From positions 62,001-126,000 of the forward strand of contig NZ_JACOQI010000004.1 of assembly GCF_014297285.1 (NCBI RefSeq): 64,000 nt of DNA, read 5' to 3'. The stretch is from Dysosmobacter segnis. GTDB taxonomy: Bacteria; Bacillota; Clostridia; Oscillospirales; Oscillospiraceae. The position numbers and the translations under genes are program-made. Below are positions 1 through 64,000 of the stretch, piece by piece. The notes below the pieces were generated by a model that searched no databases, was not told the origin of the DNA, and saw only the letters and a list, made by a program, of their open reading frames with translations. Positions within the stretch are counted from its first letter, which is position 1. Each line of letters opens with the position of its first letter.

Positions 1-200
1 TACTATAACTCCGCTCAAAAAGAAAGGCAAATCGACGGCCGGAATCATTTTTTTGAAGAGTGGTCTCCTCAGGGCGCTTCCATCGGGAGACTCGTCCGCT
101 TTCCGCAAACTGTTCCCGAAAAAACTGCCAGCCGCTCCAACATCCGAAATGCCCCATTCCACCAGTGTGCCAATGGTTTTCCGTACCTCCTTCTTTTGAC
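1..200. other. window edge, no supported gene
   Basis: No gene can be called with confidence here. On the minus strand a reading frame stays open from about 186 to the window edge. It ends with a hydrophobic run (MIPAVDLPFFLSG) and has a strong AAGGAGG near 187-193, but no well-spaced ATG; only ATT, TTG or a distant GTG could start it. It could be the beginning of a gene downstream of the bmp-type lipoprotein gene, cut by the window end. Confidence 0.25.
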
Positions 201-204
201 GGAT

Positions 205-237
205 AAAAAAGGAACGTCCGAAAGGACGTTCCTTTTC
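205..237 (-). terminator. intrinsic terminator of the nucleoside lipoprotein gene
   Basis: A 12-base stem with AAGGAACGTCC and GGACGTTCCTT arms closed by GAAA is followed on the minus strand by six T residues. It lies 25 bases past the stop codon of the lipoprotein gene and so would end that single-gene transcript. Confidence 0.85.
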
Positions 238-260
238 GCATATAGATTTGTGCTCTGCGC

Positions 261-1499
261 TTAGCCCTTGATAGCGCCCTGGTCCTCCACAGCGATCACG
301 GTGGCGAAGTCAGAGGGAGTCTTGCTCACATCGTTGGAAACGGTGATCTTGCCGTCGAACATATCCTTCACCATGGCCTTGTAGTCATCCTGGGTAAAGC
401 TGTCAGACCACTGAGTGCCCTCACCCATGGGGATCTGGACGTAGTTCAGCTCGGGATCATCGCCGGACACCAGGCCCAGAGTAGCGATCTTGCCCTTGTA
501 AGCATCCCAGTTGCCGTTGACGATAACGTCAGTCAGGGTGTCATAGGTGGTGGGATACAGACCCTTCATAGCGGAGGTGACGGTCATGCCTTCCACGCCG
601 GCGTAGCCAGCGATGACGCCAGCCTGGTCAACGTCCACGCCGATGACCTTGGCGTTAGCCTTCTTGGCAGCGTCCACAGCGGAGGTGTAGATACCGCCGC
701 CGCAGGCGAAGACGACCTCAGTGCCGCCGGCATACCAGGTATCCATCACAGCGGTGATATCGGCATCGCCGAAGAACTGACCGCCATAGACATAGTTCAG
801 GCTCACATCAGTCAGGCCCAGATCGGCGGCAGCGGCGTCAACGCCCTGCACGAAGCCGTAGCCATAACGGACAACAGCGGGAACAGCCATGCCGCCCAGG
901 AAGCCCAGGTTCTTGTAGCCCAGCTTCACAGCAGCGTAACCGGCCATGTAGCCGCACAGCTCTTCCTGATACACAGCGCAGTACACGTTGCTCATGTCAA
1001 CGTACTTGCTGAGGTCCCAATTCTCGGGGGTGTAGTCGTAGCTCTCGCCGGCCTTGGCAACGGCGGTCTCGAGCAGGTCGCCGGCGGCGACGTCGAGCGC
1101 GATGAACTTCACGTCGGGGAACTCGGGAGCAGCTTCCACGATGGCGCCGCCGAAAGCGTAGCCGGGCATCACGATCACGTTGTAGCCCTCGTCCGCGGCC
1201 TTCTCGATCATAGCCACACGGTCGGCGGTGTTGTCGCCGACGGGCTTGAAGTAGTTGAACTCGATGTCGTTGTCCTCGGCAAACGCCTTGCAGGCCTCAT
1301 AGGTGGTCTGGTTGAAAGACTGGTCGGTGATGTCACCGTAGTCGGTGATCATTGCGACCTTATAGGCGCCCTCGTTCTCAGCAGGCTGCTCGGTCTGGTC
1401 AGGTGCATCGGTCTTGGTATCGTCGGTCTTCTTATCGCCGCAGGCTACCAGGGACAGAGACATGACCAATGCCAGAGTCAAAGCAAGAAACTTCTTCAT
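261..1499 (-). CDS. BMP family nucleoside-binding lipoprotein
   Basis: Substrate-binding lipoprotein of the BMP/Med/PnrA family, which captures purine nucleosides outside the membrane for an ABC importer. The first 20 residues are a lipoprotein signal peptide ending in a lipobox (LVAC, Cys20), followed by an acidic Asp/Thr/Gln-rich linker to about residue 45. The mature part starts with YKVAMITDYGDITDQSFNQ, the typical first strand and ligand loop of the family. At 412 residues it is somewhat longer than many homologues. No ATPase or permease gene follows; a terminator does, so the transporter partners are elsewhere. The neighbouring deoC-deoD operon makes nucleoside uptake the likely role, but the exact ligand is inferred. 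It has its own promoter about 150 bases upstream. Confidence 0.88.
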   Translation of the reverse strand: MKKFLALTLALVMSLSLVACGDKKTDDTKTDAPDQTEQPAENEGAYKVAMITDYGDITDQSFNQTTYEACKAFAEDNDIEFNYFKPVGDNTADRVAMIEKAADEGYNVIVMPGYAFGGAIVEAAPEFPDVKFIALDVAAGDLLETAVAKAGESYDYTPENWDLSKYVDMSNVYCAVYQEELCGYMAGYAAVKLGYKNLGFLGGMAVPAVVRYGYGFVQGVDAAAADLGLTDVSLNYVYGGQFFGDADITAVMDTWYAGGTEVVFACGGGIYTSAVDAAKKANAKVIGVDVDQAGVIAGYAGVEGMTVTSAMKGLYPTTYDTLTDVIVNGNWDAYKGKIATLGLVSGDDPELNYVQIPMGEGTQWSDSFTQDDYKAMVKDMFDGKITVSNDVSKTPSDFATVIAVEDQGAIKG

Positions 1500-1651
1500 T
1501 GGAATCTACCTCTTTCATGTTTTCTCCTTTTAACGTCCGCTCCCGCTCTGAAACGCACCGTGCCGTGTTCCCCGGAGGGATCACAGCCTATGTATGGCTT
1601 CGGAAGCCGGGTGCAAGCTCTTTAAAAGGGTCGACCTCAAGGGTCTATGTT

Positions 1652-1680
1652 ATTATAACAATTTCACCCGGGCAATGCAA
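1652..1680 (-). promoter_or_regulatory. promoter of the nucleoside lipoprotein gene
   Basis: On the minus strand a TTGCAT -35 (1675-1680) and a perfect TATAAT -10 (1652-1657) are 17 bases apart. The transcript would have a leader of about 145 bases before the ATG at 1499. The leader contains several short self-complementary stretches but matches no riboswitch class I recognise. Confidence 0.75.
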
Positions 1681-1721
1681 TAAGAAACCCGAATTGTTTT
1701 CAATTTTGCCATATCTTTCAC

Positions 1722-1760
1722 GCATAAAAGAACACCCCGCCCGGGATCGGGCGGGGTGTT
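1722..1760 (-). terminator. terminator of the deoC-deoD operon
   Basis: Twelve-base GC-rich arms (AACACCCCGCCC and GGGCGGGGTGTT, 1731-1760) with a 6-base loop lie 31 bases past the deoD stop and are followed on the minus strand by CTTTTATG. It separates deoD from the lipoprotein promoter. Confidence 0.8.
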
Positions 1761-1791
1761 CCCTTCAGGAAGCGTTAACAGTCTATCGGCC

Positions 1792-2505
1792 TCAGTCCGC
1801 CATCTTCACGGCGACTTCCAGCGCAATCTTCATCATGTTGGTGAACGTGTTCTGCCGGTCCGCCGGGGACAGCTCCTCCCCCGTCACCAGATTGTCGGAG
1901 ATGGAGCAGATGGCCAGCGCCCGCTTGCCGGTGTAGGCAGCGTTGCAGTACAGGGCCGCAGCCTCCATCTCCACCGCCATGACGCCCATCTTCTGGAAGC
2001 GCATGTTCCGTCCGGCGGCATCGTAGAAGGTGTCGGAGGAATAGAGGTTGCCCACAGGCATCTTCACACCCAGTTCCTTGGCGCTTTCCACTGCTGCCAT
2101 CAGCAAGTCAAAGTCCGCGATGGGGGCAAAGGTGCCGCCCAGCTCATACTGCTCCAGATAAGCGGAGTTGGCGCAGGCACCCTGACCGGCCACCACGCTG
2201 CCCAGCTCCAGATCTGCCCGCAGGGCTCCGGCGCTGCCCACGCGGATGATATTCTCCACATCATACTGGGTGTACAGCTCGTAAGAATAAATCCCGATGG
2301 AGGGCATTCCCATACCGGAGGCCATGACGCTCACCGGCACGCCCTTATACAGGCCGGTATAGCCCTGAACGCCCCGGACGTTGTTTACCAGTTTCAAATC
2401 CGTCAGGAAGGTCTCCGCGATGAACTTGGAGCGCAGGGGGTCTCCGGGCATCAGTACGGTTTTGGCGAAATCGCCCTTCTTGGCTTCATTATGCGGCGTT
2501 CCCAT
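1792..2505 (-). CDS. deoD: purine-nucleoside phosphorylase, DeoD type
   Basis: Trimer-of-dimers class purine nucleoside phosphorylase, which splits (deoxy)inosine, guanosine or adenosine with phosphate into base and (deoxy)ribose-1-phosphate. The 237 residues match the E. coli DeoD length. The start TPHNEAKKGDFAKTVLMPGDPLR carries the phosphate-binding GDPLR loop. The nucleoside-contacting EMEAAALY block and the catalytic Asp of ICSISDN and Arg of ADRQNTF are present. The gene starts 12 bases after deoC ends, with a GGAGGATAC ribosome-binding site, so the two are co-transcribed. DeoD feeds deoxyribose phosphate to DeoC after a phosphopentomutase step; the mutase gene is not in this window. 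Confidence 0.95.
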   Translation of the reverse strand: MGTPHNEAKKGDFAKTVLMPGDPLRSKFIAETFLTDLKLVNNVRGVQGYTGLYKGVPVSVMASGMGMPSIGIYSYELYTQYDVENIIRVGSAGALRADLELGSVVAGQGACANSAYLEQYELGGTFAPIADFDLLMAAVESAKELGVKMPVGNLYSSDTFYDAAGRNMRFQKMGVMAVEMEAAALYCNAAYTGKRALAICSISDNLVTGEELSPADRQNTFTNMMKIALEVAVKMAD

Positions 2506-2517
2506 AGTATCCTCCTT

Positions 2518-3174
2518 TTATTTTTCCATGGCCTTTACGGCCTTCACGATGCGGCTGGTGCCCAGACGGGAAGCCCCCAGATTGATGAAATCCTCCGCAT
2601 CCTGCAAATTGGCGATGCCGCCGGCAGCCTTGATCTTCACATTGGAGCCCACGTGCTTGGCGAACAGGGCCACGTCCTCACGGGTGGCGCCGCCCCCGCC
2701 GAAGCCGGTGGAGGTCTTGATGTAGTCCGCACCGGAGGCGGTGACGATCTCGCACAGCTTGATCTTCTCCTCATCGGTGAGGAAGCAGCACTCGATGATG
2801 ACCTTCAGCAGCTTGCCGCGGCAGGCCTCCTTTATGGCCTTGATCTCCGAGAGCAGCTCGTCCCATTTCCGGTCCTTCACCCAGCCGAGGTTGATGACCA
2901 TGTCCACTTCCTCCGCGCCGTTGCTCACGGCGTCGGCAGCCATGAAGCACTTGGCTGCGGTGGTGTCATAGCCGTTGGGGAAGCCGATGACGGTGCAGAT
3001 AGGCAGCTTGCCCGCCACATACTCCGCCGCCTGCTTCACATAGCTGGCGGGGATGCACGCGCTGGCGCAGCCGTACTTCATGCCGTCATCGCAGATGGCC
3101 TTGATCTCGTCCCAGGTGGCCGTCTGGGCCAGAAGCGTGTGATCGCACTTGCTCAAAATGTCTTTCAGTTCCAT
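2518..3174 (-). CDS. deoC: deoxyribose-phosphate aldolase
   Basis: Class I aldolase that cleaves 2-deoxyribose-5-phosphate into glyceraldehyde-3-phosphate and acetaldehyde in deoxynucleoside breakdown. The 218 residues form one TIM barrel. The Schiff-base lysine lies in YIKTSTGFG and the second catalytic lysine in VKIKAAGGI; both segments are intact. It is the first gene of the deoC-deoD operon, with a TAAGGAGTG ribosome-binding site and its own promoter. Phosphate-rich sugar products would enter glycolysis. Confidence 0.95.
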
Positions 3175-3223
3175 TTTAAGTCACTCCTTATCATAAAGTT
3201 AAGTTTGTTTCTTCGATACGTTT

Positions 3224-3252
3224 ATCATACCAGTTTTTTTGATTGCTGTCTA
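3224..3252 (-). promoter_or_regulatory. promoter of deoC-deoD
   Basis: Minus-strand TAGACA (3247-3252) and TATGAT (3224-3229) are spaced by 17 bases, about 50 bases before the deoC start. The promoter lies back to back with that of the protease gene on the other strand. I see no clear DeoR-type palindrome. Confidence 0.65.
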
Positions 3253-3292
3253 CCGTCCATCTCCCCCCTCTTTTGCCCAACGCTCCGGCGTC

Positions 3293-3321
3293 TTGCAATC
3301 CGGTCCATTCGGTGCTACAAT
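3293..3321 (+). promoter_or_regulatory. promoter of the SLH protease gene
   Basis: TTGCAA (3293-3298) and TACAAT (3316-3321) are separated by 17 bases and sit 32 bases before the ATG at 3354. Confidence 0.65.
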
Positions 3322-3353
3322 GTAGGCCACCAAATCCAAAAGGAGCCTTTTTC

Positions 3354-4646
3354 ATGAAAAAACAACTGTTATCCGCGCTGTGCGCGGTGATGCTTCTCAT
3401 CTGCGCCGTCCCCATGGCCAGCGCCCAGACCGGGGATGCTGCCCGCCGGGCCGATGCCCTGACGGTGCTGCATCTGCTCTCCGAAGATCCTGGCCGTGAC
3501 CTGACCGCTCCCGCTACCCGTGCTCAGGCCGCCGTGCTGCTGGTCCGTCTGGCCGGCGGCGAGAAAAAGCCGGACACCGACGGCTGGTTTGCCGGTTTCC
3601 GGGATGTGCCGGACTGGGCCCGCACCGCTGTGAACTACGCCAACCGCCGGGGCTGGATCTCCGGCGTCAGCAACGTACAGTTTGATCCCAACGGTCACTT
3701 GAACGCCGACGCCTGGTGTGCTATGCTGCTGCGGATGCTGGGCTACAGCGACAAGACCGGGGACTTTGAGATCTCCGACGCCGCAGCCTTCGCCTGGCGG
3801 ATCGGACTCACCGGCCGCCAGCTAATTGGCATCCTCTCCATGGGCGATCTGGCGGAAGCCATTTATGACGCGCTGGATTTCTGTTATAAGGGAACGGAAA
3901 CAACGGTGCTCTCCCGCCTGATGGACCTCGGCGTCTGCACTGCCTCCGCCGCCAACGCTCTGGGCCTGCTGAACAAGGACTATACCGCCCGCCAGCTGGC
4001 GGACCGCTACCTCTCCGCCGCCTTCCAGCTCAGCCTGTATGAGACAGAGGAGCAGGTCCACGATGAGGTCTCCTCCGCCGACGCCAGCGGCTTCTTCATC
4101 AGCGCCGACGGTCTGGCCGTCACCAACTATCACTCCATCGAAGATTCCATCAAGGCCACCGCCACCCTCCTCAACGGAGAAACCTACGAGGTAGAGCGGG
4201 TCCTCTACTACGATACCGGTATCGACATCGCCGTGATCAAGGTCTCCCGGACCAATCAGTCCCGCCGCACCACCTCCGCCTTCAACCATCTATGTCTGGT
4301 GGGCACGGCGGACATCCGCCCCGGCGATCCGGTGTACGCCATCGGCAACCCTCTGGGTCTGGGGCTGGCCATCAGCTCCGGCATCATCGGCTCCACCGCT
4401 CATGAGCTGGACCGTTATGCCCTGCCCTGCATTGTCAACTCCGCCGACATTTCCCGGGGCAGCAGCGGCGGCGCGCTGATGAACGCCCACGGTCAGGTCA
4501 TCGGCGTCACCTCCGGCGCTTATACCTATGGCAACAATATGTATCTGGCTGTCCCTGTGGACCCGGTGATGGCCGCCGACCTGACGGTTTCCGGCTGGAC
4601 CTTGAAGGAGGTCAAGGCCATCGAAGCCGCCAAGGGCAAGGACTGA
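3354..4646 (+). CDS. secreted trypsin-like serine protease with SLH-like N-terminal region
   Basis: A 430-residue exported protein. Residues 1-24 are a signal peptide ending in ASAQ. Residues 28-205 look like degenerate S-layer homology repeats (ATRAQAAVLLVRLAGG, then FRDVPDWARTAVNYANRRGWISG), suggesting attachment to the cell wall. The rest is an S1C/HtrA-like protease domain with the full triad: His260 in TNYH, Asp291 in GIDIAVIKV and Ser371 in GSSGGA. No PDZ domain follows. The ATG at 3354 is chosen because it has AAAGGAGCC eight bases upstream and opens the signal peptide; the longer frame has none. Its substrate is unknown. It is followed 28 bases later by a lipoprotein gene in the same direction. 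Confidence 0.85.
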   Translation: MKKQLLSALCAVMLLICAVPMASAQTGDAARRADALTVLHLLSEDPGRDLTAPATRAQAAVLLVRLAGGEKKPDTDGWFAGFRDVPDWARTAVNYANRRGWISGVSNVQFDPNGHLNADAWCAMLLRMLGYSDKTGDFEISDAAAFAWRIGLTGRQLIGILSMGDLAEAIYDALDFCYKGTETTVLSRLMDLGVCTASAANALGLLNKDYTARQLADRYLSAAFQLSLYETEEQVHDEVSSADASGFFISADGLAVTNYHSIEDSIKATATLLNGETYEVERVLYYDTGIDIAVIKVSRTNQSRRTTSAFNHLCLVGTADIRPGDPVYAIGNPLGLGLAISSGIIGSTAHELDRYALPCIVNSADISRGSSGGALMNAHGQVIGVTSGAYTYGNNMYLAVPVDPVMAADLTVSGWTLKEVKAIEAAKGKD

Positions 4647-4674
4647 GCTTTCCCGCTTGTAAAGGAGTGATCCC

Positions 4675-5202
4675 ATGAAACGCATCCTGACCCTGTTGAT
4701 GGCCGTTTCCCTGCTGCTGTGTCTGGCAGCCTGCGGCCAACCAGCAGATCACGCCCCGGAGCAGCCGCCCCAGTAGGCAGAGCCATCCGAGCCTCCCGCC
4801 CAGACCGAACCCCCCGCCTTAGAAGGCGAGGCCCTCTCCGTCCTTCCCGCAGAGGATGCCGGTCTGACGGAGGGCGGCTATGACGCTTACCGGGAGGCGG
4901 ACCCCATGGCGGAGATCGTTCTCCTGCCCACCCGCTCCGTCACGGACTTCCACTATTTCATCGTGGGTTTCCGGGAGGACAGCGAACTGCTCACGCTCAC
5001 CCGCGAGGATGACCTCTACACGGCGGATGCCCTTTCCCCGGGCCGTCCCCTCCTGCTGGCCATTCCCTTTGTGGAAACGATCCCCAACCGGGGCGTTTCC
5101 TATGTGGACGCGGACGGCGCCCTCCGCCAGTACGCCATTGTGGAAAGTGGAAAGGACGGCACCATCTTCCTGATGGAAGAAGCCTTTGACTCCGCAGCCT
5201 AA
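4675..5202 (+). pseudogene. lipoprotein gene interrupted by one in-frame amber codon
   Basis: The gene opens with a lipoprotein signal peptide (MKRILTLLMAVSLLLCLAAC, Cys20) behind AAAGGAG, runs through a Pro/Gln-rich linker and meets TAG at 4774-4776. The same frame then continues without another stop to TAA at 5200-5202. It would encode about 175 residues, the second part being a compact domain (MAEIVLLPTRSVTDFHYFIV onwards). A CAG to TAG change within a run of Gln/Pro codons would explain the break. As written the product is a 33-residue lipopeptide. It could be a real mutation, a sequencing error or readthrough. I do not recognise the domain. It follows the SLH protease gene by 28 bases and is probably co-transcribed. 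Confidence 0.75.
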
Positions 5203-5216
5203 ACAGACAAGAACCG

Positions 5217-5257
5217 TATAAAAGGTCCCCGGAGCGCTGCTCCGGGGACCTTTTTAT
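5217..5257. terminator. bidirectional terminator between convergent genes
   Basis: Fifteen-base arms (AAAGGTCCCCGGAGC and its complement, 5221-5253) with a 3-base loop have T runs on both sides. They would end the lipoprotein transcript on the plus strand and the sigma/anti-sigma transcript on the minus strand. Confidence 0.85.
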
Positions 5258-6240
5258 AGATGATCTTTTCGTTCCTTTTTCGGCTCCGGGCAGAGGAAAT
5301 ACCGGGTCATAATGATACCCAAAATGACAAGGATCACCTGGAAAACATCCACAGGCCAAATAGCTCCGTTGCCGCCTCCCCCGCCGCCGGAGCCGCCCTC
5401 CGAATTCCGGTACAGCTTTATCAGCTCCCCTGTATCCAACTGGCTGCCTTCCGCATCATAGTAAGCCACGGACATGCTGCCGAAAAAGCCAGCCTTGACC
5501 TGCTCCTCCGTCACCGGGATCACCTGAAGGATACTCTTGGCCGCCGTTCCCTCATACACCGGCGCCAGTGTGCTGATGTCCGGCAGGATCTCCTCCTCGC
5601 CGTCATAAGCAGGCGGACGGTACCCGGGAAATACCCGGAAGCTGGCAGCCTCCTTCGGCCAGTTTGCGGTGTAGATCTCCAGGTACCGCTGTCTGCCTAT
5701 CTGGATCAAGCTCGTATTCACAATGGGACAGGTGTCATATTTTCTGGCTCGAAAGCGGTATCCGCCAAACAAGCCCCGCTGGAATTGATAAATACCCTGC
5801 CGTTCAAACGTTCCATTCTGTTCCAGTCGGTACAGAACAAACATCCGATCCTTTACCGTCGCAGTTTCCAGAACATCCACCTCTCCGTGATACGGAAATC
5901 CAGAAATGGATACCAGATCCTCCCGGATGATCTCCTTCATCTCCGCCGTGTCGGTCAGGTCATAGCAGTATTCCAGCCGATACAGCCCTACCAGGCATAG
6001 CAGCGTCGCCGCCACGGACAAAACGGCCCCCAGCCGCTGCTGCCAACGGAGCCGCTTCAAAAAATTCAGCTTCGGCGGCGGCGCTTTTTCCGCTTTCAGG
6101 TCCGCCGCCATGGCGTCCCGGGCTGCCCGGCAGTCCGGACAGGATTCCAGATGCTCGCAAATATCAGCTTCCGTCTCCGGCCCCGTCAGGTGCTCCAGAT
6201 AGGACGGCAGCAGGTCTCTCACAATATGGCACGGCAGCAT
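5254..6240 (-). CDS. anti-sigma factor with zinc-finger (ZAS) domain
   Basis: Membrane anti-sigma factor partner of the ECF sigma gene directly before it. The N-terminus is a putative zinc-finger domain with the H-x3-C-x2-C motif (His30, Cys34, Cys37). A membrane segment lies at about residues 72-92 (LGAVLSVAATLLCLVGLYRL), followed by an extracellular domain of about 190 residues, a run of six glycines, and a second hydrophobic segment near the C-terminus (FQVILVILGIIMTRYF). Its ATG overlaps the sigma-factor stop codon by one base (TAATG), so the two are translationally coupled. The signal sensed by the outer domain is unknown. The second membrane segment is unusual for the RsiW type. Confidence 0.85.
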   Translation of the reverse strand: MLPCHIVRDLLPSYLEHLTGPETEADICEHLESCPDCRAARDAMAADLKAEKAPPPKLNFLKRLRWQQRLGAVLSVAATLLCLVGLYRLEYCYDLTDTAEMKEIIREDLVSISGFPYHGEVDVLETATVKDRMFVLYRLEQNGTFERQGIYQFQRGLFGGYRFRARKYDTCPIVNTSLIQIGRQRYLEIYTANWPKEAASFRVFPGYRPPAYDGEEEILPDISTLAPVYEGTAAKSILQVIPVTEEQVKAGFFGSMSVAYYDAEGSQLDTGELIKLYRNSEGGSGGGGGGNGAIWPVDVFQVILVILGIIMTRYFLCPEPKKERKDHL

Positions 6241-6725
6241 TACACACCGCCTCCTTCCAACAATTTCTGCTTTGCCCGGTAAAAGGTCACTCTCGCCCAG
6301 GTCTCGCTCTCCCCTAAGATCGCCCCGATCTCCGAAAAGGGCAGTTCCCCGGAGAGTCGGAGATACACCACCTCCCGGGTCTTTTCCGGCAGGGCGTGGA
6401 TACGGCGGAACAGCTCCTGCCGGCTCAGATTCCCCATTGCCGCATCCTCGGCGCTGCCCTCCCCCGGCAGGTCCGTCATTTCCTCGATGGGAACGTGATT
6501 CTCCCTGGCCCGGCGGGAAAGCTCCTTTTTCATCAGGTTTCCGGCGATCCCGCAGAGATAGGTGGACAGCGCCGCCTCTCCCCGGTAATTCCCCGGATGC
6601 CGGATGGCCTCGTAGAAGGTCTGCTGGGTCACCTCCTCCGCCAGATCCGCATTCCGGGTGAGGGAGAACACATAGCGGTACACAAGCTCCGCGTTTTCCC
6701 GGTACGCCCGGTCAAAATCCGTCAT
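6240..6725 (-). CDS. RNA polymerase sigma factor, ECF (sigma-70) family
   Basis: Extracytoplasmic-function sigma factor of 161 residues. Region 2 is seen in ELVYRYVFSLTRNADLAEEV and region 4 in LPEKTREVVYLRLSGELPFS with the helix-turn-helix IGAILGESETWARVTFYRAK. I place the start at 6725 (MTDFDRAY) because a GGGGGGAGA site precedes it at the right distance; the longer reading adds 28 residues that look unlike a sigma factor. It is coupled to the anti-sigma gene through TAATG. ECF genes usually drive their own promoter, but I could not identify one here with confidence. Confidence 0.9.
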   Translation of the reverse strand: MTDFDRAYRENAELVYRYVFSLTRNADLAEEVTQQTFYEAIRHPGNYRGEAALSTYLCGIAGNLMKKELSRRARENHVPIEEMTDLPGEGSAEDAAMGNLSRQELFRRIHALPEKTREVVYLRLSGELPFSEIGAILGESETWARVTFYRAKQKLLEGGGV

Positions 6726-6863
6726 GCTCTCCCCCCCTTTCTGTTGATTTGTGCCGGAACCAGACCGGTTCGTTACAGTCATTCTAAAAAATATTTTCTC
6801 AAAAAGCAACTCCCGCTCGTCTCCTTGCGTATACCGCCGACATCCGCTTCACCGCTTCCTCAA

Positions 6864-6903
6864 CAAAAACACCCCCGGTGCGCGGATGCACACCGGGGGT
6901 GTT
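6864..6903 (-). terminator. terminator of the ileS operon
   Basis: A 13-base stem (AACACCCCCGGTG with its complement) is followed on the minus strand by TTTTTGTTG, 29 bases past the ileS stop. Confidence 0.85.
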
Positions 6904-6931
6904 TCGTATGCTTTTGAATTGGATAAGACGC

Positions 6932-9697
6932 TTAGACCTCGCCGAAGTCAGCGCACTTTGCGATCACGCTGGCGCAGCGGGGGCACAGGCCGTTCTCGTC
7001 CGCTGCGGTGCTGTGCTTCCAGCAACGGGGGCACTTGGTGCCGGCAGCCTCGCTGACGGAAACCGCCAGCTCGCCGCCCACAGTGACCTCCACCTGGGAG
7101 ACGATCAGCAGGTCCGCCAGAGCGGCTGCGTCCATCTCCGCCAGGAAGGCGTCCTCGGCGGGGACCGTCAGGGCCACATCGGCCTCCAGGCTCTTGCCGA
7201 TCTTCTTCTCGGCACGGGCGGTCTCCAGCGCGCCGTTGACGGCGTCGCGGACCTCGATGATCTTTTCCCACTTGGCCATCTCGTCAGCGGAGAGAGCGTA
7301 GTCGGCAAACACACCGTTCATATCGTTGAACAGCACGTTCCGGCCATCGTCGCCCGCCTTGTGGGGCATGGCCAGCCAGATCTCGTCACCGGTGAAGCAC
7401 AGGATGGGAGCCATGATCTTTGTGATGGTATCCAGGATCAGGTACAGGGCTGTCTGGGCGCTGCGGCGGGCCAGACCGTCGGTCTCATCGCAGTACAGCC
7501 GGTCCTTGATGATGTCCAGATAGAAGTTGGACAGCTCCACCACGCAGAAATCGTTGACGGCGTGGGTCACCACCAGGAACTCATAGTCGTTGTACGCCTG
7601 AGCGCACTTTTCGATCAGGGCGTTCAGACGGGTGACGGCCCAGCGATCCAGCTCCAGCATGTCGGCGGGAGCCACCAGATTGTTGGGATCAAAGCCGTCC
7701 AGGTTGCCCAGGCAGTACCGGGCGGTGTTGCGGAACTTCAGGTAGTTCTGAGAGAGCTGCTTGAAGATGGCGTCGGAGCAGCGCACGTCGGCGTGGTAAT
7801 CGGCAGAAGCCGCCCACAGACGCAGAATGTCCGCGCCGTACTTGTTGAAGATGTCAGCGGGGTCCACGCCGTTGCCCAGAGACTTGTGCATGGCCTTGCC
7901 CTCGCCGTCCACGGTCCAGCCGTGGGTGACGCACTCCTTGAAGGGCGCGCCGTTGCCGAAGGCGCCCACGGCGGTCAGCAGAGAGGATTGGAACCAGCCG
8001 CGGTACTGGTCGAGGCCCTCCAGATACATATCGGCAGGCCAGAAGTTCTGATCCCGCTTCATGGAGGCATAGTGGGTGGAGCCGGAGTCGAACCAGCCGT
8101 CCAGCGTGTCGGTCTCCTTCTCGAAGCCGCTCTTGCCGCCGCAGTGGGGGCAGGTCATACCGGCGGGCAGGAAATCGGCGGGGTCCTTGTCGAACCAGGC
8201 GTTGGAGCCTTCCTTGCCGAACATCTCGGAAATGGCGGCGATGGTCTCATCGGTCACCACAGGTTTGCCGCAGTCCTTGCAGTACACCACAGGGATGGGC
8301 AGACCCCACCGGCGCTGGCGGGAAATGCACCAGTCGGCGCGCTCCCGGATCATGCTCTTCATGCGGTCGATACCCCAGCCGGGGACCCAGCGAACCTCGT
8401 CGCAGGCGGCGCAGGCCTCGTCCTTGAAAGCGTCCACGGAGCAGAACCACTGGGGGGTGGCCCGGAAGATGATGGGCTTCTTGCAGCGCCAGCAATGGGG
8501 ATAGCTGTGGACGATTTCCTCGCTGGCCAGCAGAGCGCCGGACTCCTTCATATCCTTCAGGATGACAGGGTTGGACTCCTCCACCACCATCCCGGCGTAC
8601 TTGCCGGCATAGTCGGTGTGGCGGCCCTGATCGTCCACAGGCACCACCATGTCCATGCCGTAGCGCTTGCAGGTCTGGTAGTCATCCGCGCCGAAGCCGG
8701 GAGCGGTGTGGACGCAGCCGGTACCGGAATCCATGGTAACATAATCGGCCAGCACCAGACGGCTGGTCTTGGGCAGGAAGGGATGGTCCGCCAGCATATT
8801 CTCAAAGAAGGCGCCCTCGTGGGTCTCCACGATCTCGTAATCGGAGATGCCCGCCACGCCCATCACCTTGTCGGTGAGGGCCTCAGCCATGATATACATC
8901 TCGCCGTTGCCGTTGTTCTTCACCACGGCATAGCTCTCGGAGGGATGCAGCGCGATGGCCAGGTTGCCGGGCAGGGTCCAGATGGTGGTGGTCCAGATCA
9001 CGAAGTTCAGCTTGGACTTGTCCAGATGGCTCAGCTTGCCCTGATCGTCATGCATGGGGAACTTCACATACACGGTGGTGCAGGGATCATCCTGATACTC
9101 GATCTCAGCCTCAGCCAGAGCGGTCTCGTCATGGTAGCACCAGTACACGGGCTTCAGGCCCTTGTAGATGTAGCCCTTCTTGTACATCTCGCCAAAGACC
9201 TTGACCTCCTCGGCCTCAAAGCTGGGGTTCATGGTCTTGTAGGGGTGTTCCCAGTCGGCCACCACGCCCAGGCGCTTGAATCCCTCCATCTGGATGCCGA
9301 TATACTTTTCGGCATAGGCGTGGCAGGCGGTACGGAAGTCAGACACGCTCATGGCCTTGCGGTTGAGCTTCTGCTCCTTGATGATGGCGCTCTCGATGGG
9401 CATACCGTGGTTGTCCCAGCCGGGGATATAGGGTGTGTACCGGCCACGCATGGCGTAGGACCGGACGATGATGTCCTTCAGGGACTTGTTCAGGGCGTGG
9501 CCCATGTGGAGGCTGCCGTTGGAGAACGGAGGGCCGTCGTGAAGGGAGAAGCGGGGCTTGCCCTCATTCTTCTTCAGCAGCTCGTTGTAGAGGTCCATGT
9601 CCTCCCAGCGCTTGAGCATCTCCGGCTCCCGCTTGGGCAGACCCGCCCGCATGGGGAAGTCGGTCTTGGGCAGATTGATGGTCTTGTTGTAATCCAT
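6932..9697 (-). CDS. ileS: isoleucyl-tRNA synthetase
   Basis: Class Ia synthetase that charges tRNA-Ile; 921 residues, the normal size for the bacterial housekeeping form. The HIGH motif is HMGH at residues 64-67 (PPFSNGSLHMGH). The region of the KMSKS loop reads GKAMHKSLGN near residue 600, keeping the second lysine and serine but changing the first residues. The editing domain lies between, and the C-terminus has the two Cys pairs of a zinc-binding module (CPRCWKH and CPRC). The gene follows a small zinc-ribbon gene by 28 bases, and both lie behind an Ile-type T-box, so expression should rise when uncharged tRNA-Ile accumulates. Confidence 0.95.
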   Translation of the reverse strand: MDYNKTINLPKTDFPMRAGLPKREPEMLKRWEDMDLYNELLKKNEGKPRFSLHDGPPFSNGSLHMGHALNKSLKDIIVRSYAMRGRYTPYIPGWDNHGMPIESAIIKEQKLNRKAMSVSDFRTACHAYAEKYIGIQMEGFKRLGVVADWEHPYKTMNPSFEAEEVKVFGEMYKKGYIYKGLKPVYWCYHDETALAEAEIEYQDDPCTTVYVKFPMHDDQGKLSHLDKSKLNFVIWTTTIWTLPGNLAIALHPSESYAVVKNNGNGEMYIMAEALTDKVMGVAGISDYEIVETHEGAFFENMLADHPFLPKTSRLVLADYVTMDSGTGCVHTAPGFGADDYQTCKRYGMDMVVPVDDQGRHTDYAGKYAGMVVEESNPVILKDMKESGALLASEEIVHSYPHCWRCKKPIIFRATPQWFCSVDAFKDEACAACDEVRWVPGWGIDRMKSMIRERADWCISRQRRWGLPIPVVYCKDCGKPVVTDETIAAISEMFGKEGSNAWFDKDPADFLPAGMTCPHCGGKSGFEKETDTLDGWFDSGSTHYASMKRDQNFWPADMYLEGLDQYRGWFQSSLLTAVGAFGNGAPFKECVTHGWTVDGEGKAMHKSLGNGVDPADIFNKYGADILRLWAASADYHADVRCSDAIFKQLSQNYLKFRNTARYCLGNLDGFDPNNLVAPADMLELDRWAVTRLNALIEKCAQAYNDYEFLVVTHAVNDFCVVELSNFYLDIIKDRLYCDETDGLARRSAQTALYLILDTITKIMAPILCFTGDEIWLAMPHKAGDDGRNVLFNDMNGVFADYALSADEMAKWEKIIEVRDAVNGALETARAEKKIGKSLEADVALTVPAEDAFLAEMDAAALADLLIVSQVEVTVGGELAVSVSEAAGTKCPRCWKHSTAADENGLCPRCASVIAKCADFGEV

Positions 9698-9725
9698 GAT
9701 GCGTCTCCTTTTATATTTGTAAGTC

Positions 9726-9977
9726 TTATTTTTTGCTTTTATCGATCATATTGCAGCGGAACACAACCAGTTGGCAGTCTCGGCAGATCATAGTGTCCGG
9801 AAACTCCGGAAAGGGGTCTCTTGTAAACATAGATGTGGTATCGTCCCCTATCGGGCCGAGATCGACCTGATCCGTAGGCCCCTTAAAAAATCGCAGTTCC
9901 TGCTGAGTCCAGAAGGGATACTTCTGCGTGTGCATAAAGCCTTTTTCCATTACGTTTCCGCAGTTGGGGCAGTTCAT
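9726..9977 (-). CDS. small zinc-ribbon protein (DUF6487-like)
   Basis: An 83-residue protein beginning MNCPNCGNVMEKGFM and carrying a second Cys pair (MICRDCQLVVF) near the C-terminus, so a four-Cys zinc site is likely. It resembles the small PF20097/DUF6487 proteins common in Firmicutes; function unknown. The start at 9977 is fixed by GAAGGAGGATCAGC just upstream. It is the first gene behind the T-box and would be induced together with ileS, which is odd for a protein with no known link to translation. Confidence 0.75.
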   Translation of the reverse strand: MNCPNCGNVMEKGFMHTQKYPFWTQQELRFFKGPTDQVDLGPIGDDTTSMFTRDPFPEFPDTMICRDCQLVVFRCNMIDKSKK

Positions 9978-9997
9978 TGCTGATCCTCCTTCACGCA

Positions 9998-10282
9998 AAA
10001 CAAAAAACGCTTTGCCTCTGAACTCAGAGACAAAGCGTTTGAAAACACTCTGCGGTACCACTCTTCTTGCCGGTCCCCTTGCGGAGCGCGGCCACTCACG
10101 CCTGCCATTACAGGCTGACGGAATAACGCCCGTCACACGTCCACGCTTACTCGCGTCGTCTTTCAGCAGGAGGCTCCAAGGTGATTTTCACCGCCGCGCC
10201 TGTCCGCCTCGCACCAAACGGCGGCTCTCTTTACAGACTTTCGACCGGCTACTCTTCCTTTTCTTCGCCAAATATCCAGTTA
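9998..10282 (-). promoter_or_regulatory. T-box riboswitch, isoleucine specifier
   Basis: The minus-strand leader holds the canonical T-box (GAGTGGTACCGCAGAG, 10050-10065), a GAGTA motif near its start and the GGTGCGA/AGAGAG elements of stem I. The specifier triplet reads ATC (10183-10185) in the usual setting GAAAATCACCTTGGAG, which is an isoleucine codon. A terminator follows: arms around AAACGCTTTGTCTCTGA with TTTTTTGTTTT (10000-10040). Uncharged tRNA-Ile would favour the antiterminator and let transcription run into the zinc-ribbon gene and ileS. Confidence 0.9.
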
Positions 10283-10289
10283 CTCGGTT

Positions 10290-10317
10290 ATCATATCACA
10301 TTTTCACCGTTTGTCAA
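10290..10317 (-). promoter_or_regulatory. promoter of the ileS operon
   Basis: A perfect TTGACA -35 (10312-10317) and TATGAT -10 (10290-10295) with a 16-base spacer lie just before the T-box leader on the minus strand. Confidence 0.8.
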
Positions 10318-10379
10318 CCGTATTTTCCCGGTTTTTCCCCGGAAAATACAGACTTTTCCGTTCCAACCGCTTCCCGTGG

Positions 10380-10411
10380 AAAAACCGGCCCCGCCCAAGG
10401 GCGGAGCCGGT
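10380..10411 (-). terminator. terminator of the tandem nucleosidase-SLH gene
   Basis: ACCGGCCCCGCCC and GGGCGGAGCCGGT arms with a 2-base loop, followed on the minus strand by TTTTTCC, lie 19 bases past the stop codon. Confidence 0.75.
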
Positions 10412-10429
10412 GCAGAGGAACTGGTGAAA

Positions 10430-12574
10430 TTACTTTGCGGCGGTCATTCCGACGAAACGAACCAGGATCACAGCGGCCTGTGCCCGGGTTGCCGTCCCCT
10501 TGGGAGACAGCGTCGCATTGGTGGTGCCGCCGATCAGGCCGCTGCCCACAGCCCACTGCAGAGCAGGCACCGCATACTGGCCAACGCTCTGGAAATCCTT
10601 GTAGCTCAGCAGATTGGTGTCCTCACCCACACTGATGTCCGCGCCGTTGGCCTTGGCGTAGCGGTACAGAATAGCAGCCAGCTGCTCACGGGTGATGGCA
10701 CGGTTGGGCGCGAAGGTGCCGTCGGCATAGCCGCCCACGATCTCCTTGCCGGAGGCCCACTTTACGGCATCAGCATAGTACGCGCCGTTGTCCACATCGG
10801 AAAAGCCGGTAGTATTGGCAGTAACAGCGGGGCTGCCGGCCATACGGTACAGCATCGCCACCACCTGACCACGGGTCAGGGTACCGGCGGGGCTGAATGT
10901 GGTGTTGGAGGTGCCGCCCATGATGCCGTCAGCATAGACCCGCGCCACTTCGCTGAAGCACCAGTCGGTGTTCTTCACATCCGTGAAGGGCAGCGTAGTG
11001 CTGAGGGTCTTCATCATTTCCTGTACCACGGATGCGGAGGTGTTGGAAGCCTCGGTGTAGTTAAAGGCATAGGTGTCGTGGGCAATGCCGTCTGCCTTAT
11101 CGCTCATGCAGCGCAGAATAGCGCAGGGTACGCCAAACTGATCGCAGACGCGGGCCACGGAAGCGCCCTCCATCTCACAGGCCAGTGCGTCGAACTTGGT
11201 CTGAAGCTCCTTGACATAGGATTCGCTGGAGATAAACTGGTCGCCGGTGGCGATCACGCCCTGATGGACCTTGGCAGAGCCCAGCACATCGCAGGCAGCG
11301 TTGTAAGCGATCTTGGAAAGGGTGCCATCCACGGGGATCATGCCGGTCTCCTGATTGCTGCCGGCTTCGCCGTTCCAAACGAAGCCGTTGTTGGTCTCAG
11401 TGCCGTAGTCATGCTGCACAAGGCTGGTGCCGATGACCATGTCCATCACGTTCACGTCATCGCCCACGCCGCCGGCAATGCCGGTAAAGACAACGCCCTT
11501 GACCGTGAAGTTATTCAGCAGGGCCGCGGTATAGTTGGCAGAGAGGACCTTGCCGACGCCGGCCTGAACCAGTACCACGTCCTCGCCATTGAGCTTACCC
11601 ACATAGTAGGTCTTGCTTCCGATCACGGTTTCCTTCTGGATGTCGGCGGCATCCACCAGCGCCTTCAGCTCCACGCTCATGGCGCTGATGATGGCGGTAC
11701 GGGGCGTGGTGTCCTTTGCTGCGACATCCTTGGCAGCAGGAAGCGCGACCCGATCCTTGGCAATGGTGTTCAGCATTTCCTTCACCACAGAGGCGGAGGT
11801 ATTGGAAGCCTCAGTGTAGTTGAAGGCATAGGTATCATGGGCAATGCCGTCGGCCTTGTCGCTCATGCAGCGCAGAATGGCGCAGGGCACATGGAACTCG
11901 TCTGCCACGCGGGCCACGGAAGCGCCCTCCATCTCGCAGGCCAGTGCGTTGAACTTGGTCTGAAGTTCCTTGACATAGGACTCGCTGGAAATGAACTGGT
12001 CGCCGGTGGCGATCACGCCCTGATGGACCTTCTCCGCGCCCAGCACGGTGCAGGCAGAATCATAAGCGATCTTGGAAAGGCTCTCATCCACAGGGATCAT
12101 GCCGGTCTCCTGATTGCTGCCGGCCTTGCCGTTCCACTCAAAGCCGCTGTTGGTCTCGGTGCCGTAGTCATGCTGCACCAACTCGGTGGCAATGACCATG
12201 TCCATCACGTTCACGTCATCGCCCACGCCGCCGGCAATGCCGGTAAAGACGATGCCGCCCACATGATAGGTGTCGATGAGGGTCTCAGCGCAGGACGCCG
12301 CCAGCACCTTGCCGATACCGGCCTTGACCAGCACCACATCCACGCCGTTGAGGACGCCCTCGTAAAAGGTGTTGCCTGCGATCTCTTCTGTCTTGGAGAT
12401 CTTGGTCGCCTCCACCAGCGCGTTCAGTTCCACGCTCATAGCGCTGACGATACCCAGCGGGCCCTCAGCCTGCGCGGCCCCCGTCTGATCCGCAGCTGCG
12501 GCGGAAACCCCCAGAGATACCGTCATGACAATGACGAGCATCAGGGACAGGGTCTTTTGGAAGAATCGGTTCAT
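10430..12574 (-). CDS. secreted protein with two MTA/SAH-nucleosidase-like domains and three SLH repeats
   Basis: A 714-residue exported protein. Residues 1-28 are a signal peptide. Residues 41-272 and 294-525 are two very similar domains of the purine nucleoside phosphorylase superfamily, closest by eye to 5'-methylthioadenosine/S-adenosylhomocysteine nucleosidase. Both keep the expected catalytic residues: Glu49, Met215-Glu216 and Asp239 in the first; Glu302, Met468-Glu469 and Asp492 in the second. Residues 528-580, 588-640 and 655-710 are S-layer homology repeats (for example TFSPAGTLTRGQVVAMLYRM), which bind cell-wall polymers. The enzyme is therefore probably displayed on the cell surface and may split extracellular nucleosides or nucleoside-like signals. 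MTAN enzymes are normally cytoplasmic, so the substrate is uncertain. The two domain-coding halves are a recent tandem duplication. It has its own promoter and terminator. Confidence 0.88.
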   Translation of the reverse strand: MNRFFQKTLSLMLVIVMTVSLGVSAAAADQTGAAQAEGPLGIVSAMSVELNALVEATKISKTEEIAGNTFYEGVLNGVDVVLVKAGIGKVLAASCAETLIDTYHVGGIVFTGIAGGVGDDVNVMDMVIATELVQHDYGTETNSGFEWNGKAGSNQETGMIPVDESLSKIAYDSACTVLGAEKVHQGVIATGDQFISSESYVKELQTKFNALACEMEGASVARVADEFHVPCAILRCMSDKADGIAHDTYAFNYTEASNTSASVVKEMLNTIAKDRVALPAAKDVAAKDTTPRTAIISAMSVELKALVDAADIQKETVIGSKTYYVGKLNGEDVVLVQAGVGKVLSANYTAALLNNFTVKGVVFTGIAGGVGDDVNVMDMVIGTSLVQHDYGTETNNGFVWNGEAGSNQETGMIPVDGTLSKIAYNAACDVLGSAKVHQGVIATGDQFISSESYVKELQTKFDALACEMEGASVARVCDQFGVPCAILRCMSDKADGIAHDTYAFNYTEASNTSASVVQEMMKTLSTTLPFTDVKNTDWCFSEVARVYADGIMGGTSNTTFSPAGTLTRGQVVAMLYRMAGSPAVTANTTGFSDVDNGAYYADAVKWASGKEIVGGYADGTFAPNRAITREQLAAILYRYAKANGADISVGEDTNLLSYKDFQSVGQYAVPALQWAVGSGLIGGTTNATLSPKGTATRAQAAVILVRFVGMTAAK

Positions 12575-12610
12575 GCTTCTCTCTACCTCCGATTTAAAAG
12601 TGATACCTTT

Positions 12611-12639
12611 ATCATACTATCAGTCCCTTTCAGAAGCAA
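12611..12639 (-). promoter_or_regulatory. promoter of the tandem nucleosidase-SLH gene
   Basis: TTGCTT (12634-12639) and TATGAT (12611-12616) with a 17-base spacer on the minus strand, about 36 bases before the start codon, which itself has GGAGGTAGAG. Confidence 0.65.
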
Positions 12640-12717
12640 TCCCAAACAAACAGAATCGGTTCCTCTTTTTTTCGATTTATTTGTTGTTTTTTCATATAGA
12701 TCATCCTGCTCTTTGAC

Positions 12718-12762
12718 GCAAAAAAGGGTATGACCTTCCGCTGATGGCGGAAGATCATACCC
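12718..12762 (-). terminator. terminator after the small gene at 12780
   Basis: A 16-base near-perfect stem (GGGTATGA-CTTCCGC and complement) with a 4-base loop is followed by TTTTTT on the minus strand. Confidence 0.8.
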
Positions 12763-12779
12763 GCTTGATAAGCTTCATG

Positions 12780-12950
12780 TCACTGATACCGGTAGAGCTG
12801 GGCCGTGTATCCGTCGATACACCGCAAAAACATCTCCCGGTCCCGGAATTCCATCAGTTGAGAACCGGCCTCCTCATGAAAGGACACCACACGGCGCTGG
12901 GTATCTACCCACAGCTTCCAGATCGGTTCCCTGGTCATTGTCGTTTCCAT
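12780..12950 (-). CDS. small hypothetical protein
   Basis: A 56-residue acidic/basic mixed protein (METTMTREPIWKLWVD onwards) with no recognised domain and no membrane segment. AAGGAGAAGCACGCACT precedes the ATG at 12950; an upstream in-frame ATG at 12971, with another AAGGAG, would add seven residues. The following strong terminator supports a real transcript. Its pattern (short beta-strand segments, RVVSFHEEAGSQLMEF) is typical of small host-encoded Clostridia proteins of unknown role. Confidence 0.55.
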   Translation of the reverse strand: METTMTREPIWKLWVDTQRRVVSFHEEAGSQLMEFRDREMFLRCIDGYTAQLYRYQ

Positions 12951-13079
12951 AGTGCGTGCTTCTCCTTTCATACACACATTCTCCTTCAGCGCCCCTTGGA
13001 GCGGTTTTTGTTCCTGTACCTATAAGACGATTTGAACACCGATTTTGTTGCACATTTTTCCAAAAAATTTCAAATTTTT

Positions 13080-13865
13080 TTAGGCCAGCAGAGGACGCAC
13101 CACCTGATCGTTCACCACGGCGAAGCTCTCCCGCAGGTAATAGTTGGCGCTGAGCCACCACCACGGCAGCTTCGCCGGGACCTGCACCACCCTGCCGGGT
13201 CCGGCGGTGTTCAGCAGCAGCCGCACCCGCCCCATGTGGAAATCGTTGGTGACGATGGCCACTGTTTTATGGTAGTCATCCGGCAGCAGCGCCAGAGAAT
13301 TTTGCAGATTCTGTCGGGTATTGGCAGACCGCTCCTCTAAGATCAGCCGCGCCGGGTCGATGCCCCGGGCCGTCAGCGCGTTATACATGGCCCGGGCTTC
13401 GGAGATGTCCTCCCCCGGCCCTTGTCCCCCGGACAGCACCGCCGGGACATGCGGATGCACCTTGAGATACCGCTCCGCCGCGTCAATGCGGGTTTGCAGG
13501 GCCACGGAGGGCGTGGTGCCGTTGACCCCGGCCCCCAGAACGATCACCGCGTCCGCCGGTTGGGCTGACTCGTCCCGGTGTCCGGCCCGGATGACCCAGA
13601 CCTCCACCGCCGACAAGCCCAGAACCAGCGCCGCCAGTCCTATTTGGGCGATCCGCAGCAAAATCTTCCACCCCCGGTGGCGGCGGCTCAACCGGCTCAG
13701 GCCCAGCAGCACCAGACAGACCACCGCCAGTCCCCAGCTCAGCTTTCCGGAAAAGCCCACCCCCGGCAGGCGTTGAAGCCCCAGCCCCAGCAGGCAGAAC
13801 GCCAGCGCCAGCGCCGCCGTCAGTCTTTCGGAGCGTTTCCACTCAAAAAACGTATGCTCATTCAT
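13080..13865 (-). CDS. YdcF family protein (DUF218), membrane
   Basis: A 261-residue membrane protein. The first 95 residues hold about three hydrophobic segments; the rest is a DUF218 domain (ADAVIVLGAGVNGTTPSVAL, AVLSGGQGPGEDISEARAM, EERSANTRQNL, NDFHMGR). The conserved SGG, E-A-M and ERSxNT motifs are all present. Relatives act on cell-envelope processes such as ElyC/SanA-type envelope maintenance, but no reaction is firmly assigned. It lies 70 bases after the large permease gene in the same direction; a hairpin sits between, so co-transcription is possible but uncertain. No clear ribosome-binding site precedes its ATG. Confidence 0.85.
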   Translation of the reverse strand: MNEHTFFEWKRSERLTAALALAFCLLGLGLQRLPGVGFSGKLSWGLAVVCLVLLGLSRLSRRHRGWKILLRIAQIGLAALVLGLSAVEVWVIRAGHRDESAQPADAVIVLGAGVNGTTPSVALQTRIDAAERYLKVHPHVPAVLSGGQGPGEDISEARAMYNALTARGIDPARLILEERSANTRQNLQNSLALLPDDYHKTVAIVTNDFHMGRVRLLLNTAGPGRVVQVPAKLPWWWLSANYYLRESFAVVNDQVVRPLLA

Positions 13866-13887
13866 ATCGTATATTCTCAGATCCTGT

Positions 13888-13913
13888 CTCCCCGGCGGTC
13901 TCCCGCCGGGGAG
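13888..13913 (-). terminator. GC-rich hairpin between permease and ydcF-like gene
   Basis: Eleven-base arms (CTCCCCGGCGG and complement) with a 4-base loop stand in the gap. There is no T run, so it may only weaken or stabilise the transcript rather than end it. Confidence 0.35.
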
Positions 13914-13935
13914 CGTCCTTGCGGTACGGTCTATG

Positions 13936-16110
13936 TCAGGCCACGGTTGTCACCATCACCGTGGGGCCGTCCGCCCCGCCGATGATGCCGAGACCGGCGG
14001 CCTCCGCTCCGGCGGACATGCTGGGGCTGTGGCTGTCATCCACGGCGGGAGCGTTTTCCGTCTCCGTGGGCAGCTCATCACTCTCCGTACCGAACCACCC
14101 CGCCGGGTACTCGCTGTACCGTTCATAGTATTCCTCGGGGCTCATATGGAACTGCTTATAGAACTGGTCATATTGGTCCCAGCCGCCCTGGGCGTACTGC
14201 CACGGGTACCGTTCCCGGTTGGTGACCAGATCGGCGTCGGTGATCAATTTCAGGTCCTTCAGCGCCCGGATCGTCTCCGTCATGCCTTCCTTGACGTTGA
14301 TCCGGATCGTATCATGGATTCTGTTGAACTGGCTCTCCGGCAGCTTGTATTCGAACTGAATGCGGAGGTCATAGTTGTCGGCGTCATTATCCGCCAGGAA
14401 CCAGTTATACACGCCCCAGTCTCCGTTTTCCGCGTCCTTGGCCACGGCGTCCAGGAGCAGACCCGCCTCCCGGCTGCCGAGAGTGCCGCCGCCGCTCCAT
14501 GTCTCGAACCACGCTTCAGTCATCTGGAAGCCCTCATCCCGCCAGCGGATGCGCTTCTGGCGCATTTCCGGGCTGTTGATGAGCTGATCCAGCAGATAGT
14601 CATAGGTGCCCTCCCGGGCCATGCGGTCAGGGGTCAGATACAGTCTGTACCCCCGCTCCACCTTCAGCCCGCTGTTGAGCATATAGGTGATGCGGACATG
14701 GGTGATGGTCGATTGCGCCCCGCTATCCTCTGCGGATTCTTCCACACTGGCCGTATAGCCGTCGGAATAATAGCCATACCCCGGTGCTTCTTTTTGAATG
14801 TAATCCTTATCGTCGATAATGGTCTGGTGCAGCGTCCGGACCTTCTCGATGAGGACGTCGTCCTTCCCGGGTGTCAGGTAATAATTGCTGCCGGCGGCGT
14901 AGACGTTCACCAGCTTTACGCTGTCCGGTGCGGGGATGCGGCGGGTCACGCCGAACAGATCGTACTTCATGGCGCCGCACAGGGCCGCGCAGCCCAGCGC
15001 CACCGCCAGCATTCCCTTCCATGTGGTCTTGAACACCCGGGGCGTTTTCGCCAGCAGCATGGACGCCGCGTAATAGCCCACGGCGCCGCCCGCGATCATG
15101 CACAAGATCATGGGCAGGAGCGCGAAGTACTGGCCGTTCTGAAAACTCTCCCACAGCAGGGCGTACAGCAGCCGTCCGCCCAGAATGGCGGCGTAGACGG
15201 CGCAGCCGTACCGGAACACCGGCTTCATCCAGCCCACGGCCACCACATCTCCGGCGCTCTCGCTGCGGCGTCTGCGGTACAGCAGCCACGCCAGTCCCAG
15301 CAGCGCCGCGCCCGCGGCGGCATAGGCGGCGATGAGCCAGCCGTTTTCCAGCGTCACGGAGGTCAGCACACTGGTCTCATACCGCTGACCGCCCAGTCGA
15401 TCCGTCACCCACTGGGTCTCGTAGGTGCTGTTGGGAGAGATCTTCTGCACGAGGTATACCACGGGGCTGAGCCACTCCACGGTACCGGAATAGCTGCTGT
15501 TCAGGCCGAAGCAGAAGCCCTGCGCCAGCAGGTTCACCATGAAGTCCGTCAGCACGGCGATGAAGTTCAGCAGCCCGTAAAGGGCGGGCAGCATGAACAC
15601 GTTGCCCACGATAAATGCGCAAAAGGTAGCAAGGCCGAAGAAGAACAGGCTCTCCCCCATAACGCCTAAGACCGTCACCAGCACGCCCATCGGCTCAAAG
15701 CCGCCGAACAGCATCGTTACCAGCACCAGCAAAACGCCGGTCACAGCGTAGGGGATGGCCATCATCGTCAGGCCGGACAGCACGTTGGTAACAAACAGTC
15801 CCTCCCGGCGGATGGGCAGCGTGTGCATCATTCCCACGCTGCGGGCGTTGTAAAGATAGCTCCACACCGCCATGGCGCACAAAATGGCGTACACGATGGA
15901 AATAACCGGCACCCCGTAGGACAGCACAGTGTAATACGCCTGTCTGGTCTCCAGAGGCGACCAGAACCGGAACCCGTTGTGCAGCAGCTCCAGCAGCATC
16001 GCCAGAGGGAACATGGCCCCGCCGAAGGAGGCCAGACCCCACAGCGGCCAGTACCGGGACAGGTTTTTCCGGAAAAGAGTGCCGTTAAAGCACGATGTCT
16101 TTGACCGCAT
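13936..16110 (-). CDS. ABC transporter permease-like protein (DUF6449 type)
   Basis: A 724-residue protein. The N-terminal part (to about residue 400) has some eight to ten hydrophobic segments in ABC-2 permease style (for example VLSGLTMMAIPYAVTGVLLVLV). The C-terminal 320 residues are a soluble domain like the DUF6449 region of permeases next to YtrA-type regulators. It ends in an odd tail, GLGIIGGADGPTVMVTTVA, matching a motif of Na+-translocating decarboxylase beta subunits. The start at 16110 has GGGAGGT seven bases away and overlaps the ATPase gene by 26 bases. It is the membrane partner of that ATPase. The substrate is unknown; homologous systems respond to cell-wall-active compounds. 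Confidence 0.8.
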   Translation of the reverse strand: MRSKTSCFNGTLFRKNLSRYWPLWGLASFGGAMFPLAMLLELLHNGFRFWSPLETRQAYYTVLSYGVPVISIVYAILCAMAVWSYLYNARSVGMMHTLPIRREGLFVTNVLSGLTMMAIPYAVTGVLLVLVTMLFGGFEPMGVLVTVLGVMGESLFFFGLATFCAFIVGNVFMLPALYGLLNFIAVLTDFMVNLLAQGFCFGLNSSYSGTVEWLSPVVYLVQKISPNSTYETQWVTDRLGGQRYETSVLTSVTLENGWLIAAYAAAGAALLGLAWLLYRRRRSESAGDVVAVGWMKPVFRYGCAVYAAILGGRLLYALLWESFQNGQYFALLPMILCMIAGGAVGYYAASMLLAKTPRVFKTTWKGMLAVALGCAALCGAMKYDLFGVTRRIPAPDSVKLVNVYAAGSNYYLTPGKDDVLIEKVRTLHQTIIDDKDYIQKEAPGYGYYSDGYTASVEESAEDSGAQSTITHVRITYMLNSGLKVERGYRLYLTPDRMAREGTYDYLLDQLINSPEMRQKRIRWRDEGFQMTEAWFETWSGGGTLGSREAGLLLDAVAKDAENGDWGVYNWFLADNDADNYDLRIQFEYKLPESQFNRIHDTIRINVKEGMTETIRALKDLKLITDADLVTNRERYPWQYAQGGWDQYDQFYKQFHMSPEEYYERYSEYPAGWFGTESDELPTETENAPAVDDSHSPSMSAGAEAAGLGIIGGADGPTVMVTTVA

Positions 16111-16981
16111 AGTCTGCACCTCCCAATTCGTAAATAAAGATCTCCTCCAGCGTCAGGGGGATGGCGTCCACCAGCAGCGGGCTGTAAGCCATCAGCCGCT
16201 CCGTGGCCTCCTGCGCGTTCATCCGCATGATGAGGGTATGCACCCGGCCGAGCTTCGAGGCATGAAGCACCGGCAGCTCCGCCGGAACGTCCTCCATGCC
16301 GTCGGGAAACACCACCTGCAATTTCACCATGTTATCCTGCAACTGGGCCAGGCTCCGCTCCAGCAGCACATGGCCGTGGTCCATGATGCCCACATGGTCG
16401 CACACGTCCTCCAGCTCCCGGAGGTTGTGGCTGGACACCAGCACCGTAGTGCCCCGCTCCGCCACATCGCCCATCATCAGGCTCCACACCTGACGGCGCA
16501 TCACCGGGTCCAGACCGTCCACAGGCTCATCCAGGATCAGATAATCCGGCATGGCGGACAGAGCCAGCCAGAAGGCCGCCTGCTTCTGCATACCCTTGGA
16601 AAACCGCCGGATAGGCCGCTTTTCGTCCAGTTCAAACACTTCCCTCAGCTTTTCATACCGCTCCGTGGAGAAGTTTGGATAGAAGCCCTTGTAAAACCGC
16701 ATCATATCCCCGATGCCTGCGGAATTGAAATAGTACCAATCATCGGGAATGGCGGCGATCTTGGCCTTCAGCGCCGCGTTTTCCCACACATCCTCGCCGC
16801 CCAGCCGCACGGTGCCGCTGTCCTGCCGGAAAATACCGGTAAGATGGCGGATGATGGTGGATTTGCCCGCGCCGTTAGGACCAACCAGCCCGTAGACAGC
16901 CCCGGTGGGCACGCTGATGGTGGCGTCATTCAGGGCGGCAAAGCCGTCAAAGGTCTTGACGACGTTTTTCACTTCGATCAT
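16085..16981 (-). CDS. ABC transporter ATP-binding protein
   Basis: A 298-residue ATPase of the YtrB/CcmA-like group. Walker A is GPNGAGKST, the Q-loop follows, the signature motif reads FSKGMQKQ in place of LSGGQ, and Walker B is YLILDEPVDGLDP, followed by the switch histidine SSHNLRELE. The KGMQKQ signature is usual in this group. It overlaps the GntR gene by four bases (ATGA) and the permease gene by 26 bases, a tightly coupled trio. Confidence 0.92.
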   Translation of the reverse strand: MIEVKNVVKTFDGFAALNDATISVPTGAVYGLVGPNGAGKSTIIRHLTGIFRQDSGTVRLGGEDVWENAALKAKIAAIPDDWYYFNSAGIGDMMRFYKGFYPNFSTERYEKLREVFELDEKRPIRRFSKGMQKQAAFWLALSAMPDYLILDEPVDGLDPVMRRQVWSLMMGDVAERGTTVLVSSHNLRELEDVCDHVGIMDHGHVLLERSLAQLQDNMVKLQVVFPDGMEDVPAELPVLHASKLGRVHTLIMRMNAQEATERLMAYSPLLVDAIPLTLEEIFIYELGGADYAVKDIVL

Positions 16982-17340
16982 TGCTCGTATACCTCCTCGA
17001 TGAGCGCCGCAGCGTCCGCTTCCGTCACGCCCAGATACCGCAGCTCATTCAGCAGTTTTTTCACATCCGCCCGAAGCGTTTCCCGCCGGACAGCGTCGGC
17101 GTCCGCCGTACCGCTGACGAAGCTGCCCTTTCCCGCCACGGAGTAAATATAGCCTTCCGCTTCCAGCTCGTTATAGGCCCGCTGGATGGTGTTGGGATTG
17201 ATGGACAGCTGGGTGGCCAGCGCCCGGACCGACGGCAGCTTTTCGTCCTGAGCCATGGCCCCGGTGACGATCATCCGCCGCAGGCCGTCTTTGATCTGTT
17301 CATAAATGGGACGGGAATCCCGGTAATTCAATGTCAGCAC
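16978..17340 (-). CDS. GntR family regulator, YtrA subfamily
   Basis: A 120-residue repressor with an N-terminal winged helix (RPIYEQIKDGLRRMIVTGAM, then LPSVRALATQLSINPNTIQRAYNELEAEGYI) and a short C-terminal dimerisation helix, the layout of the YtrA group. Translation starts at GTG (17340) behind AAAGGAGAGG; the overlapping ATG is out of frame. It is the natural candidate to bind the palindrome at 17684-17708 and control its own operon, including the microproteins before it and the ABC genes after it. Confidence 0.92.
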   Translation of the reverse strand: MLTLNYRDSRPIYEQIKDGLRRMIVTGAMAQDEKLPSVRALATQLSINPNTIQRAYNELEAEGYIYSVAGKGSFVSGTADADAVRRETLRADVKKLLNELRYLGVTEADAAALIEEVYEQ

Positions 17341-17370
17341 ATGTGCCTCTCCTTTCTGAGGAATGTTCGA

Positions 17371-17451
17371 TCAGCGGTGCAGGATCACCGCTGTCAGCAA
17401 AATAACCAGCAGTACCGCGCCTGCGATACCAAGCAAAAACAGCGTACTCAT
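17371..17451 (-). CDS. 26-residue membrane microprotein
   Basis: MSTLFLLGIAGAVLLVIL-type peptide, one transmembrane helix and a short basic end (ILHR). It sits 30 bases before the GntR gene in the same transcript. The ribosome-binding site (GGGGCAG) is weak, so translation may depend on the preceding gene. No homology recognised. Confidence 0.5.
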   Translation of the reverse strand: MSTLFLLGIAGAVLLVILLTAVILHR

Positions 17452-17467
17452 TGCATCTGCCCCGTTC

Positions 17468-17557
17468 TCAGGGCTGCAGGGCCACGGACACCAGAACAAC
17501 AGCGGCAAAAATCAGACCCACGATGGCGGCGATCCCCGCAAAACCAAACAGCATCAT
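17468..17557 (-). CDS. 29-residue membrane microprotein
   Basis: A single hydrophobic helix (MMLFGFAGIAAIVGLIFAAV) ending VALQP. The start is overlapped by the stop of the microprotein gene before it (ATGA), and a good AAAGGAGACG site lies inside that gene. The coupling supports real translation. Function unknown; it could be a small partner of the ABC permease. Confidence 0.6.
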   Translation of the reverse strand: MMLFGFAGIAAIVGLIFAAVVLVSVALQP

Positions 17558-17661
17558 GTTTCGTCTCCTTTCCGGCCCGGCTTCAAAACCACGCCCACCG
17601 TCAGCGCCGCCAGTGCTCCCAGCACCATCAGGGCGGCTACTACCTTCTTGATGACCTTCAT
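17554..17661 (-). CDS. 35-residue membrane microprotein
   Basis: First gene after the operator. It has a basic start (MKVIKKV), one membrane helix (VAALMVLGALAALTVGVVL) and a charged tail (KPGRKGDET), so it could be a signal-anchored peptide. The ribosome-binding site is CGGAGGAACGTT. It is followed by two more tiny membrane genes, the GntR repressor and the ABC pair in one transcription unit. Confidence 0.6.
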   Translation of the reverse strand: MKVIKKVVAALMVLGALAALTVGVVLKPGRKGDET

Positions 17662-17683
17662 AACGTTCCTCCGAACTGTACCA

Positions 17684-17708
17684 ACTGTACTATGTGTGTT
17701 AGTACAGT
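17684..17708. promoter_or_regulatory. palindromic operator, probable GntR/YtrA site
   Basis: A perfect inverted repeat, ACTGTACTA and TAGTACAGT, with a 7-base spacer, begins two bases after the -10 box and so covers the transcription start. YtrA-type repressors bind such AGTAC-containing palindromes. A half copy (ACTGTA) repeats next to it at 17675-17680. Confidence 0.75.
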
Positions 17709-17709
17709 T

Positions 17710-17738
17710 AGGATAACACGACCGTTTCTCTCTGTCAA
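17710..17738 (-). promoter_or_regulatory. promoter of the microprotein-GntR-ABC operon
   Basis: Perfect TTGACA (17733-17738) and TATCCT (17710-17715), spacer 17 bases, directly next to the palindrome. Repressor binding there would block initiation. Confidence 0.8.
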
Positions 17739-17815
17739 TCCCCTTTCAAAAAAATATTTTCCGCCTCTTTTCCCCGCTCCTTTTATAAAAACAAGGAATT
17801 TTTTGCATTTTTCTC

Positions 17816-17844
17816 TTTACAACCGCACATTCCTATGGTAAACT
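17816..17844 (+). promoter_or_regulatory. promoter of rpsO-pnp
   Basis: TTTACA (17816-17821) and TAAACT (17839-17844), spacer 17 bases. A leader of about 100 bases with a hairpin around TTCGTCCTGCGGAGGA precedes rpsO; S15 often represses its own mRNA through such leaders, but no specific fold is proven here. Confidence 0.65.
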
Positions 17845-17951
17845 TGTTCAGCACGTGAATTTGTGCGCATTCCGGGGCTTCGTCCTGCGGAGGATTTCAC
17901 CACTCCCAGAGCGCAGTTTTCGGAGAATTTTTTGAAAGGTGGAAACACACA

Positions 17952-18218
17952 ATGCTGCGTAAAGATCAGAAGACGGCCGTGATCGAGGCCAACCGTACCC
18001 ACGAGACCGACACTGGCTCCCCCGAGGTCCAGGTCGCGATCCTCACCGAGCGTATCAACATCCTCACCGAGCACATGCGCGCCAACCCCCAGGACAAGCA
18101 CTCCAACCGTGGTCTGCTGAAGATGGTCGGTAAGCGCCGCAGCCTGCTGGACTATCTGCAGAAGAAGGATATCGAGCGCTATCGTGCCCTGATCGCCAAG
18201 CTGGGCATCCGGAAGTAA
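17952..18218 (+). CDS. rpsO: 30S ribosomal protein S15
   Basis: The 88-residue S15 protein, which binds the central domain of 16S rRNA early in small-subunit assembly. The conserved [18 protein letters not shown] and [20 protein letters not shown] blocks are intact. The ATG has GAAAGGTGG upstream. It is followed by a terminator and then pnp, the classic rpsO-pnp pair. Confidence 0.98.
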
Positions 18219-18226
18219 GAAGCAAT

Positions 18227-18259
18227 GAGGGTGACGGAGCGGTTCTCCGTCACCCTTTT
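18227..18259 (+). terminator. rpsO terminator or attenuator
   Basis: GGGTGACGGAG and CTCCGTCACCC arms with a 5-base loop and TTTTC. It sits between rpsO and pnp, allowing partial read-through to pnp or separate mRNA ends. Confidence 0.8.
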
Positions 18260-18388
18260 CTGCGAATTTCCAGTCATTTTTTCGCCGGGGGCTGTTGCTT
18301 TTTGTGTTTGAAACTGTGCCCGAATCTCGGACATGCTTTCAAATACGAAAAGAGCCGCTCCCGAGCATCTGAGTAAAGGAGCAATCTT

Positions 18389-20539
18389 ATGTCAACCATT
18401 ATCACCCATCGGCAGTTCCCCGGCTATCATAAGTACGAGATGGAACTGGCAGGCCGTCCCCTGACTCTGGAAGTGGGCAAGCTGGCCGAGCTGGCCAATG
18501 CCGCCGTCATGGTGGGCTACGGCGACACCCGCGTGCTGGTGTGTGCCACCGCCTCCGCCCGTCCCCGGGACGGCATCGATTTCTTCCCCCTGAGCGTGGA
18601 CTTTGAGGAGAAGATGTACGCCGTGGGCCGCATCCCCGGCAGCTTCAACCGCCGGGAAGGCCGTCCCGGTGAGAAGGGCATCCTCACCAGCCGCGTCATC
18701 GACCGCCCCATCCGCCCCCTGTTCCCCTATGACTTCCGCAATGATGTGTCCATCATGGCCACCGTCATGGCTGTGGATCATGACTGCTCTCCCGAGATCG
18801 CCGCTCTGATCGGCACCTCCGCCGCTCTGGCCATCTCCGATATCCCCTGGAACGGTCCTGTGGGCGCCGTGAAGATGGGTCTGGTGGACGGTGAGCTGGT
18901 CATCAACCCCACCAGCGAACAGCGCAAGGTCAGCGATCTGGACGTCACCGTGGTCTCCACCGGCAAGAAGGTGGTCATGATCGAGGCCGGCGCCAACGAG
19001 GTCCCCAACGACAAGATGTTCGAGGCCATTCAGAAGGCCCACAAGGAGAACCAGAAGCAGATCGAGCTCATCAACAAGATGGTCGCCGAAATCGGCAAGC
19101 CCAAGTTCGACTATCCCCACGCCGCCTTCGACCAGGAGCTGTTCGACGACATCGTGGCCAACTTCATGGACGAGGCCAAGGCCGCTATGGACACCGATGA
19201 CAAGAACGTCCGTGAGCAGCGCTGGAACGCCATGATCGAAAAGTGGCACGAGAAGTATCTGGAAGATCACCCCGACATGGACCAGTATCTGGAGGAGATC
19301 ACCTACAAGTTCCAGAAGAAGATCGTCAAGGCCTGGCTGCTGGAAGGCCACCGCGTGGACGGCCGCCAGAAGAACGAGATCCGTCCCCTCAGCGCCGAGG
19401 TGGGTGTCCTGCCCCGCGTTCACGGCTCCGGTCTGTTCACCCGCGGTCAGACCCAGGTCCTCTCCGTCTGCACCCTGGATACCCTGTCCGCCTGCCAGAA
19501 GCTGGACACCATCTGGGAAGAGACCGAGAAGCGCTACATGCACCACTACAACTTCCCCGGCTACTCTGTGGGCGAGGCCAAGCCCGCCCGCAGCCCCGGC
19601 CGCCGGGAGATCGGCCACGGCGCTCTGGCCGAGCGTGCTCTGCTGCCCGTGATCCCCTCTGTGGAGGACTTCCCCTATGCGATCCGCGTGGTCTCTGAGG
19701 TTGTCAGCTCCAACGGCTCCACCTCTCAGGGCTCCATCTGCGGCTCCACGCTGGCTCTGATGGATGCCGGCGTGCCCATCAAGGCTCCCGTGGCTGGCAT
19801 CTCCTGCGGTCTGATTCAGGACGATAACGGCGGCTTCACCACCTTTATCGACATTCAGGGCGTGGAGGACTTCCACGGCGAGATGGACTTCAAGGTGGCC
19901 GGCACCAAGAAGGGCATCACCGCCATTCAGATGGACCTGAAGAACGACGGTCTGACTATGGAGATCATCAAGAACGCTCTGGACATCACCTATGACGCCC
20001 GCTGCGAGATCCTGGACCAGATCATGCTGCCCTGCATCGCCGAGCCTCGTAAGGAAGTCTCCCAGTACGCCCCCAAGATGGTCATTATGCACATCAATCC
20101 CGACAACATCCGGGACGTCATCGGCAAGGGCGGTTCTGTCATCCAGAAGATCGTAGCCGATACCGGCGCCAAGATCGACATTGACGATGACGGCACCATC
20201 CACATCGCCGCAGCCGACGCTTCCGCCTGCGACGCCGCCAAGAAGTGCATTGACGATATCGTGTTCGTCCCCGAGATCGGCAAGCTGTACTACGGCCGCG
20301 TGGTGCGCCTGATGACCTTCGGCGCCTTCGTGGAGCTGGCTCCCGGCAAGGACGGTCTGGTGCACATCTCCAAGCTGGCCGACCATCGCATCGAGAAGGT
20401 GGAGGATGCCTGCAAGATCGGCGACATGATGTGGGTCAAGGTCACCGATATCGACGAGAAGGGCCGCGTGAACCTCTCCCACAAGGACGCCATGCGTGAG
20501 ATCGCCGCCAAGGAAGCCAACGGCGAGCGGGTCAAGTAA
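18389..20539 (+). CDS. pnp: polyribonucleotide nucleotidyltransferase (PNPase)
   Basis: Phosphorolytic 3'-5' exoribonuclease that degrades mRNA to nucleoside diphosphates; 716 residues, the standard length. Two RNase PH domains flank a helical segment, with the active second core seen around GRREIGHGALAERAL and the DIQGVEDFHGEMDFKVAG metal site. A KH domain (GKGGSVIQKIVADTGAKIDI) and an S1 domain (YGRVVRLMTFGAFVELAPGK) follow. It starts with TAAAGGAGC upstream. Codon use is strongly biased to GC-ending codons, as for a highly expressed gene. Confidence 0.98.
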   Translation: MSTIITHRQFPGYHKYEMELAGRPLTLEVGKLAELANAAVMVGYGDTRVLVCATASARPRDGIDFFPLSVDFEEKMYAVGRIPGSFNRREGRPGEKGILTSRVIDRPIRPLFPYDFRNDVSIMATVMAVDHDCSPEIAALIGTSAALAISDIPWNGPVGAVKMGLVDGELVINPTSEQRKVSDLDVTVVSTGKKVVMIEAGANEVPNDKMFEAIQKAHKENQKQIELINKMVAEIGKPKFDYPHAAFDQELFDDIVANFMDEAKAAMDTDDKNVREQRWNAMIEKWHEKYLEDHPDMDQYLEEITYKFQKKIVKAWLLEGHRVDGRQKNEIRPLSAEVGVLPRVHGSGLFTRGQTQVLSVCTLDTLSACQKLDTIWEETEKRYMHHYNFPGYSVGEAKPARSPGRREIGHGALAERALLPVIPSVEDFPYAIRVVSEVVSSNGSTSQGSICGSTLALMDAGVPIKAPVAGISCGLIQDDNGGFTTFIDIQGVEDFHGEMDFKVAGTKKGITAIQMDLKNDGLTMEIIKNALDITYDARCEILDQIMLPCIAEPRKEVSQYAPKMVIMHINPDNIRDVIGKGGSVIQKIVADTGAKIDIDDDGTIHIAAADASACDAAKKCIDDIVFVPEIGKLYYGRVVRLMTFGAFVELAPGKDGLVHISKLADHRIEKVEDACKIGDMMWVKVTDIDEKGRVNLSHKDAMREIAAKEANGERVK

Positions 20540-20566
20540 ATCGTCTTTCCATTCCAAAACGCCAGA

Positions 20567-20598
20567 CGGGGCGGGCACTTCGCCCGCCCCGCCTTTTT
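20567..20598 (+). terminator. pnp terminator
   Basis: GGGGCGGGC and GCCCGCCCC arms with a 5-base loop, followed by GCCTTTTT, 28 bases past the pnp stop. Confidence 0.85.
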
Positions 20599-20644
20599 CG
20601 TTTCCTGCGCCACAACAAAAGGCCGGGATTTCCGGCGAAGCCAA

Positions 20645-21360
20645 AGAGGATATTCTCTCTGTTCCCGCAGGGGGCAGTTCCCACTACGGGGCAAGGGGAA
20701 GGAGTCTTTGGCGCAAAGCCCCCTCCCCCTTAGATCCCCACCCGAAACATGGGGGACGCCACCTTACACCGTCACGACGATACGATTCCCGGCCCTGATG
20801 GGCCGCCAATCGTGCCATTTCCTCGAAAGCACCTCGCTTTATCCGCCCCCGGCGGCGCTTTGGTGCTTTCCCCTTTGGAAATTCCTCCCAAGGAAAGACG
20901 GGGGAGCAACAGTGGAAAGAGAAGCAGAGGACGTCCTATTTGCAACACCTGTGTGCGAAGGACTTTCTGGTGCAGGGACGCACTGATTTGAGATTTGAGT
21001 ATAGCGCAGCCGGTAGGGGCGTTTCAAGTTTAGTCGGCAGTGCGTGGCGGCCAGCCCCCGTTTTGGGTGAGTTGACCGTTTCGTCGGTCAACTCATCCCT
21101 GACATTTTTTCTTTTTCACCGTGCACGGCGCATTTTCTTTTTGATGTCTCAAAAAGAAAATGGGGGGTGCATCCCCACGGTAAAACCGTGCATTCTCGTG
21201 CCGCAAAGTGGCACCATGCTGCATCCCCTGCGGCGGTTCGCCGCGCCCCTTGTTGGAGCAAAGAAAAAGTAGGAGACATTCCAATGGGCAAAGCCCATTT
21301 TAGGATTCGATCCCGCATGGTATCACCATGCTTTCCCATGCCGCAAAGCGGCACCCTCTG
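20645..21360 (+). repeat. dispersed intergenic element, copy A
   Basis: The space between pnp and mnmE holds no gene. It is homologous, in reverse orientation, to the space after aspS (51470-52262). Shared blocks include CACCGTCACG, GATGGGCCGCCAATCGTGCC, TTTCCTCGAAAGC, GTATAGCGCAGCCGG, CGGCCAGCCCCCG, a GTTGACCG/CGGTCAAC hairpin and CATGGTATCACCATGC, in the same order. It is dense in small palindromes such as GCCGCAAAGCGGC. No open frame with a ribosome-binding site or transposase similarity was seen. It may be a structured RNA element or a non-autonomous mobile element. Confidence 0.75.
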
Positions 21361-21372
21361 AAAGGAGCTTCT

Positions 21373-22758
21373 ATGTCTGATCTCATCGCCGCCATTGCCA
21401 CCGGCAGCACCGCCGCCGCCATCGGCATCGTCCGGGTCTCCGGGACCGGCTGCTTTGCTGCCTGCGACCGGGTCTTTCGTCCCCGGAACGGAGTCCCCTT
21501 CGCCCAGCAGCCCTCTCACAAGATGGTGTTCGGAGAAATGCTGGACGATTCCGACGCCGTCATCGATCAGGGATTAGCCGTCCGCTTCGGCGGCGGACAC
21601 AGCTACACCGGGGAGGACGCCGCCGAATTCCACTGCCACGGCTCTCCCGTGGTCCTTCACACCCTGCTCTCCGCCCTCTTTGCCGCCGGAGCCCGTCAGG
21701 CCCAGGCCGGTGAATTCACCAAGCGGGCCTTTCTCAACGGCAAAATGGACCTGACGGAGGCGGAAGCCGTCATCGATCTCATCGATGCCCAGTCCGCCGC
21801 TGCCGCGAAAAACGCCGCAGCCCAACTGGACGGCGGTCTCCGCCGCCGCCTGGAGCCGGTGCAGGAGGCCCTCATCGACATCACCTCCCGGTTTTACGCC
21901 GTGGTGGATTACCCCGACGAGGACATTGAGGACATTCAGCCACAGCAGATCCGATCCTCTCTGCAAATCGCCGCCGACACCCTCTCTGCCTTGCTGGACA
22001 CCGCCCAGCGGGGCCGGGTGCTGAAAAACGGCGTCCGCACCGCCATCGTGGGCCTGCCCAATGCCGGTAAGTCCTCCCTGCTCAACGCCTTGGCGGGCTA
22101 TGACCGGGCCATCGTCACCGACATCCCCGGCACCACGCGGGACACGGTGGAGGAGACCGTCACCTGCGGCGGCACCCTCCTGCGGCTCATTGACACCGCC
22201 GGTATCCACGATACCGCCGACGCCGTGGAGCAGTTGGGCGTAGAGCGCAGCCGCAAGGCGGCAGAGACTGCCGATCTGGTGATCGCCGTGGCAGACGGCA
22301 GCCAGACGCCCCCCGCCGTGGACCCGGACATCCTGGCCCTGGCGGCCAAGGCCCCTCATTGGATTTTGGCCGTCAGCAAAAACGACCTGAACCCCGCCGG
22401 GAAAACCGTCCTCCCGCAGCTGCCTGAGGGTCTGCGGGAGCCGGACAGCCTTGTCAGCTTCAGCTCCATGGCCCCCGGCGGCCTGGACGCCCTGGTGGAC
22501 GCCGTGCAAAGCTGCTTCCCCGCCGGGACCCCCGCTGACGCCGGTTCCCTCCTGACCAACACCCGGCAGGAATCTGCCGTCCGCCGGAGTCTGGAGGCTG
22601 TCCGTCGGGCGCTGTCCGCGCTGGACAGCGGTCTGACTCCCGACGCTGTCCTCACTGATGCGGAGGAAGCACTGGAGTCCATCGGCGAACTAACGGGCCG
22701 CACCGCCAAGGAGGAGATCGTAGGCGCGGTGTTCAGCCGTTTCTGCGTGGGAAAATAA
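21373..22758 (+). CDS. mnmE: tRNA modification GTPase MnmE
   Basis: GTPase that with MnmG makes the 5-carboxymethylaminomethyl group on wobble U34 of certain tRNAs; 461 residues. The N-terminal folate-binding domain starts SDLIAAIATGSTAAAIGIVR. The G domain has GLPNAGKSSLLNALAG, DIPGTTRDTVEE and DTAG; the C-terminus ends FCVGK, carrying the catalytic cysteine of the usual FC(I/V)GK motif. The start at 21373 follows AAAGGAGCTT. In many Firmicutes mnmE lies next to jag and mnmG; here it is about 40 kb from jag and mnmG is not seen. Confidence 0.96.
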   Translation: MSDLIAAIATGSTAAAIGIVRVSGTGCFAACDRVFRPRNGVPFAQQPSHKMVFGEMLDDSDAVIDQGLAVRFGGGHSYTGEDAAEFHCHGSPVVLHTLLSALFAAGARQAQAGEFTKRAFLNGKMDLTEAEAVIDLIDAQSAAAAKNAAAQLDGGLRRRLEPVQEALIDITSRFYAVVDYPDEDIEDIQPQQIRSSLQIAADTLSALLDTAQRGRVLKNGVRTAIVGLPNAGKSSLLNALAGYDRAIVTDIPGTTRDTVEETVTCGGTLLRLIDTAGIHDTADAVEQLGVERSRKAAETADLVIAVADGSQTPPAVDPDILALAAKAPHWILAVSKNDLNPAGKTVLPQLPEGLREPDSLVSFSSMAPGGLDALVDAVQSCFPAGTPADAGSLLTNTRQESAVRRSLEAVRRALSALDSGLTPDAVLTDAEEALESIGELTGRTAKEEIVGAVFSRFCVGK

Positions 22759-22811
22759 CAATTTTCGTTTTCCCCTGTCTTTCTTCCTGTTTTCCTTAAC
22801 GCATAATCCGG

Positions 22812-22840
22812 TTTACAAAACTACAAAAATGTGATATACT
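22812..22840 (+). promoter_or_regulatory. promoter of the DUF1836-degV operon
   Basis: TTTACA (22812-22817) and TATACT (22835-22840), spacer 17 bases, 30 bases before the DUF1836 start. Confidence 0.7.
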
Positions 22841-22870
22841 TGCTCTGATTTCAAAGGAAGGAGCACCGGT

Positions 22871-23446
22871 ATGGAAGAAATTTCCGCCTTTCGCCGTCAG
22901 TTGGAGACCCACCGCCCTGCGGATTGGGAAACACTGCCGGATTTCCCCCTGTATATGGATCAGGTCCTCTCCTACATGGAACGGCAGACCATCCGTCTGG
23001 ACGAGAGCGACGCTCTGACAGCCTCTATGGTCAATAACTACACGAAAAACGCCCTGGTCCCCCGGGCTGAGGGCAAGAAATACAACCGGGACCATCTGGC
23101 CTACCTCACCTTCGTCTGCATTCTCAAGCAGGTGATGTCCGTCCGGGATATGGACCTGCTGATCCGCACTGAGCTTTCCGATGACCGCTCCGTGGAAAAC
23201 GGCTACCGGGCCTTTCTGGAAAGTCTGGACGGTGCCCTGTCCAGTACCGTGCAAGAGATGGGCGCTTATGAAGGAACTGACAATCTGGCGGACGCCGCCG
23301 TCCACTTTGGTCTGCTGAGCTACGCCGCCGGCCTTGTGAGCCGTCAGTATGTGGCCCAGCTCCGCGCCCGGACGGAACCCGCCGGCAAACCGGATAAAGC
23401 CGAGGCCAAAAAGGCCGCGAAAAGCAGAAAGGAGCGCAAGGACTGA
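22871..23446 (+). CDS. DUF1836 domain protein
   Basis: A 191-residue protein of the DUF1836 family, common in Firmicutes. The segment SMVNNYTKNALVPRAEGKKY followed by RDHLAYLTFVCILKQVMSV resembles a winged-helix/MerR-like DNA-binding region, so a regulatory role is likely but unproven. The C-terminus is Lys/Ala-rich and basic. Its stop codon overlaps the degV start by one base (TGATG), so the two are translated together. Confidence 0.85.
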   Translation: MEEISAFRRQLETHRPADWETLPDFPLYMDQVLSYMERQTIRLDESDALTASMVNNYTKNALVPRAEGKKYNRDHLAYLTFVCILKQVMSVRDMDLLIRTELSDDRSVENGYRAFLESLDGALSSTVQEMGAYEGTDNLADAAVHFGLLSYAAGLVSRQYVAQLRARTEPAGKPDKAEAKKAAKSRKERKD

Positions 23447-24318
23447 TGCGTGATTATGTAATTTTAACGGATAGCTGCTGCGATCTCTCCGCGGAAATGG
23501 CCGCAGAACTGGGCGTAGAGGTCCTACCGTTGAGCCTGCAAATGGGTGATCGCACCTACCGCAACTATCTGGATGGCCGGGAGATCGGCTTCCATGAGTT
23601 CTACGAGCGGGTCCGCTCCGGCGAGTTGGCCACCACCTCCGCCGTCAACGTGGGGGAATTTGAGGAAAAGATGCGGGAGATCCTGAAAACCGGAAAGGAC
23701 ATCCTGAGCATCAGCTTTTCCTCCGCCCTCTCCACCACCTACCAGTCCTCCGTCATTGCCGCGGAGGAGTTGAAGGACGAATTTCCCGACGCGAAGATCC
23801 TGACGGTGGACTCCCTCTGCGCCTCTCTGGGGCAGGGATTGTTCGTGTATCTCTGCGCGCAGGAGCAGAAAAAGGGGAAAACCATTGACGAGGTGAAGAC
23901 CTTTGCCGAGGAGACCAAGGGCCGCGTCTGCCACTGGTTCACAGTGGACGATCTGAACCACCTGAAGCGGGGCGGCCGGATCAACGCCGCCACCGCCCTG
24001 TTCGGCACCATGCTGGCCATCAAGCCCGTCATGCATGTGGACGACGAGGGCCGCCTGATCCCGGTCAGCAAGGCCCGAGGCCGCAAGGCGTCTCTGACGG
24101 CGCTGGTAGACCGGATGGAGGCCACCGCCATCGACCCCGCCGGTCAGACGGTGTTCATCAGCCACGGTGACTGTCTGGAGGACGCTGAATTTGTTGCCGG
24201 TGAGGTCCGCCGCCGTCTGGGCGTGGAGACCGTCCACATCAACTATGTGGGTCCTGTCATCGGCAACCACTCCGGCCCCGGCACCATGGCGCTGTTTTTC
24301 CTTGGCAGCGAACGATAA
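23446..24318 (+). CDS. DegV family fatty-acid-binding protein
   Basis: A 290-residue DegV protein. Family members bind long-chain fatty acids and as FakB deliver them to the kinase FakA for phosphorylation. The start YVILTDSCCDLSAEMAAELG and the SISFSSALSTTYQS loop, which contacts the ligand carboxylate, are present, as is the C-terminal HxGPVIGxHxGPG-type motif (NYVGPVIGNHSGPGTMALFF). Whether it works as FakB here is inferred; no fakA gene is in the window. A terminator follows. Confidence 0.92.
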   Translation: MRDYVILTDSCCDLSAEMAAELGVEVLPLSLQMGDRTYRNYLDGREIGFHEFYERVRSGELATTSAVNVGEFEEKMREILKTGKDILSISFSSALSTTYQSSVIAAEELKDEFPDAKILTVDSLCASLGQGLFVYLCAQEQKKGKTIDEVKTFAEETKGRVCHWFTVDDLNHLKRGGRINAATALFGTMLAIKPVMHVDDEGRLIPVSKARGRKASLTALVDRMEATAIDPAGQTVFISHGDCLEDAEFVAGEVRRRLGVETVHINYVGPVIGNHSGPGTMALFFLGSER

Positions 24319-24326
24319 TTATGCTA

Positions 24327-24358
24327 AAATAGTTTGGGGAAATCCCCAAACTATTTTT
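24327..24358 (+). terminator. degV terminator
   Basis: Thirteen-base arms (AAATAGTTTGGGG and complement) around AAAT, ending in TTTTT, nine bases after the degV stop. Confidence 0.85.
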
Positions 24359-24540
24359 GCTATGCAAACACATAGCAAAATAAGAAATGTGCCATTTCCT
24401 CGCCCCTGCGGGGCAACCGGAAATGATGCACGAAAACTTCATGCACTGGCATTTGTGCATGTTCGCGGTACGCTGCTCATGCATGAAGTTTTATGCGTAT
24501 GAAATTAAATTTTCCGCTCCGGCGGAAGCACATGTGAGGA
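24359..24540. repeat. intergenic hairpin cluster before prmA
   Basis: A run of short palindromes without a gene: GCTATG/CATAGC, GCCCCTGCGGGGC, TTCATGCA/TGCATGAA and TCCGCTCCGGCGGA. Style is similar to parts of the large dispersed elements but the sequence match is limited to short blocks (GTGCCATTTCCTCG). prmA starts just after it with a weak ribosome-binding site (GTGAGGATC). Confidence 0.5.
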
Positions 24541-24546
24541 TCATAT

Positions 24547-25521
24547 ATGGAATGGCTGGAAGTACACATTGACACAAATCACGCCGGGCTGGAGCCCTTG
24601 GAGATTTTTCTCTCCGCCAATGGGGTAGACGGCGTGGTCATTGATGACGAGCAGGATTTCCAGAGCTTTCTGGAAAACAACCACCAGTATTGGGACTATG
24701 TAGACGAAGATCTGGAGGCGTCCATGAAGGGCAAATCCCGGATCACCTTCTACCTCCCGGCGGACGGAGACGGCTTTGACCAGCTGGCCCACCTCCGCAC
24801 TGCTCTTCAGGGCTTCAAGGACGCCCATGCCGGAAAATACGGCACCCTCCTGATGACGTTGGAAAATCTGAAGGACGCCGACTGGGAAAACAACTGGAAG
24901 CAGTATTATAAGCCCATGGAGATCGGCGAACGCCTGCTGGTGATCCCGGAATGGGAACAGGAAAACGTGAAGGGGCAGGCTAAATACGCCGGCAAGGTGC
25001 CCCTGATCTTAGAGCCGGGCCTCACCTTCGGCACCGGCAGCCACGCCACCACCCGCCTGTGCCTGACAGCGCTGGAGGAAGCCGTCCACGGCGGCGAAAC
25101 CGTATTGGATCTGGGCTGCGGCAGCGGCATTCTCTCCATTGCCGCGCTGCGGCTAGGCGCCGCCTCCGCCAAGGCTGTGGACATTGATGACAAGTGCCTG
25201 ACGGTGGCCTATGAAAACGCCGCTCTCAACGGCATCGGCAAGGACCGCTACACCGTTCTGGTGGGGGATGTTCTCTCCAACGGCGCCCTCCGGGAAACTC
25301 TGGGCGGCGGCTACGATGTGGTGGTTGCCAACATTGTAGCGGACGTCATTATAGGGCTTGCCCCCATGGTGCGGCAGTTCCTGAAGCCCGGCGGGCTGTT
25401 CCTCTGCTCCGGCATCATCGACACCCGGGCCGGGGAGGTGGCGGACGCCCTCCGTCAAAACGGTTGGGAAATCGAAACTACCCGGTCCGGTGAGGGCTGG
25501 TATTCCTACGCCTGCCGCTAA
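24547..25521 (+). CDS. prmA: ribosomal protein L11 methyltransferase
   Basis: SAM-dependent enzyme that methylates lysines and the N-terminus of ribosomal protein L11; 324 residues. The N-terminal substrate-recognition domain (MEWLEVHIDTNHAGLEPLEI) is followed by the methyltransferase fold with motif I VLDLGCGSGILSIAALRLGA and motif IV VVANIVADVII, the family N-I/P-P-Y-like position. The family marker TFGTGSHATTRLCL is intact. The downstream transporter gene begins 26 bases later, so they may share a transcript. Confidence 0.95.
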   Translation: MEWLEVHIDTNHAGLEPLEIFLSANGVDGVVIDDEQDFQSFLENNHQYWDYVDEDLEASMKGKSRITFYLPADGDGFDQLAHLRTALQGFKDAHAGKYGTLLMTLENLKDADWENNWKQYYKPMEIGERLLVIPEWEQENVKGQAKYAGKVPLILEPGLTFGTGSHATTRLCLTALEEAVHGGETVLDLGCGSGILSIAALRLGAASAKAVDIDDKCLTVAYENAALNGIGKDRYTVLVGDVLSNGALRETLGGGYDVVVANIVADVIIGLAPMVRQFLKPGGLFLCSGIIDTRAGEVADALRQNGWEIETTRSGEGWYSYACR

Positions 25522-25547
25522 AGGCTGAAAGGACCCTGAATACGCCC

Positions 25548-26510
25548 ATGAATAAGCTCCAAGCACTCAACACCTGGATGACCCCGAAAATGCCCCTGCT
25601 GATCCTCGGCGCTCTGGCACTGGGACTGCTGTTCCCCGATCAGATCGGCCTGCTGTGTCCCGCCGTTTCCGCCCTGATGATGTTCCAGACCTTCGCCAAC
25701 AGTCTGGGCAGCAGCGTGCAGGATCTGGGCCGGGTCCTCTCCCACCCCAAGCCGGTGCTCATCACCATGCTTTCTCTCCACCTTCTCATGCCGTTGGCCG
25801 CTTTGGGTATTGGCAGCATGTGCTTCCCTGACCAGCCCCTCTACACCCTGAGTCTGGTGCTGATGGAGGGTTCCCCCGCCGCCGTATCCTCTCTGATGTG
25901 GATCGTCATCGGCGGCGGCAGCGTGGAGCTATGCCTGTCCATTATCCTGTTGGATACCATGCTCTCCCCGGTGATCCTGCCGCTGACGCTGCGGCTGCTG
26001 TGCGGCTCCGTGGTGGAGCTGGATACCTTGGGCATGATCCGGGATCTCTTCGTCATGATCGTAGTCCCGGCAGCTCTGGCCATGGTGCTCTGCCGCCTGC
26101 TGGGCCAAAGCATCTGTGCCAAAGCCAAGCAGCGGCTGAGTCCCTTTTCCAAGCTGGCTCTGCTGGTCATCATCTGCGCCAACGTCACCCGCTGCGCTCC
26201 CTTCCTCCACGAGTTGAACCGCGAGCTGGTACTGCTGCTCTGCATAACGCTGGCCATGCGGCTCATCGGTCTGGGCTTGGGCTTTCTGCTCTCCACCCTC
26301 TTCCGCTTCCCCTATCCGGTAGAACTGACGGTGACCGTCAATTCCAGTATGCGGAACAATGCCGCAGCCGCTACGCTGGCCGCCCAGTATTTCCCCTCGG
26401 AGGTGGTGTTCTCCCCCTCTGTCTCTCCCCTGTTCTCCCAGCTCACCAGTTCTCTGGCGGTGCGGGCTCTGCAAAAACGGCAGCAGAAGATCGATCATCC
26501 CGCCTCATAA
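25548..26510 (+). CDS. bile acid:sodium symporter (BASS) family protein
   Basis: A 320-residue integral membrane protein with about nine to ten hydrophobic helices and short loops. The unwound crossing regions typical of SBF/BASS transporters are suggested by EGSPAAVSSLM and VNSSMRNNAAAATLAAQYF. Family members move organic anions such as bile acids, pantoate or pyruvate with sodium; the substrate here is not known. No other gene points to one. A terminator follows. Confidence 0.75.
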   Translation: MNKLQALNTWMTPKMPLLILGALALGLLFPDQIGLLCPAVSALMMFQTFANSLGSSVQDLGRVLSHPKPVLITMLSLHLLMPLAALGIGSMCFPDQPLYTLSLVLMEGSPAAVSSLMWIVIGGGSVELCLSIILLDTMLSPVILPLTLRLLCGSVVELDTLGMIRDLFVMIVVPAALAMVLCRLLGQSICAKAKQRLSPFSKLALLVIICANVTRCAPFLHELNRELVLLLCITLAMRLIGLGLGFLLSTLFRFPYPVELTVTVNSSMRNNAAAATLAAQYFPSEVVFSPSVSPLFSQLTSSLAVRALQKRQQKIDHPAS

Positions 26511-26520
26511 CAACCTATTT

Positions 26521-26555
26521 GCAAAAAAAGCGCGGAATTTTCCGTGCTTTTTTTA
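26521..26555 (+). terminator. terminator after the BASS transporter gene
   Basis: AGCGCGGA and TCCGTGCT arms around ATTT, flanked by A7 and T7 runs that lengthen the stem. Confidence 0.8.
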
Positions 26556-26658
26556 TTTTCCCGACAGATTTCCCGACATTTCCCCCGCTCCCCGGCGCTA
26601 CAATACAGGCAGAACCGGGAACGCCCGCCGTTTCCGAACCTGTCAGGAGGTGCCGCGC

Positions 26659-27450
26659 ATGTTGGACACGCAGGTCCATTGGCTTCCGGTGGAGCAGATC
26701 GCTCCCAACCCCCACCAGCCCCGAAGGGAATTCGCTCCCGGACCTCTGGCGGAGCTGGCGGAATCCATCCGCCGCCACGGGATCATCCAGCCCCTGTCCG
26801 TCCGCCGCAGGGATGACGGCTGGGAGCTGATAGCGGGAGAGCGCCGCCTCCGGGCAGCCAAGCTGGCGGGACTGCAAACAGTTCCTTGTCTGGAAATGCA
26901 GGTCGATGAGCAGGACTCCGCTATTCTGGCCCTTATCGAAAATATCCAGCGCCGGGACCTGCATTACTTGGAGGAAGCCACCGCCATCGCCGCCTATCTC
27001 CGTCAATCCGGCTCCACGCAGGAGGAAGCCGCTGCCCTGCTGGGTCGCTCCCCCTCCGCTCTGGCCAATAAGCTGCGCCTGCTGCGGCTCTCCCCTGACT
27101 GCTGCCGCCTGCTCACAGAACATGATCTGACCGAGCGTCACGCACGCGCTCTTCTTCGTCTGGAGGATGAAGAAGAACGTCTCAACGCCCTCCACCACAT
27201 CATCCGCCATCATCTGAACGTAGCCCAGACGGAGCAGTACATCGACAAGCGTCTGGCCCAGCTGCAGACCACGCCCCCCTCCGGCCGCCGGGTCTTTCTT
27301 CTCAAGGACGTCCGCCTGTTTCTCAACAGTCTGGACCGGGGCCTGCGGCTGGTGCGGGAGGCCGGCATCGGCGCAGAATCCCGCCGGGAGGACACGGAGG
27401 ACGCCATCCTCCTCACTATCCGCATCCCCAAGAACCGCCGGGTCGGCTGA
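26659..27450 (+). CDS. noc: ParB-family protein, Noc-like
   Basis: A 263-residue ParB/Noc protein. The CTP-binding ParB N domain has NPHQPRREF, GERRLRAAKLAG and ENIQRRDL. The helix-turn-helix segment (STQEEAAALLGRSPSALANKLRLLRL) has the NKL pattern of Noc instead of the TNALRLLGL of Spo0J, and ITERHARALL-like DLTERHARALL with LNVAQTEQYI fits Noc. Noc couples chromosome DNA to cell-division control. The start at 26659 follows TCAGGAGGTGCCGCGC; there is no N-terminal membrane-targeting extension as in Bacillus Noc. The true Spo0J, next to Soj and parS, is at 41994. A second Spo0J-like role cannot be excluded. Confidence 0.8.
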   Translation: MLDTQVHWLPVEQIAPNPHQPRREFAPGPLAELAESIRRHGIIQPLSVRRRDDGWELIAGERRLRAAKLAGLQTVPCLEMQVDEQDSAILALIENIQRRDLHYLEEATAIAAYLRQSGSTQEEAAALLGRSPSALANKLRLLRLSPDCCRLLTEHDLTERHARALLRLEDEEERLNALHHIIRHHLNVAQTEQYIDKRLAQLQTTPPSGRRVFLLKDVRLFLNSLDRGLRLVREAGIGAESRREDTEDAILLTIRIPKNRRVG

Positions 27451-27465
27451 CGTTTACAGTCTTTT

Positions 27466-27499
27466 TCAAAAAACGGAGACTTCGGTCTCCGCTTTTTGG
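27466..27499 (+). terminator. noc terminator
   Basis: A 13-base stem AAAAAACGGAGAC with its near-complement around a TTCG loop, followed by further T runs. Confidence 0.85.
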
Positions 27500-27658
27500 T
27501 TTTTTCGGAAACCGCAGCCTGCCACTTACGCCAAAAGTCAAAATTATTCCACTCTGTTACCGGATTGTAACACCTTTTTTCAGAAAAGAGTGATATGATA
27601 GCGTTAAATGGGAGATTGTTTCTCATTTAACATAACGATCAAAACAGGAGGGCTTCTT

Positions 27659-29401
27659 ATGGAACCGATCCGTGAAGCCGAGATGCAGACCCAGCCGGGG
27701 AAGCGGCTGAACGAGGAATCCAAAAAGAGTGGGAAGGGGCCGCTGCTGATCGCCGGCATCGTGCTGGCGGTTTTGCTGGCGGCCTACGCGGGCCTTTGCG
27801 CCTATGCCGGTTCTCTGGATACATTTTATCCCAACCGCCACATCAACGGCATCGACGTGGGCGGTCTTACCGTGGAACAGGCGCAGCAGCGCCTGGAGAG
27901 ACAGCTTCTCCAGCAGGCGATCACCCTTGTGGATGACAAGGACCAGCCCTTGGCTCAGTTCACCGTGGGCGATCTGGGCTACACGGCGGAGAATTTCGCC
28001 GGGGACGCCCAATTCTGGAAAAACGATGACCGGAGCAAGGGCTTTTTCATGAAAGGCTGGGCCTATCTGGCCACCGTCACCGGTCGCTGGCCCGACGGCG
28101 CCCATTGGCCGGACATGGACCAAGCCGTCTTTTCCAAAACCGTATCCCGTCTGACGGAGCAGCTTTCCGAAGCACCCCTTGACGCCTCCGGCGCTGTGGA
28201 GGGGCAGTCTGTCCACATCACCAAGGCGCGGGACGGCCGAACACCGCAAGACCTCCGTCTCCTTCTGGCAAATATTTCCGATTACAGTCTGAGCGGCTAT
28301 CAGGTTCCCATCTCCTTCCAGACTGTCCCCGCCAAGACCCTCACCGCCCAGCAGCTCCACGACCAGCTCCACGGCGAGGTGCGAAACGCCTCCTATGACT
28401 CCGCTACGGACTCCATCATCCCCGAGCAGCCGGGAGCCGACTTCGATGTGGCCGCCGTTCAGAAAGCGCTGGACGGCGCCGCCCCCGGGGAAACCCTGAC
28501 ACTGGACGCGGAAATTGAGGAGCCGGAGGTCACCGCCGCCGATTTGAAGGCCGTCCTGTTCCGGGACGTGCTGGGCGAGGCCAAGACCCATGTCTCCGGC
28601 TCCGCCGGGCGGATCGGCAACGTTAAGCTCTCCGCTCAGATTATCAACGGCCTTGTTCTCAACAGCGGAGAAACCTTCTCCTACAACGAATCCGTCGGCA
28701 AACGGACGGCGGACCGGGGCTTCAAGCCCGCCCCCGCCTATGTCAAGGGCGAAACCGTGGACGAGATCGGCGGCGGCATCTGCCAGACCTCCTCCACCCT
28801 GTATCTGGCCTGTCTCCTGAGCAATCTGGAGATCACGGAGCGGTACGCCCACCGCTATGTCCCCGCTTACATCGCCTGGGGCATGGATGCCACGGTGTCC
28901 TGGGGCGGCCCCGACTATAAGTTCACCAACAACACCCTGTACCCCGTGAAGATCGTCACCAAATATGAAAAGGGCTATCTCACCGTTCAGATCCTGGGCA
29001 CCAATGTGGACGGCATCTATGTAAAAATGAGCAACGAGGTCCTCTCGAAGACCCCCTGGGAAACCATCTATCAGGAGGACCCCACCATGGCTCCCGGCTC
29101 CCCGGATGTGGTGAAGGTAACACCCTATACCGGATACAAGGTCAACTCTTATCAGACCATTTATGACAAGGATGGCAAGGTGATCGACAGCCATTTTGAA
29201 GCGTCCAGCAACTACAAGGTCCGCAACAAGGTGATCTTACAGGCCCCCGCCGCCCAGCCCGGCAGTGGAACAGCGGAGATCCCCGCCGTCACACCGGACA
29301 CTCCGTCGGATACCCCTGTTCCTATGGAGCCAACAGTCCCCGCGGAGCCTGCCGCGTCCCCTGACCTTCCTGTCGAACCGGAGATCCCGGCGGAACCGTA
29401 A
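27659..29401 (+). CDS. VanW family cell-wall protein with peptidoglycan-binding-like domain
   Basis: A 580-residue protein with a cytoplasmic N-terminus of about 35 residues, one membrane helix (LLIAGIVLAVLLAAYAGLCAYAG), a pair of PG_binding_4-like repeats (residues about 55-290, for example IDVGGLTVEQAQQRLERQL), and a VanW domain (about 325-460: NAQIINGLVLNSGETFSYNE-like SAQIINGLVLNSGETFSYNE, then IGGGICQTSSTLY). The end is a Pro/Glu/Ala-rich tail. VanW proteins occur with vancomycin-resistance and wall genes but have no proven reaction. The start at 27659 has CAGGAGGGC. Confidence 0.88.
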   Translation: MEPIREAEMQTQPGKRLNEESKKSGKGPLLIAGIVLAVLLAAYAGLCAYAGSLDTFYPNRHINGIDVGGLTVEQAQQRLERQLLQQAITLVDDKDQPLAQFTVGDLGYTAENFAGDAQFWKNDDRSKGFFMKGWAYLATVTGRWPDGAHWPDMDQAVFSKTVSRLTEQLSEAPLDASGAVEGQSVHITKARDGRTPQDLRLLLANISDYSLSGYQVPISFQTVPAKTLTAQQLHDQLHGEVRNASYDSATDSIIPEQPGADFDVAAVQKALDGAAPGETLTLDAEIEEPEVTAADLKAVLFRDVLGEAKTHVSGSAGRIGNVKLSAQIINGLVLNSGETFSYNESVGKRTADRGFKPAPAYVKGETVDEIGGGICQTSSTLYLACLLSNLEITERYAHRYVPAYIAWGMDATVSWGGPDYKFTNNTLYPVKIVTKYEKGYLTVQILGTNVDGIYVKMSNEVLSKTPWETIYQEDPTMAPGSPDVVKVTPYTGYKVNSYQTIYDKDGKVIDSHFEASSNYKVRNKVILQAPAAQPGSGTAEIPAVTPDTPSDTPVPMEPTVPAEPAASPDLPVEPEIPAEP

Positions 29402-29469
29402 CGGAAGCGCCCCACAGCTTGTTCGTTGCAAAGCAGCCATCTCCATCCGTTTTTAAGATCAAAACCGCA

Positions 29470-29503
29470 ACCCCCCGCCCATACATCAGTATGGGCGGGG
29501 GAT
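29470..29503. terminator. terminator between convergent VanW and dnaI genes
   Basis: A 13-base stem (CCCCCGCCCATAC with complement) and an ATCA loop. T residues after it are sparse on both strands, so its efficiency is uncertain. Confidence 0.6.
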
Positions 29504-29537
29504 TCTTATGCTTATACGTGCTTATACGGAAGCGGCC

Positions 29538-30527
29538 TTACAGGCCCCGCTTCTTTTTCAATACCCGGATGTCCTCGCCCACAAAGGGCAGAAGCTGATA
29601 CTCTCCCTCGATCCGGGAGGCGATCTGTCCGGAATACCGCTGGGCGATGGCCTCCGGCATCAGGTTGGTGCTGACGATGGTGGACTTCTTTTCCAGCAGA
29701 CGGCCATTGATGATCTGATACAGCGCGCTCTGGACGAAGGTGGTCACCATCTCCGTCCCCAGGTCGTCCAGGATCAGCAGGTCGCAGTTCAGCACCCGCT
29801 CCACGTCCCGCTCTGCCTCGTCCCGGCCAAATTTCTGCGCCTCGAACCGCTCAAAAATGTGCCCCGCCGTGTCATATACCACGGAGAAGCCCTTGCCGCT
29901 GACCTCTCTGGCAATGGCGGCGGACAGGTGGGTCTTTCCCAGCCCCGGACGGCCGAACAACAGCAGGTTGGCCGGTTTTTTTCCAAAATTGTGGGCATAT
30001 TCCACGCAGGTGTCATACACCCACTCCATGTGCTCCCGGGCAGACTTGGTTTTTCTCGGTGCCCGCTGGTCGGAATACCAGTCGGTGTCAAAGGTGTCAA
30101 AGCTCTGGCTGCCCAGATCCAGCAGCTTGGAAAGCTCCTTGCGCTGCTCCTCCACATAGTAGGTTTTCAGGCAGCGGCACATCTCGCCGCCCCGGTAGCC
30201 CGTGTCATTGCAGAAGGGGCAGAGGGGCGTATCCTCCAGCGCGTTGTCCGGCAGGCCCAGCTCTGCCAACAGCATCTGCCGTTCTGCCTGCAAGCTGAGG
30301 TTTTCTTCCCGCAGGCGCTGGATTTCCGGCAGCGGGTCCTCTCCCCGCCGCAGAGCGGCGGCCATCACCCGGCTGGCCGTGCGGCGCAGCTGATCCTGAA
30401 TTTCCCGCAGCCGGGGTCTGCGGGCATAGAGCTGTTCCCGCTGCTCCGCCAGATCCGCTTCCCGGGCGCTCCGGTCCGCTTCATACCGCTCCTGCGCCAG
30501 ACGCAGCAGCCGTCCGTCATATGCCAT
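29538..30527 (-). CDS. dnaI: DnaI/DnaC-like helicase loader ATPase
   Basis: A 329-residue AAA+ ATPase that loads the replicative helicase. A helical N-terminal region (to about 130) ends in a zinc-type Cys cluster (CPFCNDTGYRGGEMCRC). The ATPase has Walker A GRPGLGKTH, Walker B LLILDDLGTE, and the sensor STNLMPEAI with arginine finger IASRIEG. The layout matches DnaI of Bacillus. It follows the dnaD-like gene by 15 bases, forming a primosome operon. Confidence 0.92.
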   Translation of the reverse strand: MAYDGRLLRLAQERYEADRSAREADLAEQREQLYARRPRLREIQDQLRRTASRVMAAALRRGEDPLPEIQRLREENLSLQAERQMLLAELGLPDNALEDTPLCPFCNDTGYRGGEMCRCLKTYYVEEQRKELSKLLDLGSQSFDTFDTDWYSDQRAPRKTKSAREHMEWVYDTCVEYAHNFGKKPANLLLFGRPGLGKTHLSAAIAREVSGKGFSVVYDTAGHIFERFEAQKFGRDEAERDVERVLNCDLLILDDLGTEMVTTFVQSALYQIINGRLLEKKSTIVSTNLMPEAIAQRYSGQIASRIEGEYQLLPFVGEDIRVLKKKRGL

Positions 30528-30542
30528 GTCCCCGCTCCCTCC

Positions 30543-31430
30543 TTACACGTATTTCCAGGCGTCGCCCGCCGACTGTGTCGGCTGCTTCGCCGGGGGCTTG
30601 TCCGCCCGTTCGATCTCCTCCGGGGTATGTAAGCCCGCCTCGTGCCAACGCTTTAAAATACCGTTGCAGTAGGGCCACTTCAGCTCGTGGCACTTGAGCA
30701 CCGTCTTGTCGTAGGCCAGAGCCACTGTCTCCGGCGGAAAGCCCATCTCCTGCCATGCGTTCAGATACTTCTCCTCCGATGCCACCGGCAGCCGGTCTCC
30801 CAGGCCCAGCGCCCGCATATACGGCGGGATGGCCCCCTGACGCTCCGCGTACTTTTTCAGGTACTCCACTGCGGCCCTCTGGGTGTCGATGCCCCGTCTG
30901 GCCCAGGCGTAGCCCTCCTTCTCAATCTGCCGCAGGGTGGGCCGCCGCCCCTCTCCGTACTTCCGGGTGACCCGCTCCACGCAGTGATTCACCAGCAGGA
31001 AGATCACGTCCGCCGGCAGGCCCAGATAATCGTTCAGTCCCAGCAGAACACCCACATCCGGCGTGGTGAGCCGCTTCCCCAGCTTTTTTTCCACCTCCGC
31101 CGTCAGCAGACGGAATTCCTCGCTGCTCTCCAGCCGCCGGGCAATGTCATCCCGCTGGTAGCTGGGCTTTTCATCAGCAGGCTCCGGGATCTCCTCCGCT
31201 GCGGGCGCCAACAGCCGCAGGTCCCGCAGGGCTTGCTCCGCCGCCTCGATGCGGCTCTTTTCCCATCGCAGCTCTCCCGCCAAAGACCGGGGCTGCACCG
31301 TGCCGTGATGCCGCAGAAGCGCCAGATATAGGAGCGCTGCGTCGCCGTCGCCCCGGTCCAGCAGACGCTTTACCGTCTGGGCCGTCAGCGTGACGGACTC
31401 ATCCGCCGTGTGGATCAAAATACTCGCCAT
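30543..31430 (-). CDS. DnaD-domain replication initiation protein
   Basis: A 295-residue protein with a winged-helix-type N-terminal region (about 1-95) and DnaD/DnaB-type domains in the second half: LTTPDVGVLLGLNDYLGLPADVIFLLVNHC, then YWLxWxMxG-like YLNAWQEMGFPPETVALAYDKT followed by KWPYCNGILKRWHEAG, the YxxxIL(x)W motif that binds single-stranded DNA. It would recruit DnaI to origins or stalled forks. The start at 31430 has GAAGGAGGAGCG. Confidence 0.9.
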   Translation of the reverse strand: MASILIHTADESVTLTAQTVKRLLDRGDGDAALLYLALLRHHGTVQPRSLAGELRWEKSRIEAAEQALRDLRLLAPAAEEIPEPADEKPSYQRDDIARRLESSEEFRLLTAEVEKKLGKRLTTPDVGVLLGLNDYLGLPADVIFLLVNHCVERVTRKYGEGRRPTLRQIEKEGYAWARRGIDTQRAAVEYLKKYAERQGAIPPYMRALGLGDRLPVASEEKYLNAWQEMGFPPETVALAYDKTVLKCHELKWPYCNGILKRWHEAGLHTPEEIERADKPPAKQPTQSAGDAWKYV

Positions 31431-31480
31431 CCGCGCTCCTCCTTCAGCGTGTCGAAAAAGTCTTTTCTTCCCGTTGCCCT

Positions 31481-31512
31481 TATTATCAGAACTTGTAAAA
31501 GTTCTGATAATA
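31481..31512. repeat. perfect 14-base palindrome upstream of the dnaD-like gene
   Basis: TATTATCAGAACTT and AAGTTCTGATAATA arms flank GTAA. It lies 51 bases before the dnaD-like start on the minus strand. It could be a regulator site or an RNA hairpin; no T run follows on the side expected for a terminator. Confidence 0.7.
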
Positions 31513-31740
31513 TTTGATTTCAATGGCGTAGGAAACCCTTCTTGGGTTTCCCGCGCACACCCTTTACCCGCAAGGGGTATGCAGCATCCGTAAAGCGGCA
31601 AAGCCGCTAACGGCTGCCCTACCTTACCGTTGCGGAGAATTTACTACTTTATCGACAGCCTCTTTCCTTTTCATTCAGCCCTTATTCTACACGAAATCTT
31701 CCCCTACGGCAAGAGGGCCGTCAGCGAGTTGTAAACTTTT
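31513..31740. other. gene-free hairpin-rich spacer between dnaD-like gene and zapA
   Basis: No open frame with a ribosome-binding site. It holds nested hairpins (GGAAACCC/GGGTTTCC; AGCGGC-AAA-GCCGCT inside CAGC..CCGT/ACGG..GCTG), close in style to the palindromes of the dispersed elements. Confidence 0.5.
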
Positions 31741-31853
31741 TCGATTTCCCACGATTTTTGTGGAACACCTGCGGCCTTTGTGCTATACTGGATGCTGTAA
31801 TATTGTGTATTGCGTCCCAACGCAGGACGTATATAAAAAAGGAGGATGCGCAT

Positions 31854-32180
31854 ATGGCAAACCGTGTTGTCATCACCATCTGCGGAGAGGAATACACCCT
31901 GGTAGCGGACGAGACCTCCGCCTACATGCAGAAGGTAGGAAACTGTGTCAGCGACAAAATGACTGAGGTCATGAACGATGCCAAGGTGGGCCGCACCGAC
32001 GCCGCCGTGCTCACTGCCGTCAACCTAACGGATGAGCTGTTCAAATCTCAGGCTGCCGCCGAGCAGCTTCGGAGCCAGATCAAAGGCTATCTGGACGAGG
32101 CTTCCAAGGCCCAGGCTGAGGTCAGTGAGCTGAAACGGGAGATCTTCCGTCTTCAGCAGCGTCTGGACAACCGCAAGTAA
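31854..32180 (+). CDS. zapA: cell division protein ZapA
   Basis: A 108-residue ZapA, which crosslinks FtsZ filaments at the division ring. The N-terminal globular part (NRVVITICGEEYTLVADETSAYMQKV) and the C-terminal coiled coil (EVSELKREIFRLQQRLDNRK) fit the family. The start at 31854 has AAAAAGGAGG. The stop overlaps the U32 peptidase start by one base (TAATG), so they are coupled. Confidence 0.93.
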   Translation: MANRVVITICGEEYTLVADETSAYMQKVGNCVSDKMTEVMNDAKVGRTDAAVLTAVNLTDELFKSQAAAEQLRSQIKGYLDEASKAQAEVSELKREIFRLQQRLDNRK

Positions 32181-34288
32181 TGGCTCTGGAACTGCTCTCC
32201 CCCGCCGGGTCTCCGGAAGCCCTCCGGGCCGCCGTCCAGAGCGGCTGCGGCGCCGTCTATCTGGGTTGGGGGAATTTCAACGCCCGCCGGAGCGCCAAAA
32301 ATTTTTCTGACGAAGAATTCGCCGATGCCATCCGGTACTGCCATCTCCGGGGCGTCCGGGTCTTTCTGACCCTGAACACCCTGCTGACGGACCGGGAGCT
32401 GCCTCTGGCCTTAGATGCCGCCCGGACGGCCTGCCGTCTCGGGGTGGACTCCGTGCTGGTGCAGGACTGGGGCCTGTTTGCCCTGCTGCGGGAGGCCTTG
32501 CCGGACCTCCCCCTTCACGCCAGCACTCAGATGAGCGTCTTTACCGCCGGCGGCGCCAACGAGGTCTATGGGGACGGCTGCGAGCGAGTGGTCATTGCCC
32601 GGGAGTGCTCCCGGGAGGACACCGCCGCCATCTGCAAGGCCTGTCCCGCCGAGATCGAGATCTTCGGCCATGGTGCTCTCTGCATGTGCTACTCCGGCCA
32701 GTGCGAAATGAGCGCCCTCATTGGCGGACGCAGCGGCAACCGGGGCACCTGCGCCCAGCCCTGCCGCCTGCCCTACGGCTTCAACGGCCCCGCCAAAAAC
32801 ACCTACCCACTCAGTCTGAAGGACAACTGCCTTGCTGACCGCATTTCCGACATGGAGCGAATGGATGTCAGCTGCCTGAAGCTGGAAGGCCGCATGAAGC
32901 GCCCTGAATATGTGGCGGTCATCACGGACATTTACGCCCGTCTGATCCGGGAGGGCCGCAAGCCCACCGCCGCCGAAAAAAAGGATCTGGAGCTGGCCTT
33001 CTCCCGCTCCGGCTTTACAGCGGACTACTGGCAGGGTCGCCACGGCCCCGCCATGTTCGGCACCCGCCCTGAAAACACCCCGGAGCCGAAGGAATTGTTT
33101 GCCGCCGCCCGAGCCAAATACGAAAAGGACGACGCCCGCACCGTTCCCATCCATTTCTCCTGCTCCTGTCAGGCCGGACAGCCGGTTTCCCTGACAGTTT
33201 GGGACGATGACGGCCATGTGGCCGCCGCCGAAGGCCCCATCCCGGAGCCAGCTCAGAACAAGGCACTGACGGCTACCGATCTGGAATTCCGTCTGCAAAA
33301 GACAGGCGGCACCGCCTTCCGCTGTACGGACGGCTCCGCCGATGTAGCAGACGGCCTGTTTCTCTCCGCCGGGGCGGTAAACGCCCTGCGCCGGGATGCT
33401 TTGGCCGCCTTGGAGAACGCCCGTTGTGCCGTTCCGGTCCGCCGGGAACAGGACTTCTCCCCCCTGCCGAATCTGGACTGCACCGCCGATACCCCGGCCC
33501 TGACCGTTTCCGTCACAACCTGGGCGCAGGCGGAAGCGCTGCTGCCCCTGTCCCCCGCCCACATCGACCTCCCCTTGGAGCTGCTGGCGGAGCGGGACGC
33601 GCTGCCGGACTTTGCCGGGGAGTGGTGCGCCATTCTTCCCCGTATCTGGCGGGACCGAAATGAACCCCAGCTCCGGACGTGGCTGGCTCACGCCAAAAAG
33701 CTGGGCGTCACCTCCGCTCTGGCTGGGAATATCGGCCATCTACCCCTTTTGCGGGACGCCGGACTGACTATCCGCGGCGACTTCGGCCTCAACGTGTTCA
33801 ACAGCCGCTCTCTGGACTATCTCCGGCGCAAGGAGCTCTCCTCCGCCTGCCTGTCCTTCGAGCTGCGGTTCCCACAGATGCGGGACATCCAAAAGCTGAT
33901 CCCGGCAGAGGCCATCGTCTACGGCCGACTGCCCCTGATGATCACGGAAAACTGTCTGGTGCAGAATGAAACCGGCTGTCACCTGTCCGAAGCGGGTGAC
34001 GCCGTCCCCCAGCAGGCTCCCTGCCGCAAGCCAAACGATCTTCAGGACCGCACCGGGGCAAAGTTCCCGCTGCTCCCGGCCTACGGCCACCGGACGGAGA
34101 TCCAGAACAGTGCGCCGGTGTGGCTGGCGGACAAGCCCGAGTGGAAGCACTGTGGCCTGACCTATGCCCGCCTGCGGTTCACCACGGAAGCACCTGCGGA
34201 ATGTGCGGACATTTTCCGGGCCTACCAGACCGGTGCCCCCGCCTCCGGCCCCTTCACCCGGGGACTCTACTACCGCGGTGTGGATTGA
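32180..34288 (+). CDS. U32 family peptidase-like protein (with DUF3656-type region)
   Basis: A 702-residue protein of the U32 family. The N-terminal barrel starts ELLSPAGSPEALRAAVQSG. The hallmark segment EIFGHGALCMCYSGQCEMSA with GNRGTCAQPCRLPY holds the cysteines thought to bind an iron-sulfur cluster in RlhA/TrhP, enzymes for 5-hydroxycytidine or 5-hydroxyuridine in RNA. The C-terminal half resembles DUF3656 and a second U32-like part. A role in RNA hydroxylation is therefore at least as likely as proteolysis. It is coupled to zapA. Confidence 0.9.
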   Translation: MALELLSPAGSPEALRAAVQSGCGAVYLGWGNFNARRSAKNFSDEEFADAIRYCHLRGVRVFLTLNTLLTDRELPLALDAARTACRLGVDSVLVQDWGLFALLREALPDLPLHASTQMSVFTAGGANEVYGDGCERVVIARECSREDTAAICKACPAEIEIFGHGALCMCYSGQCEMSALIGGRSGNRGTCAQPCRLPYGFNGPAKNTYPLSLKDNCLADRISDMERMDVSCLKLEGRMKRPEYVAVITDIYARLIREGRKPTAAEKKDLELAFSRSGFTADYWQGRHGPAMFGTRPENTPEPKELFAAARAKYEKDDARTVPIHFSCSCQAGQPVSLTVWDDDGHVAAAEGPIPEPAQNKALTATDLEFRLQKTGGTAFRCTDGSADVADGLFLSAGAVNALRRDALAALENARCAVPVRREQDFSPLPNLDCTADTPALTVSVTTWAQAEALLPLSPAHIDLPLELLAERDALPDFAGEWCAILPRIWRDRNEPQLRTWLAHAKKLGVTSALAGNIGHLPLLRDAGLTIRGDFGLNVFNSRSLDYLRRKELSSACLSFELRFPQMRDIQKLIPAEAIVYGRLPLMITENCLVQNETGCHLSEAGDAVPQQAPCRKPNDLQDRTGAKFPLLPAYGHRTEIQNSAPVWLADKPEWKHCGLTYARLRFTTEAPAECADIFRAYQTGAPASGPFTRGLYYRGVD

Positions 34289-34397
34289 CCCGACGGCAGA
34301 ATCTCACCGGAATCCCCCGCTTTTTCAGGCGATTTTCAGTTCTATTTGTATAATATATACTTTATAATACTATTTGTTTTCGATTTTGGAGTTTTAC

Positions 34398-34829
34398 ATG
34401 GAAGAAATCAAGGTAAAATATTTTGTGGACGGCATCGACGAGCTATGCTATGTGGCAGGCAAATCCGACTGGATCGACCTCCACGCCGCCGAGGATGTGG
34501 ATATGAAGGCCGGAGAATTCCGCCTGATCCCCTTGGGTGTCGCCATCGAACTGCCGGAGGGTTACGAGGCCCATGTGGTGCCCCGCAGTTCCACCTTTAA
34601 GAACTACGGTCTGCTGCAAGCCAACTCTATGGGCGTGGTGGACTATACCTACCGGGGGGACAACGACCAGTGGCACGTCCCCATGTACGCCACCCGGGAT
34701 GTCCACATCGACAAGAACACCCGCATTTCCCAGTTCCGTATTATGAAGAACCAGCCTCCTCTCGTCTTTACCCGTGTGGAGCACCTCACCGGTCCCGACC
34801 GGGGCGGCTTCGGCTCCACCGGCAAGTAA
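34398..34829 (+). CDS. dut: dUTPase-family nucleotidohydrolase
   Basis: A 143-residue trimeric dUTPase-like protein. Motif 1 (AEDVDMKAGEFRLIPLGV), motif 2 (PRSST), motif 3 (GVVDYTYRGDNDQW) with the catalytic aspartate, and motif 5 (RGGFGSTGK) at the C-terminus are seen. dUTPases keep uracil out of DNA. The start at 34398 is preceded by TTTTGGAGT. PRSST in place of the usual PRSG is a mild deviation. It is followed 11 bases later by maf. Confidence 0.85.
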   Translation: MEEIKVKYFVDGIDELCYVAGKSDWIDLHAAEDVDMKAGEFRLIPLGVAIELPEGYEAHVVPRSSTFKNYGLLQANSMGVVDYTYRGDNDQWHVPMYATRDVHIDKNTRISQFRIMKNQPPLVFTRVEHLTGPDRGGFGSTGK

Positions 34830-34840
34830 GGAGGGCCGCC

Positions 34841-35416
34841 ATGTCTCGCATCGTTTTGGCCTCCGGGTCCCCCCGGCGGCAGGAATTGTTGAACCGCATC
34901 GGCATCACGGATTTTGACATCCGGGTGCCCCAGACGGACGAGCACTACCCGGCGGGTCTCACCCCCGCGCAGATCGTGGAATACATCTCCCGGGAAAAGG
35001 CGGATGCCGCCGCCAAGCTCTGCACCCCGGAGGAGATCGTCATCACCGCCGACACCATGGTGTTTCTGGATGACCAGCGTCTGGGCAAGCCCCAGGATGA
35101 GGCCGACGCGCTGCGGATGCTCACCGCGCTGCAGGGCCGCCGCCACACTGTCTGCACCGGCGTCACCGTCCGTCAGGGAGACCGTGTACTCACGGAAAGC
35201 GAAGCCACCGGCGTGGTGTTCCGCCCCGCTGAGGAATCCGAGCTGCGGGCCTATATTGCCACCGGCGAGCCTATGGACAAAGCCGGGTCCTACGGTGTTC
35301 AGGGCAAGGGCGCGTTGCTGGTAGAGCGTCTGGAGGGCGACTTCTTCAACGTCATGGGCCTGCCTGTCCTGCGTCTGAGCCGGATGCTGGCTCAGTTTGG
35401 CATTAAGTTATTGTAA
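34841..35416 (+). CDS. maf: Maf-like nucleotide pyrophosphatase
   Basis: A 191-residue Maf protein that hydrolyses non-canonical or modified nucleoside triphosphates (in many cases dTTP/UTP). SGSPRRQELL, DTMVFLDD and GKPQDEADALRML are the conserved blocks. The start at 34841 has AAGGAGGG. In Bacillus and clostridia maf precedes radC-mreB-mreCD; here mreC follows directly and radC and mreB are absent. Confidence 0.94.
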   Translation: MSRIVLASGSPRRQELLNRIGITDFDIRVPQTDEHYPAGLTPAQIVEYISREKADAAAKLCTPEEIVITADTMVFLDDQRLGKPQDEADALRMLTALQGRRHTVCTGVTVRQGDRVLTESEATGVVFRPAEESELRAYIATGEPMDKAGSYGVQGKGALLVERLEGDFFNVMGLPVLRLSRMLAQFGIKLL

Positions 35417-35452
35417 TCGATTGCGTTTTAACTTTTTAGAAGGAGAACTTCC

Positions 35453-36295
35453 TTGAAGGATTTTCTGAAGAATCACGGATTATGGATCCTCTTCGCCGGG
35501 GCGGTGATCGCCGTGGCGCTGGCTCTGCTGTCCTATTTCAGCACCAACGCCTCCCCGCTGGTGGATCTGGCCAACACCATTACCAGTCCTTTTCGGGCAG
35601 TCTGCACCTCCGTATCCGGCTGGTTCACCGACAAGCAGAATTACTATGAGGACGTCACCGCCCTGAAAGCGGAAAATGAGGCCCTGAAAAAGCAGATCGC
35701 GGAAATGGAGGCCACCGTCCGTCAAGGCGAGGCCGCCAGTCAGGAAAATGTATTTCTCCGGGACCTGCTGGACCTGCGTCAGCAGCGCCGGGACCTCAGC
35801 GACTTCGAGACCGCCACCGTCACGGAGCGGGGTGTCACCAACTGGACCGCCTCCCTGACGCTGAACAAGGGCACGGCCCACGGCGTGGAGATCGGTGACT
35901 GCGTTATCGACGGAAACGCCAGTCTGGTGGGCCGCATCAGCGAGGTGGGCTACAATTGGTCCACGGTTTTGACCGTGATCGACACTGACACCTCCTTGGG
36001 CGCCCGTGTCTACCGGACCAAGGACATCGGCATTGCCGGCGGCGATTTCGCCCTGATGGGTGACGGCAAGCTGAAGCTGGATTCCCTCCCCGCCTCCTGC
36101 CAGCTGTTGGAGGGCGACCTGGTAGTTACCTCCGGTCTGGGCGGCTATCTGCCCCCGGATCTGGTCATTGGCTCTGTCTCCGAGCTTCGGGCCGACGATT
36201 CCGACACCTCTAATTATGCCATCCTCACCCCCGCTGCGGACCTGAACGGTCTCACGGAGGTGTGCATCATCAAATCCTTTGAGATCGTAAGCTGA
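35453..36295 (+). CDS. mreC: rod shape-determining protein MreC
   Basis: A 280-residue single-pass protein that links the cytoplasmic MreB/MreD complex to wall synthesis. It has a short cytoplasmic start, a membrane helix (LWILFAGAVIAVALALLSYF), a coiled coil (TALKAENEALKKQIAEMEAT) and a two-domain beta-barrel periplasm-side part (EVGYNWSTVLTVIDTDTSLGARV). The start is TTG at 35453 behind AGAAGGAGAACTT. It lies between maf and mreD. Confidence 0.94.
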   Translation: MKDFLKNHGLWILFAGAVIAVALALLSYFSTNASPLVDLANTITSPFRAVCTSVSGWFTDKQNYYEDVTALKAENEALKKQIAEMEATVRQGEAASQENVFLRDLLDLRQQRRDLSDFETATVTERGVTNWTASLTLNKGTAHGVEIGDCVIDGNASLVGRISEVGYNWSTVLTVIDTDTSLGARVYRTKDIGIAGGDFALMGDGKLKLDSLPASCQLLEGDLVVTSGLGGYLPPDLVIGSVSELRADDSDTSNYAILTPAADLNGLTEVCIIKSFEIVS

Positions 36296-36338
36296 CCGCT
36301 TACCGTTCATTCACCATTACAGAAGGGAGGGATTCCCC

Positions 36339-36851
36339 TTGCTGGCCCGCAGCGCCACGATTTTCAAATGGACTCTGTATACTTTGGCCGGGCTGGTCTG
36401 GGCCGTTGTTCAGGCCGCTTTTCTCCAGCGTGTGACCATCTGGGGCGTTATCCCCTTTCTCTATCCCCTGATTGCCGCCCTCCCCGCCACCTTTGAGGGT
36501 CCCGCCGCCGGCACGGTCTACGCCCTTGCCTGTGGCGTTTTCTGCGACCTGCTGCTCCCCTCCCCCATTCCCTGCTTTTATACCCTGATCCTCCCCCTTG
36601 TGGGCCTCGCCGCCGGACTGCTGTCCCAGAGTCTGATCCCAGCTGGGTATCTCTGCTCTGCCGCCGCGGCTCTGCCCGCCTATCTGCTGACAGGCATCTT
36701 CCACTGCATCGTCCTTTGGGCTCAGGGCCATCCCGCATGGGGTGCGGCCATGTCCGTCACCCTGCGGGAGCTGTGCGCCTCCCTGCTGTGGAGCCTGCCT
36801 ATGACCTGGCTGTTCCGCCGGGTCTATCTCCGCGTTCATGTTGACGATTAA
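36339..36851 (+). CDS. mreD: rod shape-determining protein MreD
   Basis: A 170-residue polytopic membrane protein with five or six hydrophobic helices, the MreD pattern, with little conserved sequence. The start is TTG at 36339 behind GAAGGGAGGG. It follows mreC by 43 bases and precedes the PBP2 gene by 21 bases, the standard order. Confidence 0.88.
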   Translation: MLARSATIFKWTLYTLAGLVWAVVQAAFLQRVTIWGVIPFLYPLIAALPATFEGPAAGTVYALACGVFCDLLLPSPIPCFYTLILPLVGLAAGLLSQSLIPAGYLCSAAAALPAYLLTGIFHCIVLWAQGHPAWGAAMSVTLRELCASLLWSLPMTWLFRRVYLRVHVDD

Positions 36852-36872
36852 GGACTTTCCACGGAGGTAATC

Positions 36873-39035
36873 ATGAACCAACGCCCCTCCCAACTCACCA
36901 GATTCCGCGTCATGGCCGCCATGGCGCTGGTAGTGCTGGCCATTTATCTGGTGGTCCTTTTCAATACCCAGGTTGTTCACCACGAGGAATATCTGGCCAA
37001 ATCCATTCAGACCATCACCCGCATGGAAAATGTGGAGGCCTCCCGGGGCATCATCACCGACCGCTCCGGCCGGACCCTTGTGACCAACCAATCCACTTAC
37101 AGCCTGACCTTTGACGCCTCTCTTTTGAAGCCCGGTGAAAACCAGAATGACGCCATCCTCCGTCTGGTCACCCTCTGCCGGGATCAAGGGGTCGCTTGGG
37201 AGGATAACCTCCCCCTCTCCCTGGACGGCGTGGCCCATTTCACCGTAGATACCCTTACCGACACGCAGAAGAGCCGCTTTTTCTCCTACCTTCGGGACCT
37301 GAAGCCCACCCGGGAGCTGCTGGCCGCCTATGTCCGCCAGCACCCGGAGCTGCTGAAGGCCCCCAAGGAGGGTGAAACTGCTCTGGACCCGGCCACCGCC
37401 AAGGATACGGAGCTTTTGAAGCAGACCAACAGCGCCGCGCTGACCAATTCCCTACTGCTGAACGCTGGCGTCACGCCCGCCAAGCTATTCGACTGGATGT
37501 GGGAGGATATGAAGCTCTCCGACGATTATTCCGACAGCGACGCCCGCCTGATCTTGGGCGTCCGGTACGAATTGAAGCTGCGGAAGCTGGGCGCCAACAA
37601 CAACGCCTACGTTCTGGCGCAGAATGTAGACGTGGCTTTCTGCTCCCTCATCAGCGACGGCCAGTTTCAGGGGGCCAAGATCATCCGCTCCTCCGCCCGG
37701 CAGTACGCCACCACCTACGCTGCCCATATTTTAGGCACCGTGGGCCGTATCCCCGACTATACCGATGAATGGGAAGATCGGGGCTATCTAATGGATGACA
37801 CCATCGGCCTCTCTGGTGCAGAAGCCGCCTTTGAGGACTACCTCCGGGGTACGGACGGCAAGCGGATGATCTCCGTCAACAGCGACGGAAAGATCACCGG
37901 TGAATATTATAGTGTAGAGCCCCGCTCCGGCTATACCGTGGAGCTGACAGTGGATCTCAAGCTCCAGCAGGCGGTGGAGGACACTTTGGCCGCTAAAGTA
38001 GCCCAGTTGAACCAAAAAGACCATCTGGACAGCCGGGGTGCCGCCGCCGCTGTGGTCAAAGTCGGTACAGGCGAAATTCTGGCACTGGCCTCCTGCCCTT
38101 CCTATGACCTCTCCACCTGGCGGAAGGACTTTGCGGAGCTGCGGGACGATCCCGCCAAGCCCCTGACCAACCGCGCCACCAACAGCCCCTACGCCCCCGG
38201 CTCCACCTTAAAGCCCGCTACCGCTGTGGCGGCACTGGAATCCGGTGTCACCACCACCACCGAGACCATTTTTGACCCCGGCTACTGGAAATACCCCAGT
38301 GCCACTTGGGAAAACAACACGAATTGCTGGAAGCGCAGCGGACACGGCAAAATGAACGTCACCAGCGCCATCACCAATTCCTGCAACACCTATTTCATGG
38401 AAATGGGCTACCGCATGGGACTGGACACACTGAACGAATACTATTCCGCTCTGGGCCTCGGCGAGCCCACCGGCATTGAGGTCGGTGAAAGCACAGGCCG
38501 GCAGGCCGTCAACGAAAGCGGCCAGGATCAGGCCCCGTGGGCAGCTTTCGGCCAGGCCAATCAGGAATATACCCCGTTGCAGCTTGCCAACTACATTGCT
38601 ACTCTTGTCTCTGGTGGCAAGCATTACCCCGCCCATTTGTTGAAAACCGTCAAGTCCTACGATAACTCTGAGATCATCGCCACCGGCGACACAGAACCCC
38701 TCAACACCCTGAACATCAGCGATTCCACCCTGCAAGCTGTGAAAAAAGGTATGCTGGGCTACACCACCAACGGCGGCTCCGTGGCCGGTCCCTTCCAGAA
38801 CTGCGTGGTCTCCGCCGGTGCGAAAACCGGTACCGCCCAGATCGGCGGCTCCATGAAAAACGGCGTGTTCGTAGCCTTCGCACCCTATGACGAGCCGGAG
38901 ATCGCCGTAGCTTTGGTATTGGAAAAGGCTGACGCCGGCGCGGTTCTGGCCACCACCGCTGTGGACATTATCAACGCTTACTTTGACCGGGAGGACACTG
39001 CGTCCATTCTCCCGGAAAATCAACTGATTCCTTGA
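36873..39035 (+). CDS. penicillin-binding protein 2 (class B transpeptidase)
   Basis: A 720-residue class B PBP that crosslinks peptidoglycan during elongation. One N-terminal membrane helix (AAMALVVLAIYLVVLFNTQVV), a pedestal/dimerisation domain (RGIITDRSGRTL), and the transpeptidase domain with Ser444 in STLK, S503-C-N505, and K651-T-G. Other PBP2s have a SxN centre as here. It completes the mreC-mreD-pbp2 elongasome cluster; rodA is not in the window. Confidence 0.94.
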   Translation: MNQRPSQLTRFRVMAAMALVVLAIYLVVLFNTQVVHHEEYLAKSIQTITRMENVEASRGIITDRSGRTLVTNQSTYSLTFDASLLKPGENQNDAILRLVTLCRDQGVAWEDNLPLSLDGVAHFTVDTLTDTQKSRFFSYLRDLKPTRELLAAYVRQHPELLKAPKEGETALDPATAKDTELLKQTNSAALTNSLLLNAGVTPAKLFDWMWEDMKLSDDYSDSDARLILGVRYELKLRKLGANNNAYVLAQNVDVAFCSLISDGQFQGAKIIRSSARQYATTYAAHILGTVGRIPDYTDEWEDRGYLMDDTIGLSGAEAAFEDYLRGTDGKRMISVNSDGKITGEYYSVEPRSGYTVELTVDLKLQQAVEDTLAAKVAQLNQKDHLDSRGAAAAVVKVGTGEILALASCPSYDLSTWRKDFAELRDDPAKPLTNRATNSPYAPGSTLKPATAVAALESGVTTTTETIFDPGYWKYPSATWENNTNCWKRSGHGKMNVTSAITNSCNTYFMEMGYRMGLDTLNEYYSALGLGEPTGIEVGESTGRQAVNESGQDQAPWAAFGQANQEYTPLQLANYIATLVSGGKHYPAHLLKTVKSYDNSEIIATGDTEPLNTLNISDSTLQAVKKGMLGYTTNGGSVAGPFQNCVVSAGAKTGTAQIGGSMKNGVFVAFAPYDEPEIAVALVLEKADAGAVLATTAVDIINAYFDREDTASILPENQLIP

Positions 39036-39051
39036 TTCGGAGGTCTCTCCC

Positions 39052-40932
39052 ATGCGTGATCCCTTTGTGTTCGACTCCCGCAGTGAGTTCTGCAAAAAGC
39101 CCTACGGTGCCGTCCCCTGCGGCAGCGATGTTGTGTTTCATGTCCGTCCCCTCACCCGGGATGGCTATTCCCGCTGTGTCCTGGTGGCGCGGCGGGAATT
39201 TTCCGGTGAAGAGATCCAGATGGAGCTTCTGCCGGAGGCTGTGGACGGTGAGCGTACCCGCTTCACCGGCGTCCTCACCGCCCCCTCAGAACCGGAGCTG
39301 CTCTGGTATCATTTCCGCCTGATCCGCTCCGATGGCTCCACGGCCCTGTTGGATCAATCCGGCTGGCAGGAGACCGGGGAGATCCAAAGCTGGCAGCTCA
39401 CCGTCTACGAGAAAACGGCCACCCCTCTGTGGTTTGGCGGCGGTGTGGTCTATCAGATCTTCCCGGACCGCTTCTGCCGTCTTTCCCTCCCGGACCCCAC
39501 CGGTCTGGTGGGAAACCGTTGGGTCCATGAGAATTGGAACGACCAGCCCGTTTGGGCGCCGGACCCAGACGGCGAGGTACGAAACCGGGACTTTTTCGGC
39601 GGCTCTCTCAATGGTATCACCGCCAAGCTGGATGATCTGGCCGCTCTGGGCGTCACCGTGCTGTACCTGAATCCTATTTTTGAATCCGCCTCCAACCACC
39701 GCTACAACACAGCCGACTACCTTCACATCGACCCCATGCTGGGCACTGAGGAGGACTTTCGCCGCCTTTGCCGGGAGGCCAAGGAGCGAGGCATCCGGAT
39801 GATTTTAGATGGTGTATTCAACCACACCGGCTCTCAAAGCCGCTACTTCAACGCCGACGGCTTCTATCCCGGCGTAGGCGCGGCCCAAAGCACCGATTCC
39901 CCTTATTTCAACTGGTTTTCCTTCCATCCCTGGCCTACGGATTATGACGCCTGGTGGGGGATCATGACGCTGCCTGCTGTTCAGGAGAACGAGCCGGACT
40001 ACCGGGACTTCATCATCCGGGGACAGGACTCCGTGGTGCGTCACTGGCTCCGGGCCGGGGCTTCTGGTTGGCGGCTGGACGTAGCCGATGAGCTGCCGGA
40101 TGACTTTATTGCCGAAATTCGTACTGCTATGGAGGAAACCGCCCCGGACAGCTTCCTTTTGGGCGAGGTCTGGGAGGACGCCACCACCAAGGTGGCCTAT
40201 TCCCAGCGACGGCGCTATCTGCTTGGCCACGAGCTGCACGGCGTGATGAACTACCCCTTCCGCACGGCTCTCATCGCCTACCTGCGAGGCGGGAATGCCG
40301 ACGATTTCCGGGAAACACTGGAAGCCCTCCGGGAAAACTACCCGCCGGAGGCATTCCTCTCCATGATGAACTTCCTTGGCACCCACGATACCCCTCGCAT
40401 CCTTACCGTTTTAGGCGCAGACAACGTACCGGACAGCAAGGCAGACCGGGCAGCGTACCGCCTCTCCCCCACCCAGCGTCAGATCGGTTTGGAGCGGCTG
40501 CGGCTGGCGGCACTGATTCTCTTTACCTTCCCCGGCGCGCCCACCGTCTATTACGGAGATGAAGCTGCTATGGAGGGTTGGGAAGATCCCTTTAACCGGG
40601 CCGGCTATCCTTGGGAGCAGGAAGATACTGATCTCAAAGCGCACTTTGCGGAACTGGCCCGGTTCCGGCGCTCCTTCCCGGCACTGCAAGCCGGCGTTCT
40701 TCATTGGATCTGGACCTCCGGTCCCCTGCTGATCTTTGCCCGGGAGCTGGATGGCCAGCTTCTGACCACTGTGGTCAATGCCGCTGATGTGTCTCAGGCC
40801 TTGTCGCTGCCCTGGCCCGCACCGCCTGCCCGGGATCTGCTTACCGGGCAGTGCTTCACGCCGGTTGACAATGCAATCCCCTTGACACTGCCGCCCCGCA
40901 GCGGACTGCTGCTGCAAACCGATCTGCCGTGA
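39052..40932 (+). CDS. GH13 alpha-glucosidase/neopullulanase-like amylase
   Basis: A 626-residue cytoplasmic glycoside hydrolase family 13 enzyme. An N-terminal beta domain (about 1-130) precedes the catalytic barrel: region I DGVFNHTG, region II GWRLDVADEL with the nucleophile Asp343, region III LLGEVWED with the acid/base Glu372, and region IV NFLGTHDTPR with Asp446. No signal peptide, so it acts on imported maltodextrins or glycogen-like stores. The size and N-terminal domain fit the cyclomaltodextrinase/neopullulanase group. It follows the PBP2 gene by 16 bases, an uncommon neighbour. Confidence 0.93.
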   Translation: MRDPFVFDSRSEFCKKPYGAVPCGSDVVFHVRPLTRDGYSRCVLVARREFSGEEIQMELLPEAVDGERTRFTGVLTAPSEPELLWYHFRLIRSDGSTALLDQSGWQETGEIQSWQLTVYEKTATPLWFGGGVVYQIFPDRFCRLSLPDPTGLVGNRWVHENWNDQPVWAPDPDGEVRNRDFFGGSLNGITAKLDDLAALGVTVLYLNPIFESASNHRYNTADYLHIDPMLGTEEDFRRLCREAKERGIRMILDGVFNHTGSQSRYFNADGFYPGVGAAQSTDSPYFNWFSFHPWPTDYDAWWGIMTLPAVQENEPDYRDFIIRGQDSVVRHWLRAGASGWRLDVADELPDDFIAEIRTAMEETAPDSFLLGEVWEDATTKVAYSQRRRYLLGHELHGVMNYPFRTALIAYLRGGNADDFRETLEALRENYPPEAFLSMMNFLGTHDTPRILTVLGADNVPDSKADRAAYRLSPTQRQIGLERLRLAALILFTFPGAPTVYYGDEAAMEGWEDPFNRAGYPWEQEDTDLKAHFAELARFRRSFPALQAGVLHWIWTSGPLLIFARELDGQLLTTVVNAADVSQALSLPWPAPPARDLLTGQCFTPVDNAIPLTLPPRSGLLLQTDLP

Positions 40933-40953
40933 AGCACTCTCGCTTCCGCTTCA

Positions 40954-40969
40954 TGTTTCACGTGAAACA
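40954..40969. promoter_or_regulatory. parS centromere site 1
   Basis: TGTTTCACGTGAAACA is a perfect 16-base parS palindrome, the binding and CTP-clamp loading site for ParB/Spo0J. It lies 273 bases before parA. Confidence 0.97.
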
Positions 40970-40970
40970 A

Positions 40971-41002
40971 CTCCGCTGACTTTTGTCAGCGGAGTTTCCT
41001 TT
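40971..41002 (+). terminator. terminator after the GH13 gene
   Basis: CTCCGCTGAC and GTCAGCGGAG arms around TTTT, followed by TTTCCTTT, between the two parS sites. Confidence 0.75.
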
Positions 41003-41021
41003 ACAGCCGCCGCCAACAAAA

Positions 41022-41037
41022 TGTTTCACGTGAAACC
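41022..41037. promoter_or_regulatory. parS centromere site 2
   Basis: TGTTTCACGTGAAACC matches parS at 15 of 16 positions. It lies 52 bases from site 1 and upstream of the parA promoter. Confidence 0.93.
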
Positions 41038-41110
41038 AGTAGAATTTGAATTTTCAAAAAACTGTTTTTATAAAAAATACTGCAAAACCGCATTTTTTTA
41101 CAGGAACGCC

Positions 41111-41139
41111 TTGAAACACCGCAGGCTCCTTGTTATAAT
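41111..41139 (+). promoter_or_regulatory. promoter of parA-parB
   Basis: TTGAAA (41111-41116) and TATAAT (41134-41139), spacer 17 bases. ParB spreading from the nearby parS sites could affect it. Confidence 0.75.
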
Positions 41140-41226
41140 ACTATTTGCTGAGTCATTGCACCGCAATGCTCCATGGCACTTATGCCGTGCATCAAACAGG
41201 GCTGTGGCCCGGAAAGCAGGTGGCCT

Positions 41227-41979
41227 GTGGCAAAAATCATTTCCATCGTAAACCAAAAAGGCGGCGTGGGCAAAACCACCACCTGTGTCAATCTGGCGGC
41301 AGCTCTGGCGGAGCAGGGCAAGCGCGTCTTGCTTTGCGACTTTGACCCACAGGCCAATTCCACTTCCGGCATGGGCGTGGACAAAACCGTTTCCAAAGGC
41401 ATTTACGAGGTGCTGGTCTCCGATGTGCCCGCCGCTGACGCGGTGGTGCACACCCGATACGGAGACGTGCTCCCCTCCAACAAGGCACTGGCCGGCGCTG
41501 GCATCGAGCTCATCGGCATGGACCGCCGCGAATTTCTTCTGAAGGACGCGCTGGACCAGCTGGCGGCGGAATATGACTTCATTTTCATTGACTGCCCGCC
41601 GTCTTTGGAGCTTTTGACGCTGAACGCCCTCTGTGCTGCTGACAGCATTTTGGTTCCGGTTCAGGGCGAGTATTTCGCTCTGGAAGGTCTCAGCGACCTG
41701 ATGAACACGGTTCGCATTGTGCGGCGCTCTTTGAACCCGAAGCTGGCGCTGGAAGGCGTTCTGCTGACCATGTTCGACGGGCGCACCAATCTGGCCATGC
41801 AGGTGGCGGAAGAGGTCAAGCACTACTTCCCCGGCAAGGTCTACGCCACAGTGATCCCCCGGAACGTCCGGCTCTCTGAGGCGCCCAGCCACGGAAAGCC
41901 CATCACGGCCTATGACCGCACCTCCCGCGGTGCGGAGGCCTATCAGGCACTCGCAGTTGAGTTCCTGAAAAAACAGTAG
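41227..41979 (+). CDS. soj: chromosome partition ATPase ParA/Soj
   Basis: A 250-residue Walker-type ATPase that binds DNA when ATP-bound and moves ParB-parS complexes. The deviant Walker A is KGGVGKTT, with DFDPQANST and FIDCPPSLELLTL. The GTG at 41227 (VAKIISIVNQKGG) is chosen because it gives the standard Soj N-terminus; the longer frame adds 18 unrelated residues. Its site AGGTGG is weak. The upstream parS pair and following parB complete the partition locus. Confidence 0.95.
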   Translation: MAKIISIVNQKGGVGKTTTCVNLAAALAEQGKRVLLCDFDPQANSTSGMGVDKTVSKGIYEVLVSDVPAADAVVHTRYGDVLPSNKALAGAGIELIGMDRREFLLKDALDQLAAEYDFIFIDCPPSLELLTLNALCAADSILVPVQGEYFALEGLSDLMNTVRIVRRSLNPKLALEGVLLTMFDGRTNLAMQVAEEVKHYFPGKVYATVIPRNVRLSEAPSHGKPITAYDRTSRGAEAYQALAVEFLKKQ

Positions 41980-41993
41980 AAAGGAGCGTTTCT

Positions 41994-42884
41994 ATGGCAT
42001 CAAAAAAGCCCTCTGGTCTCGGCAGAGGACTCGGCGCCCTTTTAGGCGACGACGTGATGAAAACCGAGTCCAGCGGCAGTCTGTCACTTCCCATTTCACA
42101 GGTGGAGACCTGCTCATCACAGCCCCGGAAGCGCTTTGATGATGAATCTCTCCAGGAACTGGCGGATTCCATTTCACAGCACGGCATCATTCAGCCGTTG
42201 ACCGTGCGAAAGCTGTCATCCGGCTACTATCAGATCATTGCCGGAGAACGCCGCTGGCGGGCAGCCCGGCTGGCGGGCTTACAGGAGGTTCCGGTCATCG
42301 TGATCGAGGCCGATGACCGCAAGGCAGCCGAGCTGGCCATGATTGAAAACCTCCAGCGAGAGGACCTGAATCCCATGGAGGAAGCCGCCGGTTTTCAGTC
42401 ATTGATCGAATCCTACCACATGACGCAGGAGGAGGCCGCCCAGCGGGTAGGCAAATCCCGCAGCGCCGTGACCAATGCCCTGCGGCTGCTGGGACTGACG
42501 CCCTCCGTCCGAAAGCTGGTGGAGGAGGGCAAACTCTCCGCCGGTCACGCCCGGGCTTTGGTTCCCCTCTCCCCTTCCCTGCAGGAAAGCGCGGCCAACG
42601 CCATTGTCAGCGGCGGACTTTCCGTCCGGCAGACAGAGGCTCTGGTCAAACGGCTTTCCGCTGAGAAGAAAGAGGCGCAGGTCAAAGATCCTGACGAGGT
42701 GGATTATCTGGCAGAGGCCCAAAATGAGTTGAAGGCCCGGCTGTGCCGCGGTGTGAAGATCGTTCCCGGCCGCAAAAAAGGTCGGATCGAGCTGGAATAT
42801 TACGGCGTGGACGATCTGAACGACCTGCTGGACGCTTTGGCCGTCATCAAGGTCTCACAATTAAAGAAAGGACCCCAGGCATGA
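41994..42884 (+). CDS. spo0J: chromosome partition protein ParB/Spo0J
   Basis: A 296-residue CTP-dependent DNA clamp. The N-terminal ParA-stimulating stretch is GLGRGLGALLG. The CTPase domain has PRKRFDDE, GERRWRAARLAG and ENLQREDLNPMEEA; the helix-turn-helix reads EEAAQRVGKSRSAVTNALRLLGL, the Spo0J form that reads parS; the C-terminus is a dimerisation domain. It starts 14 bases after parA with GAAAGGAGCG. The stop overlaps the next gene (ATGA). Confidence 0.96.
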   Translation: MASKKPSGLGRGLGALLGDDVMKTESSGSLSLPISQVETCSSQPRKRFDDESLQELADSISQHGIIQPLTVRKLSSGYYQIIAGERRWRAARLAGLQEVPVIVIEADDRKAAELAMIENLQREDLNPMEEAAGFQSLIESYHMTQEEAAQRVGKSRSAVTNALRLLGLTPSVRKLVEEGKLSAGHARALVPLSPSLQESAANAIVSGGLSVRQTEALVKRLSAEKKEAQVKDPDEVDYLAEAQNELKARLCRGVKIVPGRKKGRIELEYYGVDDLNDLLDALAVIKVSQLKKGPQA

Positions 42885-43405
42885 AATTTGAAAAACGAGC
42901 TGACGGAGGCGAGGTGACGCCCGCATCCTCAGAAACGCCGGAAACCGGCAAGAAACCCGTTATCATCTATATTCTGATCCTGTTCCTGGCGGCATTTCTG
43001 CTGATGTTTCTCTCCATGCTGTCCCATCAGCGGAGCAACACGGAGGCACTGGGACAATTACAGAATTCCGTCTCCGCCATTCAGGAGATCCAGACAACAC
43101 AGGAGCAGATCATCGAGCTGCAGAAGCGGCTGGATGAAACAGAAGCAGAACGGGATGAGGCCAAGGAGGAGCTGAAGGTCATTTCCGACAGCATCTCCGA
43201 TCTGGAGAAAACGTCTCAGGCGCTGCTGGCCCTCTACAATCTTCAGCAGGAGTATCTCACCGGAAATCTGGACGGCTGCCTCCTGACCCTTCAGGAGATC
43301 AGCGACCAGCATCTGGACGAGCTTCTGCCCAGCACCAATACGGAAGGCGTTACGCCTCCGGCCCAGCGGTATCAGGAATTAAAAGAAGCGATCTTAAACA
43401 AGTAA
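42881..43405 (+). CDS. coiled-coil membrane protein of unknown function
   Basis: A 174-residue protein. Residues 1-25 are cytoplasmic and charged, 26-46 a membrane helix (VIIYILILFLAAFLLMFLSML), and 50-120 a long coiled coil (ALGQLQNSVSAIQEIQTTQE, then IELQKRLDETEAERDEAKEE). The last 60 residues look helical and tetratricopeptide-like (YNLQQEYLTGNLDGCLLTLQ). It starts within the parB stop codon (ATGA) and so is translationally coupled to it. No family recognised; a link to partition or division is inferred only from position. Confidence 0.75.
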   Translation: MKFEKRADGGEVTPASSETPETGKKPVIIYILILFLAAFLLMFLSMLSHQRSNTEALGQLQNSVSAIQEIQTTQEQIIELQKRLDETEAERDEAKEELKVISDSISDLEKTSQALLALYNLQQEYLTGNLDGCLLTLQEISDQHLDELLPSTNTEGVTPPAQRYQELKEAILNK

Positions 43406-43454
43406 ACATTATCATTACAATTATTTCGATCAAATCGATCAAGGAGAATGAACT

Positions 43455-44762
43455 ATGCTCGACATTAAGTTTATCCGGGAAAATCCCGACATTGTGAAGG
43501 AAAACATCAAGAAGAAGTTCCAGGACGAGAAGCTGCCCCTGGTGGATGAGGTCATCGAGCTGGACAGCCAGCGCCGGGCCAACATTCAGGAGGCAGACCA
43601 GCTCCGTTCCGACCGCAACCGCCTGAGCAAGCAGGTCGGTATGCTGATGGGTCAGGCCAAGAAGGACCCCAGCAAGCTGGCTGAGGCCGAGGCTGTGAAG
43701 AAGCAGGTCACCGATGAGGCTGAGCGGCTGGCCGCTCTGGAAAAGCTGGAAGCTGAGCTGGACGAGAAGGTCCACCACATCATGCTCCAGATCCCCCAGA
43801 TCATTGACCCCTCCGTGCCCATCGGCCCGGACGATTCCGCCAACGTAGAGGTCCAGCGCTTCGGCGAGGCCAAGGTGCCTGACTTCCCCATCCCCTATCA
43901 CACCGACATCATGGAGAGCTTTGACGGCATTGATATGGACGCCGCCGGCCGTGTCTCCGGCTCCGGCTTCTACTACCTGCTGGGTGACATTGCCCGTCTC
44001 CACGAGGCTGTGCTGGCTTATGGCCGGGACTTCATGATCTCCAAGGGCTTCACCTACTGCATCCCCCCCTTCATGATCCACGGCAACGTGGTGGAGGGCG
44101 TTATGAGCCAGACGGATATGGACGCCATGATGTATAAAATTGAGGGCGAGGACCTGTATCTGATCGGCACCAGCGAGCACTCCATGATCGGCCGGTTCAT
44201 CGACCAGATCATTCCCTCCGACAAACTGCCCCAGACGCTGACCTCCTACTCCCCCTGCTTCCGCAAGGAGAAGGGTTCTCATGGTATTGAGGAACGCGGC
44301 GTGTACCGCATCCACCAGTTTGAGAAGCAGGAGATGATCGTGGTCTGCAAGCCCGAGGACTCCAAGGCGTGGTACGATAAGCTGTGGAACTTCTCCGTAG
44401 AGCTGTTCCGCTCCATGGACATCCCCGTGCGGCAGTTGGAGTGCTGCTCCGGCGATCTGGCGGACCTGAAGGTGAAGTCCTGCGACATTGAGGCCTGGTC
44501 CCCCCGTCAGCAGAAGTACTTTGAGGTGTGCTCCTGCTCCAACCTGGGCGACGCTCAGGCCCGCCGTCTGCGCATCCGCTACAAGGATGAAAACGGCAAG
44601 ATGCAGCTCTGCCACACGCTGAACAACACCTGTGTGGCACCTCCCCGTATGCTGATCGCCTTCCTGGAAAACAACCTTCAGGCGGACGGCACCGTGAAGA
44701 TTCCCGAGGTCCTGTGGCCCTACATGGGCGGCACCAAGGTTCTGGTCCCGACCAAGAAGTAA
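43455..44762 (+). CDS. serS: seryl-tRNA synthetase
   Basis: Class II synthetase that charges tRNA-Ser and tRNA-Sec; 435 residues. The N-terminal antiparallel coiled coil (EAEAVKKQVTDEAERLAALE) grips the long variable arm. The core has motif 2 SPCFRKEKGSHG and motif 3 near NNTCVAPPRMLIAFLENN. It starts behind CAAGGAGAA. No T-box precedes it, unlike three other synthetase genes here. Confidence 0.97.
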   Translation: MLDIKFIRENPDIVKENIKKKFQDEKLPLVDEVIELDSQRRANIQEADQLRSDRNRLSKQVGMLMGQAKKDPSKLAEAEAVKKQVTDEAERLAALEKLEAELDEKVHHIMLQIPQIIDPSVPIGPDDSANVEVQRFGEAKVPDFPIPYHTDIMESFDGIDMDAAGRVSGSGFYYLLGDIARLHEAVLAYGRDFMISKGFTYCIPPFMIHGNVVEGVMSQTDMDAMMYKIEGEDLYLIGTSEHSMIGRFIDQIIPSDKLPQTLTSYSPCFRKEKGSHGIEERGVYRIHQFEKQEMIVVCKPEDSKAWYDKLWNFSVELFRSMDIPVRQLECCSGDLADLKVKSCDIEAWSPRQQKYFEVCSCSNLGDAQARRLRIRYKDENGKMQLCHTLNNTCVAPPRMLIAFLENNLQADGTVKIPEVLWPYMGGTKVLVPTKK

Positions 44763-44763
44763 A

Positions 44764-44990
44764 TTCTTCACGCAGCCCTGTAAAAACAAGAAATCGGCTG
44801 GAAGCTACGAATTGTATTATTTGAATAGAATAATACAATTCGTAGTAGGCTGATACAGCCCATAGCAGACCACGGAGACCATGGTGGGATCATTTTAGGT
44901 CCTGAAAACGTCTCCATTCCGGTCTGCGTTCTGAAGCCATTGCGGCGCAACGGTTTCAGCTTTCAAGATTTTTCGATCAAAAGGAGGTTC
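44764..44990 (+). ncRNA. structured leader before mscL, class unknown
   Basis: The gap between serS and mscL holds a 17-base perfect palindrome (44805-44845) with outer pairs extending it, then a two-part stem (GCAGACC..GGTCTGC enclosing GGAGAC..GTCTCC, about 44865-44928) and a third hairpin (GAAGCCATTGC/GCAACGGTTTC, about 44933-44957). The order resembles a multi-stem leader that could act as a riboswitch or an independent RNA. I do not recognise a known class; the c-di-AMP ydaO consensus was considered and not seen. Confidence 0.45.
44805..44845. repeat. 17-base perfect inverted repeat
   Basis: CTACGAATTGTATTATT and its exact complement flank TGAATAG. It is far more AT-rich than its surroundings. 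No T run follows, so it is not an ordinary terminator of serS. Confidence 0.85.
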
Positions 44991-44995
44991 TTCCT

Positions 44996-45460
44996 GTGTC
45001 CGCACCCGAAAAGAAAAAAAGCTTCATGGGAGAGTTCAAAACCTTTATCGCCCGAGGCAATGTGATGGATATGGCCGTCGGCGTCATCATCGGCGGTGCG
45101 TTCGGTAAGATCTCCACTTCCCTTGTGAATGATGTCATCATGCCTCTGATCTCCGTGCTCACCGGCGGCGTTGATTTTTCCAATTGGAAGATCGTACTGA
45201 AGGCCGCTGTCGCCGGAGCCGACGGGGTGATCGATCCCGCTACGGAGGTTGCCATCAAATATGGCAGCTTCCTGGCCACGATTCTGGATTTTCTCATCAT
45301 CGCCTTTGCGGTGTTCCTAATGATCAAGACCATCAACGGCTTCCATGGCAAGCTGAAAAAGCAGGAGGAAGCCCCTGCCAAAGAACCCGCCCCACCGGAG
45401 CCCTCCAATGAGGAAAAGCTGCTGACGGAGATCCGGGATCTGCTGAAAGAGAAGAAATGA
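44996..45460 (+). CDS. mscL: large-conductance mechanosensitive channel
   Basis: A 154-residue MscL, the pentameric channel that opens under membrane tension to release solutes. An N-terminal amphipathic helix ([20 protein letters not shown]) leads into TM1 with [22 protein letters not shown], a periplasm-side loop, and TM2 ([20 protein letters not shown]). The C-terminal bundle is charged. The start is GTG at 44996 behind AAAAGGAGG. It overlaps the rsmG start (ATGATG). Confidence 0.95.
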
Positions 45461-46155
45461 TGGAAGCACATCTGCGAAAAGGCTTGGCGGAATTAGGGCT
45501 GGGCGATGACGCCGCCCCCTCCCTGCTGCGGTTCGGAGAGCTGCTGCTGGAAAAAAACAAGGTGATGAATCTCACCGCCATCACGGACCCGGAGGATGTG
45601 GTATCCCTCCACTTTTTGGACAGCGCCGCATTATTGACGTTGGCGGACCTCAAGAACAAAACCGTGGTGGATGTAGGCACCGGCGCAGGTTTTCCCGGTA
45701 TGCCTCTGAAAATTTTGGAGCCGTCCATCCGCATGACGCTGCTGGACTCCTTGGGCAAGCGGATCACCTTCTTACAGGAGGTCTGCAACGAGCTGGGATT
45801 GCAGAACGTGCAGTGTGTTCACGCCCGGGCGGAGGAATTCGCGGCAGAGCACCGGCAGAGCTTTGACTTCGCCGTGTCCCGGGCCGTGGCGAATCTCAGC
45901 GTATTGTGTGAGCTGTGCCTGCCGCTGGTGAAGGCTGGCGGATACTTCCTGTCCATGAAATCCGTGGAGTCCGATGAGGAGCTGGAATCCGCTAAAAAGG
46001 CTATCAAGATCTTAGGCGGACAGGTGGAGCGGACGGCCGACTACCAGATCCCCGGCACAGAGGTGGTCCATCGGGTGATTTTTATAAAAAAAATTGCCGA
46101 AACACCAAAAAAATATCCCAGACCATTTGCAAAAATCAAAAAGAATCCGTTATAA
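45457..46155 (+). CDS. rsmG: 16S rRNA (guanine527-N7)-methyltransferase
   Basis: SAM-dependent methyltransferase RsmG/GidB for G527 of 16S rRNA; 232 residues (or 231 from the second ATG at 45460). The family segments [19 protein letters not shown] and [17 protein letters not shown] (SAM loop) and [18 protein letters not shown] are present. The start overlaps the mscL stop, so they are coupled. In many Firmicutes rsmG is near noc and parAB, close to the origin, as here. Confidence 0.95.
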
Positions 46156-46156
46156 T
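46127..46156 (+). promoter_or_regulatory. promoter of the MinD-like gene
   Basis: TTGCAA (46127-46132) and a perfect TATAAT (46151-46156), spacer 18 bases, inside the end of rsmG and 33 bases before the GTG start. Confidence 0.65.
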
Positions 46157-46189
46157 AAGGATACTGGCATTTGAAAGTGAGGTGGTGTC

Positions 46190-46936
46190 GTGAGCGGACA
46201 ATGTATCGCGGTAGTGTCCGGCAAAGGCGGCACCGGTAAGACCTCCCTGACTGCCGGAGTTGGCACCGCGCTGGCCCAGAGCGGCAAGCGGGTGCTGTGC
46301 ATGGACTGCGACATCGGACTGCGGAATCTGGATCTGGCCTTGGGTCTGACGGACCGGGCGCTGATGGATTTCTCCGATGTGGCGCTGGACCGCTGCCCGC
46401 TGGAAGCGGCTGTGGTGGCGCATCCCAGTATTCCCAATCTCTATCTGCTGACGGCGCCTGTGCGAATGCGGGGGCCTGCTGTGACAGAGGATGACTTTCG
46501 GCGGATGCTGCAAAAAATCCGGCAGCAGTTTGACTTCTGTCTGCTGGACGCACCGGCAGGGCTGGGGCTGGGATTCCGACTGGCAGTCTGCGGTGCAGAC
46601 CGCTGCGTGGTAGTGACCACGCAGGATGCCTCCTCCCTGCGGGACGCCCAGCATACCGTGATGGAACTGCGGCAGTTCGGCTCCGGCCGACTGCATCTGG
46701 TGGTGAACCGGGTGCGGAAGAAGCTGCTGCACAGTATGCACGCTACCATTGATGATGCCATGGACAAGGCAGGCCTGCCTCTCATCGGCGTGATACCGGA
46801 GGATGACGCGCTGCCTGTGTCCCTGAATCAAGGAACCCCCCTTTTGCTGCGCTCTTACAATGGAGCGGCCAGCGCATACCGAAATATCGCAATTCGACTG
46901 CAGGGCGGTAAAGCGCCGCTGCTGCGGATCAGATAA
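46190..46936 (+). CDS. MinD/ParA-like ATPase
   Basis: A 248-residue deviant-Walker ATPase (KGGTGKTS) with the MinD markers DCDIGLRNLDLALGL and LLDAPAG. MinD recruits MinC to the membrane to block division at wrong sites. Here the C-terminus ends in APLLRIR and has no clear amphipathic membrane-targeting helix. The start is GTG at 46190 behind GTGAGGTGG. minC and minE are absent, but an mgsA-like gene follows, which in clostridia often ends the minCDE-rodA-mgsA row. It could be MinD or a diverged relative. Confidence 0.8.
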   Translation: MSGQCIAVVSGKGGTGKTSLTAGVGTALAQSGKRVLCMDCDIGLRNLDLALGLTDRALMDFSDVALDRCPLEAAVVAHPSIPNLYLLTAPVRMRGPAVTEDDFRRMLQKIRQQFDFCLLDAPAGLGLGFRLAVCGADRCVVVTTQDASSLRDAQHTVMELRQFGSGRLHLVVNRVRKKLLHSMHATIDDAMDKAGLPLIGVIPEDDALPVSLNQGTPLLLRSYNGAASAYRNIAIRLQGGKAPLLRIR

Positions 46937-46960
46937 GAACCCCAGAAAGGAGATCGACAG

Positions 46961-47377
46961 ATGAATATTGCTATTATGTCGCATGACAACCGGAAGGACC
47001 TGATGGTACAATTCTGTACCGCCTACGCCGGCATTCTCTCTCAGCATAACCTGTACGCTACCAACACCACCGGACACATGGTAGCGGAAGCCACGGGTCT
47101 GAAGGTACACTGCTTCCTGTCTTATGCCCACGGCGGCAGCCAGCAGATCGGCGCCCGCATCGCCTACAATGAATTCGATCTGGTACTGTTTTTCAACGAC
47201 CCCAGTAACGAAAAGATGGCCGGTGAGATCAGTTACATCTCCCGCCTGTGCGACCAGAACAATGTGCCCTTCGCCAGCAACATTGCCACGGCGGAAATGC
47301 TGGTACTGGGTCTGGCCCGGGGTGATCTGGACTGGCGTATGATCGTCAATCCCGCCAGCAACCGGCCCATCGCTTGA
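46961..47377 (+). CDS. methylglyoxal synthase homologue with altered active site
   Basis: A 138-residue protein of the MgsA family, whose active members turn dihydroxyacetone phosphate into methylglyoxal. The fold is clear (NIAIMSHDNRKDLMVQF, ATNTTG, EATGLKVHCFLS, NIATAEMLVLGLARGDLDW). His8-Asp9 and Asp80 are kept. But the catalytic aspartate (Asp71 of E. coli, in GGDQQ) is Ser60 here, and the H-x-x-D segment (His98, Asp101 in E. coli) is replaced by KMAGEIS. I expect loss or change of activity. It follows the MinD-like gene by 24 bases. Confidence 0.85.
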   Translation: MNIAIMSHDNRKDLMVQFCTAYAGILSQHNLYATNTTGHMVAEATGLKVHCFLSYAHGGSQQIGARIAYNEFDLVLFFNDPSNEKMAGEISYISRLCDQNNVPFASNIATAEMLVLGLARGDLDWRMIVNPASNRPIA

Positions 47378-47402
47378 CAAATCGCCGGAAAACGGCTACT
47401 AT
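47374..47402 (+). promoter_or_regulatory. promoter of the hisS-aspS operon
   Basis: Perfect TTGACA (47374-47379, overlapping the stop codon of the MgsA-like gene) and TACTAT (47397-47402), spacer 17 bases. Confidence 0.75.
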
Positions 47403-47409
47403 CAAATGA

Positions 47410-47645
47410 ATACACCGCTATGACGCCGCAGCAGTAGGCCGGAACGCAGTCTCACAGAGAGGGGTGCAATGCTGAAAGCATCCCGTCTGCCCCGGAGGAA
47501 GGACAGCGGCGGAGCGGGGACGGAAACGTCCACGGTCCCCTTCCCGTACCAGAAGGCCAAAGGGGGCAGTCTGCCCCGAATTTGGGTGGCACCACGAAGC
47601 GTAAGCTCTCGTCCCAAAGCTATGGGACGGGAGCGTTTTTTTGCA
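47410..47645 (+). promoter_or_regulatory. T-box riboswitch, aspartate specifier
   Basis: The leader has the T-box core (TTTGGGTGGCACCACGAAGC, 47581-47600) and a terminator with arms around GCTCTCGTCCC/GGGACGGGAGC and seven Ts (47605-47642). Stem I closes with CGCCGC (47424-47429) and GCGGCG (47506-47511); the internal loop has AGTA on the 5' side and GAC (47502-47504) on the 3' side at the specifier position. GAC is an aspartate codon, fitting aspS as the last gene of the operon, although hisS is first. Confidence 0.85.
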
Positions 47646-47715
47646 GTTTTTACGATCCTATAACGCCCTGTTTCAGCGGAAAACTCAGTAATATCACCCG
47701 AAAAGGAGTATTTTT

Positions 47716-49071
47716 ATGGCAAAAATGACCCCCCGGACGCTGTCCGGCTTTATGGAGCTTCTCCCGGCGCCCCAACAGCAGATGGAGCGCATCATGGAGA
47801 TCCTCCGCAAGACCTATTCCCTGTACGGCTTCACGCCCCTGGATACCCCCGTCATCGAGTCCAGTGAGGTGCTGCTGGCCAAGGCCGGCGGCGAGACGGA
47901 AAAGCAGATCTACCGCTTCCAGAAGGGCGACAGCGACCTCTCCCTCCGCTTTGACCTGACGGTGCCTCTGGCCAAGTATGTGGCCCTCCACTACAATGAG
48001 CTGTCCTTCCCCTTCCGCCGGTATCAGATCGGCAAGGTGTATCGGGGCGAGCGTGCCCAGCGGGGCCGGTTCCGTGAGTTCTATCAGGCGGACATTGACA
48101 TCATCGGCGACGGCAAGCTGGACATCACCAACGAGGCGGAGATCCCCTCTATCATCTATCAGACCTTCTCCACCCTGGGCCTGAAGCGGTTCCAGATCCG
48201 GGTGAACAACCGGAAGATCCTGAACGGCTTCTACGCCATGCTGGGCCTGACGGAGAAATCCGCCGACGTGATGCGCACCGTGGACAAGCTGGATAAGATC
48301 GGTCCCGAAAAGGTAAAAACCATTCTGGTAGAGGATTTCGCCGTCAGTGAGAGCGACGCCGATGAGATCTTGAAGTTCATCGCCATCAAGGGCAGCAATG
48401 CAGAGGTCCTGACGGCGCTGGAGGGCTACACTGGCAGAAACGAGATGTTCGATCAGGGGCTCAGCGAGCTGAACACCGTGGTGAAGTATCTGGCGGACTT
48501 TGGCGTACCTGCGGAGAATTTCGCCGTGGATCTCACCATTGCCCGTGGTCTGGATTACTACACCGGCACGGTCTATGAGACCACGCTGCTGGATCACCCG
48601 GAGATCGGCTCCGTGTGCTCCGGCGGACGGTATGACAATCTGGCGGAGTTCTACACGGACAAGCAGCTCCCCGGCGTGGGCATTTCCATCGGCCTGACCC
48701 GGCTGTTCTATGTGCTGGGCGAGCAGGGGATGCTGAATCCGGAGCTGCCCACCGCCCCGGCGGATGTGCTGATCCTGCCTATGACGGAGGACCTCTCCCC
48801 CGCCATCGCCCTGGCGACACAGCTGCGGCAGGCGGGTATCCGCACCCAGCTCCACTGCGAGCAGAAGAAGTTCAAGGCCAAGATGAGCTATGCCGACAAG
48901 CTGTCCATCCCCTATGTGATCTTCCTGGGTGAGGACGAGATCAGCGTCGGCGTGGTGGCCTGCAAGGACATGAAGTCCGGCGAGCAGACCAAACTGAATA
49001 CGCAGGAGACCATCGACCGGATCAAGGCCGGTCTTGCTGAACTGGAAAAAGGAAGCGTGATCGTGGAATAA
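47716..49071 (+). CDS. hisS: histidyl-tRNA synthetase
   Basis: Class II synthetase for histidine; 451 residues. Motif 2 lies in FPFRRYQIGKVYRGERAQRGR, the histidine motifs are LTIARGLDYYTGTVYE and the GGRYDNL block, and the anticodon-binding domain ends the protein. It starts behind AAAAGGAGT after the T-box. It is followed by a small unknown gene and aspS in one operon. Confidence 0.96.
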   Translation: MAKMTPRTLSGFMELLPAPQQQMERIMEILRKTYSLYGFTPLDTPVIESSEVLLAKAGGETEKQIYRFQKGDSDLSLRFDLTVPLAKYVALHYNELSFPFRRYQIGKVYRGERAQRGRFREFYQADIDIIGDGKLDITNEAEIPSIIYQTFSTLGLKRFQIRVNNRKILNGFYAMLGLTEKSADVMRTVDKLDKIGPEKVKTILVEDFAVSESDADEILKFIAIKGSNAEVLTALEGYTGRNEMFDQGLSELNTVVKYLADFGVPAENFAVDLTIARGLDYYTGTVYETTLLDHPEIGSVCSGGRYDNLAEFYTDKQLPGVGISIGLTRLFYVLGEQGMLNPELPTAPADVLILPMTEDLSPAIALATQLRQAGIRTQLHCEQKKFKAKMSYADKLSIPYVIFLGEDEISVGVVACKDMKSGEQTKLNTQETIDRIKAGLAELEKGSVIVE

Positions 49072-49090
49072 CCACAGAAAGGAGCCTGTT

Positions 49091-49615
49091 ATGAAGCTGA
49101 CTCTGAAGCGTGACCTGCCGCTGCTGCTGGCGGCGTTGCTGGTGATCTGGGGGCTTTGGTATGCCCGGCCCATCGGCGTGGAAACCCTGTATCCGGAACT
49201 GGAGCCGGACATCATTGAGGTGTATTTGTCGGATTTCACCACATACCGCCATGAGGATCGGCGCTTGAAACTCACCGCCGGGACAGAGGAATTTGACGAT
49301 CTCTGGTCGGAGATTCGGGAATTGCGGTTCCGGCGCTCCCCCTTCAACGTGGTGGTGCAGGCCCTCCCCTTCTTAGAAGGGATCGTGGATACCTACGTCA
49401 AATACCCGGAAACCGATGATTTAGATACCATGTCTATCAGCTTCGCGCAGGACAACGGAACTGATATCTGGCGATCTGAGCATCTGAAATTCGATGTGGA
49501 CGCATGGAGTTACCGGGACTTTGACCATGGGGTCACACTGCCGCTGTTGATGAAGAACGGCCACGAAATCGGGCAGAAAATGGCCCACGAGCTGTGGGAA
49601 CAGGCGGCCGAATAA
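49091..49615 (+). CDS. membrane-anchored protein of unknown function in the hisS-aspS operon
   Basis: A 174-residue protein with one N-terminal helix (LPLLLAALLVIWGLWYA) that may be a signal anchor, and a soluble outer domain rich in acidic and aromatic residues (IIEVYLSDFTTYRHEDRR, then TDDLDTMSISFAQDNGTDIW). No family recognised. It starts 19 bases after hisS with GAAAGGAGC and ends 69 bases before aspS, and so would be governed by the Asp T-box. Confidence 0.7.
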   Translation: MKLTLKRDLPLLLAALLVIWGLWYARPIGVETLYPELEPDIIEVYLSDFTTYRHEDRRLKLTAGTEEFDDLWSEIRELRFRRSPFNVVVQALPFLEGIVDTYVKYPETDDLDTMSISFAQDNGTDIWRSEHLKFDVDAWSYRDFDHGVTLPLLMKNGHEIGQKMAHELWEQAAE

Positions 49616-49684
49616 ATACAATTTGTTATTTCTGATTTTAATTATACAATTTTAAATCACTTTTCATGGAAAGGAAGCAACAAT

Positions 49685-51463
49685 ATGATGCAGAATCGAA
49701 CCCATACCTGTGGAGAGCTGCGCCTCAGTGACGCAGGCAAGCAGGTGAAAATTTCCGGCTGGATGGAAAACGTTCGCGTGGTCAGCGCCAATCTGGCCTT
49801 CGTGGTGGTCCGCGACTTCTACGGCACCACCCAGGTGGTGGCGGAGACCGAGGACATGGTGAACACCTTTAAGGGCATCACCAAGGAGTCCACCATCTCC
49901 GTGGAGGGTGCTGTCCGGGAGCGTGACAGCAAGACCGACAAAATGGCCACCGGCGACATTGAGATTGTCCCCGCCAAGGTGGAGGTGCTGGGCCGCTGCC
50001 AGCACAGCGAGCTGCCCTTCCAGATCAACCGCAGCCGGGAGGCCGACGAAGCCCAGCGGCTGAAGTACCGCTATCTGGATCTGCGGAATCCCGCCGTAAA
50101 GAAAAACATCATTCTGCGGTGCAACGTAGTGGCCGCCCTGCGGAAGTCCATGACCGAGCACGGCTTTTTGGAGATCACCACGCCCATTCTGACGGCCTCC
50201 TCCCCCGAGGGCGCCCGTGACTATCTGGTGCCCGCCCGGAACCATCCCGGCAAGTTCTACGCCCTGCCTCAGGCTCCCCAGCAGTTCAAGCAGCTGCTGA
50301 TGACCTCCGGCTTCGACCGCTACTTCCAGATCGCCCCCTGCTTCCGGGACGAGGACGCCCGTGCGGACCGCTCCCCCGGCGAGTTCTATCAGTTGGATAT
50401 GGAGATGGCCTTCGCCTCCCAGGAGGACGTGTTTGCCGTTCTGGAGGACGTGCTGCCCCCCATCTTTGCCCAGTACGGCACCTATGACCGGGCCAGCAGC
50501 GCCCCCTTCACCCGCATCCCCTACAACGAGGCCATGGAGAACTACGGCTCCGACAAGCCGGACCTGCGGATCGACCTGCGGGTGCAGGATGTCACCGCCG
50601 TTCTGGGCGGCTGCGGCTTCGAGCCCTTTGCCGAGGGCAATCTAGTGAAGGCCGTGAAGGTCAGCGATTTCCACGAGACCCGGAAGTTCATCGACAAAAC
50701 CCTGGCGGATGTGGAGACCGTGTCCGGCGGCAAGGCCTACTGGTTCCGCATGGACGAAAACGGCGAGCTGGTGGGCGGCATCTCCAAGTTCGTCAATCTC
50801 ATCAAGGAAAAGGTCGTCGAGGCCCTGAGCCTGAAGGCCAACGACTTCGTGGCCCTGTCCGCAGGCAAGCGGGACGCCGCCCTTAAGACCGCCGGTGTGC
50901 TGGTCAAGACCCTGGGCGCCGCCGTTCCCGGTCACATGGACAAGGAGCAGTACGCCTTCTGCTGGATCGTGGACTTCCCCATGTACGAGATCGGCGACGA
51001 GTCCGGCGAGCTGGAATTCTGCCACAACCCCTTCTCCATGCCTGCCGGCGGCCTGGACGTGCTGCTGAAGGCCGAGCGGGGCGAGATCGATCCCCTGACC
51101 ATCACCGCCGACCAGTACGATCTGGTGTGCAACGGTGTGGAGCTCAGCTCCGGCGCTGTCCGGAACCATGACCCTGAGATCATGATCAAGGCCTTTGAGC
51201 TGGTCCGGCTGGGCGAGGAGGATGTGAAGGCCAAGTTCCCCGCCATGTACAATGCCTTTACCTACGGCGCACCCCCCCATGCCGGCATCGCCCCGGGCGT
51301 GGACCGCATGGTGATGCTGCTGGCCGGTGAGGACAGCATCCGGGAGATCATCCCCTTCCCCATGAACAAGAACGCTCAGGATGTGATGATGAGCGCGCCT
51401 TCTGAGGTCACCCAGAAGCAGCTGGATGAGCTGCATATTCAGATCACCAAGCACGAGGAATAA
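49685..51463 (+). CDS. aspS: aspartyl-tRNA synthetase
   Basis: Class II synthetase for aspartate; 592 residues, the long bacterial type with a GAD insertion. The N-terminal OB fold (KISGWMENVRVVSANLAFVV) binds the anticodon; motif 2 is FQIAPCFRDEDARADR, motif 3 near APGVDRMVMLLAGEDSIRE. Two ATGs at 49685 and 49688 can start it, with GGAAAGGAAG upstream. Whether it is the discriminating or the Asp/Asn form was not resolved. Element copy B follows the stop. Confidence 0.96.
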   Translation: MMQNRTHTCGELRLSDAGKQVKISGWMENVRVVSANLAFVVVRDFYGTTQVVAETEDMVNTFKGITKESTISVEGAVRERDSKTDKMATGDIEIVPAKVEVLGRCQHSELPFQINRSREADEAQRLKYRYLDLRNPAVKKNIILRCNVVAALRKSMTEHGFLEITTPILTASSPEGARDYLVPARNHPGKFYALPQAPQQFKQLLMTSGFDRYFQIAPCFRDEDARADRSPGEFYQLDMEMAFASQEDVFAVLEDVLPPIFAQYGTYDRASSAPFTRIPYNEAMENYGSDKPDLRIDLRVQDVTAVLGGCGFEPFAEGNLVKAVKVSDFHETRKFIDKTLADVETVSGGKAYWFRMDENGELVGGISKFVNLIKEKVVEALSLKANDFVALSAGKRDAALKTAGVLVKTLGAAVPGHMDKEQYAFCWIVDFPMYEIGDESGELEFCHNPFSMPAGGLDVLLKAERGEIDPLTITADQYDLVCNGVELSSGAVRNHDPEIMIKAFELVRLGEEDVKAKFPAMYNAFTYGAPPHAGIAPGVDRMVMLLAGEDSIREIIPFPMNKNAQDVMMSAPSEVTQKQLDELHIQITKHEE

Positions 51464-51469
51464 ACCGCA

Positions 51470-52262
51470 ATGTGCGGCTTTGCCGCACAGGAAAGCATGG
51501 TGATACCATGCGGGATGGAATCCCCATTTTCTTTTCCTCTTGCGGAAAAGAAAACGGCCATTCATGGTCAAAAGAAAAGACGCTGAGGGATGAGTTGACC
51601 GGCAAAGCGGTCAACTCACCCAAAGCGGGGGCTGGCCGTCACGAACTGCCAACCAAATCCGGAAGTCACCTGCCGGCTGCGCTATACCCGAATATCAAAT
51701 CGGCATATCCCCGCACCTGCGGGTAGGTACGGAGCATAACGGGGTACAAAACCGAATCGGCGTATTTCTGCTCTCGTGCGTTCCGCTTCGCTATGCACTA
51801 CCCGGTCCGTTTTCTGCTTTATCCTCGTTTCTCGTCCTTCGTCCCCTTGGGGGTTGGTTTTTCCTGCCCCGTCCCTCATCTCCGGGAGGGGTTTCCAAAG
51901 GGGAGGGACCGCAGTCCCGCCCCTTTGTGCCACGAGGGGGTATGGGGGAAAGCGGGCTAAGCGCCGCCAGCGGCGGATAAAGCGGCCCGCTTTCGAGGAA
52001 ACGGCACGATTGGCGGCCCATTAGGGTTGGGAATCGTGTTGCCGTGACGGTGCTTTCGGGCTGCTGCCCCGGCCTCTGGGGGTTGGTTTCCAAAGGTGTG
52101 GGCCGAGGCCCCCGGCCTTTGTGTCGTTGGGGGTCCAGGGCGAAGTCGAAACGCCCTGGTGCTTTTCTTCCGGGGTGTGGGGCGGGTTCTTTTCCAGAAA
52201 AGAATGCGCCCCACGTCCCTGCGGTGGAAACCGTCCCTTGCGGGAGCAGAGAACTATGCGAA
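51470..52262 (-). repeat. dispersed intergenic element, copy B
   Basis: The gene-free space after aspS is the reverse-orientation homologue of 20645-21360. It begins with a TGCGGC-TTT-GCCGCA hairpin, then CATGGTGATACCATG, the GAGTTGACCG/CGGTCAACTC hairpin (51592-51618), and the GGCACGATTGGCGGCCCAT block (52003-52021). It adds a GC-rich part with stems such as CCAGGGCG/CGCCCTGG. Copies differ by several internal insertions. No coding frame was supported. Confidence 0.75.
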
Positions 52263-52291
52263 AGCGCACGGCGATGCCGTGCGCTTTCTCT
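52261..52291. terminator. hairpin at the end of element B
   Basis: AAAGCGCACGGC and GCCGTGCGCTTT arms around GAT. T residues follow on the plus side (CTCTTT). It starts right after the stop of the small minus-strand gene and could also end that transcript. Confidence 0.5.
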
Positions 52292-52480
52292 TTAGCCGAA
52301 ATCATGACGGCTGCCCGTCGAAATTCCAAGCTCTTCGTAAAGGGAAATGATCGCTTCGATCTTATGAAAGCAAATTTCGTCACTTAGCGTATCGTCCCGG
52401 ATGATCTCCAATATCTTTTTCAATGTGCGGCCCGCGGCGTCAGACACCAGACAGCGATAAAACTCCTGCTCATTCTGCAT
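52292..52480 (-). CDS. small hypothetical protein, divergent from the HTH genes
   Basis: A 62-residue helical protein (MQNEQEFYRCLVSDAAGRTL, then KKILEIIRDDTLSDEICFHK). No domain recognised. The start at 52480 has a strong AAAGGAGGGAG; the longer reading lacks one. A promoter and palindrome shared with the XRE gene lie upstream. Confidence 0.7.
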   Translation of the reverse strand: MQNEQEFYRCLVSDAAGRTLKKILEIIRDDTLSDEICFHKIEAIISLYEELGISTGSRHDFG

Positions 52481-52496
52481 AAAACTCCCTCCTTTA

Positions 52497-52532
52497 TTTA
52501 CCTGATACAAGGATATACTAAAATCAGGTAAA
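52497..52532. promoter_or_regulatory. palindromic operator between divergent genes
   Basis: TTTACCTGAT and ATCAGGTAAA, separated by 16 bases, flank the -10 of the minus-strand promoter. The 26-base centre-to-centre spacing suggests two dimers or a loop. The neighbouring XRE proteins are the likely binders. Confidence 0.65.
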
Positions 52533-52538
52533 TGTCAA
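52510..52538 (-). promoter_or_regulatory. promoter of the small gene at 52292
   Basis: Perfect TTGACA (52533-52538) and TATCCT (52510-52515), spacer 17 bases. One operator arm fills the end of its spacer next to the -35. Confidence 0.75.
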
Positions 52539-52582
52539 TCAGGGTTATCCTTGCTAAAATGGATAGAGCGAGGAGGGGTCAT

Positions 52583-52843
52583 ATGCGTGAGCCAAAAAGC
52601 ATTGTCAGCTATCAGACAACGGAATACGGTCATGTGAAAGTCACCCTTGCGAACGTGATGGACGCACGGGGAATCACCCGTAACCGTCTGAGAACCCTGA
52701 CGGGTGTAAAATATGATGTGATCGACCGCTATTATAAAGGGCAGGACATCGCTTTGGTGGATCTGGATTTCCTGGCGAAGGTCTGCTATGTATTGGATTG
52801 CACGGTTGAAGATCTGCTTCAATATGAGGGGCCGGATCAATAA
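52583..52843 (+). CDS. XRE-type helix-turn-helix protein, first of a pair
   Basis: An 86-residue Cro/CI-type protein. The HTH is in LANVMDARGITRNRLRTLTGVKYDVIDRYY, followed by LDFLAKVCYVLDCTVEDLL, the usual end of the five-helix fold. The start at 52583 follows GAGGAGGGGTC. It is the nearest candidate to bind the palindrome upstream and regulate itself and the divergent gene. Confidence 0.88.
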   Translation: MREPKSIVSYQTTEYGHVKVTLANVMDARGITRNRLRTLTGVKYDVIDRYYKGQDIALVDLDFLAKVCYVLDCTVEDLLQYEGPDQ

Positions 52844-52899
52844 ATCAGAATCGTTAATAGTTACTTTGCAGATAGTATAGAACAAGAGGTGGTGGTCTG

Positions 52900-53139
52900 A
52901 TGCCAAGGTCTGTTCACGCGACAAAGGAATATGGAAAGCTTCGGTTTCATTTGTCAGAGCGTATGGTTGAACAGGGATTGAACCGCAACCAGATTGCACA
53001 GGCCATCGGAAGCCGCTTTGAGGTTGTGGACAAATGGTGTTCTGACGGTCCGGAGCGAATCGACGCGGATGTACTGGCCCGTTTATGCTATGTATTGGAG
53101 TGCGGTGTTGGGGATCTGATCACCTATGAAGAAGCTTAA
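52900..53139 (+). CDS. XRE-type helix-turn-helix protein, second of a pair
   Basis: A 79-residue relative of the preceding protein (FHLSERMVEQGLNRNQIAQA, then DADVLARLCYVLECGVGDLI). The two share the layout and the LCYVLxCxVxDLL-like end, so they probably arose by duplication. The start follows AAGAGGTGG. A terminator ends the pair. Confidence 0.88.
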   Translation: MPRSVHATKEYGKLRFHLSERMVEQGLNRNQIAQAIGSRFEVVDKWCSDGPERIDADVLARLCYVLECGVGDLITYEEA

Positions 53140-53166
53140 GGAGGGCGAGGCCCTCCTTTTTTCTTT
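53138..53166 (+). terminator. terminator of the XRE pair
   Basis: AAGGAGGGC and GCCCTCCTT arms around GAG with a long T run. Confidence 0.85.
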
Positions 53167-53217
53167 CTTTTTTTCCCGGTTTATGATAGACTGAAGCTAC
53201 TTTGAGAGGAGGCGCCT

Positions 53218-54435
53218 ATGAAACGCTTTTTGGCCGCGCTTTTGGCGGCATTGACTGTATTTACCCTTACAGGCTGCGGAAAAACAGAGAATCCCGCTGA
53301 ACCGGTGACGCCGGGACAGGGGGAGGAACCCGCCGCGCCCACGGAACCGGAGCTGACGCCGGAGGAAATCGCGGAGCAGGAGCGTCTGGCGGCGGAAAAG
53401 GCCCGTGAGGAACGGCTGCAGGGACTGCTGGACTCCATGACCTTAGAGGAAAAGGTGGGACAGCTTTTCTTCGTCCGGTGCCCGGAGACCAACGCCGTGG
53501 AGGATATTTCCACCTACCATTTAGGAGGCTATCTGCTGTTCGGACGAGACTACAAGGACGGCGACAGTTGGCTGACGTGGGAGCAATTCATCCAGAAAAT
53601 CGAGAGCTACCAGGATGCGGCCGCTATCCCCCTGTTTATTGGAAGCGATGAGGAGGGCGGCACCGTCACCCGGGCCAGCCGGAACCCTAACCTCTTCTCT
53701 GAACCCTTCAAATCTCCACAGAAGCTGAACTACATCGGCGGCATTGAGGAAATTCTCCGGGATACAGACACCCGGAGCCGGGAACTGCGGGCGCTGGGCA
53801 TCAATGTGAATTTCGCACCGGTGTGCGACGTGTCCACTGACCCTAAGGATTTCATCTATGACCGGACGCTGGGGCAGGACGCGAACATGACGGCGGATTA
53901 TGTGAGGCTGATGGTGCCGGCCATGACGGAGGGCGGCACGCTGCCTGTGCTGAAGCACTTCCCCGGCTATGGCAGCAACGCAGACACCCACACCGGCATC
54001 GCCGTGGATCAGCGGCCGATGGAGACCTTTGAGACTGCCGACCTGCTGCCCTTCAAGGCGGGGATCGAAGCCGGGGCTCCTTTTGTGCTGGTGAGCCACA
54101 ACATCGTGAACTGCATGGACCCGGAGCTGCCGGCGTCCCTCTCCCCTGCCGTTCACAAAATTCTGCGGAAAGAATGCGGCTTTGACGGCATCGCCATCAC
54201 CGACGATCTGGCGATGGACGCCGTGAAGGCCTACGCCAAGGACGGCGCTGTGGCTGTGCTGGCCTTGCAGGCGGGGAACGATATGGTTGTTACCACGGAC
54301 TACCGGACCCAGATCCCCGCCGTCATTGCGGCGGTGCAGGAGGGCACATTAGATGAAAGCGTCATCGATGACGCCTGTCTCCGGGTACTGCGGTGCAAGG
54401 ACACCTTTTTGAGGATCCCCGAAAACAATCCCTGA
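53218..54435 (+). CDS. glycoside hydrolase family 3 lipoprotein (NagZ-like)
   Basis: A 405-residue lipoprotein (signal peptide and LTGC lipobox, Cys20), then a Glu/Pro-rich linker to about residue 60 and a GH3 N-terminal barrel. The likely nucleophile is Asp329 in AITDDLAMDAV, and the NagZ-type loop KHFPGYGSNADTH carries the acid/base Asp-His pair. NagZ enzymes cut N-acetylglucosamine from muropeptides; being anchored outside fits wall recycling in Gram-positives. The second GH3 domain is absent, as in NagZ. Confidence 0.88.
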   Translation: MKRFLAALLAALTVFTLTGCGKTENPAEPVTPGQGEEPAAPTEPELTPEEIAEQERLAAEKAREERLQGLLDSMTLEEKVGQLFFVRCPETNAVEDISTYHLGGYLLFGRDYKDGDSWLTWEQFIQKIESYQDAAAIPLFIGSDEEGGTVTRASRNPNLFSEPFKSPQKLNYIGGIEEILRDTDTRSRELRALGINVNFAPVCDVSTDPKDFIYDRTLGQDANMTADYVRLMVPAMTEGGTLPVLKHFPGYGSNADTHTGIAVDQRPMETFETADLLPFKAGIEAGAPFVLVSHNIVNCMDPELPASLSPAVHKILRKECGFDGIAITDDLAMDAVKAYAKDGAVAVLALQAGNDMVVTTDYRTQIPAVIAAVQEGTLDESVIDDACLRVLRCKDTFLRIPENNP

Positions 54436-54563
54436 TTGGATATTCCATGAAAACAGCCTGATTTGCTGCATTTTTTGAAAATATGCAACCAAAACGTCCC
54501 TTTTTTCGTCTTTCCTTGTGAACAGCTATTGGAAAGACCGGTCTATGGGAAAGGAGCATTTCT

Positions 54564-55478
54564 ATGAAAAAGTCTCTGCGTTTTTGCGTTTTGCTGGCTT
54601 TGGCCGCCGCATTGCTGACGGTCTCTGCCTTTGCGGACACGGGGCCGAAGGCGCAGTTAAAGGTGCTGGTGAAAAATGCCCCGGAGGAGCCATATTACCT
54701 CGATCTTTTGGAAAAGGGGGATTATCAGGGGCACACCTATGGCTCCGGAGACGGGGATGACACATACAGCGGGCTGGATTGGAGCTACTCCGAGGAGGAG
54801 ATCGCTGCACTGGACAGCGAGCTGCTGGACGCGCTGCGGGCGGCGGTGCCGGAGGGCTGGCACGCCTGCACCGCGCAGGGCACCAACGGTGCGCCCATGT
54901 GGGGCGACCTGATCGGCAGCGACGCAGGCGGGGTGCGGCTCCATTCCTTCCGTTACCATGGCGTACCGGATACGTATCGGATCATTCTCGTAACAAAAAG
55001 CGGCGAAAGCTGGGTATCCGGAGTCCTGCACCGGGCAACGCTGCAATCCAGCGCAACGGTGGATTGGGCGGCAAGGATCGCCAACGCGCCCAGTCCGGCC
55101 ATGGCCTATGCGCTGCAATTCCTGTGCACCCTCCTCCCTACCCTGCTGATTGAGGGGCTGCTGCTGTTTGCCTTCGGCTACCGGAGCAAGAGAAGCTGGC
55201 TGGTATTTCTGCTGGTGAATCTGGTGACACAGGGCGGCTTCGCCGTCTATCTCGCCGTAACGGTGTTGAATCACGGTGTAAGCGGCTGGTCTTTGATCTT
55301 CTATATTCCCATTGAGGTCATCATCACACTGGTCGAATTGCTGCTGTACCGCCGTCTGCTGACGGAAAAAAACAAGGCGCGAGCCGCCGTGTACGCCATG
55401 GCCGCCAATCTCTGCTCGGCTGTGTTGGGTCTCTGGCTCATTGATCCGCTGTGGCATTTTATCGTGTCGATCTCTTAA
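54564..55478 (+). CDS. exported membrane protein of unknown function
   Basis: A 304-residue protein with a signal peptide (SLRFCVLLALAAALLTVSAFA), an outer domain of about 150 residues, and four C-terminal membrane helices (FLCTLLPTLLIEGLLLFAFG, then LVFLLVNLVTQGGFAVYLAV and two more). The last part recalls small polytopic proteins of gut Clostridia annotated only as hypothetical. The start has AAAGGAGCA. It precedes the AlaX-like gene by 20 bases. Confidence 0.75.
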   Translation: MKKSLRFCVLLALAAALLTVSAFADTGPKAQLKVLVKNAPEEPYYLDLLEKGDYQGHTYGSGDGDDTYSGLDWSYSEEEIAALDSELLDALRAAVPEGWHACTAQGTNGAPMWGDLIGSDAGGVRLHSFRYHGVPDTYRIILVTKSGESWVSGVLHRATLQSSATVDWAARIANAPSPAMAYALQFLCTLLPTLLIEGLLLFAFGYRSKRSWLVFLLVNLVTQGGFAVYLAVTVLNHGVSGWSLIFYIPIEVIITLVELLLYRRLLTEKNKARAAVYAMAANLCSAVLGLWLIDPLWHFIVSIS

Positions 55479-55498
55479 AAATGAAAGGAATTTTCCCC

Positions 55499-56668
55499 AT
55501 GGAAACTGAAAAGCTATACTACGCGGACCCGTTTTTGACGGACTTTACCGCTACGGTTCTGGACTGTCAGCCGGGTAAAAACGGCTATTTAATCACATTA
55601 GACCGCACAGCCTTCTACCCGGAGGGGGGCGGACAGCCTGCCGATCACGGCGTTCTGGACGGAGCGGCTGTGACGGACGTCCATGAAAAAAACGGCGTGA
55701 TTCTCCACAATGTGGACAGATCCGTGGAAATTGGGAAAACTGTCACCGGCGTCATCGACTGGGGTCGGCGGTTCGACCACATGCAGCAGCACTCTGGAGA
55801 GCACATCTGTTCCGGGCTGATCTGTGAGCGGTTTCACTGCGACAATGTGGGGTTCCACATGGGTGCGGACATCGTGACCATCGACTTCAACGCCGACATC
55901 CCCTGGGAGGAACTGCTGGAAATCGAAGCCCAGGCCAATCAATATATCTACGAAGACCACCCCATTGACATCCAATTCCACCGGGGTGCAGAACTGGACG
56001 CCATCGACTACCGCAGCAAAAAGCCCCTGGAGGGGGATGTCCGCATTGTGACCTTTCCCGGAGCGGACTGCTGCGCCTGCTGCGGCACCCATGTGCTGCG
56101 GAGCGGGCAGGTGGGACTGGTGAAGTTCCTGTCGGTGCAGAAATTCCGGGAGGGCGTGCGGATTGAGCTGCTGTGCGGCAAGCGAGCACTGGAATATCTG
56201 TCCAAAACATGGGAACAGGCCAAGGCCATTGGTCAGCGGCTCAGTGTAAAACCGGTGGACAGCGAGGCGGCTGTGGAGCGGCTGGAGGGCGAGTTAGCCA
56301 ATCTGAAGCTCCGCTGCGCTCAATTGGAGGAATCCGTATTTGAGTCCATGGCAAAGGAGCAGGCAGGAAAGGGCAATGTGCTGCTGTTCCAGCCTGCCAT
56401 GCGGCCGGACAGCGTCCGGCGGCTGATGGACGCTGTGTCCAAGACCTGCGGCGGTCTGGCGGCAGTTTTCGCCGGAGAGGAGGGCCATTACGCCTACGCC
56501 CTGGGCCGGGCGGACGGACAGGACATCAGCCCTCTGGTCAAGGCCATGAATACGGCCCTCCACGGGCGGGGCGGCGGACGGAACGGGTTCGCTCAAGGCA
56601 GCGTGGAGGCGGAGCGGAGCGCCATCGAATCGTTTTTCAAGGAGAATGGATATGGAATATGTAATTAA
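55499..56668 (+). CDS. alanyl-tRNA editing protein, AlaX-type with DHHA1 domain
   Basis: A 389-residue stand-alone relative of the AlaRS editing domain, which hydrolyses Ser- or Gly-mischarged tRNA-Ala. The zinc site is seen in MQQHSGEHICSG (H-x-x-x-H) and CCACCGTHVLRSGQ (C-x-x-x-H). The C-terminus has a DHHA1 domain (LAAVFAGEEGHYAYAL, GGGRNGFAQG). The start at 55499 follows GAAAGGAATT. The end overlaps the next gene. Confidence 0.92.
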   Translation: METEKLYYADPFLTDFTATVLDCQPGKNGYLITLDRTAFYPEGGGQPADHGVLDGAAVTDVHEKNGVILHNVDRSVEIGKTVTGVIDWGRRFDHMQQHSGEHICSGLICERFHCDNVGFHMGADIVTIDFNADIPWEELLEIEAQANQYIYEDHPIDIQFHRGAELDAIDYRSKKPLEGDVRIVTFPGADCCACCGTHVLRSGQVGLVKFLSVQKFREGVRIELLCGKRALEYLSKTWEQAKAIGQRLSVKPVDSEAAVERLEGELANLKLRCAQLEESVFESMAKEQAGKGNVLLFQPAMRPDSVRRLMDAVSKTCGGLAAVFAGEEGHYAYALGRADGQDISPLVKAMNTALHGRGGGRNGFAQGSVEAERSAIESFFKENGYGICN

Positions 56669-56960
56669 GGAATTGCTTCACCCGGAGGAGGATGACGAGG
56701 CCAATTTCATCTACTCGGAGCTGGACAGCCAACGCCGGGAGACCCGGCGGGTAGAGTTTTATCCCTCCGGTATGTGCTTTGCCTACGGCGGGGATATGGG
56801 ACAGGACGAGGTCCTGAACCCCGCGCCTTTCCCGGAGGACCTGCGGACACTGAACCGCCCCGGTGAGGTGGAGGTCCGGGCCATCCCCCGGCAGTTGTTC
56901 ATTGAGGTGTGGAATCAGGCACAGGAGCGGCCCGACGGCTTCATGGGGATGTTCTATTGA
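56652..56960 (+). CDS. small protein overlapping the AlaX-like gene, DUF6881-like
   Basis: A 102-residue acidic protein (EYVIKELLHPEEDDEANFIY then SELDSQRRETRRVEFYPSG). The phrase ELDxxRxETRRVE resembles DUF6881 proteins; function unknown. The ATG at 56652 is chosen because AAGGAGAATGGAT spaces it correctly; it lies 17 bases inside the preceding gene, so it is coupled. Confidence 0.7.
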   Translation: MEYVIKELLHPEEDDEANFIYSELDSQRRETRRVEFYPSGMCFAYGGDMGQDEVLNPAPFPEDLRTLNRPGEVEVRAIPRQLFIEVWNQAQERPDGFMGMFY

Positions 56961-57000
56961 CTTCTTTACCGCTGCGGAAAATTTGTTTTTCATAGTAAAA

Positions 57001-57034
57001 CCCCGGCCCCGGACAAAAGTCCGGGGCCGGGGTT
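57001..57034. terminator. bidirectional terminator between convergent genes
   Basis: A 14-base stem (CCCCGGCCCCGGAC and complement) around AAAA with TTTT on the minus side and TTGCTATT on the plus side. Confidence 0.8.
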
Positions 57035-57087
57035 GCTATTCTGCTATTTTACAATTTGCGGTTGCCTGTTGTCTGCGGGGTGGCGGA

Positions 57088-58509
57088 TCAAACCACCGCG
57101 AAGAACTTAATGAGGAACAGGGCAGAGATCACATAGGTCAGCACGCTGACGTCCTTGGCCTTGCCGGAGAGGAGCTTGACCACCGTGTAGGAGATCAGGC
57201 CGAGGCCGATGGCGTGGCCGATAGAGCCGGAGATCGGCATACCGATGAGCATAATGGACACCGGCAGCATCTGGTCCATATCGTCAAAGTTGACATTTTT
57301 GAGGCCCTGAAGCATCAGCACACCGACATAGATCAGCGCAGCAGAGGTCGCGGCACCGGGAATGATGGCGGCGACGGGGGCGAGGAAGATGCAGGCGAGG
57401 AACAGCACGGCAGAGGTCAGCGCGGTCAGACCGGTGCGGCCGCCAGCCTCCACGCCGGAGGCGGATTCGATAAAGGTGGTAACGGTGGAGGTGCCGGTGG
57501 CAGCGCCCGCGACCGTACCGATGGCGTCGGAGAGCAGGGCCTCCTTCATGTTGGGCATCTCGCCCTTCTCATTCACCATGCCGGCGCGGGAGGCGGTGCC
57601 CACCAGAGTGCCGATGGTGTCGAACATATCGATCATGCAGAAGGTGATGATCAGCGTGATGGCGGTGAACCAGCCGATGTTCATAAAGCCCGCAAAGTCA
57701 AACTTGAAGAGCGTGGTAGAGACCATATCGGCGAAGGGCGGCACGAAGCTTGCGGTCTCAAGGCTTGCAAAGGGATTCACGCCGAGGAATGCGAAGCTGC
57801 CGATCCAATAAAGGACGGAGGAGAAGAGCATACCAAGCAGCACGGCGGCCTTGATGCCCTTCTTGGCCAGCACGACCATGACGAACACACCGAGGAACGC
57901 GGTCACGACGGTCAGGACCATCGTGTCATAGCCAGAGCCCATGTTGCCCTTGATGATACTGGGGGTCAGGGCGCCGAAGAAGTCGCGCATCATGTAAAAC
58001 GGACCGCCGTTTTCGGAATAGATGCCAATGTTGGAGCCGAGACCCACGTTCATCAGCATCAGGCCGATGGCAGGGGCAATGCCGTAGCGCACACCGAGCG
58101 GGATGGCCTCCACGATCTTCTCGCGCACCTTCAGCACGGTGAGCACGAGGAACACGATGCCTTCGATGAGGATGATGACGAGGGCAGCCTGAAAAGCGCT
58201 GGTGTAGTCGCAGTCATTGATCACGGCGATGTTGGCCACCACCACGGCGAAGAAGCTGTTGAGACCCATGCCGGGCGCCATGGCAAAGGGCTTGTTGGCC
58301 AGGAAGGCCATGCAGGCGGTGCCGATGGCGGAGGCGATGCAGGTTGCAAGGAACACGCCGTTCCACAGCGGCGTGCCGACCGCGAAGCCGGTGAGCAGAT
58401 TGGGGTTCAGGGCGATGATGTAGGCCATCGTCATGAACGTGGTCAGGCCCGCCAGGATCTCCGTCCGGACGGTAGTGCCGTTCTCTTTCAGTTTAAAGAT
58501 TTTTTCCAT
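57088..58509 (-). CDS. NCS2 family purine permease (AzgA-like)
   Basis: A 473-residue transporter with about twelve to fourteen membrane helices. The start GTTVRTEILAGLTTFMTMAY and the markers GTACMAFLANKPFAMAPGMG, GTLVGTASRAGMVNEKG and SASGVEAGGRTGLTA fit the hypoxanthine/guanine/adenine group (PbuG/AzgA). It would import purine bases by proton symport. The start at 58509 follows AGAAAGGGG. No purine riboswitch was seen in its leader. Confidence 0.92.
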   Translation of the reverse strand: MEKIFKLKENGTTVRTEILAGLTTFMTMAYIIALNPNLLTGFAVGTPLWNGVFLATCIASAIGTACMAFLANKPFAMAPGMGLNSFFAVVVANIAVINDCDYTSAFQAALVIILIEGIVFLVLTVLKVREKIVEAIPLGVRYGIAPAIGLMLMNVGLGSNIGIYSENGGPFYMMRDFFGALTPSIIKGNMGSGYDTMVLTVVTAFLGVFVMVVLAKKGIKAAVLLGMLFSSVLYWIGSFAFLGVNPFASLETASFVPPFADMVSTTLFKFDFAGFMNIGWFTAITLIITFCMIDMFDTIGTLVGTASRAGMVNEKGEMPNMKEALLSDAIGTVAGAATGTSTVTTFIESASGVEAGGRTGLTALTSAVLFLACIFLAPVAAIIPGAATSAALIYVGVLMLQGLKNVNFDDMDQMLPVSIMLIGMPISGSIGHAIGLGLISYTVVKLLSGKAKDVSVLTYVISALFLIKFFAVV

Positions 58510-58641
58510 AGTTTTCCCCTTTCTCTTATCACAGGGCCCCGTAAAGGTCAACCTCTGTTATAACGAAATTTTAACACAAATTTCCGCTCATGAATAGTTC
58601 TGAGATTTACTGAAAAAATAGGTGTCTCTTTAGCATATTGC

Positions 58642-58673
58642 ACAAAAACAGCCCTGTCATTTCGACAGGGCCG
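58642..58673 (-). terminator. terminator of the YoaK-like gene
   Basis: GCCCTGTC and GACAGGGC arms with a 5-base loop and TTTTTG on the minus strand. Confidence 0.75.
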
Positions 58674-58679
58674 CTTCGT

Positions 58680-59369
58680 TCAGGCAGTATGATGGGGTTC
58701 AAAGGCTTCTTCGATCCTTTCCCGCATCCGGAAATCCCGGCGCTGCCACACAAAAGCCAGAGCCACAGGAAGCAGAACAGGCAGGATCGTACAGCTTCCC
58801 CACCCCATCGCCCACAGCACACATTCTGCAATAACGCCGGCATGGAAGGCCAACAGCGTTCCTCCATAGAGATTCATCCGGGGGATATGGTCCGAATCCC
58901 GGAATAAATGGGCCTGGACCCAGGCATCCACAAACTGGCGGAGGTTGTTGGTAGAGAAGATGGTAGAACAGGGATACCCATATTTTCCGGCAAACACGCA
59001 CCACTGGAAGCCCATGGCAAAAATGCAGATGTAAACGCCCAGCTCCGATAAGTGCTCCGGCAGAACACTCAGCACACAGGCCGCAGCTGCATCTGAGAGA
59101 ATGGCCCACATCCGCAGATCGCCCTTACAGCGTTTCGACAGGCAGGCTGCCAGAAAAATCGTAAAAACGTACAGAATAACGATTCCCAGACGCAGCAGTG
59201 CTTTGATCCAGTTGTTCTGAACCGCGCTTGTGAAAACCTCAATGAAATTGACGGTCACTGCCGAGGCGAAGTGATGAAAACGCAAAATAGCATACGCGCC
59301 GAACCAGCCGCCGATCAGTGCCATGCAGAAATGCAGGCGCCGTTTTGATTGCTCCAACTGTTCTTCCAT
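58680..59369 (-). CDS. YoaK-like membrane protein (DUF1275)
   Basis: A 229-residue protein with five or six hydrophobic helices. FCMALIGGWFGAYAILRFHH aligns with the GGxxDAxxxL opening of DUF1275, and GFQWCVFAGKYGYPCSTIFS followed by TNNLRQFVDAW with its central TGNL-type motif. The family is widespread and without a proven function. The tail is basic. Confidence 0.7.
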   Translation of the reverse strand: MEEQLEQSKRRLHFCMALIGGWFGAYAILRFHHFASAVTVNFIEVFTSAVQNNWIKALLRLGIVILYVFTIFLAACLSKRCKGDLRMWAILSDAAAACVLSVLPEHLSELGVYICIFAMGFQWCVFAGKYGYPCSTIFSTNNLRQFVDAWVQAHLFRDSDHIPRMNLYGGTLLAFHAGVIAECVLWAMGWGSCTILPVLLPVALAFVWQRRDFRMRERIEEAFEPHHTA

Positions 59370-59395
59370 GTTCCTCTGATCCTTTTCCTTAAAGA

Positions 59396-59424
59396 GGCGG
59401 AGAGTCGATCAGACCCTCCGCCCT
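59396..59424 (-). terminator. glyS terminator
   Basis: GGCGGAG-A-GTC and GAC-C-CTCCGCC arms with a 5-base loop, 15 bases past the glyS stop, followed by CTCTTTAA on the minus strand; the T run is short. Confidence 0.6.
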
Positions 59425-59438
59425 GTTACTGCGTTTTC

Positions 59439-60881
59439 TTAGAACTTGATCTTCTCTTCCAGATAGCTCTTCACCTGATCAATGGGGATACGCACCTGAT
59501 TCATGGTATCACGCTCACGGATGGTGACACAGTGGTCAGCGGGGGTGTTCTCATCGCCCACGGTCTCAAAGTCCAAGGTAATGCAGAAGGGAGTGCCGAT
59601 CTCATCCTGACGGCGATAGCGCTTGCCGATGGAGCCGGTCTCGTCATAGTCCACCATGAACTCCTTGGACAGCTCGTTGTACAGCTCCATAGCGGGGCCG
59701 GAGAGGACCTCCTTCTTGCTCAGAGGCAGGATGGCCGCCTTGAAAGGCGCCAGGGCGGGATGGAAGTGCATGACCACGCGGACATCGTCCTTGCCGTTCT
59801 TGTCCTGACCCACAACTTCCTCGTCATAAGCGTCGCACAAAACGGCCAGAACACTGCGCTCCACGCCCAGAGAGGGCTCGATGACATAGGGGATATATTC
59901 CACCATGTCCTTGCCCTCGCCCTCGCGGTAGACCATCTTCTGACCGCTGGTATTCTGATGCTGGGTCAGGTCATAGTCAGTACGGTCGGCTACGCCCCAC
60001 AGCTCGCCCCAGCCGAAGGGGAACAGGAACTCGAAGTCCGTGGTAGCCTTGGAGTAGAAGCACAGCTCCTCGGGATCATGGTCACGGAGACGCAGGTTCT
60101 CATCCTTCAGACCGATGGACAGCAGCCAGTTGTGGCAGAAGGTCCGCCAGTAGTTGAACCATTCCAGGTCGGTGCCGGGCTTGCAGAAGAACTCCAGCTC
60201 CATCTGCTCAAATTCCCGGACGCGGAAAATGAAGTTGCCCGGGGTGATCTCGTTGCGGAAGGACTTGCCGATCTGGCCGATGCCGAAGGGCAGCTTCTTC
60301 CGGGTAGTGCGCTGGACGTTGTTGAAGTTCACGAAAATGCCCTGAGCGGTCTCGGGACGGAGGTAGACAGTATTCTTGGCGTCCTCAGTGACGCCCTGAA
60401 AGGTCTTGAACATCAGGTTGAACTGACGGATGTCGGTGAAGTTGTGCTTGCCGCAGGTGGGGCAGGGAATGTTGTGCTCTTCAATGAAGTCCTTCATCTC
60501 GGCCTGAGAGAAAGCGTCCACTGGCTTGGGCAGTTCAAAGCCGGTCTCGGCGCACCAGTCCTCGATCAGCTTATCGGCGCGGAAGCGCTCGTGACACTCG
60601 CGGCAGTCCATCAGGGGATCGGAGAAGCCGCTGAGGTGACCGCTGGCCACCCAGGTCTGGGGGTTCATGAGGATGGCGGCGTCCAGACCCACGTTATAGG
60701 GGTTCTCCTGAACGAATTTCTTCCACCAGGCGTTCTTGATGTTCTTCTTCAGCTCTGCGCCAAGAGGGCCGTAGTCCCAAGTGTTTGCAAGGCCGCCATA
60801 GATCTCGCTGCCGGGGAACACGAAGCCCCGGTTTTTGCACAGGGCAACGATTTTGTCCATGGTCTTTTCAGTGTTTTTCAT
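59439..60881 (-). CDS. glyS: glycyl-tRNA synthetase, dimeric class II type
   Basis: A 480-residue single-chain GlyRS (alpha-2 type, like human and archaeal forms), not the alpha2-beta2 type. Motif 2 lies in [20 protein letters not shown] and motif 3 in [16 protein letters not shown]. The N-terminus reads [20 protein letters not shown], typical of the family. A Gly T-box precedes it. It starts with AAAAGGAGAGG. Confidence 0.96.
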
Positions 60882-61004
60882 GGTTTCCTCTCCTTTTTGT
60901 TTGGTGGCTCAGAGCAATTTCAAAATTGCATGCACGCAATTCTGATGCCACGCGTCCCGGCTGCCGTGTCTGCGGCGAGGGGCGCGGCTCAACTCATGCG
61001 TTTT

Positions 61005-61246
61005 TGCGCAGCAAAAAACGCCCTGAGCCTATTTTAGTAGGCTCAGGGCGAACATAATGTCCGTGGTTCCACCTGAATTCCCCGTTGGAAGCGGGGCACT
61101 TCGTTCCCGGTAACGGCGGGGTCCGGCGAAGCATTTCCGCTCCGCGGCTCCAGGGCGCCATCCGATGCTTTCCGGAGGAGCTTGCACCAACCGCTCCTTC
61201 TCTGAAACCGGATCCAGCAGGACTTCCCTGTCACAGCCTTTCACCC
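61005..61246 (-). promoter_or_regulatory. T-box riboswitch, glycine specifier
   Basis: The minus-strand leader ends with the T-box AATTCAGGTGGAACCACGGAC (61060-61080, shown in part) and a 12-base terminator stem (CGCCCTGAGCCT and complement) with six Ts (61012-61050). In stem I the specifier triplet reads GGC (61157-61159) in GATGGCGCCCTGGAG, a glycine codon. Uncharged tRNA-Gly would allow glyS transcription. Confidence 0.85.
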
Positions 61247-61250
61247 GGTC

Positions 61251-61279
61251 ACTGTATCACGGTTTTTGAACATTGTCAA
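61251..61279 (-). promoter_or_regulatory. promoter of glyS
   Basis: Perfect TTGACA (61274-61279) and TACAGT (61251-61256), spacer 17 bases, directly before the T-box leader. Confidence 0.75.
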
Positions 61280-61363
61280 GGCAAACAGCGGAAAACGGCC
61301 GTTTTTTCATTGAGTTTCTGAAAAAACTCACCGACTTTTTCACAATGTTGAAAGAAATCCGGA

Positions 61364-61402
61364 AAAATAGGACAACGCTCCGCCTGAAAGACGGAGCGTT
61401 GG
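61364..61402 (-). terminator. terminator of the rnpA-yidD-yidC-jag operon
   Basis: AACGCTCCG and CGGAGCGTT arms with a 9-base loop, followed by GTCCTATTTTTCC on the minus strand just past the jag stop. Confidence 0.75.
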
Positions 61403-61408
61403 TTCGGT

Positions 61409-62242
61409 TTACTTTTTCTCCCGATCGTAGGCCACGATGACCCGACGATTGGGGTCCACACCCGTGGAATAGGTGGTGACACCGGGAACCTCCTGCAAAG
61501 CCGTGTGGATCACATGGCGCTCGTAGGCGTTCATAGGCTCCAGGGTAACGCTGCGGCGATACTTGACCACCTTGCCCGCCACCTTGTTGGCCAGACGCTC
61601 CAGGCTCTGTTCCCGCTTGGCCCGGTAATTCTCGGCGTCCAGTTGGACACGGACCCGGCTGCCGGTGCGGTTGACGGAGTAGCTGGTGAGCTGTTGGATG
61701 GCGTCCAGAGTCTCGCCCCGGCGGCCGATGATGGCGCCAAGGCCCTGACCTTCCAGGAACACCTTGTAGCGGCCCTTTTCAGGGAGATACACCTTGACCT
61801 CTGCCTGAACCTCCATCTGCTGAAGGAGGCCGGAAAGGAACTTGCGGATCTCCTGAGCCCGCTCGTCGTTCACTTCCTCGCCCAGATCCTCCGGGACCTT
61901 GACGGTCTGTGCTTCCTCGGTCTTGGGAGCGGACTCCTTTTTGACCGGCTCTTCCCGGCGCTGAGGCTTTTCGGCGGGCTTCTTTTCCGTCCGGGGCTTC
62001 TCGGCCTTGGGCTTGTCCTCCCGGACCTTTTCCGCCTTGGGCTGGGCGGGAGCGGCAGGCTCCTCGTCCTCACCGTAGCTGACCCGGACTTTGGCAGGGC
62101 AGCTGCCAAGACCTAGGAAACCGGCCTTTGCCCGCTCCAGGATCTCTACAGATACATCGTCCCGGTCCAGCTTCAGCTGCTCCAGAGCACGGTTAATAGC
62201 TTCTTCTTCCGTTTTGCCCGTTACATCAATAAACTGTCTCAT
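61409..62242 (-). CDS. jag: Jag/KhpB RNA-binding protein
   Basis: A 277-residue protein. A Jag_N domain (QFIDVTGKTEEEAINRALEQ), a long charged Lys/Glu/Pro linker (residues about 68-122), a KH domain with GRRGETLDAI, and an R3H domain ending in PMNAYERHVIHTAL. With KhpA it binds RNA and affects division and elongation. It starts 12 bases after yidC, the standard rnpA-yidC-jag order near the origin. Confidence 0.95.
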   Translation of the reverse strand: MRQFIDVTGKTEEEAINRALEQLKLDRDDVSVEILERAKAGFLGLGSCPAKVRVSYGEDEEPAAPAQPKAEKVREDKPKAEKPRTEKKPAEKPQRREEPVKKESAPKTEEAQTVKVPEDLGEEVNDERAQEIRKFLSGLLQQMEVQAEVKVYLPEKGRYKVFLEGQGLGAIIGRRGETLDAIQQLTSYSVNRTGSRVRVQLDAENYRAKREQSLERLANKVAGKVVKYRRSVTLEPMNAYERHVIHTALQEVPGVTTYSTGVDPNRRVIVAYDREKK

Positions 62243-62254
62243 AACGGCTCCTCA

Positions 62255-63409
62255 TTATGTTTCGTCATAGCGGTCCGCCTTATAAGCACGGCCACGGGCA
62301 TAGGGGCGGTCACCCACCCGGCCAGCCTCGGTGGTGCTGGTAGCGGCCTTGGCGGCTTTGGCGGCCTTGGCAGCCTGAGCAGCCTGCTGCTTTTCACGCA
62401 GAGTCTGCTTCTTCTGCTCCTCCTGCTGTCTCTGCCGCTCCTGGATGCGAGCCTCTTCCATACGCTTCTGGCGGTCAGCCTGGCGGGCCTGGAAACGGGC
62501 TTCCTCTTCCGCCTCCATCTTGGCGGAGAGAGTCTTATTCAGAACGGCCTCCTGAATCAGAGAGAACACACTCTGGGCGATCCAGTACACGCCCAGTGCG
62601 GCAGGCATGACGAAGGCGATGTAGACGCTGAACAGAGGCATCATATACATCATGGACTTCATGGATGCGCCGCCGGCAGCGTCCGCCTGAGGCTGGGTCT
62701 TCATGGTGAGCTTGCTGAACACAAACTGAGAAAGACCGGCCAGAATGGGGATCAGGATCACGCCGATCACGGCCCAGGTGAAGGTGAAGCTCTTGACATA
62801 CTCCCAGGGAGTAGCGGTCAGGTCCAGACCCAGGAACTTATAGTTCACGTTGAACCAGCCATCCGGCGTGGAAAGGCCCATTTCCTGCACAGCTTTGACC
62901 AGGTTGATCTGGCCGTAGGCGGAAAGCTGGGTAATACCGTTTTTCACGATGGCGGCACCGGCCTTATCCAACTGGACGATATTAGCCATGTTGACGCCGG
63001 CGTTGGTAGCAGTTTGGATCAAAGTCTCCACCGCGGATTCCGGCAGCATCATGAAATGGGTGATAGGCTGGCGGATGATGGAGTACAGAGCAATCAGGAT
63101 GGGAAAGGGCAAAAAGCTCCAGAGGCAGCCGCTCATGGGATTGACGCCTTCCTCTTCGTAGAGCTTCTGCATTTCCTCTTGGAGCTTGGCCTGGTTTTTG
63201 GCATAGCGCTTCTGTAACTCCTGCATCTGACCGCTGACGCGGCTCATGCGCATCATGCTCTTCTTGGACTTCATCTGGAAGGGCAGCATGATGAGCTTGA
63301 TGACCAGAGTAAACAGGATCAGAGCCACACCGTAGGAGTTCGTCAGGTTATAGAACAGACGAACCAGCCAGGCAAAGGGTACGCAAATGTAGTAGCCAAT
63401 GGTGGACAT
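62255..63409 (-). CDS. yidC: membrane protein insertase YidC/Oxa1
   Basis: A 384-residue insertase of the Gram-positive type without the large outer domain. Five hydrophobic helices: GVALILFTLVIKLIMLPFQM, then the CLWSFLPFPILIALYSII region and FTWAVIGVILIPILAGLSQF, with the cytoplasmic loop MQELQKRYAKNQAKLQEEMQ. A long, very charged Gln/Arg/Lys/Ala-rich C-terminal tail (about residues 300-384) could bind ribosomes. No lipobox is present, in contrast to Bacillus SpoIIIJ. Confidence 0.94.
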   Translation of the reverse strand: MSTIGYYICVPFAWLVRLFYNLTNSYGVALILFTLVIKLIMLPFQMKSKKSMMRMSRVSGQMQELQKRYAKNQAKLQEEMQKLYEEEGVNPMSGCLWSFLPFPILIALYSIIRQPITHFMMLPESAVETLIQTATNAGVNMANIVQLDKAGAAIVKNGITQLSAYGQINLVKAVQEMGLSTPDGWFNVNYKFLGLDLTATPWEYVKSFTFTWAVIGVILIPILAGLSQFVFSKLTMKTQPQADAAGGASMKSMMYMMPLFSVYIAFVMPAALGVYWIAQSVFSLIQEAVLNKTLSAKMEAEEEARFQARQADRQKRMEEARIQERQRQQEEQKKQTLREKQQAAQAAKAAKAAKAATSTTEAGRVGDRPYARGRAYKADRYDET

Positions 63410-63438
63410 TCTTGTCTTTCCTCCGATATTCTTTTGAA

Positions 63439-63648
63439 TCAGGGAACGGGGTCGTAACCGCCTTTGTGGAAGGGATTACAGCGCAGGATCCGGCGGAAAG
63501 CCATCCAGCCGCCCTTTAGGGCGCCGTATTTTTCAATGGCTTCCAGCGCGTATTGAGAACAGGTAGGGGTATAGCGGCAGCAGGGCGGCCGAAACGGAGA
63601 AATAGCCCGACGGTAAAACCGTACCAAAGCCAAAAGAACCCGCTTCAT
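63439..63648 (-). CDS. yidD: membrane protein insertion efficiency factor YidD
   Basis: A 69-residue protein with the family blocks [20 protein letters not shown] and [15 protein letters not shown]. The start at 63648 overlaps the rnpA stop (ATGA), which fixes it. It helps YidC-dependent insertion. Confidence 0.96.
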
Positions 63649-63989
63649 ACGGGCTCCTTCATCAGATCTACCTTCCGGCACAGACGGCGGAACTGTTTTT
63701 GCAGCTCCGGCCAAGGGGCCGTGGCAGTTCTGCTCCGGGCAACCAGAATAATATCATATCCCGTTTTCAGCTGGGGCTTTTCCAGACGGTAGACCTCCCG
63801 GAGACGGCGGCGGCAGCGGTTGCGCACCACGGCATGTCCCAGCTTTGTAGAGGACACCAGCCCCAGACGGTTCCGGCCCAGACGGTTTTTCCGGCAGTAC
63901 AGCACCATGACGGGACTGACAGCCGAAACGCCCTTCTGATAGGTTCTCCGAAATTCATAATTCTCTTTCAGCGTGACCGCTGCTTTCAT
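63645..63989 (-). CDS. rnpA: ribonuclease P protein component
   Basis: A 114-residue RnpA, the basic protein subunit of RNase P that helps cut 5' leaders from pre-tRNAs. The conserved [13 protein letters not shown] segment ([16 protein letters not shown]) is the RNA-contacting motif, and [12 protein letters not shown] begins the family. The next gene upstream is probably rpmH, outside the window. Confidence 0.96.
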
Positions 63990-64000
63990 GACTCGTTCCC

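What the first reader, a model, noticed from the sequence alone, without database searches (positions are those of the whole stretch)
10430..12574. Surface-anchored tandem MTA/SAH nucleosidase with SLH repeats
Two complete nucleosidase-like domains, each with all four expected catalytic residues, sit between a signal peptide and three SLH repeats. MTAN enzymes are cytoplasmic housekeeping proteins, so a displayed double enzyme is unexpected. It could release adenine from extracellular MTA/SAH or cut other nucleosides, and nearby genes for nucleoside capture (BMP lipoprotein) and breakdown (deoC-deoD) fit a scavenging system. The near-identical halves imply recent duplication and selection for dose.
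Basis: partly seen in the sequence, partly recalled or inferred. Interest (0 to 1): 0.78.

Follow-up and report, generated by a model that had tools for sequence, protein, structure and literature searches.

The report
Wall-anchored double MTA/SAH nucleosidase
A gut-type bacterium carries a gene for an enzyme, normally found inside cells, that cuts adenine off waste nucleosides; here it is predicted to be exported, doubled, and fixed to the outside of the cell wall, an unusual variant of a known enzyme rather than a new kind of system.

Summary
The gene is real: 714 codons at 10430-12574(-), with a Sec-type signal peptide, two complete MTA/SAH-nucleosidase (MTAN) domains and three SLH repeats. 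Each half alone passes the curated MTAN cut-offs, folds like MTAN and keeps the catalytic residues, as do both halves of 18 tandem proteins compared (36 of 36 halves; one further relative, P0040, has lost the key Asp in its second half). Surface anchoring is supported by homology, not shown. The halves are not near-identical (77% aa, 81% nt). The duplication is old: the first third of the domain separates N from C halves in 16 proteins, while the middle looks kept alike by gene conversion. The deoC-deoD and BMP genes exist but lie more than 7 kb away. Exported MTANs have precedents (Borrelia Bgp, Aeromonas periplasmic MTAN). What looks new is the wall-anchored tandem, a confidently predicted fixed pairing of halves (pTM 0.88), a changed lid loop over the 5' pocket, and an exported MTAN clade in Clostridia and Spirochaetales sometimes fused to 5'-nucleotidase, HAD or NUP domains. 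Best reading: an outer-surface enzyme freeing adenine from extracellular 5'-modified adenosines. Substrate untested.

The parts
10430..12574 (-). CDS, 714 aa: signal peptide + MTAN domain 1 + MTAN domain 2 + 3 SLH repeats
12491..12574 (-). Sec-type signal peptide, residues 1-28 (n-region NRFFQK, hydrophobic core, Ala-rich end, no lipobox)
   Evidence: read from the sequence; hydropathy scripts; no dedicated predictor available
11750..12466 (-). MTAN domain 1 (residues 37-275); active-site set M46, E49, F194, E214, M215, E216, R235, S238, D239
10991..11710 (-). MTAN domain 2 (residues 289-528); active-site set M299, E302, F447, E467, M468, E469, R488, S491, D492
12005..12250 (-). middle of domain 1 (core residues 69-150) that looks homogenised with domain 2 by gene conversion
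11246..11491 (-). matching middle of domain 2 (core residues 69-150)
10433..10990 (-). [not shown]
12726..12762 (-). terminator-like hairpin upstream of the gene; would make the gene its own transcript (weak: 5 such sites in the stretch scanned, 3.8 expected by chance)

Best explanation
A secreted, cell-wall-anchored N-glycosidase of the MTAN type. The signal peptide sends it through Sec (inferred); three SLH repeats hold it on pyruvylated wall polysaccharide (inferred from homology and from CsaB in relatives). The two MTAN halves pair inside one chain and so reproduce the two-subunit MTAN (a fixed arrangement is predicted with high confidence; that it equals the MTAN dimer is inferred). Both active sites hydrolyse the N-glycosidic bond of extracellular 5'-modified adenosines (MTA, SAH, possibly 5'-deoxyadenosine), giving adenine for uptake plus a thioribose (inferred). 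The duplication is old; the middle of the domain stays alike by gene conversion while the first third of each half has become position-specific.
Confidence: 0.6

Rival explanations
1. Same exported enzyme, but its main substrate is a plain nucleoside (adenosine, deoxyadenosine) produced outside the cell from nucleotides, not MTA or SAH.
For: Two relatives in the exported clade are fused to a 5'-nucleotidase (P0075, P0121) and others to HAD or NUP domains. The lid position F105 is polar or charged in all 36 tandem halves, while it is F in E. coli, and an AF or SAF motif is present in the five PDB chains printed (two species opposite this position; three H. pylori chains where the alignment has a gap).
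Against: The halves score as MTAN above cut-off and far below the cut-off for phosphorylase families; the fusions are not in the tandem-SLH clade, and the pocket role of F105 is recalled.
Confidence: 0.22
2. A signal-removing enzyme: it destroys extracellular MTA or SAH, or releases S-ribosylhomocysteine, to change signalling rather than to feed the cell.
For: A review suggests, for the A. hydrophila periplasmic enzyme, that MTA can be available in some environments, possibly as a signalling molecule (PMC6302742, one passage).
Against: No conserved neighbour genes of any kind were found beside the tandem gene; fusions in relatives point to nucleotide processing.
Confidence: 0.1
3. A binding protein or adhesin: the MTAN fold is kept for ligand or glycan binding at the surface, as in the second role of Borrelia Bgp.
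For: Bgp is both a nucleosidase and a glycosaminoglycan-binding surface protein (PMC7557402, passages).
Against: Active-site residues kept in 36 of 36 halves, more than a pure binder needs; Bgp itself is catalytically active.
Confidence: 0.06

Closest known systems
Bacterial MTAN / MtnN (Pfs), e.g. E. coli 1jys
   Different: Signal peptide and SLH anchor, two domains in one chain, S76 to I and A150 to Q, lid loop HDYG...GFxW with F105 and P113 changed
Borrelia burgdorferi Bgp (BB0588)
   Same: Exported, surface-located, active MTAN (PMC7557402, passages)
   Different: Its sequence was not identified or compared here; the passages read mention no SLH domain or tandem, and a second role in glycosaminoglycan binding
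Aeromonas hydrophila periplasmic MTAN (PDB 5b7p, 5b7q)
   Different: 22% identity; single-domain chain, periplasmic; by sequence only about 90 residues matched
SLH proteins such as the S-layer protein Sap
   Different: The part carried is an enzyme, not an S-layer lattice domain
DUF3089-SLH-MTAN proteins (P0056, P0096, P0100)
   Same: SLH repeats and an MTAN-type domain in one protein
   Different: Domain order differs (MTAN last), one MTAN domain only, and in P0056 a more E. coli-like lid loop

Membership tests
MTAN (MTA/SAH nucleosidase) | Score above curated equivalog cut-offs | tested here: met
   Each half: PRK05584 219.0/215.8 against 169; TIGR01704 122.6/112.5 against 73.8
MTAN (MTA/SAH nucleosidase) | Catalytic and nucleoside-binding residues (M9, E12, F151, E172, M173, E174, R193, S196, D197) | tested here: met
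   Both halves; 36 of 36 halves of 18 tandem proteins. P0040, not in that set, lacks the Asp in its second half. Roles other than those of E12 and D197 are recalled
MTAN (MTA/SAH nucleosidase) | MTAN fold | tested here: met
   [not shown]
MTAN (MTA/SAH nucleosidase) | Hydrophobic cover of the 5'-alkylthio group by F105 and P113 (a specificity feature, role recalled; not family-defining) | tested here: not met
   F105 is D, K, S or N in 36 of 36 tandem halves; P113 is A in 35 of 36
MTAN (MTA/SAH nucleosidase) | Two-subunit assembly | tested here: inconclusive
   pTM 0.88 for two halves in one chain suggests fixed pairing; interface not inspected
MTAN (MTA/SAH nucleosidase) | Hydrolyses MTA and SAH | not testable with these tools
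   needs an assay
SLH wall-anchored proteins | Three SLH repeats at one end | tested here: met
   [not shown]
SLH wall-anchored proteins | CsaB-type wall pyruvylation in the same genome | tested here: inconclusive
   No genome held for the window. G001-G003, which carry the tandem SLH protein, have CsaB over cut-off; G004, with 42 SLH matches and a tandem MTAN without SLH, has none; G005 and G006 have neither
SLH wall-anchored proteins | Surface location | not testable with these tools
   needs fractionation or microscopy
DeoD-type purine nucleoside phosphorylase | Score above the deoD cut-off | tested here: not met
   45.3 and 43.9 against 232.25 (TIGR00107)
Futalosine hydrolase | Score above the curated cut-off | tested here: not met
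   91.3 and 100.8 against 124.7 (TIGR03664)

The most novel reading that the evidence does not exclude
An exported nucleosidase clade of gut Clostridia and Spirochaetales, marked by the HDYG...GFxW lid loop, has moved away from MTA towards another extracellular adenosine compound. In one lineage it became a wall-anchored, single-chain pseudo-dimer whose two halves are held alike by gene conversion in the middle of the domain and kept different at the pairing face.
Probability: 0.3. Interest if true: 0.62.

Novelty: new variant of a known kind. Interest (0 to 1): 0.45.

Why it matters
It would mean that some gut bacteria take adenine from nucleosides outside the cell with a wall-fixed enzyme, and that exported MTANs are more widespread than the Borrelia and Aeromonas cases I found in print. 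MTA and SAH are released by host and microbial cells (recalled), so such an enzyme could shape local adenine and MTA levels. The tandem is also a clear natural case of an old fused duplicate in which one part is homogenised while another part diverges.

Tried and rejected
Phosphorylase (DeoD-like) and futalosine-hydrolase identity: below cut-off. Recent duplication: rejected. Operon or conserved neighbourhood with BMP, deoC, deoD: no conserved neighbour of the tandem gene found. The window's BMP matches only L011, and its deoC only L015 and L018, all Spirochaetales loci with a single-domain relative; this was not pursued. The downstream flanks held for L001-L003 are 5.2, 1.4 and 1.8 kb, too short to reach genes 7 kb away, so linkage of the deo genes in relatives was not tested; ileS had no match in these flanks. 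RNA element at 12400-13200: none up to E 1. Viral origin: no match in viral contigs. An SLH-like weak match elsewhere in the window (3243-4646 +) is a trypsin-like protease without a Pfam SLH match at E 0.001.

Papers. SLH with MTAN: searches gave 0 papers; one search gave one (PMC7549365), whose passages concern other proteins. Searches (active-site terms; Dysosmobacter welbionis with S-layer) gave 0. Searches were seen as listings, from which I looked at passages of PMC10653840 (reference list only), PMC7557402 and PMC6302742. So 'no SLH-anchored MTAN in print' holds for that open-access library and these searches only.

Data cautions. Short 461-480 aa versions (P0032, P0036, P0051, P0052 and others) look like one domain lost between the repeats; natural deletion and short-read misassembly could not be told apart, and misassembly of repeats could also mimic part of the gene-conversion signal. 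P0038 and P0054 join the gene to a PF01012 domain and may be assembly chimeras. L027, L031, P0104 and P0105 lack a clear signal peptide. L004, L010 and L029 have a longer N-terminal extension that the script did not read through (in L010, the same protein as P0067, it is a copper-amine-oxidase N-terminal domain; for P0046, the L004 protein, Pfam names none); L028 is cut by the contig end. The 25 of 31 loci are not all independent (L020-L022 are nearly the same). Tree and residue counts used 18 tandem and 17 single-domain proteins chosen by me out of the 120 hits listed plus fetched loci; P0040 was not among them. The NG86 values come from 68-82 codons each; for the whole halves the YN00 method gave a very different dS (2.59). 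In residues 1-68, dS within genes (0.38-1.25) overlaps that between orthologues (0.50-1.70); the contrast there is in amino acids and dN. In one search, 10 orthologue comparisons among four loci were run; the L001-L003 pair was not.

Full report
What is there. The ORF at 10430-12574 on the minus strand encodes 714 aa. Pfam finds two PF01048 (nucleoside phosphorylase superfamily) stretches and three SLH repeats. The N-terminus reads as a Sec signal peptide without a lipobox (sequence; hydropathy scripts). The upstream gap holds a terminator-like hairpin at 12762-12726 (5 such sites in the stretch against 3.8 expected), so the gene may be transcribed alone. Downstream, a T-box leader at 10274-10023 precedes a class I tRNA synthetase gene at 6932-9697 (read as ileS).

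A difference in the pocket. The loop after the HD motif reads HDYGTETN-GF-WNG in the window, where E. coli has HDADVTAFGY. The position of E. coli F105 is D in 32, K in 2, S in 1 and N in 1 of 36 tandem halves, and P113 is A in 35 of 36. The five PDB chains printed all have an F in this loop (two species in register, three H. pylori chains with a gap there). From recalled structural work these residues cover the 5'-alkylthio group, so specificity may have shifted.

Age of the duplication. The halves share 77% aa and 81% nt. In a tree of 18 tandem and 17 single-domain proteins plus E. coli, the N halves of the 16 SLH-bearing tandem proteins group together (support 0.88) and so do the C halves (0.97); P0044 and P0046, tandem without SLH, fall outside with their own halves paired. 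Split by region, the first third (E. coli 1-70) separates 16 of 16 N from 16 of 16 C. In the middle third 6 of 16 proteins have their own N and C halves as nearest neighbours. In the last third neither pattern holds. At the DNA level, in five loci including the window, dS between the halves of one gene at core residues 69-150 is 0.21-0.45, against 0.50-1.01 in ten orthologue comparisons. At 151-232 it is 0.20-0.37 in L001-L003, below their orthologue values, but 0.62 in the window, which is not. In residues 1-68 amino-acid identity is lower within genes (0.53-0.68) than between orthologues (0.71-0.87), while dS overlaps. So the duplication is old, the middle of the domain seems to be homogenised by gene conversion, and the first third keeps position-specific sequence. 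Misassembly of repeats in metagenome data could contribute.

Distribution. The closest match among 31 genome loci is an uncultured Dysosmobacter MAG (76%, L001). The window's near-identical cluster P0001 has 2147 member sequences. The tandem form is narrow in the genomes searched: only G001 among 86 of its genus and among 200 of a family sample (at most 5 candidates scored per genome). Single-domain relatives at about 44-54% identity occur in Spirochaetales and Clostridia MAGs; in 25 of 31 loci a strongly hydrophobic stretch precedes the domain, some with a lipoprotein-like Cys. Relatives with a signal-peptide-like start are fused to 5'-nucleotidase (P0075, P0121), HAD (P0069), NUP (P0088), esterase (P0072), CotH (P0094) or copper-amine-oxidase N-terminal (P0067) domains.

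Anchoring. G001, G002 and G003, which carry the tandem SLH protein, have 55, 55 and 30 SLH matches and CsaB above cut-off; G004, whose tandem protein lacks SLH, has 42 SLH matches but no CsaB; G005 and G006 have neither. G001 and G002 also hold a short MTAN-like protein without signal peptide (L047, L051). L047 passes TIGR01704 at 84.2 against 73.8 but not PRK05584 (131.8 against 169); L051 was not scanned. So in these relatives the exported protein is probably an extra, not the housekeeping enzyme; for the window's genome this is unknown.

Neighbours. BMP, deoC and deoD are real but more than 7 kb away. Neighbour clustering found no gene conserved beside the tandem gene; the short downstream flanks of L001-L003 limit this test.

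Known precedents. B. burgdorferi Bgp is an exported, surface-located and active MTAN (PMC7557402, passages). A. hydrophila has a periplasmic MTAN beside a cytoplasmic one (PMC6302742, one passage). I found no paper on an SLH-anchored MTAN in the searches listed.

Conclusion. This is an MTAN by curated scores, residues and fold, and an SLH protein by sequence and fold. It is a new variant: exported, wall-anchored, tandem, with an altered lid loop. The most likely function is release of adenine from extracellular 5'-modified adenosines. Catalysis, substrate, location and pairing are inferred and need bench tests.

Noticed in passing
window 10023-10274 (-) and 61041-61243 (-): Two T-box leaders above the Rfam gathering score; the first lies upstream of the tRNA synthetase gene at 6932-9697.
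   Followed up: no
P0075, P0121: Signal-peptide-like start + MTAN + Metallophos and 5'-nucleotidase C-terminal domains in one chain, which could cut a nucleotide and then its nucleoside outside the cell.
   Followed up: partly
P0088, P0081, P0092, P0070: MTAN joined to a NUP (PF06516) domain, which Pfam calls purine nucleoside permease (listed domains; P0088 rescanned).
   Followed up: partly
P0056, P0096, P0100: A second combination of SLH with MTAN: an N-terminal DUF3089 part, SLH repeats, then an MTAN-type domain at the C-terminus.
   Followed up: partly
L048 (G002 contig 8): A PF01048 protein with a 295-aa open frame lies near a homologue of the window's tRNA synthetase in a relative, although the tandem gene is elsewhere in that genome.
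   Followed up: no
window 12780-12971 (-): A 63-codon reading frame just upstream of the gene on the same strand; conservation not checked.
   Followed up: no
window 3243-4646 (+): A trypsin-like protease ORF (467 aa) with a weak phmmer match to the SLH part (E 3.3e-6) but no Pfam SLH match at E 0.001.
   Followed up: partly
L011; L015, L018: The window's BMP has a homologue near the exported single-domain MTAN in L011, and its deoC near those in L015 and L018, all Spirochaetales; sporadic, positions not examined.
   Followed up: no
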